DNA of 64,000 nt from Pseudomonas chlororaphis subsp. aurantiaca (GTDB lineage: Bacteria; Pseudomonadota; Gammaproteobacteria; Pseudomonadales; Pseudomonadaceae). Both the position numbers and the translations under genes were made by a program. A model generated the notes under the pieces. It was not told the origin of the DNA, made no database searches, and saw only the letters and a list, made by a program, of their open reading frames with translations. The stretch is from positions 1,116,001 through 1,180,000 of the forward strand of contig NZ_CP059162.1 of assembly GCF_013466605.1 (NCBI RefSeq), written 5' to 3'. This document shows, piece after piece, positions 1 through 64,000 of this stretch (position 1 is the stretch's first letter; every line of letters starts with the position of its first letter).

Positions 1-812
1 GACTCGGCCAGCGGTTCCTTCTCGTAGACGTCCAGGCCGGCACCGCGAATCGTACCGTTCTGCAGGGCCTCGATCAGCGCCGGCTCATCCACCACCGGAC
101 CGCGGGAGATGTTCACCAGGATCGCGCTCGGCTTCATCAGCGCCAGTTCGCGGTGGCTGATCAGGTGCCTGGTCTTTTCGCTCAACGGCACCACCAGGCA
201 GACGAAATCCGCTTCGGCCAGCAACTGCTCGAGGCTACGGAACTGCGCGCCCAGCTCCTGTTCCAGCGCGGTCTTGCGGCTGTTGCCGCTGTAGATCACC
301 GGCATGTTGAAGCCCAGGCGACCGCGTCGGGCGATGGCCGCGCCGATATTGCCCATGCCGACGATGCCCAGGGTCTTGCCATGCACATCGCAACCGAACA
401 GCGGCGCGCCGACGCTGGCCTGCCATTGCCCGGCCTTGGTCCAGGCGTCCAGTTCGGCGACGCGCCGGGCACTGCTCATCAGCAGGGCGAAGGCCAGGTC
501 GGCGGTGCTTTCGGTGAGCACGTCCGGGGTGTTGGTGAGCATGATCCCGCGTTCGTTGAAGTAGGCCAGGTCATAGTTGTCGTAACCCACCGAGACACTG
601 GAGACCACTTCCAGCTGGCTGGCGTTTTCCAGCTGCGCGCGGCCCAGCTTGCGACCGACGCCGATCAGGCCGTGGGCGTGGGGCAGGGCTTCGTTGAATT
701 GCGCGCCGATATCGCCCAGCTTGGGGTTGGGCACTATCACCTCGAAGTCCTGGCGCAGGCGCTCGATCATGTCCGGAGTGATGCGGCTGAAGGCAAGTAC
801 GGTCTTTTTCAT
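1..812 (-). CDS. ghrB: 2-hydroxyacid dehydrogenase, GhrB/TkrA type (3' end outside window)
   Basis: NAD(P)H-dependent cytoplasmic reductase of 2-keto acids such as glyoxylate, hydroxypyruvate or 2-ketogluconate. Reading starts at ATG 812 (protein begins MKKTVLAFSRITPDM) and stays open to the window edge, giving about 270 residues of a family that is usually 320-330 long. The Rossmann motif GIVGMGNIGAAIARR and the late NISRGPVVDE segment, with the conserved Arg of the family, are visible. The missing part holds the catalytic His region. The family is clear. The preferred substrate cannot be read from sequence, and GhrB versus TkrA is a naming choice. Confidence 0.88.
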   Translation of the reverse strand, partial: MKKTVLAFSRITPDMIERLRQDFEVIVPNPKLGDIGAQFNEALPHAHGLIGVGRKLGRAQLENASQLEVVSSVSVGYDNYDLAYFNERGIMLTNTPDVLTESTADLAFALLMSSARRVAELDAWTKAGQWQASVGAPLFGCDVHGKTLGIVGMGNIGAAIARRGRLGFNMPVIYSGNSRKTALEQELGAQFRSLEQLLAEADFVCLVVPLSEKTRHLISHRELALMKPSAILVNISRGPVVDEPALIEALQNGTIRGAGLDVYEKEPLAE

Positions 813-874
813 CGCGGGAAAGCTCGTCAGGCGGAGGAGAATGCCAAGCAAGCTAACATTCCCCACGGGCTTTT

Positions 875-995
875 TGTAGCGGCTGCGGCAGGCTGTGAGG
901 GCAAGAAGGTTCTGCGACTGTAACCGCTGCCGAAGGCTGCGATCGGCTCCGCAGGAGACGTGCTCTTGGGATCGCAGGGCGGCAGCGGCTACAGG
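875..995. repeat. REP/REPIN element, GTAGCCGCTGCCG family
   Basis: A degenerate single copy lies at 875-898. It is followed by a pair of inverted copies, CTGTAACCGCTGCC at 918 and GGCAGCGGCTACAGG ending at 995. The arms match the repeat copies at 16407, 22158, 26543 and 32720. These are non-autonomous palindromes mobilised by RAYT transposases elsewhere in Pseudomonas genomes. The element fills most of the gap between the dehydrogenase start and the LysR gene. Confidence 0.75.
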
Positions 996-1032
996 GATGG
1001 GGGACGCATGACAAAGCCCCGAGGGGCTTGGC

Positions 1033-2001
1033 TCAAGTGGTCATGCGCACGCCGCTGAGACCGCCACTCAGTTCATAGGCCGCCAATTCCGCCTGATGGG
1101 CGGCGAGAATCTCCGGCAGGGTGTTGCGCAGGTACTCGACCCAGGTCTTGATCTTGGCGTCCAGGTACTGGCGCGACGGGTAGATGGCGTACAGGTTCAG
1201 CTCCTGGGAGCGGTACTTGGGCATGACCCGCACCAGGGTGCCGTTGCGCAGGCCCTCGATGGCCGCGTACACCGGCAGCACGCCCAGGCCCATGCCGCTG
1301 GTGATCGCGGTTTTCAGCGCGTCGGCGGAGTTCACCAGGAACGGCGAGCCGTTGAGGGTGACCCCTTCCTGGCCCTCGGGGCCGTCGAACAGCCATTTGT
1401 CCAGGGCGATCACCGGGCTCACCAGGCGCAGGCAGGCATGGTTCGACAGGTCGCTGGGGCTGCTCGGGCAGCCATTGGCTTTCACGTAGGCCGGCGAGGC
1501 GCAGACGATGCTGTAGGTGATGCCCAGGCGCTGGGAGACGAAACCCGAGTCCGGCAGTTCGCTGGCCAGCACGATGGACACGTCGTAACCCTCGTCCAGC
1601 AGGTCCGGCACGCGGTTGGCCAGGGTCAGGTCGAAGGTCACGTCCGGGTGCGACTTGCGGTACCGGGCGATGGCGTCGATCACATAGTGCTGGCCGATGC
1701 CGGTCATGGTGTGGACTTTCAACTGCCCGGACGGGCGCGCGTGGGCGTCGCTGGCCTCGGCCTCGGCTTCTTCGACGTAGGCCAGGATCTGCTCGCAGCG
1801 CAGCAAGTAGCGCTTGCCGGCTTCCGTGAGCGCGATGCGGCGAGTGGTGCGGTTGAGCAGGCGGGTTTGCAGATGGGCCTCCAGATTGGAGACCGCGCGC
1901 GAGACGTTGGCCGTGGTGGTGTCGAGCTGGACGGCGGCGGCGGTGAAGCTGCCGGCTTCGGCGACACAGCTGAAGGCGCGCATGTTTTGCAAAGTGTCCA
2001 T
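1033..2001 (-). CDS. LysR-family transcriptional regulator
   Basis: A 322-residue regulator with the N-terminal winged helix-turn-helix of LysR proteins (residues about 1-60, including AGSFTAAAVQL and the AVSNLEAHLQTRLLNRTTRR stretch), then an effector-binding domain. It is transcribed away from the efflux operon that begins at 2265. This is the same arrangement as AaeR and aaeXAB in E. coli, so it probably controls that operon in response to an aromatic acid. The control role is inferred from position. Start ATG 2001 has an AGAGAG sequence 8 bases upstream. Confidence 0.9.
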   Translation of the reverse strand: MDTLQNMRAFSCVAEAGSFTAAAVQLDTTTANVSRAVSNLEAHLQTRLLNRTTRRIALTEAGKRYLLRCEQILAYVEEAEAEASDAHARPSGQLKVHTMTGIGQHYVIDAIARYRKSHPDVTFDLTLANRVPDLLDEGYDVSIVLASELPDSGFVSQRLGITYSIVCASPAYVKANGCPSSPSDLSNHACLRLVSPVIALDKWLFDGPEGQEGVTLNGSPFLVNSADALKTAITSGMGLGVLPVYAAIEGLRNGTLVRVMPKYRSQELNLYAIYPSRQYLDAKIKTWVEYLRNTLPEILAAHQAELAAYELSGGLSGVRMTT

Positions 2002-2264
2002 GGGGTGCTCTCTGGGGAGATGGCAAATTGTGACACGAAGTAACAGATTGTTGGCTATTCCACCAAGGGATTATCGCGCGAACGGTAATAAAGATTCACA
2101 GGAATCCCAGCTTATCGCCGCAAAGCCCGCCGCCTAGAATTGCGCCGATCTGTAGGGCCCGCCGCGCTGGCGATCCCGCAACGCGGTGTTCCAGCGACGC
2201 CGCCTCGCGAGCGACCGGCTCCCGCACAGAATCGCCTCCCTCCCTATTTCAGGAATTCGCAGCA
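2002..2264. promoter_or_regulatory. divergent control region between the LysR gene and the efflux operon
   Basis: A 263-base divergent intergenic region that must hold both promoters and, by the usual LysR arrangement, a shared operator. The part near 2030-2110 is AT-rich compared with its surroundings. No single T-N11-A operator stands out enough to name. Confidence 0.45.
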
Positions 2265-3776
2265 GTGCCGCGTCGCATCAGCAGAGAGCTGAAGACTCTC
2301 AGTGTTTGGGCTTTATCGTTAGCAATCAGCGGCTGCATCGGAACCGGGGGCATTGCCCCGCAAGGCAAGGCACTACCGGCCAATACCCTGGCCACCGACG
2401 AGGCGATCCAGAGCGCCGCGCGCGACGCCCGCTGGCCCGCTGCCCAGTGGTGGCAGGCCTATGGCGATGCGCAGTTGAACCAGTGGGTGAACCTGGCCGT
2501 GCAGGGCAGCCCGAGCATGGCCATGGCCGCCGCCCGGGTGCGCCAGGCGCGTGCCATGGCCGGTATCGCCGAGTCGGCCGAGTCGCTGCAGATCAAGGGC
2601 GACGCCACCCTCAAGCGCCACAACTGGCCCACCGACCAGTTCTATGGCCCGGGCGAGCTGGCCAACAGCACCACCTGGGACAACAACGCCGCGCTGGGCT
2701 TCAGCTACGCCCTCGACCTCTGGGGCCGGGAAAGCAATGCCAGCGAGCGCGCCGTGGACCTGGCGCACGTGAGCGCCGCCGAGGCGCGCCTGGCCCAGCT
2801 TGAATTGCAGAACAATGTCGTGCGCGCCTATATCCAGCTGTCGCTGCAATACGCCCAGCGCGATATCGTCCTGGCCACCCTGAAGCAGCAGGAACAGATT
2901 CTCGAACTGGCGCAAAAGCGCCTGGCCGGTGGCATTGGTACCCATTTCGAAGTCAGCCAGGCGCAGACCCCGCTGCCGGAAACCCATCGCCAGCTGGATG
3001 CCCTGGACGAAGAAATCGCCCTGGGCCGCAACCAGATCGCCGCCCTGGCTGGCAAGGGGCCGGGGGCGGGCGCGCAGTTGCAACGGCCGAGCCTGTCCCT
3101 GGCCGCGCCGCTGAAACTGCCGTCGGCGCTGCCCGCCGAACTGCTCGGCCAGCGCCCGGACGTGGTCGCCAGCCGCTGGCAGGTGGCGGCCCAGGCGCGC
3201 GGCATCGATGTCGCCCATGCCGGCTTCTACCCCAACGTCGACCTGGTGGGCAGCCTCGGCTACATGGCCACCGGAGGCGGGGCGCTGGAGTTCCTCACTG
3301 GCAAGAAGCTCAACTACAACGTCGGCCCGGCCATCAGCCTGCCGATTTTCGACGGCGGCCGCCTGCGCGCCGAACTGGGCGAGGCCGCGGCCGGTTATGA
3401 CATCGCCGTGGCCCACTACAACCAGACCCTGGTCAACGCCCTGAAGAACATCTCCGACCAGTTGATCCGCCGCGAGTCCATGGACAAGCAGGCCGAGTTC
3501 GCTGCCGAGTCGGTGGCGTCGGCGCAGAAGACCTACGACATCGCCATGGTCGCCTTCCAGCGTGGCCTGACCGACTACCTCAATGTGCTCAATGCCCAGG
3601 GCATGCTGTTTCGTCAGCAGCAGATCCAGCAGCAGGTCCAGGCCGCGCGCCTGAGCGCCCATGCCGAGCTGGTGACTGCCCTGGGCGGCGGCCTGGAGGC
3701 GGGACGGGATGTGCCCGAGGACAACAAGACCCAAGCGAGCAAGACCCCGGCGGCGCTGGCCATCTTCGATCATTAA
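2265..3776 (+). CDS. outer-membrane efflux lipoprotein, NodT/OprM family
   Basis: TolC-like outer-membrane channel of a tripartite efflux pump, 503 residues. A lipoprotein signal is visible with lipobox ISGC (lipidated Cys24). Two OEP-type repeats follow, typical of NodT-family factors, with the LPAELLGQRPDV motif near residue 290. The start is GTG 2265, preceded by AGGA. It is the first gene of an operon with the FUSC pump, a DUF1656 peptide and the adaptor. E. coli aaeXAB lacks a built-in outer-membrane partner, so this operon encodes a full three-part pump. Confidence 0.9.
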   Translation: MPRRISRELKTLSVWALSLAISGCIGTGGIAPQGKALPANTLATDEAIQSAARDARWPAAQWWQAYGDAQLNQWVNLAVQGSPSMAMAAARVRQARAMAGIAESAESLQIKGDATLKRHNWPTDQFYGPGELANSTTWDNNAALGFSYALDLWGRESNASERAVDLAHVSAAEARLAQLELQNNVVRAYIQLSLQYAQRDIVLATLKQQEQILELAQKRLAGGIGTHFEVSQAQTPLPETHRQLDALDEEIALGRNQIAALAGKGPGAGAQLQRPSLSLAAPLKLPSALPAELLGQRPDVVASRWQVAAQARGIDVAHAGFYPNVDLVGSLGYMATGGGALEFLTGKKLNYNVGPAISLPIFDGGRLRAELGEAAAGYDIAVAHYNQTLVNALKNISDQLIRRESMDKQAEFAAESVASAQKTYDIAMVAFQRGLTDYLNVLNAQGMLFRQQQIQQQVQAARLSAHAELVTALGGGLEAGRDVPEDNKTQASKTPAALAIFDH

Positions 3777-3830
3777 AAGCTGATCATTAAGAGCTGACCA
3801 CCAAGAGCCGACCCCCAAGTGCTGATCACT
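3775..3830. repeat. four degenerate 14-bp tandem repeats
   Basis: Four head-to-tail 14-base units start at 3775, 3789, 3803 and 3817: AAAAGCTGATCATT, AAGAGCTGACCACC, AAGAGCCGACCCCC and AAGTGCTGATCACT. They begin at the stop codon of the outer-membrane gene and fill almost the whole 66-base gap before the FUSC gene. Confidence 0.8.
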
Positions 3831-3842
3831 GAGTAAGACCCC

Positions 3843-6050
3843 ATGACTCCCTTGCCTGCACCCCTGCGCTGGCTGTACTCCCTCGAATGGCGCCGGGGTT
3901 TCTTCGACTGGGCACGCAGCGACGGCGTGACCTGGGTCTATATCTTCAAGGTGCTGGCCGCCGCGTTCCTCACCCTGTGGCTGGCCATGCGCCTGGAGTT
4001 GCCGCAACCGCGCACGGCGATGATCACCGTGTTCATCGTCATGCAGCCGCAGAGCGGCCAGGTGTTCGCCAAGAGCTTCTATCGCTTTCTCGGCACCCTG
4101 GCCGGGTCGGCGGTGATGGTGGCGCTGATCGCCCTGTTCGCCCAGAACACCGAACTGTTCCTCGGTTCGCTGGCGATCTGGGTCGGCATCTGCTCGGCCG
4201 GCGCCGCCCGTTATCGCAACTTCCGCGCCTATGGCTTCGTGCTTGCCGGCTACACCGCGGCGATGGTCGGCTTGCCGGCCCTGGCCCATCCGGACGGGGC
4301 CTTTATGGCGGCGGTGTGGCGGGTGCTGGAGATCTCCCTGGGGATTCTCTGCTCGACCCTGGTCAGCGCCGCGATCCTGCCGCAGACCGCCAGCGCGGCG
4401 ATGCGCAACGCCTTGTACCAGCGCTTCGGGGTGTTCGCCCTGTTCGTCACCGACGGTTTGCGCGGCCGCAGCCAGCGCGACGCGTTCGAGAGCGGCAACG
4501 TGCGTTTCATCGCCGAAGCGGTAGGCCTGGAAGGCCTGCGCAGCGTCACGGTGTTCGAAGACCCGCACATGCGCCGGCGCAACGGCCGCCTGAGCCGTTT
4601 GAACAGCGAGTTCATGGGCATCACCACCCGTTTCAACGCCCTGCACCAGTTGCTCGAGCGCCTGCGCAGCAGCGCCGCCGAGTATGTGCTGGCGGCGACC
4701 AAGCCGGGGTTGCAGGACCTCGCCGAACTGCTGGACGGTTTCTCCGGCCGCGCCCTGACCAGCCCCGATGCCGCGCGCCTGGCCGAACAACTGGCAAGCT
4801 ACAAGGCCGAGCTGCCGGCGCGGGTGCGCAGCATGCGCGCGTTGTTCCAGGAGCACGAACCGAGCGATGCCGAGCAGCTGGATTTCCACACCGCCTATGA
4901 GCTGCTCTATCGCTTCGTCGACGAACTGCACAGCTATGCCCAGACCCATGCCTCCCTGGCCGAACACAGCCATGAGCGCGAGCGCTGGGACGAGCCCTTC
5001 ACCCCACAGACCAATTGGCTGGCCTCGGCCGCCTCGGGGATCCGCGCCTCGTTCATCCTGATCGTGCTCGGTAGCTACTGGGTCGCCACCGCCTGGCCCA
5101 GCGGCGCCACCATGACCCTGATCGCGGCGGCCACCGTCGGCCTCTCGGCCGCCACGCCGAACCCGAAACGCATGGCCTTCCAGATGGCCTGCGGCACATT
5201 GATCGGGGCTGTGGTCGGCTTCGTCGAGATGTTCTTCGTGTTCCCCTGGATCGACGGTTTTGCGCTGCTGTGCGTGATGCTGGCGCCGGTGATCGTGCTC
5301 GGTTCGTTCCTCGCTTCACGCCCGCAGTACGCCGGGGTGGGCCTGGGGCTGCTGATCTTCTTCAGCACCGGTTCGGTGCCGGACAACCTGACCGTCTACA
5401 ACCCCTACGCCTTCATCAACGACTACATCGCCATGGTCATGGGCATGCTGGTCTGCGCCGCCGCCGGGGCGATCATCCTGCCGCCCAACAGCCGCTGGTT
5501 GTGGCGCCGCCTGGAGCAGGACCTGCGCGGCCAGGTGGTGTACGCCATCAGCGGCAAGCTCAAGGGCCTGGCGTCGAGCTTCGAAAGCCGCACCCGCGAC
5601 CTGCTGCACCAGGCCTACGGCCTGGCGGCGGGGCAGCCGCAGGTGCAGCGCGAGCTGCTGCGCTGGATGTTCGTGGTGCTGGAGGTGGGGCACGCCATCA
5701 TCGAGCTGCGCAAGGAACAGGCGATCCTCCCGGTGCACCCGGCCTATGCCGAATCCCAGCCGTGGCGCCAGGCGATCCGGGTGATGGGCCGCTCGCTGGT
5801 GCGGCTGTTCCTGCAACCGGGCCAGAGCAACCTGGAGCGCGCGCTGGTCGCGGTCGATCACGCGATCAGCCGGGTCCAGGCCAGCGACGAACCCTTCGCC
5901 CCGCACTTCGATACCTCGGTCTTGCGCCGGGTGAAGAGCTACCTGCACTTCATCCGTACTTCATTGCTCGACCCGCAATCGCCGCTGGCCGCCTATGCCG
6001 CGCCGCCAGCCGTACAGGCCCCGCCCCAAGGACTTGAACATGCCTCGTGA
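3843..6050 (+). CDS. FUSC-family inner-membrane efflux protein (AaeB-like)
   Basis: Predicted aromatic-carboxylate exporter, 735 residues. It has the two-module layout of the fusaric-acid resistance/AaeB family: an N-terminal membrane block (about residues 30-180), a cytoplasmic stretch with helical segments (about 180-390), a second membrane block (about 395-550), and a C-terminal cytoplasmic tail. The known E. coli relative exports p-hydroxybenzoate. The substrate here is not readable. The gene overlaps the next gene by 11 bases, which suggests translational coupling. Confidence 0.9.
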   Translation: MTPLPAPLRWLYSLEWRRGFFDWARSDGVTWVYIFKVLAAAFLTLWLAMRLELPQPRTAMITVFIVMQPQSGQVFAKSFYRFLGTLAGSAVMVALIALFAQNTELFLGSLAIWVGICSAGAARYRNFRAYGFVLAGYTAAMVGLPALAHPDGAFMAAVWRVLEISLGILCSTLVSAAILPQTASAAMRNALYQRFGVFALFVTDGLRGRSQRDAFESGNVRFIAEAVGLEGLRSVTVFEDPHMRRRNGRLSRLNSEFMGITTRFNALHQLLERLRSSAAEYVLAATKPGLQDLAELLDGFSGRALTSPDAARLAEQLASYKAELPARVRSMRALFQEHEPSDAEQLDFHTAYELLYRFVDELHSYAQTHASLAEHSHERERWDEPFTPQTNWLASAASGIRASFILIVLGSYWVATAWPSGATMTLIAAATVGLSAATPNPKRMAFQMACGTLIGAVVGFVEMFFVFPWIDGFALLCVMLAPVIVLGSFLASRPQYAGVGLGLLIFFSTGSVPDNLTVYNPYAFINDYIAMVMGMLVCAAAGAIILPPNSRWLWRRLEQDLRGQVVYAISGKLKGLASSFESRTRDLLHQAYGLAAGQPQVQRELLRWMFVVLEVGHAIIELRKEQAILPVHPAYAESQPWRQAIRVMGRSLVRLFLQPGQSNLERALVAVDHAISRVQASDEPFAPHFDTSVLRRVKSYLHFIRTSLLDPQSPLAAYAAPPAVQAPPQGLEHAS

Positions 6051-6240
6051 AATCGCCTTCCACGGCGTGTATATGCCGACCATGACCCTGATGTTCTTCA
6101 TCGCCGCGGCCCTGGCCTGGGCCCTGGACCGCTTTATCTCGGGTTATGACCTGTACCGTTTTTTCTGGCACCCGGCGCTGCTGCGCCTGAGCCTGTTCTG
6201 CTGTCTGTTCGGCGCCATGGCGCTCACTGTTTACCGTTGA
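6040..6240 (+). CDS. DUF1656 small membrane protein (AaeX-like)
   Basis: A 66-residue inner-membrane peptide starting at ATG 6040 (MPREIAFHGVYMPTM), inside the last codons of the FUSC gene. It has two hydrophobic segments, about residues 10-27 and 43-62. DUF1656 proteins regularly sit between FUSC pumps and HlyD adaptors, as AaeX does in E. coli. Their exact role in the pump is unknown. Confidence 0.88.
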   Translation: MPREIAFHGVYMPTMTLMFFIAAALAWALDRFISGYDLYRFFWHPALLRLSLFCCLFGAMALTVYR

Positions 6241-6250
6241 GAGTCCCACG

Positions 6251-7111
6251 ATGAAAAAGTTTTTCAGCCTGCTCGCGACCCTGCTGGTGCTGGCCCTGGC
6301 CCTGTGGATCGGCCGCACCCTGTGGGTGCATTACATGAATACGCCGTGGACCCGCGACGGCCGGGTGCGCGCCGACATCATCAACGTCGCCGCCGACGTC
6401 ACCGGGGAAGTGGTGGACGTGCCGGTGCGCGACAACCAGTTGGTGAAAAAGGGCGACCTGCTGATGCAGATCGACCCCGAGCACTACCAGATCGCGGTCA
6501 AGCAGGCGCAGTCGCTGGTGGCCTCGAGAAAGGCCACCTGGGAGATGCGCAAGGTCAACGCCCACCGCCGCGCCGACCTGGACAACCTGGTGATCTCCAA
6601 GGAAAACCGCGACGACGCCAGCAACATCGCCGACTCGGCCCTGGCCGACTACCAGCAGGCCCAGGCGCAACTGGAGGCCGCTGAACTCAACCTCAAGCGC
6701 ACCCAGGTACGCGCCGCGGTCGATGGCTACGTGACCAACCTCAACGTGCACCGCGGCGACTATGCGCGCATCGGCGAGCCGAAGATGGCGGTGGTCGACA
6801 TGCATTCGTTCTGGGTCTACGGCTTCTTCGAGGAGACCAAGCTGCCCCATGTGCGGGTCGGCGATAAGGCCGATATGCAGCTGATGAGCGGCGAGGTGCT
6901 CAAGGGCCATGTGGAGAGTATTTCCCGCGGCATCTACGACCGCGACAACCCGGAAAGCCGCGAGCTGATCGCCGACGTCAACCCGACCTTCAACTGGGTA
7001 CGCCTGGCCCAGCGCGTGCCGGTGCGCATCCATATCGATGAAGTGCCGGAAGGCGTGCTGCTGGCGGCGGGGATTACCTGCACCGTGGTGGTCAAGCAGG
7101 AAGCCTTGTAG
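6251..7111 (+). CDS. HlyD-family periplasmic adaptor (AaeA-like)
   Basis: Membrane-fusion protein of 286 residues with one N-terminal membrane anchor (about 4-24). A split biotinyl-lipoyl-like domain follows (DVTGEVVDVPVRDNQLVKKGD and, after a coiled-coil hairpin, RAAVDGYVTNLNVHRGD), then a beta-barrel region (FWVYGFFEETKLPHV). It should link the FUSC pump to the outer-membrane factor. The start is 10 bases after the DUF1656 stop, in the same operon. Confidence 0.92.
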   Translation: MKKFFSLLATLLVLALALWIGRTLWVHYMNTPWTRDGRVRADIINVAADVTGEVVDVPVRDNQLVKKGDLLMQIDPEHYQIAVKQAQSLVASRKATWEMRKVNAHRRADLDNLVISKENRDDASNIADSALADYQQAQAQLEAAELNLKRTQVRAAVDGYVTNLNVHRGDYARIGEPKMAVVDMHSFWVYGFFEETKLPHVRVGDKADMQLMSGEVLKGHVESISRGIYDRDNPESRELIADVNPTFNWVRLAQRVPVRIHIDEVPEGVLLAAGITCTVVVKQEAL

Positions 7112-7120
7112 GCGCGGGTT

Positions 7121-7167
7121 TGCCAGCGCAGGGGCCTGCGTAGAAACACCAGGCCCCGTTGCTGGCA
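7121..7167. terminator. strong hairpin between convergent genes
   Basis: A two-part stem: TGCCAGC (7121-7127) pairs with GCTGGCA (7161-7167), and GGGGCCTG (7131-7138) pairs with CAGGCCCC (7150-7157), separated by a 3x3 internal loop. It sits in the 63-base gap between the adaptor gene and the convergent lipoprotein gene. There is no T-run on either side, so intrinsic termination is probable but not proven. Confidence 0.55.
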
Positions 7168-7174
7168 GGCAGTG

Positions 7175-8164
7175 CTATCGCTGGCCGAGGATCACGTCGG
7201 CCTTCTTCACCGCCTCACTCACTTGCAGCTCGGTATCGCTGAGCAGCTCGACAATCTGCGGGTTCTGCAACACATCGACGCCGGCCTGTTTCAACTGGGC
7301 CTGCCGCGCAATGATCACATAAGCGTAAAGCTGGCCACGGGTGCTGAACTCGGGACGGGCGCTCACGCTGGCCACGGCCTGCTCCATGAGGGCATGACGC
7401 TCGGTCACGGACAGGCCCTTGAAGGTCTCGGGGTATTCCATATGGATGTTCGCCGAGTACACCGCGATGTTCTCCTCGCGGGCTTCCTTGCGCACCGCGT
7501 CCTTGCTGGTGACGATCTTGCCCAGTTGCTCGAAGCCTTGTTCGCCTTCGCTGAGTTGTTGCGGGTTCATCCGTTGTTTCAAGGCATCGATCTGTGCGCT
7601 GTCATCGAGGACCTTGGCCCAGCTGTAGGCCAGCGGCAGATTGCCTTTGTTGCTGTGCAGGCGCACCAGGGTCTGTTGCGCATCTGCATCGCCGTGACGC
7701 GCGCAGCGTTCCAGCCAGCGCAGGCCCAGGTCGCTGTCCGGAGTCTGCCCGCGCATGCCGTAGGTGAAGTTCTGGAACATGCCGAACTCGGCGCAGGCGT
7801 CATTCTTCACCGCTGAATAGGCCATGTAGCCGAAGGCTTCGCGGTCGCGCTCGGCGCTGTCCTTGCTGCTGTCCTGTTCCGCGATGCTCGCCAGGTAGCA
7901 CAGGGCCCGGTCGTGGGTGGGTGCGGCCATTACCAGGCAGTTGCGGGCCTGCTCGGGTTTGTCGTCGTTGTACAGCTGGTAGCCGATGCCATACAGCAGA
8001 TCGCTGTCCAGCTTGGGGTTGCAGTACTCGTTGGCGACGGCTTGCGGCAACAGCTCCTTGAGGCTGAGCTGGGGCAGGGTGGCGTTCAGCTCCTCGTCTG
8101 GCGACGGCGCGCAGCCGATCAATACAGTGGCCAAGGCCAGCGGCAGCAGGTGTTGAGGTTTCAA
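7175..8164 (-). CDS. uncharacterised lipoprotein with Sel1/TPR-like helices
   Basis: The chosen start is TTG 8164 (protein Met-Lys-Pro-Gln-His), because AGGGA lies 7 bases upstream and a compact lipoprotein signal with lipobox LIGC follows at once. An upstream ATG in the same frame would only lengthen the n-region. The mature part is helical and has a segment resembling a Sel1 repeat (GLRWLERCARHGDADAQQTL). About 329 residues. No enzymatic motif was recognised and the function is unknown. Confidence 0.75.
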   Translation of the reverse strand: MKPQHLLPLALATVLIGCAPSPDEELNATLPQLSLKELLPQAVANEYCNPKLDSDLLYGIGYQLYNDDKPEQARNCLVMAAPTHDRALCYLASIAEQDSSKDSAERDREAFGYMAYSAVKNDACAEFGMFQNFTYGMRGQTPDSDLGLRWLERCARHGDADAQQTLVRLHSNKGNLPLAYSWAKVLDDSAQIDALKQRMNPQQLSEGEQGFEQLGKIVTSKDAVRKEAREENIAVYSANIHMEYPETFKGLSVTERHALMEQAVASVSARPEFSTRGQLYAYVIIARQAQLKQAGVDVLQNPQIVELLSDTELQVSEAVKKADVILGQR

Positions 8165-8391
8165 TGGATATTCCCTGATCGACGATTGAATGACGGCGAG
8201 CATGGAAGAGGGGGGAGTTTCAGCGGTGCGCCAGCGATCCATGCGGCCTGATCGAGGCCCTGGAGGCCTCGAGTGCGCGCATTCTACTGGGTACAACCTG
8301 AACCACAGAGTCTGTGTCGTCGGCGACTAAAAGGAATTTTCCGGAACCTGTGGGAACGGCCGGGCGACGTTCAACTGCCAGTGATCGACCG

Positions 8392-9216
8392 TCACAGTTT
8401 TGCGCCCAGGCCAAAACGTTTCATCAGCGCCTTCTCCAGCAAGCCCTTGGGCAACAGGCTGGCCATCAAGGGCAGTGCCCGGCAACCGTTGCCAATCCGA
8501 ACCAGACGCGCGGGCTTGTCCTGCTGCACCGCCTTGAGCAGCCTGGCGGCAAATTCGCTGGCGGGCGTCGGGTGGTCCTGGGAGGCCCTGGCCCGTGCGC
8601 GGATGCCTTCGCGCAGCGGCCACCAGGGCGATTGTTCGGTCAACAGCTGCTCGGCTTGATGCCCGGCATTCTTGGCGAAGCTCGAGGCGATGGCGCCGGG
8701 CTGGACCTCCATCACGCGGATGCCGAACGGCGCCAGCTCCATGCGCAACGCATCGCTCAAGGCATGCACCGCCGCCTTGGAGGCGCAGTAGGCACCGGCA
8801 AAAGGCGTCACCAGGACGCCCGACACGCTGCCGATATTCACCACCAGCCCGCGGCTGCGGCGTAGCACCGGGAACAGCGCCCGGGTCACGCCGACCAGGG
8901 CGAACACATTGGTTTCGAACTGCCGTTGCATGGCCTCGACACCGCCATCCAGCAGCGGGCCCATGGCACCGTAGCCAGCGTTGTTGATCAGCAGGTCGAG
9001 GCCGCCGTGCTGCTGGTTGATGCGTTCGCCCAGGGCAGTGAGCGCCGGGCCGTCGTTGACGTCCAGTTGCACTGCGTCAAAACCCGCGACTTGCAGCATG
9101 ACCACATCTTCGGCCCTGCGGGCGGTGGGCAGGACGGTAAAGCCGGCGGCCTTGAAAGCATCCGCCAGGGCGCGGCCGATGCCGCTGGAACAACCGGTGA
9201 TCAGCGCAACGGGCAT
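8392..9216 (-). CDS. short-chain dehydrogenase/reductase (SDR)
   Basis: Classical SDR of 274 residues. Visible features are the nucleotide motif TGCSSGIG near the N-terminus, NNAG near residue 83, a catalytic Ser in NIGSVSG, and the YCASK active site (Tyr-x-x-x-Lys). ATG 9216 was chosen over an upstream in-frame ATG because AAGGA lies 7 bases before it and the usual SDR start (MPVALITG) follows. The substrate is unknown. It lies 36 bases downstream of a small membrane-protein gene on the same strand and may be co-transcribed with it. Confidence 0.9.
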   Translation of the reverse strand: MPVALITGCSSGIGRALADAFKAAGFTVLPTARRAEDVVMLQVAGFDAVQLDVNDGPALTALGERINQQHGGLDLLINNAGYGAMGPLLDGGVEAMQRQFETNVFALVGVTRALFPVLRRSRGLVVNIGSVSGVLVTPFAGAYCASKAAVHALSDALRMELAPFGIRVMEVQPGAIASSFAKNAGHQAEQLLTEQSPWWPLREGIRARARASQDHPTPASEFAARLLKAVQQDKPARLVRIGNGCRALPLMASLLPKGLLEKALMKRFGLGAKL

Positions 9217-9252
9217 GGCGCGGTCCTTGTGCAAAAAGAGGGAAGGGGGGAA

Positions 9253-9717
9253 TCAGTCGGAGAAACTACCCTGCAAGCGCTCGGCGCGAAACTCCAGGGT
9301 TTGCGGGCGGTAGCCGGGGCGTAGCGGCGGCAGGGGCAGGCAGTCTTCCCAATTGGCGCCGGCCTGCAACTCGCCGGGGCCGCGATAACGCGGGGCGCTG
9401 TACTGATTGTCGGCCAGGTTCACCGTGTCGCCCGGTGCATAGGCGGCGACGCGCCAGCGCAGTTCGGTCAGCGGCACATCGTTGCCATTGTTCATCTTCA
9501 GCAGCAGCGGGCGATCCGCCGGGCAATGCTCGGGGGCATAGCTGATGCGCAGTTCCAGGCGCGCCAGTTGCTGGGCTTCGCGGTTATCCATCCAGACCAC
9601 CCACACCGCCACCAGGCCCAGGCCGACAGCGGCGGCCATGGACACCGGCAAGGCCTTGGCGGGGTAGCGGACCAGCAGGATCAGCCAGGTGATAACCAGC
9701 AGAACGCCGATGAACAT
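9253..9717 (-). CDS. small inner-membrane protein of unknown function
   Basis: A 154-residue protein with two N-terminal hydrophobic segments (about 2-17 and 24-42), followed by a soluble domain containing two Cys (CPADRP and EDCLPLPP) that is probably periplasmic. Similar Pseudomonas proteins carry vague names such as multidrug transporter, but nothing in this sequence supports transport. It lies upstream of the SDR gene on the same strand. Confidence 0.7.
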   Translation of the reverse strand: MFIGVLLVITWLILLVRYPAKALPVSMAAAVGLGLVAVWVVWMDNREAQQLARLELRISYAPEHCPADRPLLLKMNNGNDVPLTELRWRVAAYAPGDTVNLADNQYSAPRYRGPGELQAGANWEDCLPLPPLRPGYRPQTLEFRAERLQGSFSD

Positions 9718-9802
9718 GAGGTGAACCTCGGGAAAAGAGAGCAGCCATCCTACCTAAGCGTAGGTGGGGTTGGCCATGGTTGTGGTGGGCTGCACCCACT
9801 TC

Positions 9803-10024
9803 TGTAGGAGCGGCCGGTCGACGCTCGATTGCCCGCGATGGTGGTGGTGATGTCGCTGGTGATGTTGGACGGAGTACATATCCGTTTCTGCGGTCACGGC
9901 CACTTATGGTTCCGACCCTGCGTATGGCCCTCGCTGCGCTCGGGTTCCCTCGTTCTGGTGGGGCGGGTGGATCAAGATCAAAAGCCAAAGCCGGGCGCGA
10001 CCTGCCGGTCGGCGCTGAACCCCT
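9803..10024. repeat. REP-like unit and intergenic repeat-derived sequence
   Basis: A copy of the second REP family (CTGTAGGAGCGGCCGGTCGA, continuing to TTGCCCGCGATGG) lies at 9803-9841. Up to about 10020 follows non-coding sequence that looks like a degenerate intergenic repeat. No start codon with a ribosome site and no protein family was recognised on either strand. Confidence 0.5.
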
Positions 10025-10029
10025 GTAGC

Positions 10030-10245
10030 CGCAACCGTCACGCAGCAAGATGGCGCTGGCATGGGCGATTTGCGTGAGATCCGTGGCATCGGCGTCGCGA
10101 GTGTCCATGTGGCTCAGGCTTTCCATCAGTTGGGTCGCTGCGAGGATGCGGTAGGCGGCGCTGGCATGAAGTTCGTCCAAGGGCGCGCGGGTATCGTGAA
10201 TAAAATGGGAATGGAAGAATCGTTGCTGGCAATACGGTCGGTCAT
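10030..10245 (-). pseudogene. frameshifted small protein gene, DUF3077-like (tentative)
   Basis: ATG 10245 has a GGAG site 6 bases upstream and opens MTDRIASNDSSIPILFTIP, but this frame soon reaches a stop. In the next frame the sequence continues naturally from about 10187 as APLDELHASAAYRILAATQL and onward to about 10030. The switch falls in a CCCGCGCGCCC tract, so one lost base or a GC duplication would explain it. The joined product resembles the short orphan DUF3077-type proteins common in Pseudomonas. The family match is from memory and weak. The C-terminus runs into repeat-like DNA without a clear stop. Confidence 0.4.
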
Positions 10246-10501
10246 GGGAGGCTCCGAAAGAAAACAGAGTTGGAAAACTGTGTTCCTGAGAAAACAACCG
10301 AGCCGTCAAACCCGATCACGAATGAGTCGTGACAGGCGTGAGGATAGGGAGCAGCAGGTGGGTGGTCAACTCGATATGTGTAGCCCGAAGTGACTTCATA
10401 GAGCCTTTGTAAGAGCAATCCCAATAGTCATGGCATTTTCTGTAGAAGTACTACCGTGACAATCCCTACCATGTTCGTGAAGCCTGACTGAGGACGAGCG
10501 C

Positions 10502-11214
10502 TTGTTCAGAAAATTTTCATTCGTTCTGTGTTTCGACAAACAGAAGATCTCCGCGGTCCCGCATGAGGAGCAGTTGTAAAGAGCCGAGCGCTTTTTCCAG
10601 GGCCTTGGCGAGATTCATCCTCTGTTGCAGGACTGGTATCTGCAGCCGGTTCCAGGGAGGAGGCGCTGCGCAAGCGGATCAATGATGACTTCGAGTCTCT
10701 GCGTGAGGAGGCTCGGAGCAACCACAACGACGACTTCCCCACGAAGTTGCAGTTTTCCGTGTGGAATGGCCTGGATGATCCCCTCAAGGGTGGGTTGGCC
10801 TTTCATTACAACGCCCACGACCTGGACTCAGTCGCCAGCATGCGCTTCGAAGATGGCGGGGCGCTTGTGGCAGCCATTCCCGATGTGAAACCGATAGTGA
10901 TCAGGGTGATTCAGTTGGCCGTTGAACTGTGGCCTGAACTTGACTGGTGCGTGCTGGCGCCAAAAGACCACTATTTGCGCACCAAGGTGTTCAAGGACCG
11001 GCAGACCGTCGGCTGGGTCGGGTTTTGTCCACACGTGTTGCGGGCCGGGGATTTTCCGAGCGCCGACCAGCTCATCGACATTCCAAAACGTGGCACGCTG
11101 ATCGTGAGTTGTCCACAGGTGATGGATGAGGGCAAACGGGCTGATGTCCAGCGAGTGGCGGAGATCGATATCAAGTTGGCGGAGCTGGGGTATTTGCCGC
11201 TGTTCATGAACTAG
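10502..11214 (+). pseudogene. broken Imm52-like immunity gene
   Basis: The likely start is TTG 10502 with GAGGA upstream (protein LFRKFSFVLCFDKQKISAVP). The frame is interrupted by TAA at 10577-10579, then continues RAERFFQGLGEIHPLLQDWY. Near 10645-10655 it must drop one frame to continue SREEALRKRINDDFESLREE and on to the stop at 11214. One missing base in the CCGGTTCC stretch would restore the join. The intact C-terminal part is about 185 residues. Length, the WYL-x-x-G-SREEAL stretch and the following WNG motif suggest Imm52, an immunity family for polymorphic toxins. No toxin gene is nearby. The family assignment is moderate; the two lesions are read directly. Confidence 0.55.
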
Positions 11215-11238
11215 CTCAGCGGGCCTCGCAGGGGCATG

Positions 11239-11295
11239 AAAAAGCCCCCGCCCAACCGGCTGCGGATAGGGGACGCAGTCGGCTGGACGGGGGCT
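11239..11295 (-). terminator. terminator after algA
   Basis: GC-rich hairpin whose outer stem AGCCCCCG (11243-11250) pairs with CGGGGGCT (11288-11295), with further pairing of CCA-CCG-CTGCG inside. On the minus strand it is followed by five T. It lies 16 bases past the algA stop and ends the alginate operon. Confidence 0.85.
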
Positions 11296-11310
11296 TCTTG
11301 TTCTGGCGGT

Positions 11311-12762
11311 TTACTGGGCGATGGTTTTCACCGCGACGCCACGTTCCACCGGAGTGGAGCGGCCGTAGATGTCTTCGAAGCGCTCGATGTCGTCTTCGCC
11401 CAGGTAGCTGCCCGATTGCACTTCGATGATCTCCAGCGGGATCTTGCCCGGGTTGCGCAGGCGGTGCACCGAGGCGATCGGGATGTAGGTGGACTGGTTT
11501 TCGGTGAGCAGGAACACGTTTTCGTCGCAGGTGACTTCGGCGGTGCCGCTGACCACGATCCAGTGTTCGGCGCGGTGGTGGTGCATCTGCAGGGACAGGC
11601 ACGCGCCCGGCTTGACCGAGATGTGCTTGACCTGGAAGCGCCCGCCCATGTCCACCGAGTCGTAGGAACCCCACGGACGGTAGACCTCGCAGTGGTTCTG
11701 GGTTTCGCTGCGGCCCTGTTCGTTGAGGGTGTTGACCATCTGTTTGACGCCTTGGACCTTGTCCTTGTGGGCGATCATCATGGCGTCCTTGGTTTCGACG
11801 ACCACGATGTTTTCCAGGCCGATCACCGACACCAGCTTGCCGTTGCCGTGGATCATGCAGTTGCGGCTGTCCTGGATCACCACGTCGCCCTTGCTGACGT
11901 TGCCGTTGGCGTCCTTTTCATGCACGTCCCACAGCGACGACCAGCAACCCACGTCGCTCCAGCCGGCGCTCAGCGGCACCACGCAGGCGCGCTGGGTCTT
12001 TTCCATCACCGCGTAGTCGATGGAGTTGTCCGGGCAGCAGGCGAAGGTGGCCGGGTCGACGTCCACGGTGTCGGCGTCCTGGGCGCTGCGTTCCAGGGTC
12101 AGCAGGCAGGTGTCGTAGATGTCCGGGTCGTGCTTTTTCAGCTCTTCGAGGAAGCGGCTGGCGCGGAACAGGAACATGCCGCTGTTCCAGAAGTAGCCGC
12201 CGGCCTCGACGAACTCGGCGGCGCGCTTGACGTCGGGTTTCTCGACGAAGTGCGAGACGCGGCTCACGCCTTCCGGCAGCAGCGCATCGTTGGTCGACTT
12301 GATGTAGCCATAACCGGTTTCCGGCTTGGTCGCCGGCACGCCGAACAGCACCATCTCGCCACGTTCGGCGGCCACGGTGGCCAGGGCCAGGGCGCGTTGC
12401 AGGGCTTTCTGGTCTTCCAGCACGTGGTCGGCCGGCAGCACCAGCATCAGCTCGTCGCGTCCTTCGTTGACCAGCATCATCGCGGTCAGGGCCACGGCCG
12501 GCGCGGTGTTGCGGCCGAACGGCTCCATCAGGATGCGCTGGGCTTCGAGTTTGCGCGCCGCCAGCTGCTCGTTGACGATGAAGCGGTGGTCCTTGTTGCA
12601 GACCACGATCGGCGTGTCCATGCCTTCGAACACCAGGCGCTCGAGGGTTTGCTGGAACAGTGTGTGTTCGCCGGTCAGGGCGAGGAACTGTTTAGGGAAT
12701 TGCTTACGCGAAAGCGGCCAAAGACGTGAGCCACTACCACCTGACAAGATCACCGGAATCAT
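11311..12762 (-). CDS. algA: AlgA, mannose-6-phosphate isomerase / mannose-1-phosphate guanylyltransferase
   Basis: Bifunctional cytosolic enzyme, 483 residues. Its type II isomerase domain makes mannose-6-phosphate and its nucleotidyltransferase domain makes GDP-mannose, the precursor for AlgD. The N-terminal domain begins with the GGSGSRLWPLSRKQFPKQ signature (about 8-25). The C-terminal cupin (about 365-465) carries the metal-binding HHH-x-x-EHW stretch. It is the last gene of the alg operon, 126 bases after algF. That gap holds a possible hairpin TGACGCC/GGCGTCA at about 12846-12874 and a strong GAAGGAG ribosome site. Confidence 0.97.
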   Translation of the reverse strand: MIPVILSGGSGSRLWPLSRKQFPKQFLALTGEHTLFQQTLERLVFEGMDTPIVVCNKDHRFIVNEQLAARKLEAQRILMEPFGRNTAPAVALTAMMLVNEGRDELMLVLPADHVLEDQKALQRALALATVAAERGEMVLFGVPATKPETGYGYIKSTNDALLPEGVSRVSHFVEKPDVKRAAEFVEAGGYFWNSGMFLFRASRFLEELKKHDPDIYDTCLLTLERSAQDADTVDVDPATFACCPDNSIDYAVMEKTQRACVVPLSAGWSDVGCWSSLWDVHEKDANGNVSKGDVVIQDSRNCMIHGNGKLVSVIGLENIVVVETKDAMMIAHKDKVQGVKQMVNTLNEQGRSETQNHCEVYRPWGSYDSVDMGGRFQVKHISVKPGACLSLQMHHHRAEHWIVVSGTAEVTCDENVFLLTENQSTYIPIASVHRLRNPGKIPLEIIEVQSGSYLGEDDIERFEDIYGRSTPVERGVAVKTIAQ

Positions 12763-12888
12763 GTTGTTACTCCTTCAAAAATCGTTTGGGTTAGAGCTAC
12801 TGCGTTCTGTCGTTTCACTCTCTTGTTTTTGTTCCTGCTCCGCACTGACGCCCCGGTTTTCCCAAGAGGCGTCAATCCGGAAAATCCA

Positions 12889-13545
12889 TCAGCGGGTCGA
12901 GACCGGGCGCTTGACCCAGACTGGCGACAGGCTGCTGCCATTGCCGGTGACGTAGAGCACCGCGGCTTCGCCGCGCTCCAGGGCGACCGGCTTGAGGTCG
13001 CTGACTTTTTTCTCGCCCTCGTACAGCGCGAAGCTGACTTTCACCGGGTTGATTTCACGTTCGCCACGGCCCTTGGCGGCCACCGACTGGACCACGTCGG
13101 TCTTGCCATCGGCGGTCTTCAGGGTCAGGGCCTTGTCGCTCAGGTTCTGCACCCGGACCAGGGACTTCTGCTTGTTCTTGAACGGTGGCTCCTCGATCAG
13201 TTGCGGCTGGCCGCTGGCGTTGTTGACCAGGGTGTAATAGTGGTCGGCGGCGAGTTTCACCGGCACGCTCTGGCTGCCGACCTTGGCGGTGTAGTCGCCG
13301 CCGGGCATGAAGCTGAAGTCACTGCTGGCCAACGGTGCGACCTCGCTGAGGTTGGTGCTGCCGACGGTGGCGCTGACTTCCTGGTTGCTGGCGTTGTAGA
13401 TACGCACGAAGGACGAGCCTTTAGGCGCGGTCGGGCCGTACAGCGCGGCGTCGCCACCGGCGAAGGCGGGCAGGGACAGGACGCTCATGCCGGCAGCCAG
13501 TGTGATTGCCTTGGCGAGACGACGCGGAGTGATAGTGAAAGTCAT
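12889..13545 (-). CDS. algF: AlgF, alginate O-acetylation protein
   Basis: Periplasmic protein of 218 residues needed for acetylating alginate together with AlgI and AlgJ. ATG 13545 gives a clean signal peptide ending at AFA (cleavage near residue 29), followed by beta-rich sequence. Known AlgF has two beta-sandwich domains and no catalytic site; it probably relays acetyl groups or bridges AlgJ and AlgX. The start is 15 bases from the algJ stop. Confidence 0.95.
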   Translation of the reverse strand: MTFTITPRRLAKAITLAAGMSVLSLPAFAGGDAALYGPTAPKGSSFVRIYNASNQEVSATVGSTNLSEVAPLASSDFSFMPGGDYTAKVGSQSVPVKLAADHYYTLVNNASGQPQLIEEPPFKNKQKSLVRVQNLSDKALTLKTADGKTDVVQSVAAKGRGEREINPVKVSFALYEGEKKVSDLKPVALERGEAAVLYVTGNGSSLSPVWVKRPVSTR

Positions 13546-13559
13546 GGTGTACCTCTCTT

Positions 13560-14735
13560 TCAGTTTTGCGCCCGATCGGGCGTCTCGGATTTGTTGAGTG
13601 CAGCTACGTTCTGTTGGCGGGCGCCGGCTTGTTTGAGCTCTGCGACCCACTGCGGGTCGGCGTCGCCGATTTCGTTATTGACCGGCAGATATCGTTCGGG
13701 GAACTCCCAGATCAGCACCTGGGGCGGGCTGTTCTTGAAGGCATCGCTTTTCAGGTAGCTGAGCATCGGCAACACCGGGCCGTGGCCGTCTTCGGCGTAG
13801 CTGACCACGTCGCTGTGCAGGGCCTGCTTGAGCGCGCCGACGAAGTTCCAGTTCGGGTTGGCGCTGTAGCTGGTGCCCACCAGGGCCACCGGCACTTCGT
13901 TGTCGGCGAACAGCGCGTCGTCGGCGGCCGGCTGATCGTCGGCGGCACGGGTCACGCGTTTCTGCAGCGGCTCCTTGGCCGGCATCAGGTTCTCGAACAG
14001 CGGGTCCAGGGGCAGGAACAGGCGCAGGTCGCCCTTGTGCACCACGGTCTGCTCGGCTTCGGTGACGAAGCGTTGCGGCTGGCCCATCAGCGGCGCCTTG
14101 TCGGTAATCGCCTTGGCCAACTGGTTGGCGGCGACTTCGGCGCCGGCCGGGGTCCAGTGGGTGTCGGTGCGCAGGAACACTTGCTGGCCGTTCTGCTTGG
14201 CCTGTTGCAACGGGCCCAGCAGGTCGGGGGCGAGGATCTTGTCGGCCGCCACCCGGGCGTGGAAGTCCTGGTAGAGGTTGGCGTGGATGCTGGCCGGCTG
14301 GACGTCGCCCAGGTGTTCCGGGTACAGGCGCACCTTGGCCGGCACGATCGCCATCACCAGTTTCACGCCTTTCTCTTTCAGGGCCTGGCGCACGCCTTCG
14401 ACCAGCGCGTAGTTGCCTTGCAGGTTGAGTTCTTCGTTGACGATCGGGTGGAACTCTTCATCGCTGTACAACCACTGGTCGCGGCCGAGCACCACGCCCG
14501 GACGACCTTCGTTGAACAGCTTGAAGTCCAGGGCCGCCCACAGGTTGGTGCCCAGGCGCTTGATCGGGAACTCGTCGTCGTAGTGGGTTTCCACGGCCTT
14601 GGCCCAGCGACCGTTGAGCACGGTGGCGTCGTTGTTGGTGCTGAAGCCGAAGAAGCTGCGCACCGACCACAGGCCCAGGACCATCAGGGTCGCCAGGAAC
14701 AGGGCAATGTAGAAGACGCGTAATGAGCGGGTCAT
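13560..14735 (-). CDS. algJ: AlgJ, alginate O-acetylesterase-like protein
   Basis: Periplasmic SGNH-like protein of 391 residues, tethered by one N-terminal membrane helix (about 7-24). The catalytic set of the AlgJ/AlgX fold is present: D191-T-H193-W and Ser289 in LVGTSYS. It accepts acetyl from the AlgI/AlgF branch; AlgX does the final transfer to polymer. It starts 11 bases after the algI stop, tightly coupled in the acetylation block algI-algJ-algF. Confidence 0.95.
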   Translation of the reverse strand: MTRSLRVFYIALFLATLMVLGLWSVRSFFGFSTNNDATVLNGRWAKAVETHYDDEFPIKRLGTNLWAALDFKLFNEGRPGVVLGRDQWLYSDEEFHPIVNEELNLQGNYALVEGVRQALKEKGVKLVMAIVPAKVRLYPEHLGDVQPASIHANLYQDFHARVAADKILAPDLLGPLQQAKQNGQQVFLRTDTHWTPAGAEVAANQLAKAITDKAPLMGQPQRFVTEAEQTVVHKGDLRLFLPLDPLFENLMPAKEPLQKRVTRAADDQPAADDALFADNEVPVALVGTSYSANPNWNFVGALKQALHSDVVSYAEDGHGPVLPMLSYLKSDAFKNSPPQVLIWEFPERYLPVNNEIGDADPQWVAELKQAGARQQNVAALNKSETPDRAQN

Positions 14736-14746
14736 GGTCAGATCCC

Positions 14747-16312
14747 TCAGAACTGGAAGTAAAGGAACGGCGAGAAGCTTTGCGCCGAGAGTTTGAGAAT
14801 CGAGGCGATGAACAGCAGCAGCACCAGGGCGCGCATCACGTAACGCGGCCAGTCGGCGACCCAGTAGGCCGGCTGGACCTGGGCTTCGACGCCCACGGTG
14901 TAGCCCGGCTGGTGGATGCTGTCCGGCTTGTCCCCCGGTACGGCCTTGATCAGGCCAGGCTGGGCGGTGGCCGGACCGTCGGCCTCGGTGTTGATTTCAG
15001 GCTTGTTCTTGACCGGTGTCGGGTTGCGATACAGGTCACGCAGGCCGAAGAACGCCAGGGTGGCGTAGGCCACCACCAGGGTCGCCACTTGCAGGCCGGT
15101 GAGGTTGGCGCGGTTGAGTTCCGACAGCGACCAGTCGCCGAAGCTGAACATGGCGCCGTACATGCGACCGGCGACGTGCAGGTTCTCGGCGCGGAAGATC
15201 ACCCAGCCCATCACCACCAGCAGGAAGGTCAGCGCCCAGCGGATCGGGTTCAGCGTGCGTGGCGTGGTGTTGATGCCCAGCGCCTTCTCGATCGCCAGCC
15301 ACATGCCGTGCCAGGCGCCCCAGACCACGTAGGTGATGTTCGCGCCGTGCCACAGGCCACCGAGCAGCATGGTCAGGAACAGGTTGCGATAGGTCATCAG
15401 CGTGCCTTTGCGGTTGCCGCCCAGGGTGATGTACAGGTAGTCGCGCAGCCAGGTGGACAGGCTGATGTGCCAGCGCCGCCAGAACTCGGTGATCGACTGG
15501 CTGATGTAGGGCTGCTTGAAGTTTTCCATGAAGCGGAAACCCATCATCAACCCCAGGCCGATGGCCATGTCGCTGTAGCCGGAGAAGTCGAAGTACAGCT
15601 GCGCGGTGTAGGCCAGGGCGCCCAGCCAGGCGTCGCCCGTGGTCGGGTTCTGCAGGGCGAAGCAATGGTCGGCGACCACCGCCAGGGTGTCGGCGATGAA
15701 GACTTTCTTGATGAAGCCCTGCATGAAGCGCGTGCAGCCTTCGGAGAACTTGTCCAGGGTGTGGGTGCGGTTGTTGAACTGGTCGGCCAGGTCGCGAAAA
15801 CGCAGCACGGGGCCGGCGATCAGGTGCGGGAAGATCGCCACGAACGCCGCGAAGTCGATCAGGTTGCGGGTCGCCGGGGTGTCGCCGCGATAGACGTCGA
15901 TGATGTAGCTGATGGACTCGAAGATGTAGAACGAGATACCGATCGGCAACAGCACGTGGGTCAGGATGAACGGCTCCAGACCCATGGAGGTCATGATCGC
16001 GTTAATGCTGTCCACGCCGAAGTTGGCGTACTTGAAGTAGCCGAGGATGCACAGGTCCACTGCCACGCCGAGCAGCAGCCAGCGTTGGGCCGGCTTGGTC
16101 CTGACACCGGCGGCGCCGACTTTCAGGCCGATCCAGTAGTTCCACAGGGTGACGCCGGCGAACAGCGCCAGGAAGTCCACCCGCCACCAGGCATAGAACA
16201 CGTAGCTGGCGATCAGCAGCAGCAGGTTGCGATAGCGTTGCCCGCTCAGGTAGTACAAGCCGAGAAAGATCGGCAAGAACAGGAACAGGAACACATTGGA
16301 TGAGAAAACCAT
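14747..16312 (-). CDS. algI: AlgI, membrane-bound O-acyltransferase for alginate
   Basis: MBOAT protein of 521 residues with many membrane spans that passes acetyl groups across the inner membrane. Both essential histidines are present: H282 in the RRWHISLSTWLRDY motif and H322 in LWHGANITY. ATG 16312 (MVFSSNVFLF) was chosen because GGAGA precedes it and the length matches P. aeruginosa AlgI (520); an upstream in-frame ATG would add an unlikely 28-residue tail. Confidence 0.96.
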   Translation of the reverse strand: MVFSSNVFLFLFLPIFLGLYYLSGQRYRNLLLLIASYVFYAWWRVDFLALFAGVTLWNYWIGLKVGAAGVRTKPAQRWLLLGVAVDLCILGYFKYANFGVDSINAIMTSMGLEPFILTHVLLPIGISFYIFESISYIIDVYRGDTPATRNLIDFAAFVAIFPHLIAGPVLRFRDLADQFNNRTHTLDKFSEGCTRFMQGFIKKVFIADTLAVVADHCFALQNPTTGDAWLGALAYTAQLYFDFSGYSDMAIGLGLMMGFRFMENFKQPYISQSITEFWRRWHISLSTWLRDYLYITLGGNRKGTLMTYRNLFLTMLLGGLWHGANITYVVWGAWHGMWLAIEKALGINTTPRTLNPIRWALTFLLVVMGWVIFRAENLHVAGRMYGAMFSFGDWSLSELNRANLTGLQVATLVVAYATLAFFGLRDLYRNPTPVKNKPEINTEADGPATAQPGLIKAVPGDKPDSIHQPGYTVGVEAQVQPAYWVADWPRYVMRALVLLLFIASILKLSAQSFSPFLYFQF

Positions 16313-16406
16313 CCCGATCTCTCCATGTTTGACCAACAGTAAAGGGCCGGAGCCCCCCCAAACCCCCCCGTGAAAAACCGGGGAGGCGTATTGCATTCAG
16401 CTCGCC

Positions 16407-16436
16407 CTGTAGCCGCTGCCTCGGCAGCGGCTACAG
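16407..16436. repeat. perfect 14-bp REP palindrome between algL and algI
   Basis: CTGTAGCCGCTGCC (16407-16420) and GGCAGCGGCTACAG (16423-16436) are perfect inverted copies separated by only two bases. The arms are those of the first REP family, as if a REPIN had lost its middle. In the mRNA it forms a very stable hairpin 10 bases after the algL stop, upstream of algI. Confidence 0.9.
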
Positions 16437-16445
16437 ATACGCGTG

Positions 16446-17570
16446 TTACGAACCCTTGTTGCCCTTCTCATGCGAGGGGTCGTAGACCTTGGTCAGGTCG
16501 CCGCCCAGGCGGAAGGTCTTGAACGGTTGCATCTTGTGCTTGCGTTCGAGCACATCCGGGGCGCAGGTGTAGAGACTGCAGAAGGGTTCGAGCCAGGCGA
16601 ATTTCGAGTCGACCTTGAGGTCGGTCATGTCCTGTTCCTTACCGTTCTTCTCTTCGAATTCGTCTGGATCCTTCACCCCGGCCAGCACCCGCTCGCCCAG
16701 GCGTTTCAGCGCGCCGTTGTTTTCCTGGCGCAGGTCGACACCGTTGACCTGGGCGAAGCTGGCGATCATCGCCAGCGGCGGCAGGGCGTAGTTGTGATAG
16801 GCCAGGGCGCGTTGCTGGCGCTTGAGTTCGTTGGGCAGGAAACCGTCGGCATCGACCTGGTTGGCGCCGACCTTGTATTCCTTCACGGCCCAGTCGAACA
16901 GGTCGCGGCGGTTGGTCGCCACCGCGGTGGCCATCACCGACCAGGCGGCCCAGTACGAGTGGTTGTTGGTCTTGTCCAGCGGCAGGTTGTCCCAGTCGCT
17001 GACCACCTGGTCGGCCATCTTGCTGAACCAGGCCTCGATCTGTTGCGCTTGCTGCTGGTGGGTGGCCAGCGGATGGGAGTCGGAGAACTTCAGGTGCAGG
17101 TAGGCCGAGGCCATGCTGCCCAGGGCCCATTTGCGCATGGACTTGCCGGTGTGGTTGAAGTCCTTGGACATCAACGCATCGGCCTGGGCCCAGGCGCTCA
17201 GCCAGCTGAGGGTGCAGTCCAGTTGTTCCGGACGACCGTCGCGCATGAACTGCATCACGCGCTTGCTGGTGCCGCGCTCGATCTTGGTGATGTCGGCGGT
17301 GCTGTCGCGAAAGGCCTTTTCCGATTGCTCGTTGAGGGTCGCGCGGGCCTTGTCCGAACCTTCGTACTTGCTGCGAAATTGCAGCGAGCCGGTGTAAGGC
17401 GCGGGCATGGCGTCGCAGCCTTCGCTGTGGTCGCCGCTCTTGAACTTATCCACCGGCGCGTAATACCCCTGGGGCGGGCGCAGTGGGGCCGCAGCCTGGG
17501 TGGCTCCGGCGAACAGCGCCAGGCTCAACAGGCTCGGGACCAGTAACTGTTTCAGCGTTTTGCTTTGCAT
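16446..17570 (-). CDS. algL: AlgL, alginate lyase
   Basis: Periplasmic PL5 poly-mannuronate lyase, 374 residues, which clears alginate misrouted to the periplasm. The signal peptide is about residues 1-26 (AGATQA). The family motif TNNHSYW places the catalytic pair at N203-H204, with further conserved Arg/Tyr in the [11 protein letters not shown] stretch (251-261). Start ATG 17570 has TGAGG upstream and lies 7 bases past the algX stop. The REP palindrome follows directly after the gene. Confidence 0.96.
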
Positions 17571-17577
17571 AGGAACC

Positions 17578-19026
17578 TCATTGCCCGATTTGCGCGGTGC
17601 GTTGACCGGCGTCCGGGAATATGTTGCGTTTGCAAATTTTCGCTTCGACTTTTTGCGCCGCGGCGCCCGCTTCCGGACCCTGGACTTCGACTGCCAGCAG
17701 GTTCTGCGAGGCCCAGTCTTCGTCGGTGCGCAGTTCAAAGGCGAAACGCCCGTCGGTGTCGGATGTTTCCGGTTTGTCGATCTTGATGTCCTCGTGGCGC
17801 CCGTTCATGTACCAGAGGGTGGCTTGCAGGGTTTTCACCGAGGTGTCGGCGAAGCGGATATCGACCTGGTGGCTGCTGTTGCGCAGGTCCATGTTCTTGC
17901 TGTTGACCATCAGCTCGTTCTTGCCGGGCTTGAGGGTGGCGCTGGCGCTCATTTGCGCCGGCTTGCCTTCGCAGCCGTTGTCGAGCAGGGCCATCATCTG
18001 CCGGTAGATGGTTTCCTGGTCCAGGCGGTACAGCGGCGAGAATTCCCAGATCAGGATCTTCGGTGGCTTGGTCTGGAATTCCTCGCTGCCCAGGTACTGC
18101 AGCATGGAGCCTTCGAAGCCACCGCCGGGGAAGGCGACGTTGAGAATGTCGGCGCCGATTTCTTCCTGCAGGAAGCCGGCGAAGTTGTAGTTCTTGCCGC
18201 TGTGGCTGGTGCCCACCAGGGTGATTTCCGGGTTGCCGGAGTCGCCGAACAGGTCGCCGTCGCCGGCTTCGCCCTTGGGTTCGGTGGTGAACTGGTCCAT
18301 GTACTGGATCGCGTAGCTGGTGCCACACAGCTGGCCGGCCATGTTGTGCAGGGTGCCGGTCTTGCCCATGCGCCCGGACTTGTGGGTCTCGAACTCACGC
18401 TTGGGAATGCCGGCGAAGGCCGGCAGCTGCTTGACCTTCTGCGCCACGATCTTCGCCGTGCGCTGGGCACCGTACGGGGTCCAGTGCTGGTCGCCGCGGA
18501 AGTAGAAATCGTGGGCCGCCAGGGTCTCCGGCAGTTGCTCGTTGGTCAGCGGCGACAGGTCCGGCACCACGTAGCCCATCTGGGCGAAACGGCCGAGCAT
18601 GCCCTGGTAGTTTTTCAGCGCCTTGTCGTAGTCGAAGCTGGCCTTCTCCTGCGGGTTGAGCTTGTTGCGGTTCACCAGGCCACGGGTCGGCTGGTAGACC
18701 AGCACCAGCTCCACGCCCTTGCTCTTGAAGGCGTCGTGCAGCTGTTGCAGGCGGCGATAACCTTCCGGGGTGGTGTTGAATTCGGTGCGCAGGTCTTCCT
18801 GGGTGCGGAACAGCCAGTCGCCCTGGGCTTGCACCAGGGTGGTGAAGTTCTGCTGGTAGCGGGTGGTGTAGTTCTTCGCGTCGTGGGCCGCCGGGCACAG
18901 ATTGCAGCACGGCTCGGCGGTGAACTTCGGTGCCTGGGTTTCGTCGGCGCGGGCGCTGTTGCCGGCGGCGAGAATGCCCGCGGTCAATGCCGAGAGGCTC
19001 AAGAGTTTGATCAGGTGTGGGCGCAT
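17578..19026 (-). CDS. algX: AlgX, alginate O-acetyltransferase
   Basis: Secreted periplasmic SGNH hydrolase-like enzyme with a C-terminal carbohydrate-binding module, 482 residues. Signal peptide about 1-27. The catalytic triad is visible as D179-Q-H181-W and S274 in LVGTSHS. It performs the final acetyl transfer to mannuronate and belongs to the periplasmic scaffold with AlgK. ATG 19026 was chosen because GAGGA lies 8 bases upstream. ATG 19035 and a TTG overlapping the algG stop are in-frame alternatives. Confidence 0.95.
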
Positions 19027-19037
19027 GACAGTCATCC

Positions 19038-20642
19038 TCAATCGCGCATTTCGGTCTGGCGTTCGACAGGGTCGATCAGCACGGCTTTCTGCTGGCGCAC
19101 CAGCAGGTCAAGAATTTCGTCCTGGCGCTCGCCGAGGATCCCTGAGAAGCTGATGCCGCTGCTCTTGGTCGGGGCGAGCATGGACACGCGGTACAGCTCG
19201 ACGCTCAACGGCGAATCGATGGACATCGGGCCGCTGCCGTTGGCCGCCAGCTCGCCGCCGACCACGATCAGCGACACCTGGGCGTCGAACGGGTCGAGCT
19301 TGATGTCGCGGTCGGTGTCGGAGAGGTCCTTGATGTGGCCGTAGACGCCGGTCAGGCCGTTGGCCATGGCGACGTTCTCGTACAGGCGGATGTTCACGCT
19401 GTTGCGAATGCGGATGCCGTGGCGACGGTTGCTGATCACCTTGTTGCCCCACAGCAGGTTGTCGGCACTCTCATAGAGGGTGATGCCGTCGGTGTGGTTG
19501 CGGTAGATCTCGTTGTCGGCGATCAGGTTGTTCACGCTGTTCCGGTCGATCACCAGGCCCGAGAGCTTGTTGTCGTAGCTGCGGTTGTTGAAGATGAAGC
19601 TGTCGTTCACTTCCCGGGAAATGATGATCCCGTGCTTCTTCTTGGTCCCGTAGACGGTGTTGTCGGCGATGATCAGCCGGTGCGAACGGTCGTGGGGGTC
19701 GATGCCGTAGACGATGTTGTCCTTGTAGGTGTTGCCCTTGATCACGAAGTCGCGGGTCTCGTAGCAGTAGAAGCCGTACCACATGTCCGAGAACTCCGAG
19801 CCGATGATCCAGCCGGTGGGTTCGGGGCGCTTGAGCACCTTGGCCATGTTCGGCGTGTACTGGGAAATACTCACGCCGTAGGACTTACTGTTGGCGTAGC
19901 CGAAGCTGGCCATCTTGCTGTTGACGATGTAGGTCTCGGTGCCGCCCCAGGCCAGCAGGAACGGACGGAATTCCTTGGGCGAGTTGAAGGTCGCCGGGCC
20001 GTTGTCCTTCTCGCGCCAGCCGGTGACCTTGGTGTCGCGCACGAACAGCTGGCCGTCGTTGACCAGGAACGAGCCGCCTTCCTGGGACAGGCGCAGTTCC
20101 TGGGTCTGCTTGTCGATTTCCAGGATGCCCTTGCGCCCGACCACGATCGGCAGCCGCGCCAGGTACACGCCCGGCGAGGTTTCGCTGATGTACTGCTTGG
20201 GCAGCTTCTTCACCAGCTCCTTGAGGTTGACGTAACCGTCGTCGATGAAGATCGCCTGGGGGATGCCGTGCTGGCGTACCACCCATTCGGCCATCTTGTT
20301 GTCACCGCCGATAAAGTCCTTCAACGCGTCTTCCTGCATCATGCGGCGCACGCTGATCTTGCCGGGCTTGCTGCGCACGATCTTGGCCGCCGCCGCTTCG
20401 GCGGTGTAGCCGGAGAGGTCGGGCAAGGTCGGCTTGGCCAGGTTCAGCGGCGCGGTGGGCGCGCTGCTGACGGTGTAGGTCTTGGCCTGTTGCAGCTCCT
20501 TGGCCACGGTCGGCTGCTTGCCGGGCGTGGCGGCCGGGGCCGGTTCGACGTTGGCGAAGGCGGCGCTGCTGGCCAGCAGCATGGCGCCGGCCAACAGGCT
20601 GATCGAGCCTCGCATCGCTGGGCTGTTCATCGGGCTGTTCAT
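19038..20642 (-). CDS. algG: AlgG, poly-mannuronate C5-epimerase
   Basis: Periplasmic right-handed beta-helix epimerase that turns some mannuronate residues into guluronate, 534 residues. Signal peptide ends near A30 (SSAAFA). The catalytic DPHD motif is at 315-318, inside a run of parallel beta-helix repeats (SFIFNN, NLIADN, NLLWGN). ATG 20642 follows AAGGGAG. The first 12 coding bases are directly duplicated, so the protein starts MNSPMNSPAM and the second ATG at 20630 is a possible alternative start. Confidence 0.96.
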   Translation of the reverse strand: MNSPMNSPAMRGSISLLAGAMLLASSAAFANVEPAPAATPGKQPTVAKELQQAKTYTVSSAPTAPLNLAKPTLPDLSGYTAEAAAAKIVRSKPGKISVRRMMQEDALKDFIGGDNKMAEWVVRQHGIPQAIFIDDGYVNLKELVKKLPKQYISETSPGVYLARLPIVVGRKGILEIDKQTQELRLSQEGGSFLVNDGQLFVRDTKVTGWREKDNGPATFNSPKEFRPFLLAWGGTETYIVNSKMASFGYANSKSYGVSISQYTPNMAKVLKRPEPTGWIIGSEFSDMWYGFYCYETRDFVIKGNTYKDNIVYGIDPHDRSHRLIIADNTVYGTKKKHGIIISREVNDSFIFNNRSYDNKLSGLVIDRNSVNNLIADNEIYRNHTDGITLYESADNLLWGNKVISNRRHGIRIRNSVNIRLYENVAMANGLTGVYGHIKDLSDTDRDIKLDPFDAQVSLIVVGGELAANGSGPMSIDSPLSVELYRVSMLAPTKSSGISFSGILGERQDEILDLLVRQQKAVLIDPVERQTEMRD

Positions 20643-20668
20643 CTCAGGCACTCCCTTGGCGACTCGCA

Positions 20669-22324
20669 TCAGAAGCGCCAGATCACGTCGACAAAGGCGC
20701 GGTGCATGTACGAGTCGACGTTCTTGCCATAGGCATCGCCCGGCTTGAACACGCCGCCACGAAAGCGCACCAGCGCCGAAGGCTCGTCGATCGACTGGCT
20801 GAGCGCGGCCGGCAGCAGGCCTTGCTTGAAGTACTTGGTGACCACCAGATCCACTTCCTGGCCGAGGTCTTTCTCGCCATCGCGCAGCGGCAGGGTCGAG
20901 CTGGAGAGCAGGGCGCCGGTGGCGTCGTCGTAGTTGTTTTCCACGGCGTTGATACCGTTGCTGCCCACCGGCTTGTTGCCGTCCACGCGCCAGAACTTGT
21001 GGTAGATCAGGCTGGCGTCGTATTCGTCGGCGAGCATCCAGGAACCGAACAGGGTCGCGGTCTGCATGTTGTTCATTTCGCCGCGGAAGGCTTCGCCGAA
21101 GCGGTGCACGCGCGAGCGGGTCCCGGTGTAGTTCGAGCGGTTGCTTTCCAGGCCGTTCTGTTCGTAGTCGCCGCTGGCGCGGGCGTAGGCCGCGCCGACC
21201 TGCCATTTCGGGTCCAGGCGCAGGCGCACGCCGAGGTCGGTGGCCCAGCCGTCGAGGTTCTCGCCGGTCTTGGCCTGGGCCGGGCGGGTGCCGTCGGCGT
21301 TCAGCGCGTTGACCTTGTCGCGGTCGCCGCTCATGCCGGTGACGCTCGCCCAGTAGTTGACGGTGTTTCCGTTTTTCAAGCTGTAGGCGTCGCTGTTGGC
21401 TTCCAGGCCGAGCCAGGTCAGGTCGCCGTTCTGGCGCTTGTCCAGGGAGTCGGTGGCTTCGCCCGGTACCGGGTAGTCGAGCTTGCCGTCGTCGTGGCTG
21501 TGGTGGGCGCGGACGCCGACCCAATGCCCCGGGGTCCACTGGTAAGCCACATCGCCATAGACGTGCAGGCGATCCTTGTCTTCCGGCGCCAGCTCCTTGA
21601 GGTCGGTGCGGTACTCGCTGAAGCGTTCGGCGATGCCGACGTTGGCGCGCAGCAGGGTGGTGTCGAAGGTCCAGTTCAGGGCTTCGATGTTGGTGTCGCG
21701 CCATTGGCCGTCGTCGTTGCGCAGGCGCTGGCGACCGAATTTCAACTGCTCGCCCGGGTAGGGGGTGAGGCCGCTGTAGCCGATCCAGAACTCGCGCATC
21801 GCCAGGTAGTTCTTCTTGCTCTTGCGGTCGCTGTTGTTGCTGCTTTCGGTGCTGGCGCCGTCGGACTGCTGCAGGGTGTCGGTCTCGATGATGTCGGTGG
21901 AGGTCACCGCCTGGCCCATGGCGTAGGCGCTCCAGTTGCCGCTTTCGCCGTAGACCCAGGGGCGCAGGTCGAGGCCGACGCCGTTGACGTCGCCGCCGCC
22001 CAGGGTGCCGAGGTCACGGTCGTCTTCGGACTGGCCGGTGATCTTCACGTCCAGGCCGAAGTTCTTGCTCTCGGTGATGGCCGCCAGTGTCGGGGTGGAC
22101 CAGACCAGGGCAAAACCCAGGGCCATACCCAGCTTCGACAGGCTGAACAGTTTTCCCGTAGCCGCTGCCGCAGGCTGCGATCGGCTGCGCAGCAGCCGCA
22201 AAACCTGCGCACGCGGTGCCACTGACAGATCTCGGTCGCCTGGTTGGCGAGCGCTGCGCGCTCGATCGCAGCCTGCGGCAGCGGCTACAGAGGTGGCGGC
22301 GTTGTTGAGTGGAGTGAACTTCAT
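20669..22324 (-). CDS. algE: AlgE, alginate export porin, with REPIN-extended N-terminus
   Basis: Outer-membrane 18-strand beta-barrel that exports alginate. The mature part is typical ([14 protein letters not shown]..., [21 protein letters not shown]-terminal [11 protein letters not shown] ending in Phe). The ATG overlaps the algK stop as ATGA. After [12 protein letters not shown] a 132-base REPIN is read in frame (residues about 13-56, Ala/Arg-rich, including one Cys), and only then comes a normal signal peptide core, [16 protein letters not shown], cleaved near residue 81. Removing 22158-22289 leaves a continuous frame starting [18 protein letters not shown]. Full length is 551 residues. 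An internal ATG at the hydrophobic core lacks a good ribosome site and charged residues, so the long form is probably translated. Confidence 0.95.
22158..22289. mobile_element. REPIN inserted in frame in the algE signal-peptide region
   Basis: A 132-base element bounded by inverted arms GTAGCCGCTGCCGCAGGCTG (from 22158) and CAGCCTGCGGCAGCGGCTAC (to 22288), with a spacer of about 80 bases. The arms match the intergenic copy at 32720-32850 almost exactly. Its length is a multiple of three and it has no stop in the algE frame, so the gene stays open. REPINs are non-autonomous and moved by RAYT transposases; none is present in this window. Confidence 0.9.
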
Positions 22325-23763
22325 AGGGATTCCTCACCGTCTTCTTCCTGCAGCGCGTGCAGTTCCAACGTGTTCTGGCTCAAGGCACCACGTACGGCCT
22401 GCTCCTGTTGCAGCAGGCGTTGGGCCTCGGCGCGTTGGCCTGGCGGCAGTTGGGCTTCGAGTTGTTGCGCAAGCTCGTTGGCTTGCGGGGTGTCCTGGGT
22501 CTTGGCCAGCTGGCTGAAGACATAGGCGTTGAGCGGGTCGGGCTTGGTGCCCTTGCCCTGGGAGAACAGTTGGGCAATGGCGAAATCGGCGCTGTTCTGG
22601 CCGTTGCGCGCGGCGGTCAGCAGGTGGTCCAGGGCCTTTTGCGGATAGACCTGGCCCAGGTAGCCACGGCGGTAGATCTGGCCGAGGTAGTAGTCGGCGG
22701 CGACTTCCTTGCCCTGGGCCTTCTTGAAGTGTTCTTCGGCGACCTTGGCGTCGGCCGGGACCATCTTGCCTTCGTAGTAGAGCTTGCCCAGCAGCAGTTC
22801 GGCGCGGGGCTGGTCGGCGGCGCGACCGTTGTCCAGGTACTGCATCATCTTGTCGACGTCGCCCAGTTCGGGGAAGTCGTAGAGCAGTTGCGCCAGGGTG
22901 ACCCAGGAGGCCGGGTAGCCGGGAGCGATCGGCTCCAGCAGCGCCTGCGCGGTTTTTTCGTCGGTCTTGCCCAGGCTGGCGTCGCCCAGCACCCGGGCCA
23001 CGCTGTCGACCCGTTGCGCGCTGATGACGCCGCGGGCGTGCCCGGCCTGCAGCTGTTTCAGTAGCTCGGCCTGTTGTTCCGGCTGGCCGCGCTTCTGGTA
23101 GACAGTGGCCAGTTCGACGTAGCAGATATCGGTGACGTTCAGCGCTGCCTTGCAGACGGTTTCCACCTCGGCCAGGTGCTGGTCGTAGGTGCCCTGGGTG
23201 CGGTACAGCAGCACCTGGGCCAGGCCGGCTTCCGGGTAGCCGGCGCTGCGCCATTGGCTGATCTGCTGCTGGGCGTCGACCTTGGGGAAGCTCTGCGGAT
23301 ATTGCAGGTAGAGCATCGCCAGCGGGATCAGGGTGTTGCCTTCACCGTTGGCGAAAGCCTTTTTCAGCAGGCCTTCGGCTTCGTGATGCTCGGCCTCGGT
23401 GGAGCCGGGCTTGGCCACCAACAGGCGACCCAGGCGCGCCTGGGCTCGTGGCGAGGTGTCGGCCGCGGCGCGGTAGGTCGCCTCGGCTTGCTTGATCTTC
23501 GCCGGGTCGCGGGTTTCCATCTGGATATCGGCCAGGCCGACCTGGGCTTCGCTGTAACCCAGGTCCGCCAGTCGCCGGTAGTTCTGCTCCGCGAGCACGG
23601 TGTCGCCGCGCTTCAGGGCTTCGTTGGCCAGGCGCTGGTCGGGCAGGCCGGCGCAACCGGCCAGGCTCACGGCCAGAGCCAGCGAGCACAGGGCCAGTAC
23701 GCGGCGACCCTGGGATGGGGCGCGAGCGCGGCGCGTGTCGAGGGGAAGGCTAGTCACAGGCAT
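22321..23763 (-). CDS. algK: AlgK, periplasmic TPR/Sel1 lipoprotein
   Basis: Scaffold lipoprotein of 480 residues that helps place AlgE in the outer membrane and protects the alginate path. The lipobox SLAGC gives lipidated Cys37, after an unusually long Arg-rich n-region. The rest is helical Sel1/TPR-like repeats (for example [21 protein letters not shown] and [13 protein letters not shown]). The stop overlaps the algE ATG by four bases, and the start is 9 bases from the alg44 stop. Confidence 0.95.
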
Positions 23764-23772
23764 GTCCTCCGC

Positions 23773-24942
23773 TTAGAAACCGGCAGCCATGGCTTTGTCG
23801 ATCAGCCAGTTCACGGAGGGGCCGCGGTCGCTGCTGACTTCCACCGGGCGGCCGGCGAAGGCGCTGCTCAGCGGGGCATCGGGCTTGATCTGCACGCGAA
23901 TGTCCGAAGACAGGTCGCTGCTGTTGAGGCTGGTGCTGCTGACGATGGTGCCGGTGCGCACGTCGTCCTCGCCGGCGATCTGGAAGCTGACCTTGGTTCC
24001 CGGACGCACGTCGGCGAACTGGCGGTAGGAGAAGCGCGCCTCGATGTTGGCCTGGCTGTTACGCGGCACCAGCTGGAAGATCACGTCGCCCTTGCTGGCG
24101 TACTGGCCGTCGGCAACCATCTGCTGGGCCACGGTGCAGTCGCAGGGCGAGGTCAGGGTGCCGGTCATCTGCTTGCCGAACAGTTCCTCGACCTTGGCCG
24201 GTTGCAGTTGGTCTTCGTTCAGGTGGCCCTTGAGCACGTCGAGCATGCTGGTGCTGAAGGTCGCCAGCGGGGCGCCCTTGGCGGCCACGCCATCGGCCTG
24301 GATCAGGCTCTGCACGGTGCCGTCGCGCGGCATGGTGACGTTCATCCCCGGCGCGCTGACCAGGCCGGCCTGGGCGTGGCTGACGAAGTACATGCCGTAC
24401 ACCGACTTGAGGATGAAGCCGAAGGCCGCCAGGCCGACGACGAAGATCCCGGCGCTGAAGGTCACCGCACGCAGGCGGCCCAGGGCGCTCATGCCGTGGC
24501 CGGCATCCTTGGTCTTGCGCGCCTTGGTGAAGTTGTCGCGCTGCAGGGTGGCGAGCACGTCGCCCATGGTCACGATGTCGCCGGCCAGGTGCGAGGTGAT
24601 CAGCTGGCGCAGGGTCGAGATGTCCTGGGGCTCGAGGTTCTGGAACTGGCAACCGACACGGCCGCTCTGGCGATCCACGGAGCGCACCTGCAACTCCACG
24701 TCCATGGCCAGCCCGAGGTTGTCGATGACGAACTGCAGGCGCCCCTTGTGCACGTCGCCGACCTTGATCGGCAGCTGCCCGCAGTTGAAGCTCAGGCCGC
24801 CGGCGGAGAGGTCGATGACCCGCGCTTCGACCGGGGTCCGGTCGGGGCCGAAGAAGCGCAGCTTGGCCGGGATTTTGACCCGGGCGTGTTGGCGTTGGGC
24901 TTCGGATTCATGCACTACGTTGACGTTCACGGCGGTGTTCAT
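23773..24942 (-). CDS. alg44: Alg44, c-di-GMP-responsive alginate co-polymerase
   Basis: Inner-membrane protein of 389 residues that activates Alg8. The N-terminal PilZ domain has all c-di-GMP ligands in the known positions: R17 and R21 in RQHAR, D44 and S46 in DLSAGG. One membrane helix follows (about 159-180), then a periplasmic HlyD-like domain ending in FDKAMAAGF-like sequence. Alginate polymerisation is therefore expected to depend on c-di-GMP. Confidence 0.96.
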   Translation of the reverse strand: MNTAVNVNVVHESEAQRQHARVKIPAKLRFFGPDRTPVEARVIDLSAGGLSFNCGQLPIKVGDVHKGRLQFVIDNLGLAMDVELQVRSVDRQSGRVGCQFQNLEPQDISTLRQLITSHLAGDIVTMGDVLATLQRDNFTKARKTKDAGHGMSALGRLRAVTFSAGIFVVGLAAFGFILKSVYGMYFVSHAQAGLVSAPGMNVTMPRDGTVQSLIQADGVAAKGAPLATFSTSMLDVLKGHLNEDQLQPAKVEELFGKQMTGTLTSPCDCTVAQQMVADGQYASKGDVIFQLVPRNSQANIEARFSYRQFADVRPGTKVSFQIAGEDDVRTGTIVSSTSLNSSDLSSDIRVQIKPDAPLSSAFAGRPVEVSSDRGPSVNWLIDKAMAAGF

Positions 24943-24977
24943 AAGGGCTATTTCCTAGTTAATTCAGGCAAGGCGGG

Positions 24978-26468
24978 TCAGACCATCATCAGCAGCGCGG
25001 CGACGAAAATGCTGCCGGCGGAGAAGGTCATGGTCCGAGACGACCAGGTGTTGAACCAACGTTGAAAGCTGGCGAGGTCACGGGACAGAGCAGTCGGTTG
25101 GCGGGTCCAGGACTGTTGGTCGAGGCGGAAGAACACGTAGATCTTCACCAGGGCTCCGACGATCTGGTTGTAATAGAGGATCAAAGGGTAGGCCGGGCCG
25201 ATCCTGTGCCCCGAACAGGACAGCAGCAGGGTCAGCAGCAGGCGAGTGATACCGATCCACAGCAGGTACACCAGGATGAACGCGGTGCCGTACTTGAAGC
25301 TGGCGATCAGCGCCACGGTCAGGCCGAGCAAGGAGGTCCACATCGACACGCGCTGGTCGAACAGCACCACGCTGGTGAACAGGCCCAGGCGCTTGAGACC
25401 CAGTCCCAGGGCCCGGGAGTTCTGCCGCAGGTTGTTGCCGTACCAGCGGAACATCAGCTTGCGGCTGGCCTTGATGAAACTCTTCTCCGGCGGGTGCTCC
25501 ACGGTGTTGATCGCCGCATCGGGCACGTAGAAGGTGTCGTAGCCCAGGCGCATCAGGCTGAACCAGCTGGACTTGTCGTCGCCGGTGAGGAACTTGAAGC
25601 GGCCCAGGCGCCAGTGTTGCAGCGAGTCGCTTTCCACGTCGGCGATGAAGTCCGGGTTGGTGACCACGCTGGCGCGGAATACCGACATGCGTCCGGTCAT
25701 GGTCAGCACGCGCTTGGACAGGGCCATGGAGCACATGTTGATGTGGCGCTGGGCGAAGCGCAGCTTGTGCCACTCGCTCATGATGTAGCCGCCGCGCACT
25801 TCGCAGAACTCGTTGGTGGTCAGGCCGCCGACGTTGCCGAACAGCTGGAACCACGGCACGGTCTTGCGCACCACGCCTTCGCCGAGCACGGTGTCGCCGT
25901 CGATCACCGCGACCACGGCACGATCGTCCGGCAGGTGGCGGGAGATGGCGCGGAAACCGAAGGCGAGGCCGTCGCGCTTGCCGGTGCCGGGGATGCGCAC
26001 GAAGTCGAGCTTGACGTGGGCCGGCGGGTTCATGCGGGCCCAGAGGCTTTTCACCAGCAGCTCGTCGGACATTTCCACGATCGAGCAGACCACGGTGGTG
26101 GGGAAGCCACAGTCGATGGCTTCACGGATCACCGAGCCATAGACCTGGGCGGTGGTCAGGGCGTCGATCCGGAAGCTGGTGACCATCAGGTACACGTGGG
26201 ACGGATCGGCGGCCTTGCCCAGCTTGCGGACCTTGCGGCGCAGGTGCGGGTAGACCACGTAGAGAAACAGCATGCCGCGCACGAAATGCGTGGCACCCAT
26301 CGAGTAGCGCCAGATACCCACGGCGCCAATCAGGAAGATGAAGTCCTTCGATTCGGAGTCGAATGTGGACGCGGGCAACGCCAGGGCGAGCCCCATCAGT
26401 AAACTCAAGAAAAACAGCCAACCTGCGGCCTGGAGTAGGCCGTGCTTTAGCCTGTGCATAATCTGCAT
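24978..26468 (-). CDS. alg8: Alg8, alginate polymerase (GT2 glycosyltransferase)
   Basis: Inner-membrane processive glycosyltransferase that polymerises GDP-mannuronate. 496 residues, with N-terminal membrane segments, a cytosolic GT2 domain and C-terminal spans. Visible motifs are D190-G-D192 (DxD), the GDD at 296-298 and the Q-x-H/R-W-like QHWRLGRF near 284-291. Start ATG 26468 is adjacent to GAGACGG. ATG 26459 (MHRLKHG) is an equally plausible start, three codons in. The gene is separated from algD by two hairpins. Confidence 0.95.
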
Positions 26469-26542
26469 CCGTCTCGATCTCGGGCGAGCCTGTGGGGTGG
26501 CCCGATGGGGTTAAGGCAGGCAAAAAAGCCAAGGGGCACATT

Positions 26543-26637
26543 CCTGTAGCCGTTGCCGGAGGTTGCGATAACCTCCGGCAGTTGCAGGTGCGTCTCGCCC
26601 CCTTCGGGCTTGATCGCACCTGCGACAGCGGCTGCAG
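26543..26637. repeat. REPIN forming twin hairpins between algD and alg8
   Basis: The outer arms CCTGTAGCCG and CGGCTGCAGG are REP-derived. Inside lie two perfect stems: TGCCGGAGGTT (26554-26564) with AACCTCCGGCA (26570-26580), and GCAGGTGCG (26584-26592) with CGCACCTGC (26615-26623). The second stem contains a further GCCC/GGGC hairpin (26597-26609). No T-run follows directly on the minus strand, although CTTTTTTG occurs about 20 bases on. Confidence 0.85.
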
Positions 26638-26665
26638 GAACGGAGAGCTGCCCCGATACCGCTGG

Positions 26666-27982
26666 TTACCAGCAGATACCTTCGGTCCGGCCATTCGCGC
26701 TGGTGGCCTTGGACATGAACCCGACCAGGTCGATGACCTGCTTGCCATGCGGCACGTCTTCGGCCAGGGTGCGGAACTTCTCGTCGCGGTTGCCGAGGAT
26801 GATCACGTCGGAGTTGTCGATCACCGAGTCGAAGTCCGCGTTGAGCAGGGACGAGACGTGGGGGATCTTGGACTCGATGTAGTCCTTGTTGGCACCGTGG
26901 ACACGGGCGTACTCGACGTTGCTGTCGTAGATGCTCAGGTCGAAGCCCTTGCCGATCAGCATTTCCGCCAGTTCCACCAGCGGGCTTTCGCGCAGGTCGT
27001 CGGTACCGGCCTTGAAGCTCAGGCCGAGCAGGGCGACTTTGCGTTTGTCGTGGCTGGAGACGATGTCGAAGGCGTTCTGCACCTGGGACTCGTTACTGCG
27101 CATCAGCGAGTTGAGCAGCGGCGCCTCGATGTCCAGGGAACCGGCGCGGAAGGTCAGGGCGCGCACGTCCTTGGGCAGGCAGGAACCGCCGAAGGCGAAG
27201 CCTGGGCGCATGTAGTACTGGGACAGGTTGAGGGTCTTGTCCTGGCAGACCACGTCCATCACTTCACGACCGTCGACGCCGACGGCCTTGGCGATGTTGC
27301 CGATCTCGTTGGCGAAGGTGACCTTGGTGGCGTGCCACACGTTGCAGGTGTACTTGATCATCTCGGCGACGGCGATGTCCTTGCGGATGATCGGTGCGTC
27401 GAGTTCTTCGTACAGCGATTGCAGGACGTCGCCCGAAGCCTTGTCGAACTCGCCGATCACGGTCATCGGTGGGAAGTCGTAGTCCTTGATCGCGGTGCTT
27501 TCACGCAGGAACTCGGGGTTGACCGCGACGCCGAAGTCGACGCCGGCCTTCTTGCCGGAGCAGTCTTCGAGAATCGGGATCACCACGTTGGCCACGGTGC
27601 CCGGCAGTACGGTGCTGCGCACCACGATGGTGTGACGGGAGGTCTTGTCACGCAGGACAAAACCGATCTCGCGGCATACCGCTTCGATGTAGTTGAGTTC
27701 CAGGTCGCCGTTCTTCTTGCTTGGCGTGCCGACACAGATCATCGACAAGTCGGTGTCGCGAATCGCCTCGGCGAAGTTGGTGGTTCCACGCAGACGACCG
27801 GTTTGAATACCTTGCGCCAGAAGTTCACCCAGACCCGGTTCAACGATCGGCGATTTGCCTGCGTTGATCATATCGATCTTGTCCTTGGCAACATCGACGC
27901 CAACGACCTCATGGCCCCGTGCAGACAGGCAACCGGCACATACCGCGCCGACGTAACCCAAACCAAATATGCTGATGCGCAT
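26666..27982 (-). CDS. algD: AlgD, GDP-mannose 6-dehydrogenase
   Basis: NAD-dependent enzyme that oxidises GDP-mannose to GDP-mannuronate, the committed step of alginate synthesis. 438 residues. The Rossmann start is MRISIFGLGYVGAV and the catalytic nucleophile is C268 in FGGSCLPKD, the same number as in P. aeruginosa. ATG 27982 was chosen because AGAGGT lies 8 bases upstream. It is the first gene of the operon, so its promoter controls all twelve genes. Confidence 0.97.
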   Translation of the reverse strand: MRISIFGLGYVGAVCAGCLSARGHEVVGVDVAKDKIDMINAGKSPIVEPGLGELLAQGIQTGRLRGTTNFAEAIRDTDLSMICVGTPSKKNGDLELNYIEAVCREIGFVLRDKTSRHTIVVRSTVLPGTVANVVIPILEDCSGKKAGVDFGVAVNPEFLRESTAIKDYDFPPMTVIGEFDKASGDVLQSLYEELDAPIIRKDIAVAEMIKYTCNVWHATKVTFANEIGNIAKAVGVDGREVMDVVCQDKTLNLSQYYMRPGFAFGGSCLPKDVRALTFRAGSLDIEAPLLNSLMRSNESQVQNAFDIVSSHDKRKVALLGLSFKAGTDDLRESPLVELAEMLIGKGFDLSIYDSNVEYARVHGANKDYIESKIPHVSSLLNADFDSVIDNSDVIILGNRDEKFRTLAEDVPHGKQVIDLVGFMSKATSANGRTEGICW

Positions 27983-28400
27983 CGCATTTACCTCTGTGTT
28001 ATTCACGCCATTAGATGGCCGGAGTTAATGTTTGCCAGCTTTAATTGCGCACTCGGAAGTTCAACGAACAAGCGTTGAGATATCCAGTGCAGGCAGACTA
28101 AGTTCCGAGTGTCTAAATAAGTGCACTCAAGTTGTGCGCAACTTGGCCTTGTTGTAGGGGCTGCCCTTGAATGTCGCCGTCCTTCCTGCTGGAAGGCTGC
28201 TCCGAGGTTGGCGATAATCCTGATTTATAGGAAAAGTCCCATGATAATCAGGTAGTTAAACGCTCCCGGAAGCGATTTAAGGCGGGCTATGCCATGGCCT
28301 TGTAGGGGATAGTAATGGTGCATTATCTCCTGTGTATTGACCCTAAGTTCGAGTCCTTGAGCAGTAGGTCAGGATAATATGACAACTTCGCTACTGTCTT
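27983..28400 (-). promoter_or_regulatory. algD promoter and leader region
   Basis: In known species algD is driven by the envelope-stress sigma factor AlgU (-35 GAACTT) from far upstream. Three GAACTT hexamers occur on the minus strand here: complement of 28345-28350, of 28100-28105 (as GGAACTT) and of 28057-28062. The first is 368 bases from the ATG, close to the distance seen in P. aeruginosa. None has a perfect TCTGA -10 at 16-17 bases. Perfect inverted repeats CAAGTTG/CAACTTG (28128-28145) and TCAACG/CGTTGA (28061-28078) are possible operators. Confidence 0.45.
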
Positions 28401-28749
28401 TGGATCCCATGTAAGTCATCTCCTACAAACTCGCTGAGAATCGTTACCGGTGGTATGAGCGGTGGTTCAGGACATAGTTCCAGACCACTGATCCTGTTTT
28501 CTGAAATTTCTTGAAATATTGCAAAAGATGGCACTGCTTTCATATTGATAGCACTTACCATTTCAGCCTTTAATTATGGGGAGTTAAAGCGCGGGGATAC
28601 TTTTATGCCACTACCGATAAAAAAATTGCGTGCCACTACTGAAAAAAATGACCTCTGTCGAGTGAAACAAAAGTTATAAATTCATAAGGAAATATTTTGG
28701 CGCCAATTATTTGGCGTTTTGGTGGAAGTCAAAGAGGAAGCGACCGCTC
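28401..28749. other. AT-rich non-coding region above the algD promoter
   Basis: Markedly more AT-rich than the rest of the window, with A and T runs around 28500-28700 and no supported gene. A perfect hairpin CGCCAA-TTAT-TTGGCG lies at 28701-28716. Far-upstream binding of regulators such as AlgR, AmrZ and IHF is known for algD in P. aeruginosa, but no clear AlgR site was recognised. Confidence 0.5.
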
Positions 28750-28786
28750 GTCGACGCACTCGTTTGCGCGAAACCAGTGCGTCGAC
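28750..28786 (-). terminator. hairpin after yaaA
   Basis: GTCGACGCACT (28750-28760) pairs perfectly with AGTGCGTCGAC (28776-28786). The loop itself can pair GTTT with AAAC. It begins 8 bases past the yaaA stop. No T-run follows, so it may protect or terminate the transcript. Confidence 0.55.
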
Positions 28787-28794
28787 CGGGTGCG

Positions 28795-29574
28795 TTATTC
28801 CGGTGCGTGATCGCGCAGGAAAACCAGATTGTCGGGTTTCGATTGTTCGGCGCTGTAGCGGTAACCCTGGACATCGAACTGCTTGAGTGCCGCCGGGTCG
28901 TTGATGCGTTCTTCTATGACGAAGCGGCTCATCATGCCCCGGGCTTTCTTGGCGTAGAAGCTGATGATCTTGTACTGGCCGTTCTTCAGGTCCTTGAACT
29001 CGGTATTGATGATCCGGGCGTTCAGGGCCGTTCGCTTGACCGCCGAGAAGTATTCATTGGAGGCCAGGTTGAGCAGCAGGTCGTCGCCCTGTTCGGCCAG
29101 GGCCTCATTGAGCCATTCGCTGATGCGCGTGCCCCAGAAGGCGTACAGGTCCTTGCCGCGGGCGTTGGCCAGCTTGGTGCCCATTTCCAGACGATAAGGC
29201 TGCATCAGGTCCAGCGGGCGCAGTAGGCCGTACAGGCCGGAGAGCATGCGCAGATGCTGCTGGGCGTAGTCGAAATCGGCGTCGCCCAGGGTTTCGGCGT
29301 TCAGGCCGGTGTACACGTCGCCTTTGAACGCCAGCAGCGCCTGCTTGGCATTGGCCGGGGTGAAGGCCGGGGTCCAGCTGCCGAAACGCGCGGCGTTGAG
29401 GCCGCCGATCTTGTCGGAGACGTGCATCAGTTCGCTGATTTGCGCCGGGCTCAGTTCGCGCAACTGCAGGATCAGTTCCTGGGAGTGATCGAGGTACTGC
29501 GGCAGGGTGAAGCGTTGAGTGACGGGCGGGGTCTCGAAATCGAGGGTCTTGGCGGGTGAAATCACCATCAGCAT
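28795..29574 (-). CDS. yaaA: YaaA, peroxide-stress protein (UPF0246)
   Basis: A 259-residue member of the YaaA/UPF0246 family, which lowers free iron and limits Fenton damage during peroxide stress in E. coli. It begins [17 protein letters not shown] and shows the family motifs [22 protein letters not shown] and FYAKKARG. Length is as expected. Start ATG 29574 has GGAGA 7 bases upstream. Confidence 0.93.
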
Positions 29575-29792
29575 GAAGTCGTCTCCTGTAAGCGTCGGGG
29601 GATTCTAGGGGCTTGGGCGGTTTGACTCCACCTATGAAGGCAATAGGGCACGCCGCCGGTCTGCTGATTGCCGGCTGTATAGAGGTGAGAGCCTGCTCTC
29701 TATAAAGGGAAGCGGGAGCGGCTTGCTGGCAATAGGGCCGGGACGCCGCATCGGCTATAGTGCCGCGCGGGTTTTGTTATGGAGACATCCCT

Positions 29793-30917
29793 TTGCGCAG
29801 CGCGTTTTTTCTTTCGATCTGGCTGTTGAGCTTCGGCGCCCTGGCGGCCCCGAGCGAGGTGGCGACCCTGGATCGCAGCACCTGGCCGGAACAGCTCAGC
29901 AGCCCGACCCTGTTCGACGTGGCGTCGCGGGCGGAGATCCTTACCTTTGCCCGCGCCCTGCTGGTCAGCGAGGCCTGGGATGAAGCCTCGCTGAAGCAGC
30001 GCCTGGGCCTGCGGATCATCAACATGGCGTCGATCGATGCCGTCCGCCAGCGGCTCTGGCAGCAATTGCTGGCCAACTACAACTTCGCCCAGCAGAGCTG
30101 CGACCAGGACGCCTCCTTCTGTTTCCTGGTGGAAGACATGGACACCCTGCGCGAGCAGGCCGGCAAGTTCCAGTTGGGCGATGACTCTTATTACGCTCGC
30201 TGGGCCGAGCCGAGCCGGGCCTTCCATGAACAGTACCTGGACGAATTGCTGCGCAAGGCCGCGCTGTTTCCCCAGACCGCCAGCGAAATAGAGCGGTTTG
30301 GCGACTACGAGCGCAACGGCGACGAACTCAATGACCGGCTGTTTTTGCTGACTTTCGACAGCGCCGCCAATCTCGCCCCGGACAACACCCCCTGGCTGAC
30401 CGAATACCTGCGCAAGTCGAACATGAACGGCACCTTCTTCGTGCTCGGCAGCGAGGTGCAGAGCCGCCTGGAGCAGCGTTCGGTGGCCAACCTGCAGGCT
30501 CTGTATTCGCAGCAGTGCGTGGGTGTCCAGGGCTGGGAGTATCGCTCCCACAGCCATTGGCAGGACTGGCAGGATTCGATCGAGCGCAGCGTCGAACTGG
30601 CCAAGGGCAAGCTGCCGGAAAACTACGTGCCGCTGTTCCGCCCGCCCTACGGCCAGCGCCGGGCCGACGCGCGGGCCTTCTTTAGTGCCCAGGGTTTGCA
30701 GGTGGCGTTGTGGGACATCGATCCGCAGGACGGCGCCGGCAAGCTCAAGGGCGAGCAGAGCGGCCAGCGGGTGTTGACCCTGATGCTGTTGTGGCGGCAC
30801 GGGGTGATCAACTTCAACGCCCGGCAGGACGCGGTGAAGACGGCGTTGCCCTGGTTGCTGACGCAGACGGCGCAGAGCGGAATCGGTTGGGAGGATTGTC
30901 AGGACGCGTTTCGCTAG
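29793..30917 (+). CDS. exported polysaccharide-deacetylase-like protein with altered motifs
   Basis: NodB/CE4-like fold, 374 residues. TTG 29793 was chosen because GGAGA lies 7 bases upstream and a signal peptide (to GALAA, about residue 19) follows. An N-terminal domain of about 165 residues precedes the CE4-like part. Motif 1 reads TFDSA instead of TFDD, motif 2 reads HSHWQ without the usual second metal His, and motif 3 FRPPYG is intact. Metal binding may therefore be changed or lost. The substrate is unknown. Confidence 0.8.
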   Translation: MRSAFFLSIWLLSFGALAAPSEVATLDRSTWPEQLSSPTLFDVASRAEILTFARALLVSEAWDEASLKQRLGLRIINMASIDAVRQRLWQQLLANYNFAQQSCDQDASFCFLVEDMDTLREQAGKFQLGDDSYYARWAEPSRAFHEQYLDELLRKAALFPQTASEIERFGDYERNGDELNDRLFLLTFDSAANLAPDNTPWLTEYLRKSNMNGTFFVLGSEVQSRLEQRSVANLQALYSQQCVGVQGWEYRSHSHWQDWQDSIERSVELAKGKLPENYVPLFRPPYGQRRADARAFFSAQGLQVALWDIDPQDGAGKLKGEQSGQRVLTLMLLWRHGVINFNARQDAVKTALPWLLTQTAQSGIGWEDCQDAFR

Positions 30918-31265
30918 AAACGACGAAAGGTCCGTATTTGCGGGGTAAAGGGAGAAGGTTGCCGATTTTGGCGAGGATTTCGATACAAGCGGACTTCCGA
31001 CTTTAGCGGTGCTTGGGCAGCGCGCCAAGGGCTATTCGTCACTCTGCAAAATAAACTTAAAAAAAGCGTCAAAGTGCTTTTTCCTGTCACAGGTTTTGGA
31101 GTATTACGAAGTCAGACCGCCGAAACCTGCAACACAGGTGGCGTCTCCCAAGACTCCTTTTGTGTGCACTTCACTCGAACCCCTGCGGGTGAATTCGACG
31201 GTCGATTCGAGGCGCAGCACCGCCATGGTATTGCGTCGACTGGCCCCCACATAAGGTGACCGAGT
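30918..31265 (+). other. leader/promoter region of the PhoH gene
   Basis: About 350 bases without a gene. The first half holds an AT-rich stretch around 31040-31080 suited to a promoter. The second half is GC-rich with small inverted repeats, ACCTG-CAACA-CAGGT, ACCC-CTGC-GGGT (31179-31190) and CTCGAA/TTCGAG (31174-31179 with 31206-31211). These could fold as an mRNA leader. No known RNA family was recognised. Confidence 0.35.
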
Positions 31266-32660
31266 ATGGATGACCACGGACGTAGCCCTTCCTCCAACCA
31301 GCCAATCCTTTATGTACTCGATACCAATGTATTGATTCACGATCCAAACGCCCTGCTGAACTTCGAAGAACACCATGTGGCGATCCCGATGATCGTCCTG
31401 GAGGAACTCGACAAGCTCAAGAGCGGCCATCACAGCGTTGCAGCGGAATGCCGCCAGGCCATTCGCCTGATCGACAAGACCCTGGGTGAGGCTTCGCCGG
31501 AAGATGTCGAGCTGGGTGTGCCTATTCAGCGTGGCAAGAGCGGCCCCAAAGGCCTGCTGTCGATCCTCATGAGCAAACGCTCGGAGCCCAACAGCCTGCT
31601 GCCGGAAAACCTCAACGACAACATCATCATCAACCAGTTGATCGACCTGCACGCGCGCAACAAGGAGCTGCGCGTGGTGCTGGTGACCAAAGACATCAAC
31701 ATGCGTCTCAAGGCGCGCGCCTGCGGGATCGCCGCCGAGGACTACAGCACCGACCAGCTGGTCGACGACGTGGCCTTGCTGCCCAACGGCTTCCACAACA
31801 TGACCGGCTCCTTCTGGGACCGCGTGAGCAAGGTGGAAACCCGCCAGGACCACGGCCGCACCTGGCACCAGGTGCAACTCACCGACAACCTGCCGGCGGT
31901 GCACATCAACGAGTTCATCATCGACGAACAGGGTTTCGTCGGCTGGATCAAGGAGATTCGCGCCGATGTGCTGCTGATCCTCGACCTGCATCAGGAACCC
32001 TTGTTGCACCAGGAAGCCTGGGGCCTGAAACCGCGCGACATCTATCAAGGCCTGGCGCTGTTCGCCCTGCTCGATCCGGATATCCATCTGGTCAACCTGT
32101 CCGGGGCTGCCGGTTCGGGCAAGACCATCCTGGCCCTGGCCGCGGCCATCGAGCAGACCATGGTCAGCAAGCGTTATCGGCGCATCATCGCCACCCGCAG
32201 CGTGCAGGGGCTGGACCAGGAGATCGGCTTCCTGCCGGGCACCGAAGCGGAAAAGATGGAGCCCTGGCTCGGCGCCATCACCGACAACCTCGAAGCCCTG
32301 CACATGGATGACGAAAGCACCCATGGCAGCGTCGACTACATCCTCAGCAAGGTGCCGCTGCAGTTCAAATCCCTCAACTACATCCGTGGCCGCAGCTTCC
32401 AGCAGAGCCTGATCCTGATCGACGAATGCCAGAACCTCACCCCGCACCAGATGAAAACCATCATCACCCGTGCCGGCGCCGGTTCCAAAGTGGTGTGCCT
32501 GGGCAACCTGGCGCAGATCGATACCCCTTACCTGTCCGCGACCAGCTCCGGGCTGACCTACCTGACTGAACGCTTCAAGGACTTCCCCAACGGGGTGCAC
32601 ATCACCCTGCAGGGGGTTCCCCGCTCGATCCTGGCCGAATACGCCGAATCCCATCTGTAA
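31266..32660 (+). CDS. PhoH-family ATPase with N-terminal PIN domain (YlaK type)
   Basis: A 464-residue cytoplasmic protein. The PIN ribonuclease domain comes first (LDTNVLIHDPNALLNF, acidic residues at D19, E47 and later Asp), and the PhoH ATPase domain second, with Walker A GAAGSGKT near 280-287 and Walker B LIDECQN near 385. PIN-PhoH fusions act as RNA-cleaving helicases in actinobacteria; the role in Pseudomonas is not settled. A strong terminator follows. Confidence 0.93.
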   Translation: MDDHGRSPSSNQPILYVLDTNVLIHDPNALLNFEEHHVAIPMIVLEELDKLKSGHHSVAAECRQAIRLIDKTLGEASPEDVELGVPIQRGKSGPKGLLSILMSKRSEPNSLLPENLNDNIIINQLIDLHARNKELRVVLVTKDINMRLKARACGIAAEDYSTDQLVDDVALLPNGFHNMTGSFWDRVSKVETRQDHGRTWHQVQLTDNLPAVHINEFIIDEQGFVGWIKEIRADVLLILDLHQEPLLHQEAWGLKPRDIYQGLALFALLDPDIHLVNLSGAAGSGKTILALAAAIEQTMVSKRYRRIIATRSVQGLDQEIGFLPGTEAEKMEPWLGAITDNLEALHMDDESTHGSVDYILSKVPLQFKSLNYIRGRSFQQSLILIDECQNLTPHQMKTIITRAGAGSKVVCLGNLAQIDTPYLSATSSGLTYLTERFKDFPNGVHITLQGVPRSILAEYAESHL

Positions 32661-32670
32661 CCTTCACCCA

Positions 32671-32700
32671 ACGGGCGGCCGCAAGGCCGCCCGTTTTTTT
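32671..32700 (+). terminator. intrinsic terminator after the PhoH gene
   Basis: Perfect 10-bp stem ACGGGCGGCC/GGCCGCCCGT with a GCAA loop (32681-32684), followed by seven T. Textbook rho-independent terminator, 11 bases past the stop. Confidence 0.95.
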
Positions 32701-32719
32701 GTGCCCGAACCCAACCTGC

Positions 32720-32850
32720 TGTAGCCGCTGCCGCAGGCTGCGATCGGCTGCGCAGCAGACGCAACGGCCCTATAGAGTTTCGTCAGGAAAACCTGTGTGT
32801 ATGGATGGCGGCCGCTACGCGACCGATCGCAGCCTGCGGCAGCGGCCACA
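32720..32850. repeat. REPIN between the PhoH gene and moaC
   Basis: Inverted arms GTAGCCGCTGCCGCAGGCTG and CGCAGCCTGCGGCAGCGG flank a spacer of about 80 bases. The arms are nearly the same as those of the copy inside algE, which makes this the best reference copy for that insertion. Confidence 0.9.
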
Positions 32851-32922
32851 GGGGGCATAATCAGGCGTGCGGAAAATTGACCCTCGGGTTTACAATCGCC
32901 TTTCCTGATCAGGAGTAAGGCT

Positions 32923-33396
32923 GTGCTGACTCATCTCGATTCCCAAGGTCGTGCCAATATGGTCGACGTCACCGACAAAGCCGTGACGTCCCGCGAAGCG
33001 ACGGCCGAAGCCCGGGTGCGCATGCTCCCGCAAACCCTGCAAATGATCGTCAGCGGCGGTCACCCCAAGGGCGATGTGTTCGCCGTGGCGCGCATCGCCG
33101 GCATCCAGGCGGCGAAAAAGACCAGCGATCTGATCCCCCTGTGCCATCCGCTGATGCTCACCAGCGTCAAGGTCGAACTCAGCGCCGAAGGCGAGGACAG
33201 CGTGCGCATCGTTGCCTGCTGCAAGCTGGCCGGGCAGACCGGGGTGGAAATGGAAGCCCTGACCGCCGCCAGTGTCGCCGCCCTGACTATCTACGACATG
33301 TGTAAGGCCGTGGACCGCGGCATGACCATCGAAGGCGTGCGCCTGCTGGAGAAACTGGGTGGCAAGAGCGGCCATTACCTGGCGGGTGAGCAATGA
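32923..33396 (+). CDS. moaC: MoaC, cyclic pyranopterin monophosphate synthase
   Basis: Makes cyclic pyranopterin monophosphate with MoaA in molybdenum-cofactor synthesis. 157 residues. Conserved stretches are [34 protein letters not shown] and the [26 protein letters not shown] region with catalytic Lys and Asp. The start is GTG 32923 with AGGAG 7 bases upstream. The stop overlaps moaD by four bases. Confidence 0.96.
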
Positions 33397-33635
33397 ACCT
33401 GACCGTGAAGTTTTTCGCCCGCTACCGCGAGGCGCTGGGCGTGGATTCGCTGCGGGTCGCCGGCGATTTCGCCACGGTCGACGATGTGCGCGCACTGCTG
33501 GCGCAGCGTGAGGGCGCCGAGGTGCTCAGCGAACAGAACCTGATGTGCGCCCGCAACGAGGACCTCTGCCAGCTCGACGAGCCGGTGAGCGATGGCGACG
33601 AAGTGGCGTTTTTTCCTACCGTGACCGGGGGCTGA
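33393..33635 (+). CDS. moaD: MoaD, molybdopterin synthase sulfur carrier
   Basis: Small ubiquitin-like protein, 80 residues, ending in the required Gly-Gly (FFPTVTGG) that is thiocarboxylated and donates sulfur to MoaE. It overlaps moaC and lies one base from moaE, which implies a coupled moaC-moaD-moaE operon. Confidence 0.95.
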
Positions 33636-33636
33636 C

Positions 33637-34089
33637 ATGGCGATTCGCGTGCAATCGGGCGCCTTCGATCCGGGGGCGGAAGTCAACGCGATGCATGCGG
33701 CGAATGTCGGCGTCGGCGCGGTGGTGAGCTTTGTCGGTTACGTGCGTGATTTCAACGACGGCCTGGATGTGGCGGGGATGTTTCTCGAGCATTACCCGGG
33801 CATGACCGAAAAGGCCCTGGGCAAGATCGCCGCCGAGGCCGAACAGCGCTGGCCGCTGCTCAAGCTGGAAGTGCTGCATCGCATCGGTGCACTGGAGCCG
33901 GGCGAGCCGATCGTCTTCGTCGGCGCCGCCAGCGCCCACCGCCAGGCGGCGTTCGACGCCTGTGCCTTTGTCATGGACTACCTGAAGACCCGCGCGCCGT
34001 TCTGGAAGAAGGAGACCACCGCCGACGGCCCGCGCTGGGTGGAAGGCCGCGACAGCGATCATGCGGCGGCGGATCGCTGGAAAGAGTGA
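33637..34089 (+). CDS. moaE: MoaE, molybdopterin synthase catalytic subunit
   Basis: Large subunit of molybdopterin synthase, 150 residues. Family stretches GAVVSFVGYVRDFN, LEHYPGMTEK and VGAASAHRQAAFDACAFVMDYLK are present, as is the conserved Lys pair in the KTRAPFWKKE active-site segment. It pairs with MoaD encoded just upstream. Confidence 0.96.
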   Translation: MAIRVQSGAFDPGAEVNAMHAANVGVGAVVSFVGYVRDFNDGLDVAGMFLEHYPGMTEKALGKIAAEAEQRWPLLKLEVLHRIGALEPGEPIVFVGAASAHRQAAFDACAFVMDYLKTRAPFWKKETTADGPRWVEGRDSDHAAADRWKE

Positions 34090-34124
34090 CTGCCTGATCC
34101 ATCCGTATTGACCGCAAGTCCGCC

Positions 34125-34198
34125 ATCGCGGGCAGTCGAGCGTCGACCGGCCGCTCCTACGGTCGGCACCGTCTGTAGGAGCGAGGCTTGCCCGCGAC
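34125..34198. repeat. REP pair, GTAGGAGCGAGGCTTGCCCGCGA family
   Basis: Inverted units ATCGCGGGCAGTCGAGCGTC...GCTCCTAC and CTGTAGGAGCGAGGCTTGCC lie downstream of moaE. The same family occurs at 9803, 35202, 37145, 50168, 53502 and 56591. Confidence 0.8.
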
Positions 34199-34295
34199 AG
34201 GGCCCTCGGCTACACCCTCCATTCCCCTGTTTTTTGCCATTTCTGCCCCTCGACCAAAGGCGGCATGAAGCGCGTCCGCTCCGTTGACGAAATAT

Positions 34296-34322
34296 ACGTA
34301 AAAGTCCAGTATGGATTTACAA
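34296..34322. promoter_or_regulatory. putative DauR operator before the binding-protein gene
   Basis: AAAGTCCAGTATGGATTT (34301-34318) contains TCCAGTATGGA, which matches TCCATTATGGA in the palindrome before dauB at 10 of 11 bases. It lies about 90 bases upstream of the start. Control by DauR is inferred. Confidence 0.45.
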
Positions 34323-34398
34323 GTACAAAACAAGGCTTCACCGTTTCACTCCTTTCTTCTGTCTTGCCAAACCAACAACAACCCGCGAGAGAACGAAT

Positions 34399-35175
34399 AT
34401 GAAGAAACTCCCCCTCATCAGTGGCCTGGCCCTTAGCCTGTTGGCGTGCAGCAGCCTGTTCGCCGCCGAGAAAACCCTGCGCATCGGCATCGAGGCGGCT
34501 TATCCGCCGTTCGCTTCGAAAACCGACAAAGGTGAGATCGTCGGTTTCGACTACGACATCGGCAATGCCTTGTGCGCGCAGATGCAGGTCAAGTGTCTAT
34601 GGGTCGAGGGTGAATTCGACGGCCTGATTCCTTCGTTGAAAGTGAAGAAAATCGACATGGCGCTGTCGTCGATGACCATCAACGAAGATCGCAAGAAGTC
34701 GGTCGACTTCACCCACAAGTACTACTTCACTTCCTCGCGGCTGGTGATGAAGGAAGGCGCGATGGTCGATGACCAGTACGCCAGCCTCAAGGGCAAGAAT
34801 GTCGGTGTGCAACGGGCGACCACCACCGACCGCTACGCCACCGAGGTGTTCGAACCCAAGGGCATCAACGTCAAGCGCTACAGCAACAACGAAGAGATCT
34901 ACATGGACCTGGCGGCCGGGCGCCTCGATGCGATTTTCGCTGACACCATTCCGCTGAATGACTTTCTGTCGATGCCGCGAGGCAAGGGCTATGCGTTTGT
35001 CGGGCCGGAGCTGAAGGACCCGAAATACGTGGGTGAGGGCGCGGGGATTGCGGTGCGCAAGGGCAATGCCGAGTTGGTCAGCCAGCTGAATGCCGCCATC
35101 GATGGCATTCGCGCCAGTGGCGAGTATCAGAAGATTTCCGAGAAGTACTTCAAGTCCGATATCTACGGCGACTGA
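34399..35175 (+). CDS. periplasmic amino-acid-binding protein (arginine/lysine type)
   Basis: Substrate-binding protein of the SBP_bac_3 family, 258 residues, with signal peptide to about residue 22 and typical sequence ([42 protein letters not shown]). It resembles ArgT/AotJ proteins for basic amino acids. No transport partners are adjacent. It faces dauR convergently, the same pairing as PA3865 beside dauBAR in PAO1, which points to arginine or lysine. Confidence 0.87.
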
Positions 35176-35201
35176 TGGCGTGCGGCGTCCGTGAGGACGC
35201 C

Positions 35202-35255
35202 ATCGCGGGCAAGCCTCGCTCCTGGCGTTTTGTAGGTGCGAGGCTTGCCCGCGAT
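35202..35255. repeat. perfect REP inverted pair between convergent genes
   Basis: ATCGCGGGCAAGCCTCGC (35202-35219) and GCGAGGCTTGCCCGCGAT (35238-35255) are perfect 18-base inverted copies. The pair lies between two convergent stops and probably acts as a transcription barrier or mRNA stabiliser. Confidence 0.9.
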
Positions 35256-35271
35256 GCTTTTCAGGGGGCTG

Positions 35272-35898
35272 TCAGCCCTTCAATTCCTTCAGGTGCTTGT
35301 ACACCGTCGCCCGCCCCATGTTCAGCACGTTGGCCACATAGTTGGCGGCGCTTTTGCCCTTGAACGCGCCTTCGGCGTGCAACGCCAGTACCAGTTCGCG
35401 CTTGTGTTCGCGGGTCAGCAGGTTCAGACCCAGCTGCCGTTCGCGCAGCCAGTTGTGCAGGAAAGTGTTGATGCGCTCCTGCCAGTCGTCGCGAAACAGT
35501 GAGTCCGGTTGCGGGATCAGTTTGCTCGGCGAGAGGAACAGGTCCAGCGCCGCCTTGGCATTCTCGAACAGCGAAATATTCAGGTTGATGCACAGCACCG
35601 CCAGCGGCTGGCCGTTGCTGTCGCGCAGCACGCTGCTGAGGCTGCGGATCTTCTGGCCGTCCCAGTTGAGCTTTTCATAGGGGCCGATATTCCGCTCGTT
35701 GCTGTCCTCGCCGAGCATGTCGTCCAGGGCCGCATCGTCGCCCACTTCGCGCTTGGAGATGTTGTTGGCGATGTAGTCGATCTTCTGCGTGCGCAGGTCG
35801 TGGAGCACCACCTCGGCATGGGGGAAGAACAGCGTGGCGATGGCGTCGGCGATCGTCCGGAAGTTGTCCAGGGCAGGGTCCTGCGCGGGTGAGGTCAT
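35272..35898 (-). CDS. dauR: DauR, YheO-type transcriptional regulator of D-arginine catabolism
   Basis: A 208-residue regulator with an N-terminal PAS-like YheO domain (VVLHDLRTQKIDYIANNISKR) and a C-terminal helix-turn-helix (KSAANYVANVLNMGRATVYKHLKEL). In P. aeruginosa DauR represses dauBAR and D-arginine relieves it. ATG 35898 was chosen because GGAGAACC precedes it and the length fits. It is the third gene after dauB and dauA. Confidence 0.9.
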   Translation of the reverse strand: MTSPAQDPALDNFRTIADAIATLFFPHAEVVLHDLRTQKIDYIANNISKREVGDDAALDDMLGEDSNERNIGPYEKLNWDGQKIRSLSSVLRDSNGQPLAVLCINLNISLFENAKAALDLFLSPSKLIPQPDSLFRDDWQERINTFLHNWLRERQLGLNLLTREHKRELVLALHAEGAFKGKSAANYVANVLNMGRATVYKHLKELKG

Positions 35899-35985
35899 GG
35901 GTGGTTCTCCAGGCGGTGTCAACGCCCCGCGAGGCGGGACGCTGCGAGTGTGCCGCAATCGTTGGGGGGCGTCACCTGAACGAGC

Positions 35986-37231
<1,246 letters not shown>

Positions 37232-37238
<7 letters not shown>

Positions 37239-38206
37239 TGTTCCGTCGGTATTGAGTGAGTGCGTTGCAAGCGGTACAGCGCATTGGCCAGGGCAATGTC
37301 TTCCAGGCCCAGGCCGATGGAGCGGAAGAGCACGTGGCGCCCCGGCTCCGGTCGTTGGGCCAGGTCGCTGAGCAGTTCGGGCAGGTCGCCGAGAATCGCG
37401 CCCTTGTCCCAGCCATGCTGTTCGCCGGCGATCAGCATCTCGCCGGCCGAGCCGGGGGTGGTCTGACGATAGTCGCAATACACCTGCAGGTCCTTCAGCG
37501 CGGTGGGCGGCACTTCATGGGCCCGCGGTGCGTTGGTGCTGATGGAGGTGATCAGCGCTGGTTTGTGCAAGGTTCGCGGGTCGATCACCGGGCCGGCGGA
37601 GGAGGTGCAGAGCATGATGACGTCGGCGTCCTGCAAGGCGTCATCGAGCTGGCTGACGATCTGCAGGCGTGGGTCGAGGGCCTTCAGGCGTGCGATGTCC
37701 TCGGCGGATTTTCCGGCCAGGCCAGGGGAGTACAGGCGGATGGATTGCCACTCGCGCAGGGCTTTCACGTAATGCAGGTGCGCCTGGGCCACGGGGCCGC
37801 TGCCGATGATCGCCAGGTGCCGGGCAGCAGCCGGCGCCAGGGCATCGACGGCCACGGCGGTGGTGGCCGCGGTGCGCGCGGTGGTCAGTTCGCCAGCATC
37901 GCAGAGCAGCAGCGGCTGGCCGCTGTCCATGGACATCAGCAGGGTCCAGGCGGTGACCAGCGGGCCTTCGGCGCGAACGATATAGGGCGAGGTCTTGACC
38001 CCGTAGACCCGCTCTTCGGCCAGCACGCCCAGGTAGTTGATGAAGTCCCCGGCGCCCTGGGGAAACTCCACCAGTTGCTGCGCCGGCTGCACCGCAAGCC
38101 CGGCGGCCAGGTCGTGGAACAGCTTGCGCAGGATCTGCGGGACGTCGACCTGCGCCAGCAACTGGCGGGCTTGAGGCTGGGTAATCACGCAAGGCGTGCT
38201 GGACAT
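37232..38206 (-). CDS. dauB: DauB, NAD(P)H-dependent L-arginine dehydrogenase (ornithine cyclodeaminase family)
   Basis: Reductively aminates 2-ketoarginine to L-arginine, completing arginine racemisation with DauA. 324 residues of the ornithine cyclodeaminase/mu-crystallin family, with nucleotide motif IIGSGPVAQAHL and conserved KTSPYIV and STNAPRAHEV segments. ATG 38206 has GGGAG 7 bases upstream. It is the first gene of the dauBAR operon. Confidence 0.9.
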
Positions 38207-38226
38207 GCGGGTGCTCCCAAGAAAAT

Positions 38227-38258
38227 AAACTAATTTGTCCATTATGGACTTTTAGTTT
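38227..38258. promoter_or_regulatory. putative DauR operator before dauB
   Basis: Nested inverted repeat: AAACTAA (38227-38233) with TTAGTTT (38252-38258), enclosing GTCC (38237-38240) and GGAC (38246-38249). It lies 21 bases before the dauB ATG. DauR is known to bind a hairpin-like site before dauB in PAO1. The inner TCCATTATGGA recurs before the gene at 34399. Confidence 0.6.
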
Positions 38259-38278
38259 TTGCGGGCAATATCCAGGCG

Positions 38279-38312
38279 AAAAAAAACGCAGCCTGTGGTC
38301 GGGCTGCGTTTT
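38279..38312. terminator. terminator after rhlB
   Basis: AAAACGCAGCC (38283-38293) pairs with GGCTGCGTTTT (38302-38312), flanked by A-run and T-run, so it can act in both directions. A second small palindrome, AAGGTTCCA-T-TGGAACCTT (38321-38339), lies between it and the rhlB stop. Confidence 0.85.
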
Positions 38313-38345
38313 CCGTTCGGAAGGTTCCATTGGAACCTTTGTCGT

Positions 38346-39836
38346 TCACTCGCGATCAGGCTTCCGGGCGTTCTTGCGCTCCACGGGGCGCAGCAGCTCG
38401 GTCGGCGGCATTTCGCAGCTGATCTTGCGGCCCAGCAGCGCCTCGATCGACGGCAGCTGATAGGAGTCGTCCTCGCCGGCGAAGCTGATGGACACGCCGT
38501 CGGCGCCAGCCCGGCCAGTACGGCCGATACGGTGCACGTAGTCGTCCGGCACTTCCGGCAGGGTGAAGTTGATCACGTGGCTGATGCCGTCGATGTGGAT
38601 GCCGCGACCGGCGACATCGGTGGCCACCAGCACGCGGATCTTGCCTTCGCGGAAGCCTTCCAGGGTCTTGATGCGCTTGTGCTGCGGCACGTCGCCGGAC
38701 AGCTGGGCGGCGTTCACGCCGTCGCGTACCAGGCGTTCTTCGATGCGCCGCACTTCATCCTTGCGGTTGGCGAAGACCATGACCCGTTCCCAGCCGTTGT
38801 CGTTGACCAGGTTGTACAGCAGCTTGTATTTGTCGGCGCCGGCCACCGCGTAGATGTGCTGTTCGACGTTGGCGTTGGCCACGTTCTCGGCTTCGATCTC
38901 GACGATGGCCGGGTCGGTGGTCCACTGCTTGGCCAGGTTCATCACGTCGTCGGTGAAGGTGGCGGAGAACAGCAGGGTCTGGCGTTCGCTTTTCGGCGGG
39001 GTCTGGCGAATGATCTGGCGTACCTGGGGGATGAAGCCCATGTCGAGCATGCGGTCGGCTTCGTCCAGCACCATCACTTCGACCATGTCCAGGTGCACGT
39101 CGCCGCGCTGGTTGAAGTCCAGCAGGCGGCCCGGGGTGGCGACCAGGATGTCGCAATGGCGGGCTTCGAGGTGCTTGAGCTGTTTGTCGAAGTCCATGCC
39201 GCCGACAAAGGTCATCACATTGAGGCCGGTGTATTTGGTCAGGCTGGCCGCATCCTTGGCGATCTGCACCACCAGTTCGCGGGTCGGCGCGATGATCAGC
39301 GCCCGCGGCTCGCCCATGTAGCGCTCTTTCGGCGGTGGGGTCTGCAGCAGCTGGGTGATGATCGAGATCAGGAACGCGGCGGTCTTGCCGGTACCGGTCT
39401 GGGCGCGGCCGATGGCGTCTTTGCCGGCCAGGGTGAAACCCAGTACCTGCGCCTGGATCGGCGTGCAGTAGGGGAAACCCAGGTCGTGGATCGCGTGCAT
39501 CAGTTCCGGCGCGAGTTTGAAGTCGTGGAAGCGGGTCTTGCCTTCCTGTGGTTCGACGACGAAGTCTTCCAGTTTCCAGGTGCTCACCGGTGGTTTCGGT
39601 GCGCGTGGGCGGCGCGGCTGTTCGGCCTTGGGCTTGTCGCCGCGCGGCGCGGTCTGGGCCGTCGGGGCGGCTGCGGTCACCGGCTCTGGCTTGGCCACGG
39701 GGGCAGGCGCGGTCCGTTCCGGCTGATGGCCGTCGGTACGGCTGCTGGGGCTGGAGGAAGATGGGCTGGAGCCTGGCGCGAGCTGCTCAGCCTCGCTTTT
39801 ACCGAAGATTTTCTTGAGTGCTTTGAGCACGGTCAT
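38346..39836 (-). CDS. rhlB: RhlB, DEAD-box ATP-dependent RNA helicase
   Basis: RNA helicase of 496 residues that unwinds structured RNA for RNase E. A low-complexity Ser/Pro/Ala-rich N-terminal tail (about 20-85) precedes the helicase core: AQTGTGKTA (145-153), PTRELV, DEAD (258-261), SAT, and [10 protein letters not shown] in the second domain. Gene order rhlB-dauB-dauA-dauR matches PAO1. Confidence 0.95.
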
Positions 39837-39931
39837 CTCATCAATTGGTTAAGGAATGTACGCCGGGCAGTGTAATGCAAGAATCGGGCGCGGCGTAGTG
39901 GATTGCTCAACGGGCTACCGAACTTATCGAT

Positions 39932-41055
<1,124 letters not shown>

Positions 41056-42084
41056 ATGAAGATGTTGAAATCCACCCTGGCTGTGGTCACGGCCGCCGCG
41101 GTACTGGGCATGAGTGGCTTCGCGCAGGCGGGTGCGACCCTGGATGCCGTGCAGAAGAAAGGCTTCGTGCAGTGCGGTGTGAGCGACGGTCTGCCGGGCT
41201 TCTCGGTACCGGACGCCACCGGCAAGATCCTCGGCATCGACGCCGACGTCTGCCGCGCCGTGGCCGCCGCGGTATTCGGCGATGCAACCAAAGTGAAATT
41301 CAGCCAGTTGAATGCCAAGGAGCGTTTCACCGCGCTGCAATCGGGCGAGATCGACGTACTGTCGCGCAACACCACCTGGACCAGCTCCCGCGACGCGGGC
41401 ATGGGCCTGGTGTTCGCCGGCGTGACCTACTACGACGGCATCGGTTTCCTGGTGAACAACAAGCTGGGCGTGAAAAGCGCCAAGGAACTGGACGGCGCGA
41501 CCATCTGCATCCAGGCCGGTACCACCACTGAACTGAACGTGTCCGACTACTTCCGTGGCAACGGCCTGAAATACACCCCGATCACCTTCGACACCTCCGA
41601 TGAAAGCGCCAAGTCGCTGGAATCCGGCCGTTGCGACGTGCTGACCTCCGACAAGTCCCAGCTCTACGCACAGCGCAGCAAGCTGGCGACCCCGACCGAC
41701 TACGTCGTGCTGCCGGAAACCATTTCCAAGGAGCCGCTGGGCCCGGTGGTGCGTAAAGGCGACGAAGAGTGGTTCAGCATCGTCAAGTGGACCCTGTTCG
41801 CCATGCTCAATGCCGAAGAGGCCGGCATCACCTCGAAGAACGTCGAGGCTGAAGCCAAGTCCACCAAGAACCCGGACGTCGCTCGCCTGCTGGGCGCCGA
41901 CGGTGAATACGGCAAGGACCTGAAGCTGCCCAAGGACTGGGTAGTACAGATCGTCAAGCAAGTCGGCAACTACGGTGAAGTGTTCGAGAAGAACCTCGGC
42001 AAGAGCACTCCACTGGCCATCGACCGCGGCCTGAATGCGCTGTGGAACAACGGCGGCATTCAATACGCACCACCTGTGCGCTGA
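41056..42084 (+). CDS. aapJ: AapJ, general L-amino-acid-binding protein
   Basis: Periplasmic substrate-binding component of the AapJQMP ABC transporter, 342 residues, with signal peptide to about residue 25 (GFAQA). AapJ-type sequence is clear (KKGFVQCGVSDGLPGFSVPD, DVCRAVAAAVFGD, VLSRNTTWTSSRD). The family binds a broad range of polar L-amino acids, especially glutamate and aspartate. First gene of a four-gene operon. Confidence 0.94.
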   Translation: MKMLKSTLAVVTAAAVLGMSGFAQAGATLDAVQKKGFVQCGVSDGLPGFSVPDATGKILGIDADVCRAVAAAVFGDATKVKFSQLNAKERFTALQSGEIDVLSRNTTWTSSRDAGMGLVFAGVTYYDGIGFLVNNKLGVKSAKELDGATICIQAGTTTELNVSDYFRGNGLKYTPITFDTSDESAKSLESGRCDVLTSDKSQLYAQRSKLATPTDYVVLPETISKEPLGPVVRKGDEEWFSIVKWTLFAMLNAEEAGITSKNVEAEAKSTKNPDVARLLGADGEYGKDLKLPKDWVVQIVKQVGNYGEVFEKNLGKSTPLAIDRGLNALWNNGGIQYAPPVR

Positions 42085-42149
42085 TGGTTCTATCACCCGG
42101 TGGGCCAACCACCGGGTGATGTTCTGTTCCATTATTCCTGGGGCACTTC

Positions 42150-43331
42150 ATGCAAAATTCAATCGGCGCACCAAAGCAGAGGCTCAGTCTCAGCGATCCA
42201 CGAGTGCGTGCGTGGTTATTCCAGATCGTCACGATTGTCGCGGTGATCTCGCTGGGCTGGTTCCTGTTCAACAACACTCAAACCAACCTCGCGCACCGGG
42301 GGATCACTTCCGGTTTCGACTTCCTCGAGCGCAGCGCCGGCTTCGGCATCGCTCAGCACCTGATCTCCTACACCGAAGCGGACAGTTATGCCCGGGTGTT
42401 CGTGATCGGCCTGCTCAATACCTTGCTGGTAACCTTCATCGGCGTGATCCTGGCGACCATCCTCGGTTTCATCATCGGTGTGGCGCGCCTGTCGCAGAAC
42501 TGGATCATCAGCAAACTGGCGACCGTGTATGTGGAAGTGTTCCGCAACATTCCGCCGCTGCTGCAGATCCTGTTCTGGTATTTCGCGGTGTTCCTGACCA
42601 TGCCGGGGCCGCGCAACAGCCACAACTTCGGTGACAGCTTCTTCGTCAGCAGCCGCGGCCTGAACATGCCGGCGGCCTTGATCGCCGACGGCTTCTGGCC
42701 GTTCGTGATCAGCCTGGTGGTGGCCATAGTCGCCATTGTGCTGATGTGCCGCTGGGCCAACAAGCGCTTCGAAGACACCGGCGCGCCGTTCCACAAGTTC
42801 TGGACCGGCCTGGCGCTGTTCCTGGCGATCCCGGCGCTGTGCACGCTGATTTTCGGCGCCCCGGTGCATTGGGAAATGCCGGAGCTCAGGGGCTTCAACT
42901 TCGTCGGTGGCTGGGTGCTGATCCCGGAACTGCTGGCCCTGACCCTGGCCCTGACCGTCTACACCGCGGCGTTCATCGCCGAGATCGTGCGTTCGGGGAT
43001 CAAGTCGGTGAGCCATGGCCAGACCGAGGCGGCCCGTTCCCTCGGCCTGCGCAACGGTCCGACGCTGCGCAAGGTGATCATCCCGCAGGCCCTGCGGGTG
43101 ATCATTCCGCCGCTGACCAGCCAATACCTGAACCTGGCGAAGAACTCGTCCCTGGCGGCCGGTATCGGTTACCCGGAAATGGTTTCGCTGTTCGCCGGTA
43201 CCGTGCTCAACCAGACCGGCCAGGCCATCGAAGTCATTGCCATCACCATGAGCGTGTACCTGGCGATCAGCATCAGCATTTCCCTGCTGATGAACTGGTA
43301 CAACAAGCGCATTGCGCTGATCGAGCGGTGA
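42150..43331 (+). CDS. aapQ: AapQ, amino-acid ABC transporter permease
   Basis: Inner-membrane permease of 393 residues with the large size and split membrane region typical of AapQ. The EAA loop is present (QTEAARSLGLRNGPTLRKVIIPQALR). It forms the channel with AapM. Confidence 0.94.
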   Translation: MQNSIGAPKQRLSLSDPRVRAWLFQIVTIVAVISLGWFLFNNTQTNLAHRGITSGFDFLERSAGFGIAQHLISYTEADSYARVFVIGLLNTLLVTFIGVILATILGFIIGVARLSQNWIISKLATVYVEVFRNIPPLLQILFWYFAVFLTMPGPRNSHNFGDSFFVSSRGLNMPAALIADGFWPFVISLVVAIVAIVLMCRWANKRFEDTGAPFHKFWTGLALFLAIPALCTLIFGAPVHWEMPELRGFNFVGGWVLIPELLALTLALTVYTAAFIAEIVRSGIKSVSHGQTEAARSLGLRNGPTLRKVIIPQALRVIIPPLTSQYLNLAKNSSLAAGIGYPEMVSLFAGTVLNQTGQAIEVIAITMSVYLAISISISLLMNWYNKRIALIER

Positions 43332-43341
43332 GGAAACGCGC

Positions 43342-44439
43342 ATGAGCACTCATACTTTCAAACCCGACATGCCACCACCGAGCAGCAGCATCGGGATCGT
43401 GGCGTGGATGCGGGCGCACATGTTCTCCAGCTGGATCAACACCCTGCTGACCCTGTTTGCCTTCTACCTGATCTACCTGGTGGTGCCGCCGATCCTCAGC
43501 TGGGCGATTTTCGACGCCAACTGGGTGGGCACCACCCGCGCCGACTGCACCAAGGAAGGCGCCTGCTGGGTGTTCATCCAGCAGCGCTTCGGCCAGTTCA
43601 TGTACGGCTACTACCCGATGGACCTGCGCTGGCGCGTGGACCTGACCGTGTGGCTGGCGGTGATCGGCGTGGCGCCCCTGTTCATCGCCCGGGTTCCGCA
43701 CAAGGCCATCTACGGCCTGAGCTTCCTGGTGCTGTACCCGATCATTGCCTACTTCCTGCTGCACGGCGGTCTCTTTGGCATGGCCAATGTCGCCACCAGC
43801 CAGTGGGGCGGCCTGATGCTGACCCTGGTGATCGCCACCGTCGGTATCGCCGGCGCCTTGCCGCTGGGCATCGTGCTGGCATTGGGACGACGCTCGAACA
43901 TGCCGGCGATTCGTGTGGTCTGCGTGACCTTCATCGAGTTCTGGCGCGGCGTGCCGCTGATCACCGTGCTGTTCATGTCCTCGGTGATGCTGCCGCTGTT
44001 CCTGCCCGAAGGCATGAACTTCGACAAGCTGCTGCGGGCGTTGATCGGGGTGATCCTGTTCCAGTCGGCCTACATCGCCGAAGTGGTGCGCGGCGGGCTG
44101 CAGGCGATTCCCAAGGGGCAGTACGAAGCGGCCGCGGCCATGGGCCTGGGCTACTGGCGCAGCATGGGCCTGGTGATCCTGCCGCAAGCCCTGAAGCTGG
44201 TGATCCCCGGCATCGTCAACACCTTCATCGCCCTGTTCAAGGACACCAGCCTGGTGATCATCATCGGCCTGTTCGACCTGCTCAACAGCGTGAAACAAGC
44301 CGCCGCCGACCCGAAATGGCTGGGCATGGCCACCGAAGGCTATGTCTTCGCGGCCCTGGTGTTCTGGATTTTCTGTTTTGGTATGTCCCGCTACTCCATG
44401 TATCTGGAGCGTAAGTTGGACACAGGCCACAAGCGTTAG
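43342..44439 (+). CDS. aapM: AapM, amino-acid ABC transporter permease
   Basis: Partner permease of 365 residues with eight or so hydrophobic segments and an EAA loop ([31 protein letters not shown]). It starts 10 bases after aapQ. Confidence 0.94.
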
Positions 44440-44449
44440 GAGTATCTCC

Positions 44450-45214
44450 ATGAGTGAAGCGATCAAAAAGCCTGTGGGCCCTGAAGGCATTATTCAGATG
44501 CAGGGCGTGAACAAGTGGTACGGCCAGTTCCACGTGCTCAAGGACATCAACCTCAACGTCAAGCAGGGCGAGCGTATCGTCCTGTGCGGGCCTTCGGGCT
44601 CGGGCAAATCCACCACCATCCGCTGCCTGAACCGCCTGGAAGAACACCAGCAGGGCCGGATCGTGGTCGATGGCGTGGAGCTGACCAACGACCTCAAGCA
44701 GATCGAAGCGATCCGCCGTGAAGTCGGCATGGTGTTCCAGCACTTCAACCTGTTCCCGCACCTGACCATTCTGCAGAACTGCACCCTGGCGCCGATGTGG
44801 GTACGCAAGATGCCCAAGCGCAAGGCCGAGGAAATCGCCATGCATTACCTGGAGCGCGTGCGCATTCCGGAGCAGGCGCACAAGTACCCGGGCCAGCTCT
44901 CCGGTGGTCAGCAGCAGCGTGTGGCAATTGCCCGGGCGCTGTGCATGAAGCCGAAGATCATGCTGTTCGACGAGCCGACGTCGGCCCTCGACCCGGAGAT
45001 GGTGAAAGAGGTTCTGGACACCATGATCGGCCTGGCCGAAGACGGCATGACCATGCTCTGCGTGACCCACGAAATGGGCTTCGCCCGTACCGTGGCCAAC
45101 CGGGTGATCTTCATGGACAAGGGCGAAATCGTCGAACAGGCCGCGCCTAACGACTTCTTCGACAACCCGCAGAACGAGCGGACCAAGCTGTTCCTGAGCC
45201 AGATCCTGCACTGA
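44450..45214 (+). CDS. aapP: AapP, amino-acid ABC transporter ATPase
   Basis: ATP-binding subunit, 254 residues. Walker [10 protein letters not shown], signature [15 protein letters not shown] and Walker [12 protein letters not shown] are all present. ATG 44450 has TAGGAG upstream, 10 bases after aapM. Last gene of the operon. Confidence 0.96.
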
Positions 45215-45236
45215 TCCAGGCACAGCCTTGAAAATG

Positions 45237-45264
45237 AACCCGGCCTGGCGCCGGGTTTATTTTT
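45237..45264 (+). terminator. terminator after aapP
   Basis: AACCCGGC (45237-45244) pairs with GCCGGGTT (45250-45257), loop CTGGC, followed by a T-rich tract. It lies between aapP and the convergent mqsA. Confidence 0.88.
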
Positions 45265-45273
45265 GCCTGGCGT

Positions 45274-45750
45274 TCATGAAGTCGCGAGGCGCGGCTGCTG
45301 CGGCTGGTCGTCGGTCGCCGCTGGGGCCTGCTGCGCGCTGAGGGCATGCACCTCGGCCATCAGTTCGGGATGGCGATCGAGCAGGCGCATCAACATGAAC
45401 AGCGGCTGGGGTGGGGCGACCTCGCCGCGTTCGTAGCGGGAGAAGGCGTTATGCCCGCCGCCGGAGAGCAGCCTCACCGCATCCTTCTGCGAGAGGTGCA
45501 GCTTGCGGCGGATGCGTTTCATCTCGCTGGCCATGAACTGCCGGCAGTCCTCCAGCAACTGGTCGCCGGCGCTGGCGTAGCGTGCGGCGCTGGCCGGGTC
45601 GAATTCGACTTCCCCGCAGGCCTGGCATTCCCAGCCATCCAGGCCATCGACTTGCCGCAACAGGTGCTTGTAATCGATCAGCTCGCTGCGATTGTTGAAC
45701 GGCTGCATGCTGGCCGGGGCACCGCAGCTGACGCATTGTCTTTGTTTCAT
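45274..45750 (-). CDS. mqsA: MqsA, antitoxin of the MqsRA system
   Basis: Zinc-binding antitoxin and repressor, 158 residues. The N-terminal domain has two Cys pairs, C6-x2-C9 and C42-x2-C45, for zinc. The C-terminal domain is a helix-turn-helix (LSQKDAVRLLSGGGHNAFSRYERG). The C-terminal tail (about 25 residues, Gln/Pro/Ala-rich) is longer than in the 131-residue E. coli protein. ATG 45750 overlaps the mqsR stop as ATGA. Confidence 0.93.
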   Translation of the reverse strand: MKQRQCVSCGAPASMQPFNNRSELIDYKHLLRQVDGLDGWECQACGEVEFDPASAARYASAGDQLLEDCRQFMASEMKRIRRKLHLSQKDAVRLLSGGGHNAFSRYERGEVAPPQPLFMLMRLLDRHPELMAEVHALSAQQAPAATDDQPQQPRLATS

Positions 45751-46058
45751 GGGTGTTTCTCCTTGAAGGAGATCACTGGGGGACCGCCGCCGGGGCGGTA
45801 AGTGACTTTGATGTACAGCTCCACGGAATCGATGTGGGTGTAATACACGTCCTGCCAGATTCGATGATCGAGATGGCTGGTCATCGACTTGTAGAGCATT
45901 TTCCCTTGCAGGCCGGCAATCACCTGCTGCATGTCCCGGCAGGTCAGGCCGAGGTGCCGGCCGCTGACCAGGGCGGTTCGGGTAAAGGCGGCTGCCCCTA
46001 GCCGGGCGACATCCGCCTTGATCACCGACAGGTCGTAATGAGGTGTGTGCTTTTCCAT
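45747..46058 (-). CDS. mqsR: MqsR, mRNA-cleaving toxin
   Basis: RelE-fold ribonuclease that cuts mRNA at GCU sites in E. coli, 103 residues. It starts MEKHTPHYDLS, like E. coli MqsR, and keeps the catalytic residues K57 (YKSMT), Q69 (IWQDVY) and Y82 (LYIKV), each one past the E. coli numbering. Toxin precedes antitoxin, the typical mqsRA order. It appears intact. Confidence 0.94.
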   Translation of the reverse strand: MEKHTPHYDLSVIKADVARLGAAAFTRTALVSGRHLGLTCRDMQQVIAGLQGKMLYKSMTSHLDHRIWQDVYYTHIDSVELYIKVTYRPGGGPPVISFKEKHP

Positions 46059-46082
46059 AAGACACCTGGAGTCGAGATGAAA

Positions 46083-46098
46083 TTACCCTTAAAGGGTT
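46083..46098. promoter_or_regulatory. putative MqsA operator
   Basis: Perfect inverted repeat ACCCTT-A-AAGGGT (46085-46097), 27 bases before the mqsR ATG. MqsA binds AACCT(N2-4)AGGTT-type palindromes in E. coli, and this site has the same form and place. Confidence 0.6.
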
Positions 46099-46189
46099 TT
46101 CTTAGCAATTGGATTTCCTTTCCGCTTGCTACCTGCGTGCATCGGCTTTGTTGTTCACCCACGCGAAGCTGACTAATATGCCAAAAAAA

Positions 46190-46210
46190 TTCATCCGATG
46201 ATTGGATGAA
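46190..46210. promoter_or_regulatory. putative autoregulatory operator of the GntR gene
   Basis: TTCATCC (46190-46196) and GGATGAA (46204-46210) are perfect inverted 7-mers around GATGATT, ending 13 bases before the chosen start. The position fits autorepression. Confidence 0.45.
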
Positions 46211-46223
46211 AAGGCGACGGCAC

Positions 46224-46883
46224 ATGACAGAAATTTCTCCTTTGATTAAACGTTCCCTGGTCGATCAGGCCCTGGAACAGTTGCGCCAGCGCATCAATGA
46301 CGGTGTATGGCGCATCGGCCAGCGCCTACCGACCGAGCCGGAGCTGGCGGCGGAGCTGGGCATCAGCCGCAATACCGTGCGCGAGGCCATGCGGGTCCTG
46401 GCGTTTTCCGGCCTGGTGGAGATTCGCCAGGGCGACGGCAGTTACCTGCGCGCGGTGGTCGATCCGCTGGACACCCTCAAGGCGCTGTCTCAGTGCTCCC
46501 TGGCGCAGGCGCGCGAAACCCGGCAGATCATCGAGACGGAGGCCATCGGCCTGGCGGCCCTGCGGCGTACCGACCAGGACCTGCTGGCGTTGCGCGAAGC
46601 CCTGGCCCTCAGCGGCGATCACTATCACGGCGATCTGGAGAGTTACATCGCCTGCGACCTGGTGTTTCACGGGCGCCTGGTGGACGCCGCGCATAACCCC
46701 ACTCTCAGCGAGCTGTACCGCTATTTCTCCAGCGTGGTCGGCGCGCAACTGCGCCAGACGCTGAACATCCATCCCCGGCGCCAGGCGGTGTTCGATCTGC
46801 ACATCGACCTGCTGGACGCCGTCGAGCAGCGCGACCCGGAACGGGCCAAGGCCATTTCCCGGCAGCTGATCAATGAACCTTGA
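46224..46883 (+). CDS. GntR/FadR-family transcriptional regulator
   Basis: A 219-residue regulator with an N-terminal winged helix (QRLPTEPELAAELGISRNTVREAMRVLAFSGLVEIRQGDGSYLR) and an all-helical FCD effector domain with metal-binding-type His residues. ATG 46224 is preferred over 46206, which overlaps the palindrome. The next gene, an MFS transporter, follows at once, so the regulator probably controls it. Confidence 0.88.
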   Translation: MTEISPLIKRSLVDQALEQLRQRINDGVWRIGQRLPTEPELAAELGISRNTVREAMRVLAFSGLVEIRQGDGSYLRAVVDPLDTLKALSQCSLAQARETRQIIETEAIGLAALRRTDQDLLALREALALSGDHYHGDLESYIACDLVFHGRLVDAAHNPTLSELYRYFSSVVGAQLRQTLNIHPRRQAVFDLHIDLLDAVEQRDPERAKAISRQLINEP

Positions 46884-46896
46884 GACTGAGAGCACC

Positions 46897-48192
46897 ATGT
46901 CCAGCCACCAGGCCAATAACCCGCCACCTATTGCTGTCCCTCGACGCGAGGCCGAGCTCGAAGAGCTGCTGATCGACGCCGAAGCCGACGATGCCGAAGT
47001 CCAGCAGAGCCACCCGGCGCCGCGTCGCCCGTGGCTGTTGCTGCTGGGGCTGATCCTGGTGGCGCTGAACCTGCGCCCGGCGCTGTCGAGCATGGCGCCG
47101 TTGCTCAGCGAGGTGTCGCGCAGCCTCGGGCTGTCGGCGGCCCAGGCCGGCCTGCTGACTACCTTGCCGGTGCTGTGCCTGGGTCTGTTCGCCCCGCTGG
47201 CCCCGGTGCTGGCGCGGCGTTTCGGCGCCGAGCGGGTGGTGCTCGGCATTCTGCTGACGCTGGCGGGCGGGATCATCCTGCGCAGTTCCCTGGGGGACGT
47301 CGGGCTGTTCGCCGGCAGCATCCTCGGTGGCGCCAGCATCGGCGTGATCGGGGTGTTGCTGCCGGGGATCGTCAAGCGCGACTTCGCCAAACACGCCGGC
47401 ACCATGACCGGGGTCTACACCATGGCCCTGTGCCTGGGCGCGGCGATGGCCGCGGGGGCGACCGTGCCCTTGAGCCAGCACTTCGATAACAGCTGGGCGC
47501 TAGGCCTCGGCTTCTGGGCGTTGCCGGCGCTGGCGGCGGCGCTGTTCTGGCTGCCCCAGGTCGGCAAGCGACAGGGCGCGCACCATGTGGCCTATCGGGT
47601 GCGTGGTTTGCTGCGCGACCCGCTGGCCTGGCAAGTGACGCTGTACATGGGCCTGCAATCCTCGCTGGCCTACATCGTGTTTGGCTGGTTGCCGTCGATC
47701 CTTATCGGTCGCGGCCTGAGCCCGACCCAGGCCGGGCTGGTGCTGTCCGGCTCGGTGATCGTCCAGCTCGCCAGTTCGCTGGCCGCACCCTGGCTGGCGA
47801 CGCGGGGCAAGGACCAGCGCCTGGCTATCGTGGTGGTGATGCTGCTTACCCTGGGCGGCCTGTTCGGTTGCCTGTATGCCCCGCTCGACGGCCTGTGGGG
47901 CTGGGCGATCCTGCTGGGCGTGGGGCAGGGCGGGACCTTCAGCCTGGCGCTGACCCTGATCGTCCTGCGTTCGAAGGACGCCCATGTGGCGGCCAACCTG
48001 TCGAGCATGGCCCAGGGCATCGGCTACACCCTGGCCTCCATGGGCCCGTTCGCGGTCGGCCTGGTGCATGACTGGACCGGTGGCTGGACGGCCCTGGGCT
48101 GGATTTTCGCGGTGATCGGTCTGGGGGCCATAGTCGCCGGCGTGGGCGCCGGGCGTGCGCTCTACGTGCAGGTCGAAAGCGAAAAAATCTGA
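46897..48192 (+). CDS. CynX/NimT-family MFS transporter
   Basis: Twelve-helix major facilitator of the cyanate/2-nitroimidazole subfamily, about 431 residues. Markers are LILVALNLRPALSSMAPLL in helix 1 and the FGWLPSILIGRGLSP stretch. An in-frame ATG at 46873 overlaps the regulator gene; ATG 46897 lies after its stop. The unusual acidic N-terminal tail (about 35 residues) is cytoplasmic. The substrate is unknown. Confidence 0.87.
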   Translation: MSSHQANNPPPIAVPRREAELEELLIDAEADDAEVQQSHPAPRRPWLLLLGLILVALNLRPALSSMAPLLSEVSRSLGLSAAQAGLLTTLPVLCLGLFAPLAPVLARRFGAERVVLGILLTLAGGIILRSSLGDVGLFAGSILGGASIGVIGVLLPGIVKRDFAKHAGTMTGVYTMALCLGAAMAAGATVPLSQHFDNSWALGLGFWALPALAAALFWLPQVGKRQGAHHVAYRVRGLLRDPLAWQVTLYMGLQSSLAYIVFGWLPSILIGRGLSPTQAGLVLSGSVIVQLASSLAAPWLATRGKDQRLAIVVVMLLTLGGLFGCLYAPLDGLWGWAILLGVGQGGTFSLALTLIVLRSKDAHVAANLSSMAQGIGYTLASMGPFAVGLVHDWTGGWTALGWIFAVIGLGAIVAGVGAGRALYVQVESEKI

Positions 48193-48291
48193 TCTGCCCC
48201 ACTGTCGGTATTTGCGCGGCGAATGCCGATAGTGTTTCCCGGGTTTGCAGACTATCGTGCAGGCATCTTTCCCTGAGTCGGAGCCTGTTTC

Positions 48292-48762
48292 ATGAGTGAC
48301 GCCCACCGCGCCTTGATCACTGAGTTCTATAGCGCCTTCCAGCGCCTGGATGCCGAGGCCATGGCCGCCTGCTACACCGAGGATGTGCTGTTCAGTGATC
48401 CGGCGTTCGGCGAACTGCGCGGCCGCGATGCCGGAGACATGTGGCGCATGCTCACCACCCGGGCCAAGGATTTCTCCCTGACCTTCGACAATGTGCGCGC
48501 CGACGAGCGCAGCGGCGAGGCTCATTGGGTGGCGACTTACCTGTTCAGCCAGACCGGCAATACCGTGGTCAACGATATCCAGGCGCGTTTCGTGTTCCGT
48601 GACGGCAAGATCTGCGAGCACCACGATCATTTCAATATGTGGCGCTGGGCCCGCCAGGCCCTGGGCACCAAGGGCCTGATCCTCGGCTGGACCCCACTGC
48701 TGAAAAACGCCGTGCGCGCCCAGGCCCGCAAAGGCCTGAAAGCCTTCCAGGCCGGCCGCTGA
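48292..48762 (+). CDS. SnoaL-like/NTF2-fold protein
   Basis: A 156-residue protein with the NTF2-like pattern (ALITEFYSAFQRLDAEAMAACYTEDVLFSDPAFGELRG). Such domains are small enzymes or ligand binders. No specific activity can be assigned. Confidence 0.85.
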   Translation: MSDAHRALITEFYSAFQRLDAEAMAACYTEDVLFSDPAFGELRGRDAGDMWRMLTTRAKDFSLTFDNVRADERSGEAHWVATYLFSQTGNTVVNDIQARFVFRDGKICEHHDHFNMWRWARQALGTKGLILGWTPLLKNAVRAQARKGLKAFQAGR

Positions 48763-48813
48763 ATCTTTGCCTCTGGTAAGATCGCGGCTTGTTATCCACA
48801 TGCCGCGATCACC

Positions 48814-49137
48814 GTGACCCGCCCCAGCCAATCCCCCGCCAACGACGCCGAGCCTGTACCCGTGGTGAGCAAACCCTGGTTTGTCTACCTGGTGCGCGCC
48901 GCCAACGGCGCCTTGTACTGCGGCATCAGCGACGACCCGGTCAAGCGTTTCGCCAAGCACCAGAGCGGCAAGGGCGCACGCTTCTTCCTCTCCAGCCCGG
49001 CCGTCGCGCTGGTCTATACCGAAGCCTGCCGCGACAAGAGCGAAGCCCTGCGCCAGGAGCGGCTGATCAAGAAACTCCGGAAAAGCGCCAAGGAATGCCT
49101 GGTGGCCTCGGCCACTGTGGCTTATCAAGCTGACTGA
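48814..49137 (+). CDS. GIY-YIG nuclease-domain protein (YhbQ type)
   Basis: A 107-residue protein with [20 protein letters not shown] (the GIY-YIG core in variant YLV...YCG form), the conserved Arg in [10 protein letters not shown] and a catalytic Glu in [14 protein letters not shown]. The start is GTG 48814. It belongs to the small stand-alone UPF0213/YhbQ class linked to DNA repair. Confidence 0.9.
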
Positions 49138-49221
49138 TACGCTGCCATCAGACAGAGCGGTGGGCTGCCAGGAGTTTGCGCGCTAAGCTGGTTCTTCCTA
49201 CTTATCCAGTGGAACCCCAGC

Positions 49222-50157
49222 ATGTCAGAGTTGATTCTGCATCATTACCCGACCTCGCCTTTCGCGGAAAAGGCCCGGCTGTTGCTGGGCTTCAAGGGCC
49301 TGTCCTGGCGTTCGGTGAAGATCTCGCCGGTGATGCCCAAACCCGATCTCACCGCGCTCACTGGCGGTTACCGCAAGACCCCGGTGCTGCAGGTCGGTGC
49401 CGATATCTATTGCGACACGGCGCTGATCGCCCGGCGGCTGGAACAGGAAAAGGCTTCGCCGGCACTGTTTCCCGAAGGCCGGGAAATGGTCAGCGCAACC
49501 TTCGCGGCCTGGGCCGATTCGGTGGTGTTCCAGCATACGGTGAGCCTGGTCTTCCAGCCGGAGTCGGCGGCCGTGCGTTTCGGCCATTTGCCGCCGGAAG
49601 CGGTCAAGGCCTTCATGGTCGACCGCGCCGGGCTGTTCAGCGGCGGTAGTTCTACCCGAGTGCCACTGGAGTTGGCCAAGCATCAATGGCCGACGCTGAT
49701 GGCGCGCCTGGAGCAGCAGTTGCAGCGCGAGGAAGGCGACTTCCTGTTCGGCGATCCGTCGATTGCCGATTTCGCCATGGCTCATCCCCTGTGGTTCCTC
49801 AAGGGCACGCCGGTGACCGCGCCACTGGTGGACGCCTATCCGGCGGTGTCGGCGTGGCTCGCCTGGGTATTGGGTTTCGGTCATGGCGCTTCCAGTGCCA
49901 TGACCTCCGAGGAGGCGCTCGAAGTAGCACGCAGGGCTACACCGGCAGCCTTGCCGGATGAAGTCTTCATGGACCCGAATGGTTTTGAGGCTGGCCAGCC
50001 GGTGCGGATCGCGGCGACCGACTATGGCGTCGATCCGGTAGAGGGGGAGTTGCTGTTCGCCGGGCGCGAGGAGTTGATCCTGCGTCGCGAAGACCCGCGC
50101 GGCGGGTTGGTGCATGTGCACTTCCCGCGTTTCGGGTTCCGCATCGAGGCGCTGTAA
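49222..50157 (+). CDS. glutathione S-transferase-like protein with C-terminal extension
   Basis: A 311-residue protein. The N-terminal thioredoxin-fold domain shows YPTSPFAEKARLLLGFKGL and the cis-Pro segment KTPVLQVGADIYCDTALI. A helical GST domain follows. About 90 extra residues at the C-terminus (after about 220) form a separate small domain not found in standard GSTs of about 210 residues. The substrate is unknown. Confidence 0.87.
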   Translation: MSELILHHYPTSPFAEKARLLLGFKGLSWRSVKISPVMPKPDLTALTGGYRKTPVLQVGADIYCDTALIARRLEQEKASPALFPEGREMVSATFAAWADSVVFQHTVSLVFQPESAAVRFGHLPPEAVKAFMVDRAGLFSGGSSTRVPLELAKHQWPTLMARLEQQLQREEGDFLFGDPSIADFAMAHPLWFLKGTPVTAPLVDAYPAVSAWLAWVLGFGHGASSAMTSEEALEVARRATPAALPDEVFMDPNGFEAGQPVRIAATDYGVDPVEGELLFAGREELILRREDPRGGLVHVHFPRFGFRIEAL

Positions 50158-50167
50158 AACTGAGAAC

Positions 50168-50222
50168 CTATCGTGAGCCGGCTCGCTCTTACAGCCTGTA
50201 GGGGTGGGCTGGCTCGTGATGA
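50168..50222. repeat. degenerate REP pair
   Basis: CTATCGTGAGCCGGCTCGCT and the inverted TGTAGGGGTGGGCTGGCTCG-TGATG, second REP family, between convergent GST and glutaredoxin genes. Confidence 0.6.
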
Positions 50223-50226
50223 AGGC

Positions 50227-50580
50227 TTAGCGCTGCAACGCCGCCATGATCTGCTCCGGATCGTAGGTGCGGATCAGCGTGCCATTCACATCGAGGATCG
50301 GAATCCCTCGTCCGCCCAAGGCTTCATAGGCCTTGCGCGCCTCGGCATCCTTCTCGATATCGAACTCGCGAAAGGCAATGCCCTTCTGATCGAGGAAGCG
50401 CCGGGTGGCCTTGCAGTAGCCGCACCAGTCGGTGGCGTAGAGCACCACCCGAGCATTGGCCCGAACCTGCTCCGAGGCGGCCTGCGAGGGGTTGAACAGG
50501 CGCTCGAGCTTGCCCCAGTTCTGGTACGCCACGACCACCAGCAGGATCAGCAGGAACTTCTTCAGTACGCCCTGCAGCAT
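50227..50580 (-). CDS. membrane-anchored glutaredoxin-like protein
   Basis: A 117-residue protein with an N-terminal membrane helix (about 5-20) and a glutaredoxin domain. Active site C53-G-Y-C56 and cis-Pro segment GRGIPILDVNG. The start shares a base with the NdpA stop (TGATG), so it is translated with that gene. Confidence 0.88.
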   Translation of the reverse strand: MLQGVLKKFLLILLVVVAYQNWGKLERLFNPSQAASEQVRANARVVLYATDWCGYCKATRRFLDQKGIAFREFDIEKDAEARKAYEALGGRGIPILDVNGTLIRTYDPEQIMAALQR

Positions 50581-51584
50581 CAGTTGCGGCGCTTGAGCTG
50601 ATCGGTCAGTTGGGTCGGCAGGCCCTTGATGATCAGGGTCCCGGCTTCTTCGTCATACTCGATCTTCGAGCCCAGCAGGTGCGCTTCGAAGCTGATGGAC
50701 AGCCCTTCGGCACGGCCGGTGAAGCGGCGGAACTGGTTGAGGGTGCGCTTGTCCGCCGGGATCTCCGGCGACAGGCCGTAGTCCTTGTTGCGGATGTGAT
50801 CATAGAACGCCTTGGGGCGGTCCTCGTCGATCAGCTCCGAGAGCTCTTCCAGGCCCACGGGTTCGCCGAGCTTGGCTTGGCTGCTGGCATAGTCCACCAG
50901 GGCCTTGGTCTTTTCCCGGGCGGATTCTTCGGGCAAGTCTTCGCTTTCGACGAAGTCGCTGAACGCCTTGAGCAGGGTACGGGTCTCGCCCGGGCCGTCG
51001 ACGCCTTCCTGGCAGCCGATGAAGTCGCGGAAGTACTCCGAGACTTTCTTGCCGTTCTTGCCCTTGATGAACGAAATGTACTGTTTCGACTGCTTGTTGT
51101 TCTGCCACTCGGAGACGTTGATCCGCGCGGCCAGGTGCAACTGGCCCAGGTCCAGGTGGCGGGACGGGGTCACGTCCAGCTCGTCGGTCACTGCCACGCC
51201 TTCGCTGTGGTGCAGCAGGGCGATGGCCAGGTAGTCGGTCATGCCTTGCTGGTAGTGGGCGAACAGCACGTGGCCACCGACCGACAGGTTGGACTCTTCC
51301 ATCAGCTTTTGCAGGTGCTCGACCGCGACGCGGCTGAAGGCGGTGAAGTCCTGGCCGCCATCGAGGTATTCCTTCAGCCAGCCGCTGAAGGGAAATGCGC
51401 CGGACTCCGGGTGGAACAGACCCCAGGCTTTGCCCTGTTTGGCGTTATAGCTTTCGTTGAGATCGGCGAGCATGTTCTCGATGGCCGCGGATTCAGCCAG
51501 TTCGGAATCGCGGGCGTGCAGAACTGCGGGTGTGCCGTCGGGTTTTTTGTCGATCAGGTGGACGATGCAATGGCGGATCGGCAT
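50580..51584 (-). CDS. ndpA: NdpA/YejK nucleoid-associated protein
   Basis: YejK-family nucleoid-associated protein, 334 residues. ATG 51584 ([14 protein letters not shown]) is the family's usual start, and the preceding 41 in-frame codons are not typical. Family stretches [14 protein letters not shown] [19 protein letters not shown] and [20 protein letters not shown] are clear. Role in chromosome organisation is inferred from the family. Confidence 0.92.
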
Positions 51585-51979
51585 GGGCTTCTCGGCTGGT
51601 TGGCGGGAGAGGGCGTGACTCCCCGAAAAAGTGCCCAGTGTACCGCACCCTCTGGTTTTGGCGCTGTTTGATGGGTGTGGAAGGCGGCCTGGGTCAAGCT
51701 TATGCATTTTTTTACGGATTTAGAGCAATAAAGCTGACCAAATGGCTAGGTAGAGGCGGATATTTCCCCGTCTCTGTGCTAGTTTTGCCCCGTCTTACGC
51801 GATGTCTCGGCGTTAAGCGTGCATTCAGCATTTGTCAGGTCGAACCAAACCCTGATTTCGGTATCTATAACCCCGATCTTTCGTGGTTGTGACCGGGGTG
51901 CCAGATCCACAAGATCTGGCTCGATGGCTGACACTGCACTCTGCAATCCAAATGAATTTGATAGGGAAGGAACACCACA
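51585..51979 (+). promoter_or_regulatory. upstream region of the HU gene
   Basis: 395 bases with no supported gene. The stretch around 51690-51780 is AT-rich and fits a promoter. A perfect inverted repeat CCAGATC-CACAA-GATCTGG (51901-51919) lies 61 bases before the HU start and would fold in the mRNA leader. The ribosome site GGGAAGGAA is directly before the start. Confidence 0.45.
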
Positions 51980-52261
51980 ATGGCTATTACTAAAGACCAA
52001 CTGATCGCTGATATCGCTGAAGCTATCGACGCGCCGAAAACCACCGCGCGGAACGCTCTGGACCAACTGGCCCAGATCGTTGCTGATCAGTTGGAAAATG
52101 GCGGCGAAATCACTCTGCCAGGTATCGGCAAACTGAAAGTGACCGAGCGTCCTGCCCGTACTGGCCGTAACCCATCGACTGGCGCTGCCATCGAAATCGC
52201 TGCCAAGAAAGTTATCAAGCTGGTTGTGGCTAAAGGCCTGACCGACTCGATCAACAAGTAA
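51980..52261 (+). CDS. HU-family DNA-binding protein
   Basis: A 93-residue histone-like protein that bends DNA. The HU/IHF signature GEITLPGIGKLKVTERPARTGRNP is present, and the DNA-intercalating arm has RNPSTGAAIEIAAKK. This is one of several HU genes Pseudomonas carries; which paralogue cannot be said. Confidence 0.94.
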   Translation: MAITKDQLIADIAEAIDAPKTTARNALDQLAQIVADQLENGGEITLPGIGKLKVTERPARTGRNPSTGAAIEIAAKKVIKLVVAKGLTDSINK

Positions 52262-52273
52262 GACTGCAGTAAG

Positions 52274-52306
52274 ACCGTGCCTCGGAACACTTCCGGGCAC
52301 GGTTTT
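52274..52306 (+). terminator. terminator after the HU gene
   Basis: ACCGTGCC (52274-52281) pairs with GGCACGGT (52296-52303), extended by CGG/CCG, and is followed by TTTT. It starts 13 bases after the stop. Confidence 0.9.
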
Positions 52307-52363
52307 CAGGCTTTAAGGCCACAACGATTTACGCAAGGTAAATCGCTGTTTTTCCCCTCGTAT

Positions 52364-53389
52364 CTATCCCTTCCGAACCCAATGCTCCTGGCGCCAGGCC
52401 TGTTGCTGTGCCTTGTCCTTGAAGGTCCAGGCGACGAAGCGGCTCTGTTTCTGCCCCTGTGACATCTCCACCACCTGGCTCTCCAGTGCCCCGGCCTTTT
52501 TCAGCGCGGCCTGGATCGCCGGCAGGTTCGAGGCTTTCGACACCAGGGTGCTGAACCACAACACTTGTTGCGCCACCTGGGCGCTTTCGCCGATCAACTG
52601 GGTCACGAAGCGTGCTTCGCCACCCTCGCACCACAACTCCGCCGCCTGGCCGCCAAAGTTCAGCACCGGCAGCTTGCGCTTGGGATCGGCCTTGCCCAGG
52701 GCCCGCCATTTGCGCTGGCTGCCGCGCGTGGCTTCTTCCAGGGAGGCATGGAACGGCGGATTGCACAGGGTCAGGTCGAAGCGCTCGTCGCTCTCCAGCA
52801 GCCCCAGCAGGATCTGCTTGCGGTTGGCTTGCTGGCGCAGGCCGATGGCCTTGTTCAGGCCGTTGGCCTGGACGATTGCCTTGGCAGCGGCGAGAGCGGT
52901 GGGGTCGATGTCGGAACCGAGGAATTGCCAGCGGTAATCGGAGTGGCCGATCAGCGGGTAGATGCAGTTGGCGCCGACCCCGACGTCCAGCACCCGCACC
53001 GCTGCGCCGCGGGGAATAACGCCTTCGTTATGCGCGGCCAGCAGGTCGGCCAGGAAGTGCACGTAATCGGCGCGACCGGGTACCGGAGGGCAGAGGAAGT
53101 CGGCCGGGATGTCCCAATGGGCGATGCCGTAGAACGCCTTGAGCAATGCTCGGTTGAACACCCGCACCGCCGCCGGGTTGGCGAAGTCGATGCTCTCCTT
53201 GCCATAAGGATTGATGATCACGAAAGCCCCCAACTCCGGGGTGCTCTTGATCAACTGCGCAAAGTCGTAGCGGCCTTGATGGCGATTGCGCGGGTGCAGG
53301 CTGGCCTTTTCCCGTGGTGCGACGGCCTTGGCCGGAGCAGCAGATTGAGGCTTTTTGCGCGGAGCTTTGGGAGGGCGGGGGGCGGTCAT
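52364..53389 (-). CDS. rlmF: RlmF, 23S rRNA adenine-1618 N6-methyltransferase
   Basis: S-adenosylmethionine-dependent methyltransferase, 341 residues. A Lys/Pro/Ala-rich basic N-terminus (1-30) probably contacts rRNA. SAM motif [12 protein letters not shown] at 134-145 and catalytic NPPF at 210-213. The [10 protein letters not shown] stretch is typical of the family. Confidence 0.93.
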
Positions 53390-53501
53390 GGGCGAAATCG
53401 GTTCGGGTATGGCTCAAAGTGGCGCGCATTGTCCCATATCTGTCCGGGTAGCGTGGCCTCGTAGGAGCCGCCGAGGATAACGTGGTGTGCCAGGAATAAC
53501 G

Positions 53502-53528
53502 CTTCGCGGGCAAGCCTCGCTCCTGCAG
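53502..53528. repeat. single REP unit
   Basis: CTTCGCGGGCAAGCCTCGCT followed by CCTGCAG, second REP family. A degenerate partner (GTAGGAGCCGCCGAGGATAA) lies at 53461-53480. Confidence 0.65.
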
Positions 53529-53554
53529 AGGCATAAGCCTTTCGGGCTGGCACA

Positions 53555-53586
53555 AAAAAGGGAGCCCTTTGCAGGGCTCCCTTTTT
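53555..53586 (-). terminator. terminator after valS
   Basis: AAAAAGGGAGCCC (53555-53567) pairs perfectly with GGGCTCCCTTTTT (53574-53586). It can act in both directions and ends transcription of valS. Confidence 0.93.
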
Positions 53587-53604
53587 ATGACCGCTCCAAT
53601 TGCC

Positions 53605-56451
53605 TTACAGGCTGGAAATCCGTGCGTGCTGCTCGGCCAGCTTGCCCAGAGCCTGTTCGGCTTCGGCCAGTTTGGCGCGTTCCTTGTCGATGACTTCGGC
53701 CGGGGCCTTGTCGACGAAGGCGGCGTTGGACAGCTTGCCGCCGACCCGCTGCACTTCGCCTTGCAGGCGCTGGATTTCCTTGTCCAGGCGCGCCAGTTCG
53801 GCACCCTTGTCGATCAGGCCGGCCATCGGCACCAGCACTTCCATCTCGCCAACCAGGGCGGTGGCGGACAGCGGTGCTTCGTCGCCGGCTTGCAGTACGG
53901 TGATCGATTCGAGTTTGGCCAGCTTCCGCAGCAGGGGCTCGTTTTCGTTCAGGCGACGCTGGTCTTCGGCGCTGGCGTTCTTCAGGAACAACGCCAGTGG
54001 CTTGCCCGGGCCGATGTTCATTTCGGCACGGATGTTACGGGTACCGAGCATAAGGCCCTTGAGCCATTCGATGTCGTCTTCGGCGGCCTGGTCGATGCGC
54101 GCTTCAACGGCCACCGGCCAGGGTTGCAGCATGATGGTCTTGCCCTGGATGCCGGCCAGCGGCGCCAGGCGCTGCCAGATTTCTTCGGTGATGAACGGCA
54201 TGAACGGATGGGCCAGGCGCAGCGCCACTTCCAGCACGCGCACCAGCGTGCGGCGGGTGCCGCGCTGGCGCTCGACCGGCGCGTTTTCGTCCCACAGCAC
54301 CGGCTTGGACAATTCCAGGTACCAGTCGCAGTACTGGTTCCAGATGAACTCGTACAGCGCCTGGGCCGCCAGGTCGAAGCGGAACTGGTCCAGCTGGCGG
54401 GTCACTTCGGCTTCGGTGCGTTGCAGCTGGGAGATGATCCAGCGGTCGGCCAGCGACAGCTCGTAGGCTTCGCCGTTCTGGCCGCAGTCTTCGCCCTTGT
54501 CCAGCACGTAGCGGGCGGCGTTCCAGATCTTGTTGCAGAAGTTGCGATAGCCTTCGACGCGGCCCATGTCGAACTTGATGTCGCGGCCGGTGGACGCCAG
54601 CGAGCAGAAGGTGAAGCGCAGGGCATCGGTGCCGTAGCTGGCGATGCCGTCGGCGAATTCCTGGCGGGTCTGCTTCTCGATCTTCTTCGCCAGTTGCGGC
54701 TGCATCATGCCGGTGGTGCGTTTCTGCACCAGGGTTTCCAGGTCGATGCCGTCGATGATGTCCAGCGGATCGAGGACGTTGCCCTTGGACTTGGACATCT
54801 TCTGGCCCTGGCCGTCGCGAACCAGGCCGTGTACGTACACGGTCTTGAACGGAACCTGCGGTGTGCCGTCTTCATTCTTCACCAGGTGCATGGTGAGCAT
54901 GATCATCCGGGCGACCCAGAAGAAAATGATGTCGAAACCGGTCACCAGCACGTCGGTCGGGTGGAAGGTCTTGAGGAACTCGGTCTGCTCCGGCCAGCCC
55001 AGGGTGGAGAAGGTCCACAGGCCCGAACTGAACCAGGTGTCGAGGACGTCGTTGTCCTGTTGCAGGGCGACCTCAGGCCCGAGGTTGTGCTTGGCGCGCA
55101 CCTCGGCTTCGTCGCGGCCGACATAGACCTTGCCCGACTCGTCGTACCAGGCCGGGATGCGATGGCCCCACCACAGCTGGCGGCTGATGCACCAGTCCTG
55201 GATATCGCGCATCCAGGAGAAGTACATGTTTTCGTACTGTTTTGGCACGAAGGCGATGCGGCCGTCTTCCACGGCGGCAATGGCCGGCTCGGCCAGGGGC
55301 TTGGTGGAGACGTACCACTGGTCGGTCAGCCACGGCTCGATGATGGTGCCGGAGCGATCGCCTTTCGGCACTTTCAGGGCGTGGTCGTCGACGCTGACCA
55401 GCAAGCCGGCGGCGTCGAATGCGGCGACGATTTCCTTGCGCGCCTGGAAGCGGTTGAGGCCGGCGAATTCGGCCGGGATCTTGCCGTCGATGCTTTCGTT
55501 CAGCGTGCCGTCCAGGTTGAACACCTGGGCAGCCGGCAGCACTTCGGCGTTCTTGTCGAAGATGTTCAGCAGCGGCAGGTTGTGGCGCTTGCCGACTTCG
55601 TAGTCGTTGAAGTCGTGGGCCGGGGTGATCTTCACGCAGCCGGTGCCGAATTCAGGGTCGCAGTAGTCGTCGCCGATGATCGGGATGCGACGGCCCACCA
55701 GCGGCAGTTCGACGAACTTGCCGATCAGCGCCTTGTAGCGCTCATCGTTCGGGTTAACGGCCACGGCGGAGTCGCCGAGCATGGTTTCCGGACGGGTGGT
55801 GGCAACGATCAGGTAGTCCAGGCCTTCGGCGGTCTTGGCACCGTCGGCCAGCGGGTAGCGCAGGTTCCACAGCGAGCCTTTCTCGTCGTGGTTTTCCACT
55901 TCGAGGTCGGAGATCGCGGTGTGCAGCTTGGTGTCCCAGTTGACCAGACGCTTGCCGCGGTAGATCAGGCCGTCTTCGTGCAGGCGCACGAAGGCTTCTT
56001 TAACGGCTTCGGAAAGACCGTCGTCCATGGTGAAGCGCTCGCGGCTCCAGTCCACGGACGAGCCCAGGCGGCGGATCTGACGGCTGATGTTGCCGCCGGA
56101 CTGATCCTTCCACTCCCAGACTTTCTCGAGGAATTTTTCCCGGCCCAGATCGTGACGATTCTGGCCCTGGGCTTCGATCTGACGCTCCACCAGCATCTGG
56201 GTGGCGATACCGGCGTGGTCGGTACCCGGCTGCCACAGGGTGTTGCGGCCCTGCATGCGGCGGAAGCGGATCAAGGCATCCATGATCGCGTTGTTGAAGC
56301 CATGGCCCATGTGCAGGCTGCCAGTGACGTTCGGTGGCGGAATCATGATGGTGTACGAGTCGCCCGCGCCTTGCGGGGCGAAGTAATTCTCTGACTCCCA
56401 GGTCTGGTACCAGGAAGTTTCAATGGCGTGCGGCTGGTAGGTCTTATCCAT
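53605..56451 (-). CDS. valS: ValS, valyl-tRNA synthetase
   Basis: Class I aminoacyl-tRNA synthetase, 948 residues. HIGH-type motif HMGH at 47-50 ([14 protein letters not shown]), KMSKS in [14 protein letters not shown] near residue 550, an editing domain between them and a C-terminal coiled coil ([21 protein letters not shown]... onward) that contacts tRNA. Full length. Confidence 0.98.
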
Positions 56452-56590
56452 GCGCGGCGGGACCCTATTGGCATTTATTCAGGAAAAGCCGGGAAGTATA
56501 GCGGGGATGAACCGATGCGCGTAGAGCAGGCTGACGGCGGGAGGGCGAAAATTGCCCAATGAGCGGGGATTTATGCTTGGCGCCAGGGCG

Positions 56591-56650
56591 TTATCGCGGG
56601 CAAGCCTCGCTCCTACAGATGGCTGGTGACCTGTAGCTGCGAGGTTTGTC
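56591..56650. repeat. REP pair between valS and the holC operon
   Basis: TTATCGCGGGCAAGCCTCGC...CTACAG and the inverted CTGTAGCTGCGAGGTTTGTC, second REP family. Confidence 0.75.
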
Positions 56651-56669
56651 CATTGAATAAGGCAGAGGA

Positions 56670-57119
56670 TCAGGCGTCGTACTGGCTCAGCAGGCGATCC
56701 ATTCGCGCGTCGAGGCGGCGCTTGATCTCAGTTTCGATGTGCGGGGCGAAGTCGTCGATCACGTCTTGCATGATCAGTTGCGCGGCGGCGCGCAGTTCGC
56801 TGTCCAGGTGCAGCAGGGCATCCTGGCTCTTGGGCGCTGGCGCGGGTTTCGGTGCAGGGGCTGGAGCGGCCGCTACGGGAACAGGTGGCGGTTCGACCAC
56901 CGGAGCGGGGGGCGGTTGTGGTTCTGCCGGCGCCTCTTCGAGGGGTTCGACGGCAGGCTTGCCGCCGACCATATCGAACAGCAGTGGAATCTGCACTTCG
57001 CCGTCGATGGTCTCGGTCAGCAGCGGAGGTTGCAGGTCGTCATCGCCGAGCAGTTGGCGGATGGACTCGAGGTCATCCAGCAGGTGCGCGGACTTTTGCA
57101 GCGGTTTGGGAGTGTCCAT
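56670..57119 (-). CDS. Pro/Ala-rich protein of unknown function beside holC
   Basis: 149 residues in three parts: an acidic helical start (HLLDDLESIRQLLGDDDLQP), a proline/alanine-rich linker (about 58-97), and a helical C-terminus (LRAAAQLIMQDVIDDFAPHIETEIKRRLDARMDRLL). It follows holC by 7 bases, so a link to DNA polymerase III or to ValS is possible, but no function is known. Similar small genes occur here in other Pseudomonas. Confidence 0.8.
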   Translation of the reverse strand: MDTPKPLQKSAHLLDDLESIRQLLGDDDLQPPLLTETIDGEVQIPLLFDMVGGKPAVEPLEEAPAEPQPPPAPVVEPPPVPVAAAPAPAPKPAPAPKSQDALLHLDSELRAAAQLIMQDVIDDFAPHIETEIKRRLDARMDRLLSQYDA

Positions 57120-57126
57120 CGATGGC

Positions 57127-57555
57127 TCAGAGTCGCTGTAAACGGTGATCTTGCAGAGGATAGCCCTGTTCGCGGTAGAAACGGAAACTCTCGCGAGCGG
57201 CCTGGCGGATAGTCGGGTCTTCTACCACCACTTCGGCGATGCGGGCAAAACGCTGGGCAAATGCCGGGACTTTCAGGTCCAGGTTGACCAGCAGGTCATG
57301 GTGCTCGCCGGGGTCATCGCCCAGGCCGAGAACGATCAGGCCATCCGGCTCGCTTTCGGCGGGACCGTGGGGCACGAAGGTTTCGCCCTTGAAGCGCCAC
57401 AACCGGGCATCGAGCTCGTCGCGCTGGGCCGCGTCGCTGCAATGCAGGTAGATACGGTGCCCCATGCGCCAGGCCTTGTCGGTGAGCTTGCAGGCGAAGT
57501 CCAGGCGCGCCGAAGGATCCGCGCTGGGAAGGATATAGAAGTCGACTTTGGTCAT
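57127..57555 (-). CDS. holC: HolC, DNA polymerase III chi subunit
   Basis: A 142-residue clamp-loader accessory protein that binds single-strand binding protein. Starts MTKVDFYILPSADPSARLDFACKL and shows FVPHGPAE and ADGLIVLGLGD-like segments of the chi family. It lies between pepA and valS, as in other gammaproteobacteria. Confidence 0.93.
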   Translation of the reverse strand: MTKVDFYILPSADPSARLDFACKLTDKAWRMGHRIYLHCSDAAQRDELDARLWRFKGETFVPHGPAESEPDGLIVLGLGDDPGEHHDLLVNLDLKVPAFAQRFARIAEVVVEDPTIRQAARESFRFYREQGYPLQDHRLQRL

Positions 57556-57615
57556 TGCGGTTCCTGAACCCGGGAGTGCGCCGCGTGTGGGTGGCGCACC
57601 CCGAGGTCATAGGTT

Positions 57616-59417
<1,802 letters not shown>

Positions 59418-60536
59418 TTGATCGTCTTCCGTTATCTATCCCGCGAAGTGTTGCTGACCCTGAGCGCCGTGAGTGCCGTTCTGCTGGTCATCATCATGAG
59501 CGGACGTTTCGTCAAGTACCTCGCGCAAGCGGCCTCGGGCGCACTGGACCCGGGCTCGCTGTTCCTGATCATGGGCTTTCGCCTGCCAGGCTTCCTGCAA
59601 CTGATCCTGCCGCTGGGGTTGTTCCTCGGCATTCTCCTGGCCTACGGCCGGCTGTACCTTGAAAGCGAAATGACCGTGCTGTCGGCCACCGGCATGAGCC
59701 AGCAGCGCCTGCTGGGCATGACCATGATCCCGGCCCTGCTGGTGGCCCTGCTGGTGGCGTGGTTGAGCCTGAGCCTGGCGCCGCAGGGGGCCAATCAGTT
59801 CCAGCTGCTGCTGAACAAGCAGGACGCCATGACCGAATTCGACACCCTGGTGCCGGGGCGCTTCCAGGCGCTCAACGACGGTACCCGGGTGACCTATACC
59901 GAACACTTGTCCGATGACCGGGCCAACCTGGGCGGCGTGTTCATCTCGGAAAAACGCCTGAGCCAGGACAAGAAGGACCAGGGCATCTCGGTACTGGTGG
60001 CAGAAAAGGGGCACCAGGACATTCGTCCGGATGGCAACCGCTACCTGATCCTGGAAAACGGCTATCGCTACGACGGTAACCCGGGCCAGGCCGATTACCG
60101 GGTCATCAAGTACGACACCTACGGCGTATTGCTGGCCAAGCCGGATGTCAGCGACGAAGTCACCGACCGCGACGCCATGCCGACCCGCGATCTGATCGGC
60201 AACCCGGACCTGCGCGCTCATGCCGAGTTGCAATGGCGTATTTCCCTGCCATTGCTGGTGTTTGTCGTGACCCTGATGGCGGTTCCGCTGGCCCGGGTGA
60301 ACCCGCGCCAGGGTCGTTTCCTCAAACTGCTGCCGGCGATTCTTCTTTATATGGCTTACCTGACCATCCTGATCGCGGCCCGTGGCTCGCTGGAAAAAGG
60401 CAAGCTGCCGCAAGCGCTGGGCCTGTGGTGGGTACACGGACTGTTTCTATTGATTGGCCTCGGATTGCTGTACTGGGAACCCTTGCGTCTGAAACTGGCG
60501 AGCCGCCGCAGCATGAAGGAGGTGGCTCGTGGTTAA
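59418..60536 (+). CDS. lptF: LptF, lipopolysaccharide export permease
   Basis: Inner-membrane half of the LptB2FG extractor, 372 residues, with six membrane helices around a periplasmic jellyroll domain (about 130-270). TTG 59418 (reading Met-Ile/Leu-Val-Phe-Arg-Tyr) was chosen because GGAG lies 7 bases upstream; GTG 59409 is three codons earlier. It overlaps lptG by 8 bases. Confidence 0.94.
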   Translation: MIVFRYLSREVLLTLSAVSAVLLVIIMSGRFVKYLAQAASGALDPGSLFLIMGFRLPGFLQLILPLGLFLGILLAYGRLYLESEMTVLSATGMSQQRLLGMTMIPALLVALLVAWLSLSLAPQGANQFQLLLNKQDAMTEFDTLVPGRFQALNDGTRVTYTEHLSDDRANLGGVFISEKRLSQDKKDQGISVLVAEKGHQDIRPDGNRYLILENGYRYDGNPGQADYRVIKYDTYGVLLAKPDVSDEVTDRDAMPTRDLIGNPDLRAHAELQWRISLPLLVFVVTLMAVPLARVNPRQGRFLKLLPAILLYMAYLTILIAARGSLEKGKLPQALGLWWVHGLFLLIGLGLLYWEPLRLKLASRRSMKEVARG

Positions 60537-61590
60537 GCTCGATCGCTACATCGGTAACAGTGTCCTGCTGGCCATTCTGGCGGTACTGGGGATCATTCTC
60601 GGCCTGGCGTCGCTGTTCGCCTTCATCGACGAGATGGGCAGTGTCAGCGATAGCTACACCGTGATGGACGTGCTGAGCTTCGTGGTCATGACGGCGCCGC
60701 GCCGGCTCTACGAAATGCTGCCGATGGCGGCCCTGATCGGCTGCCTGATCGGCCTGGGCAGCCTGGCCAGCAACAGTGAGCTGACCATCATGCGCGCCGC
60801 CGGTGTGTCCATCGGGCGGATCGTCTGGGCGGTGATGAAACCGATGCTGTTCCTGATGCTGGCCGGTGTGCTGATCGGCGAGTACGTCGCTCCCGCCACG
60901 GAAAGTCAGGCACAAGCCAGTCGCGCGCTGGCCCAGGGTTCGGGTGACGCGCAAAGCTCCAAACGTGGCCTGTGGCACCGTCAGGGCGAGGAGTTCATCC
61001 ACATCAACGCCGTGCAACCCAACGGCCTGCTGTATGGCGTGACCCGTTACCACTTCGACGATCAGCGGCACATGCTGTCCTCGAGCTTCGCCCGCCAGGC
61101 CCGTTTCGAAGAGGACTACTGGCAACTGAGCGACGTTACCACTACCTATTTCCGCGAAGGCCACACCGAAGTCATCAACACTCCTCAAGAACGCTGGGAC
61201 GTGGCCTTGAGCCCGCAACTGCTGAGCACTGTGGTGATGGCGCCGGAATCCCTGTCGATCAGCGGTCTGTGGGGCTATATCCACTACCTGGCCGATCAGG
61301 GCCTGAACAACGGTCGCTACTGGCTGGCGTTCTGGGTCAAGGTGCTGCAACCGCTGGTCACCGCGGCCCTGGTATTGATGGCGATCTCGTTCATTTTCGG
61401 TCCGTTGCGTTCCGTGACGCTCGGTCAACGGGTGTTCACCGGCGTGCTGGTGGGGTTCACCTTCCGTATCGCCCAGGACCTGCTGGGCCCGTCGAGCCTG
61501 GTATTCGGCTTTTCGCCGCTGTTCGCGGTGCTGGTTCCCGCCGGTTTCTGTGCCCTGGCCGGGTTCTGGCTGATGCGCCGGGCCGGCTGA
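60529..61590 (+). CDS. lptG: LptG, lipopolysaccharide export permease
   Basis: Partner of LptF, 353 residues, with the same six-helix plus periplasmic jellyroll layout. GTG 60529 has AAGGAGG upstream, inside the end of lptF. Essential for moving lipopolysaccharide to the outer membrane. Confidence 0.95.
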   Translation: MVKLDRYIGNSVLLAILAVLGIILGLASLFAFIDEMGSVSDSYTVMDVLSFVVMTAPRRLYEMLPMAALIGCLIGLGSLASNSELTIMRAAGVSIGRIVWAVMKPMLFLMLAGVLIGEYVAPATESQAQASRALAQGSGDAQSSKRGLWHRQGEEFIHINAVQPNGLLYGVTRYHFDDQRHMLSSSFARQARFEEDYWQLSDVTTTYFREGHTEVINTPQERWDVALSPQLLSTVVMAPESLSISGLWGYIHYLADQGLNNGRYWLAFWVKVLQPLVTAALVLMAISFIFGPLRSVTLGQRVFTGVLVGFTFRIAQDLLGPSSLVFGFSPLFAVLVPAGFCALAGFWLMRRAG

Positions 61591-61620
61591 CCGGCGCCAA
61601 TGACGCCACGCGCAAGAGCG

Positions 61621-61649
61621 ACGCCCCTGTCGAAAGGCCGGGGCGTTTT
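61621..61649 (+). terminator. terminator between lptG and lepA
   Basis: ACGCCCC (61621-61627) pairs with GGGGCGT (61640-61646), followed by TTTT. It separates lptFG from the lepA promoter. Confidence 0.85.
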
Positions 61650-61758
61650 GCGTTTATGCACCACTGACAGGCGAACGTGACGCTTGCGTCGTCTATCAGG
61701 TACAATTCCCGGCTATTTTTCGGCGGGCTATGCCTGCAGCCTTTTTGAGTGTTGATCC

Positions 61759-63558
61759 GTGAGTGATTTGAGTCATATCCGCAATTTCTCCATCATCGCC
61801 CACATTGACCATGGCAAGTCGACTCTGGCCGATCGCTTCATCCAGATGTGCGGCGGCCTGGCCGAGCGCGAAATGGAAGCCCAGGTTCTGGACTCCATGG
61901 ACCTTGAGCGTGAACGCGGGATCACCATCAAGGCCCACAGCGTTACCCTCTATTACAAAGCCCGCGACGGCATCACCTACCAACTGAATTTCATCGACAC
62001 CCCGGGCCACGTGGACTTTACCTATGAAGTCAGCCGGTCGCTGGCCGCCTGTGAAGGCGCCTTGCTGGTGGTCGACGCTGGCCAGGGCGTGGAAGCGCAG
62101 TCGGTTGCTAACTGCTACACCGCCATCGAGCAGGGCCTGGAGGTCATGCCGGTGCTGAACAAGATCGACCTGCCGCAGGCCGATCCGGACCGGGTCAAGG
62201 AAGAGATCGAGAAGATCATCGGTATCGATGCCACCGACGCCGTGACCTGCAGCGCCAAGACCGGCCTGGGTGTCGACGAGGTGCTGGAGCGCCTGGTAAC
62301 CACCATTCCCGCGCCGACCGGCAACATCGAGGATCCGCTGCAAGCGTTGATCATCGACTCCTGGTTCGACAACTACCTGGGCGTCGTGTCCCTGGTTCGC
62401 GTGCGCCATGGCCGCGTGAAGAAGGGCGACAAGATCCTGGTGAAATCCACCGGCAAGATCCACCTGGTGGACAGCGTCGGTGTATTCAACCCGAAACACA
62501 CCGCCACCACCGACCTGAAGGCCGGTGAAGTGGGCTTCATCATCGCCGGCATCAAGGACATTCATGGTGCACCGGTTGGTGACACCCTGACCCTGAGCTC
62601 GACCCCAGACGTCGAAGTACTGCCCGGCTTCAAGCGCATTCAGCCGCAGGTCTACGCCGGCCTGTTCCCGGTCAGCTCCGACGACTTCGAAGACTTCCGC
62701 GAAGCCCTGCAAAAGCTCACGCTGAACGACTCGTCGCTGCAATACACCCCGGAAAGCTCCGACGCACTGGGCTTCGGCTTCCGTTGCGGCTTCCTCGGCA
62801 TGCTGCACATGGAAATCATCCAGGAGCGCCTGGAGCGCGAATACGACCTGGACCTGATCACCACGGCGCCGACGGTGATTTTCGAGCTGCAACTGAAGAA
62901 TGGTGAGACGATCTACGTCGATAACCCGTCGAAGTTGCCGGATCTGTCGTCCATCGAAGACATGCGCGAGCCGATCGTACGGGCCAATATCCTTGTGCCG
63001 CAGGAGCACCTGGGTAACGTCATTACCCTGTGCATCGAGAAGCGCGGCGTGCAGCACGACATGCTGTTCCTCGGCAGCCAGGTCCAGGTGACCTACGACC
63101 TGCCGATGAACGAAGTGGTCCTGGACTTCTTCGACCGCCTCAAATCCACCAGTCGTGGCTATGCTTCGCTGGATTATCATTTCGATCGCTACCAATCGGC
63201 TAATCTGGTCAAGCTGGATGTGCTGATCAACGGTGAGAAAGTCGACGCCCTGGCATTGATCGTGCACCGTGACAACGCGCACTACAAAGGGCGTGCGTTG
63301 ACCGAGAAGATGAAGGAACTGATTCCTCGGCAGATGTTCGACGTGGCAATCCAGGCCGCCATTGGCGGGCAGATTGTGGCGCGGACAACCGTCAAGGCAC
63401 TCAGAAAGAACGTGCTGGCCAAATGCTACGGTGGTGACGTTAGCCGTAAGCGCAAGCTGTTGGAAAAGCAGAAGGCCGGTAAGAAACGCATGAAGCAAGT
63501 GGGTAACGTGGAGATTCCACAAGAAGCCTTCCTTGCCGTGCTCAGGTTGGATAGTTAG
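61759..63558 (+). CDS. lepA: LepA, elongation factor 4
   Basis: Ribosome-associated GTPase of 599 residues that assists translation and 30S assembly. G1 motif AHIDHGKST at 14-22, DTPGH and NKIDLPQAD (G4) follow, and the LepA-specific C-terminal domain ends [20 protein letters not shown]. Start GTG 61759. lepB follows after five bases. Confidence 0.97.
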
Positions 63559-63563
63559 GTCCT

Positions 63564-64000
63564 ATGTCGCTAAATTTCCCGCTGTTGCTGGTCATCGCCG
63601 TCGCCGTCTGCGGCCTCCTGGCGTTGCTCGATCTGGTCTTTCTGGCGCCGCGTCGGCGTGCCGCCATTACCAACTATCAGGGCAGCGTCAGCCAGCCGGA
63701 TGGACTGGTCATCGAGAAACTGAACAAGGAGCCGATGCTGGTCGAGTACGGCAAATCGTTCTTTCCGGTGCTGTTCATCGTGCTGGTGCTGCGTTCGTTC
63801 CTGGTGGAACCGTTTCAGATTCCTTCGGGATCGATGAAACCGACCCTGGATGTGGGCGACTTCATCCTGGTGAACAAGTTTTCTTACGGGATCCGCCTGC
63901 CGGTGATCGACAAGAAAATCATCGAGGTCGGTGATCCGCAGCGCGGCGATGTGATGGTGTTCCGCTACCCGAGCGATCCGAACGTCAACTACATCAAGCG
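63564..64000 (+). CDS. lepB: LepB, signal peptidase I (5' part)
   Basis: Membrane protease that removes signal peptides. About 145 residues are inside the window. Two membrane segments (about 5-25 and 64-80) precede the catalytic Ser in QIPSGSMKPTL. The segment with the catalytic Lys (VMVFRYPSDPNVNYIKR) is just reached at the window edge. Start ATG 63564 follows AGGTCC. Confidence 0.95.
   Translation, partial: MSLNFPLLLVIAVAVCGLLALLDLVFLAPRRRAAITNYQGSVSQPDGLVIEKLNKEPMLVEYGKSFFPVLFIVLVLRSFLVEPFQIPSGSMKPTLDVGDFILVNKFSYGIRLPVIDKKIIEVGDPQRGDVMVFRYPSDPNVNYIK

Follow-up and report, generated by a model that had tools for sequence, protein, structure and literature searches.

REPINs are selfish hairpin elements moved by RAYT transposases, which are associated with the element and not part of it. 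How can such an element lie within the reading frame of a conserved gene, is it translated there, and what keeps it in place? These questions are raised by algE, the gene of the alginate export porin, in a window of 64,000 nucleotides from Pseudomonas chlororaphis subsp. aurantiaca (NZ_CP059162.1, positions 1,116,001 to 1,180,000); all coordinates below refer to this whole stretch. Most REPs are reported to be extragenic (PMC3116915, PMC3390384): in SBW25, the top 16-mers have 1,067 copies, 14 of which overlap a gene (PMC3116915).

A REPIN in the reading frame of algE

Three solved AlgE sequences match the window protein at E≤1e-186, aligning from residue 65 or 86 of its 551 residues. The upstream gene is algK, with a score of 814 bits for NF038194 against a cut-off of 700. 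NCBIfam returned no family match for the window AlgE.

The element begins exactly at codon 13 of algE and, together with one further base, makes up 44 stop-free codons, which precede those of the signal peptide's hydrophobic core. Its 52-base arms are 81% complementary and its predicted fold reaches −99.4 kcal/mol. At its borders, CT|GTAG...CTAC, it has a REPIN-type foot: in the 33 other REPINs of the genome, GTAG is preceded by CT at 46 of 66 ends. At least 39 other places in the 6.95 Mb genome match it at E≤1e-3 (by our own grouping, with 40 of 357 candidates scored). It thus combines an inverted REP pair forming a hairpin, the GTAG foot and dispersed copies, and qualifies as a REPIN.

Table 1 Features of the algE locus in the window.
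Feature	Position	Strand	Remarks
algE, alginate export porin	20669..22324	-	551 residues including the REPIN-encoded stretch; matched by solved AlgE; homologues with PF13372
REPIN, GTAG...CTAC	22158..22288	-	131 bases; with base 22157, codons 13-56 of algE
REPIN arm, 3' on the algE strand	22158..22209		52 bases; 81% complementary to the other arm
REPIN arm, 5' on the algE strand	22237..22288		52 bases; 81% complementary to the other arm
algE start codon	22322..22324	-	ATGA overlap with the algK stop; arrangement common to the relatives read
Shine-Dalgarno-like GAGGA	22331..22335	-	inside algK, upstream of algE; also before the start in the carriers and relatives examined
Signal peptide core, residues 62-81 (20 residues)	22082..22141	-	placed by motif
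algK, gene upstream of algE	22321..23763	-	NF038194; stop overlaps the algE start

The original prediction of an in-frame REPIN that adds 44 codons before the signal core is borne out by the family of the element and by its surroundings: of the 40 REPIN sites examined, that of algE alone combines an open frame with positive coding scores on its two flanks, in a test that is blind to a REPIN breaking a gene. The predicted borders, 132 bases at 22158-22289, were one base off the codon frame; the REPIN itself ends at 22288. An open frame taken by itself is not unusual: the 36 sites that have a full-length match, that of algE among them, give 216 frames, of which 89 lack a stop.

The arms match a second copy in the window at 32720-32851, where a likeness had been foreseen for 32720-32850. 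This copy sits between the co-directional ORFs 31266-32660 and 32923-33396. At 937-955 lies a half site that resembles a REP but for two mismatches; it may be nothing, since the pattern occurs six times in the window against 3.2 expected by chance.

Like the REPINs described in the P. fluorescens group, the algE element is built of inverted REPs with GTAG ends, forms a hairpin, measures about 130 bases and has dozens of copies (PMC3116915, PMC3390384). Unlike them, nearly all of which are reported as extragenic, it lies within a conserved gene.

We found no match for the RAYT families PF01797 or NF047646 in the window's genome (G000), despite its at least 40 REPIN sites, a result that lends no support to current REPIN mobility there. 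Strain Pf0-1 is likewise reported to be without a RAYT (PMC3390384). PF01797 detected a RAYT in six of nine genomes searched and NF047646 in three of six; genomes G061 and G405 resemble G000 in that none was found, while the other genomes searched, G400-G402 among them, have one or more.

Distribution among relatives

We read algE in 140 loci (L009-L148), some of which represent one genome sampled twice. In all of them (137 and three more) an uninterrupted algE follows from a Shine-Dalgarno-led ATG, and 107 mature algE sequences are distinct. One collection contributed 80 loci, the best 80 of 352 relatives. In a second, 361 of 398 genomes matched and 30 loci were read, giving seven full elements, one truncated element, one scar and 21 loci with none; from a third, 30 of 275 loci were fetched.

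Among the 86 loci with full flanks, 69 have a short signal, for example one of 25 residues; eight carry an element of type A (the truncated one included), four carry type B, two have scars and three are other. Given the best-80-of-352 sampling, these 12 carriers in 86 are not a prevalence.

Type A (VAAAAGC...QPAAAATG) is found in the window, L039 (NFIX28), L154, L040 (P. chlororaphis PCL1601), L152, L041 (P. protegens FD6) and L043 (LD120). Type B (VAAAEGC...TQASPAAT) stems from another REP family at nearly the same place of algE, in four further lineages: L042 (PS645), L045 (P. mandelii RIT-562), L078 (TH41) and L044 (P. brassicacearum 48H11). L153 holds a truncated type-A element, in frame. 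In the scars only an end of the element is left, again in frame: VAAAAG in L046 and L054, AAAATG in the database protein P0003. The L046 scar may be the result of a deletion bounded by a pair of CAGGC repeats, the first in the arm, the second in the right flank. L155 is element-free where its neighbours have type A. In L154, the left arm has gained nine bases in frame near codon 23 (AEPWRG for AAG).

The full element is present in all four loci of the P. chlororaphis clade, and P0001, which alone was read of a 103-member database cluster that it represents, carries it as well. The possibility, raised beforehand, that every relative has the extension thus holds for the nearest ones and fails beyond them, where element-free relatives exist as anticipated. 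A private or recent insertion is ruled out by the occurrence of the element in relatives, and an assembly error by the occupied site in independent genomes, complete ones included.

The protein database did not return the type-B alleles' own long proteins, nor further type-B alleles. An exact pattern survey, positive in 3 of 398 genomes, was too strict, since it missed carriers known from locus reading. A DNA search of 115 genomes for closer relatives gave other REPIN copies only and no new algE carrier.

Type-B-like copies are abundant in the four type-B genomes, giving 79-105 match rows per genome (both strands counted). For the window element, with rows as listed, there are 100-135 in G400-G403 and 76 in G293, which has the truncated element; 42-62 in the type-B genomes, where the best matches other than algE are weaker; 25 in the element-free G405 and 10 in the scar genome G404.

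Six P. chlororaphis ORFs of about 320-350 residues (P0004, P0097, P0099, P0103, P0104 and P0109) also contain translated REPINs. All six were read; two of them, P0004 and P0109, are named AlgE in databases, yet are without PF13372. These two have only repeat-encoded residues in common with AlgE, so that the label was apparently carried over in error by way of the repeat.

History of the insertion

We built a backbone tree of the 86 loci from the flanks without algE. The eight type-A alleles and both scars fall in one clade (local support 0.90), which also holds five element-free loci (L087, L155, L052, L053 and L057). Type A and the scars need four changes on this tree. These would fit a single gain followed by three losses, in L087, in the L053 group and in L155, and several gains may also be read from it; as all seven full type-A elements end six codons before the residues LSK, one insertion is favoured. 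The tree is consistent with an insertion that dates back to the base of the chlororaphis/protegens clade. With this, and with the 103-member cluster, the idea of an early case of a REP becoming protein-coding finds no support.

Type B stands at four separate tips of the tree. Three of its four elements end five codons before LSK, that of L044 ten.

Recombination is seen to move the signal segment too, judging from L041: it differs from L152 by 1-2% in algK, and from the element-free L053 by about 2% in mature algE and 22% in the signal. The alginate locus of this strain, P. protegens FD6, is a mosaic, with algK like that of L152, mature algE like that of L053 and a switch near the signal peptide.

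Frame and selection

The 11 full elements measure 83, 95, 104, 104, 131 (six times) and 140 bases; the boundaries of L043, with its decayed right end, and of the truncated L153 were set by hand. All 11 lengths are 2 modulo 3, and all 11 elements are stop-free and read in one phase (GTA GCx). The 33 other REPINs of the genome have lengths of 0, 1 and 2 modulo 3 in 7, 13 and 13 cases, and 34 of their 198 orientation-by-phase combinations are in frame and open. The phase in which GTAG yields a TAG stop is closed to all 33. We attach no P value to this frame rule, because the 11 alleles are related by descent and not independent.

Between the window and L039, mature AlgE has 37 synonymous and 15 nonsynonymous codon changes in 452, which indicates that it is under purifying selection. 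In the element codons the window has three synonymous and two nonsynonymous changes relative to L039, and three of each relative to L154. This would suggest little constraint on the encoded residues, with changes too few to judge by.

Signal peptide of the carriers

A putative Sec signal, with a hydrophobic core and an A-X-A-like end, was located by motif; these features are conserved among nine carriers. We expect signal peptidase to cleave after residue 81, from the motif placement and from the solved mature chain 4afk, which aligns from residue 86 and so lies wholly behind the REPIN. With this motif-based position, the window signal has 81 residues, 11 of them K or R, in line with the long Arg-containing n-region of the original prediction. 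Across the 11 full-element alleles the signal spans 57-90 residues, against 25 in the short type. An AlphaFold model from nine rows was uninformative (mean pLDDT 26).

Weighing the explanations

Does translation run through the element? It might instead be an untranslated leader, with algE starting at an internal ATG or GTG behind it and the upstream ATG unused, as has been proposed for most 5'-end REPs in ORFs of P. putida, C. koseri and S. maltophilia (PMC3733652). Most carriers do have start codons inside or after the element, and in 9 of the 11 alleles with a full element the LGMALG/LGVALG position holds an ATG or GTG. In L078 and L044, however, this position reads ATC, and between the end of the element and the cleavage site L078 lacks any ATG, GTG or TTG, with two TTG inside the element. 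With a leader the frame would be under no pressure, yet none of the length variants seen departs from it; the signal would be left without a positive n-region; and the upstream ATG with its GAGGA is kept in the carriers, in a start context common to element-free relatives. The absence of a start behind the element in L078 and the frame rule favour the upstream start, and a start at the internal Met alone, which would have spoken against the original prediction, is quite improbable. The element is most likely translated, as far as the alleles tell. Might it then be kept for a function, the hairpin or the Arg-rich n-region tuning AlgE translation, its export or the algK/algE ratio? Two REP families in one stretch of one gene, vertical persistence across species and the very stable predicted hairpin of the window would be in keeping with this. 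Against it, the element is lost, shortened or scarred in several close relatives, its encoded residues appear little constrained, and other alleles have far less stable predicted hairpins (L045 −43.5, L043 −55.0 kcal/mol). Nor is there a clear effect on predicted access to the start: the Shine-Dalgarno stretch has an unpaired probability of 0.18-0.44 in the 11 full-element alleles and 0.29-0.49 in seven short-signal alleles (means about 0.32 and 0.35), although the three lowest values (0.18-0.27) belong to carriers. A start blocked by the hairpin was rejected on these grounds, and we give little credence to the functional reading as a whole.

The origin of type B is less settled. Its elements could be no new insertions: an old element-bearing segment may have spread by recombination and later been overwritten by the resident REPIN family, which we regard as possible, if the less likely course. 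In keeping with it, L045 differs from the element-free L074 by 38% in the signal segment and by 5-8% on either side; the signal cores of L042 and L045 have a mean nucleotide identity of 71-72% to the type-A clade against 61-63% to the short type, with that of L078 intermediate; and all elements share one phase. In the type-A allele L040, the loop fits that of the window better reversed (26 against 14) though the flanks match the window's; this loop fits no better than those of other genomic REPINs (26 against 26), so an inversion in place is indistinguishable from re-insertion. The nearest other copy to the L044 element in its genome is 83% identical, which speaks against recent conversion. 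The L044 core is closer to the short type than to the type-A clade (72% against 68%) and its spacing differs, so that at least two insertions are likely and the L044 element is probably one of its own. We also considered that the AlgE signal n-region is a recurrent landing and rewriting site, which different REP families invade time and again, and where elements are flipped or overwritten in place by host REPINs and retained because a long basic n-region encoded by a hairpin alters the making or export of AlgE. This we hold to be unlikely; if true, a stretch of protein would be subject to constant rewriting by a population of mobile elements, within the limits of a frame rule.

Discussion

The explanation that we prefer, with good though not full confidence, is that of a selfish REPIN sitting, as a tolerated guest, in the n-region of a signal peptide that is cleaved off, with selection on the downstream porin keeping its frame open. 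In an ancestor of the P. chlororaphis/protegens clade, the REPIN would have entered algE in frame, close to the 5' end of the gene. Translation would begin at the conserved ATG, which is coupled to the stop of algK, and continue through the element, giving the long signal peptide of the carriers in place of one of about 25 residues. Signal peptidase would cut after the usual Ala, leaving the mature porin unchanged. Afterwards the REPIN may drift or shrink, give way to another or disappear, provided that each length change is a multiple of three and brings in no stop, because algE behind it is under purifying selection. In other lineages a second REP family would have entered the same region.

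This preference is based on the 11 of 11 elements in frame against 34 of 198 combinations elsewhere, the in-frame scars, L078 and the shared start context; on purifying selection in mature AlgE and a REPIN that ends before the solved mature chain; and on type A and the scars in one clade, the uniform spacing of the full type-A elements to LSK and the element-free L155 nearby. Against it stand the apparently low constraint on the encoded residues, the internal start codons, the shared ancestry of the alleles, the long type-B proteins missing from the protein-database results, the RAYT not found in the window's genome, and the three losses needed by a single type-A origin, in place of which several gains may be read.

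In-frame REPs have been published before. Intragenic GTAG/CGTC REPs, dimers included, are reported to encode amino acids in ORFs, many near the N-terminus (PMC3733652). That work suspects the N-terminal REPs of P. putida and others to be untranslated, and its main text mentions no alginate gene. The algE case differs in that relatives test the frame and display turnover. We found no report of a REPIN in algE in the open-access literature searched.

The classic in-frame repeats of protein genes are the Rickettsia palindromic elements (PMC10969869). Like them, the algE element is a palindromic repeat, in frame and open in a conserved protein gene. They are described in many unrelated genes of one genome, whereas here one of 40 sites is concerned and the encoded part is expected to be cleaved off; the algE insertion acts in the manner of theirs, but we do not class it as such an element. 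In autotransporters, an N-terminal extension makes the signal sequence far longer than usual (PMC2805444). In AlgE, by comparison, a mobile element makes up the extension, and it varies from one species to another.

The alg cluster is present in P. chlororaphis PCL1606, in which an alg8 mutant is reported to form normal flow-cell biofilm (PMC7926942). Alginate may therefore matter little there, which would ease tolerance of the insertion.

Altogether, the REPIN that lies in frame within the AlgE signal n-region is real, old and recurrent, and in all likelihood a passenger that is tolerated as long as it obeys a frame rule. The algE alleles offer a test set for whether 5'-end REPs of bacterial ORFs are translated or are mis-annotated leaders: one gene in many species, with element-free neighbours, frame-keeping length changes and, in L078, an allele with no start behind the element. 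They suggest that the n-regions of cleaved signal peptides can be a safe harbour for selfish DNA inside a conserved gene.
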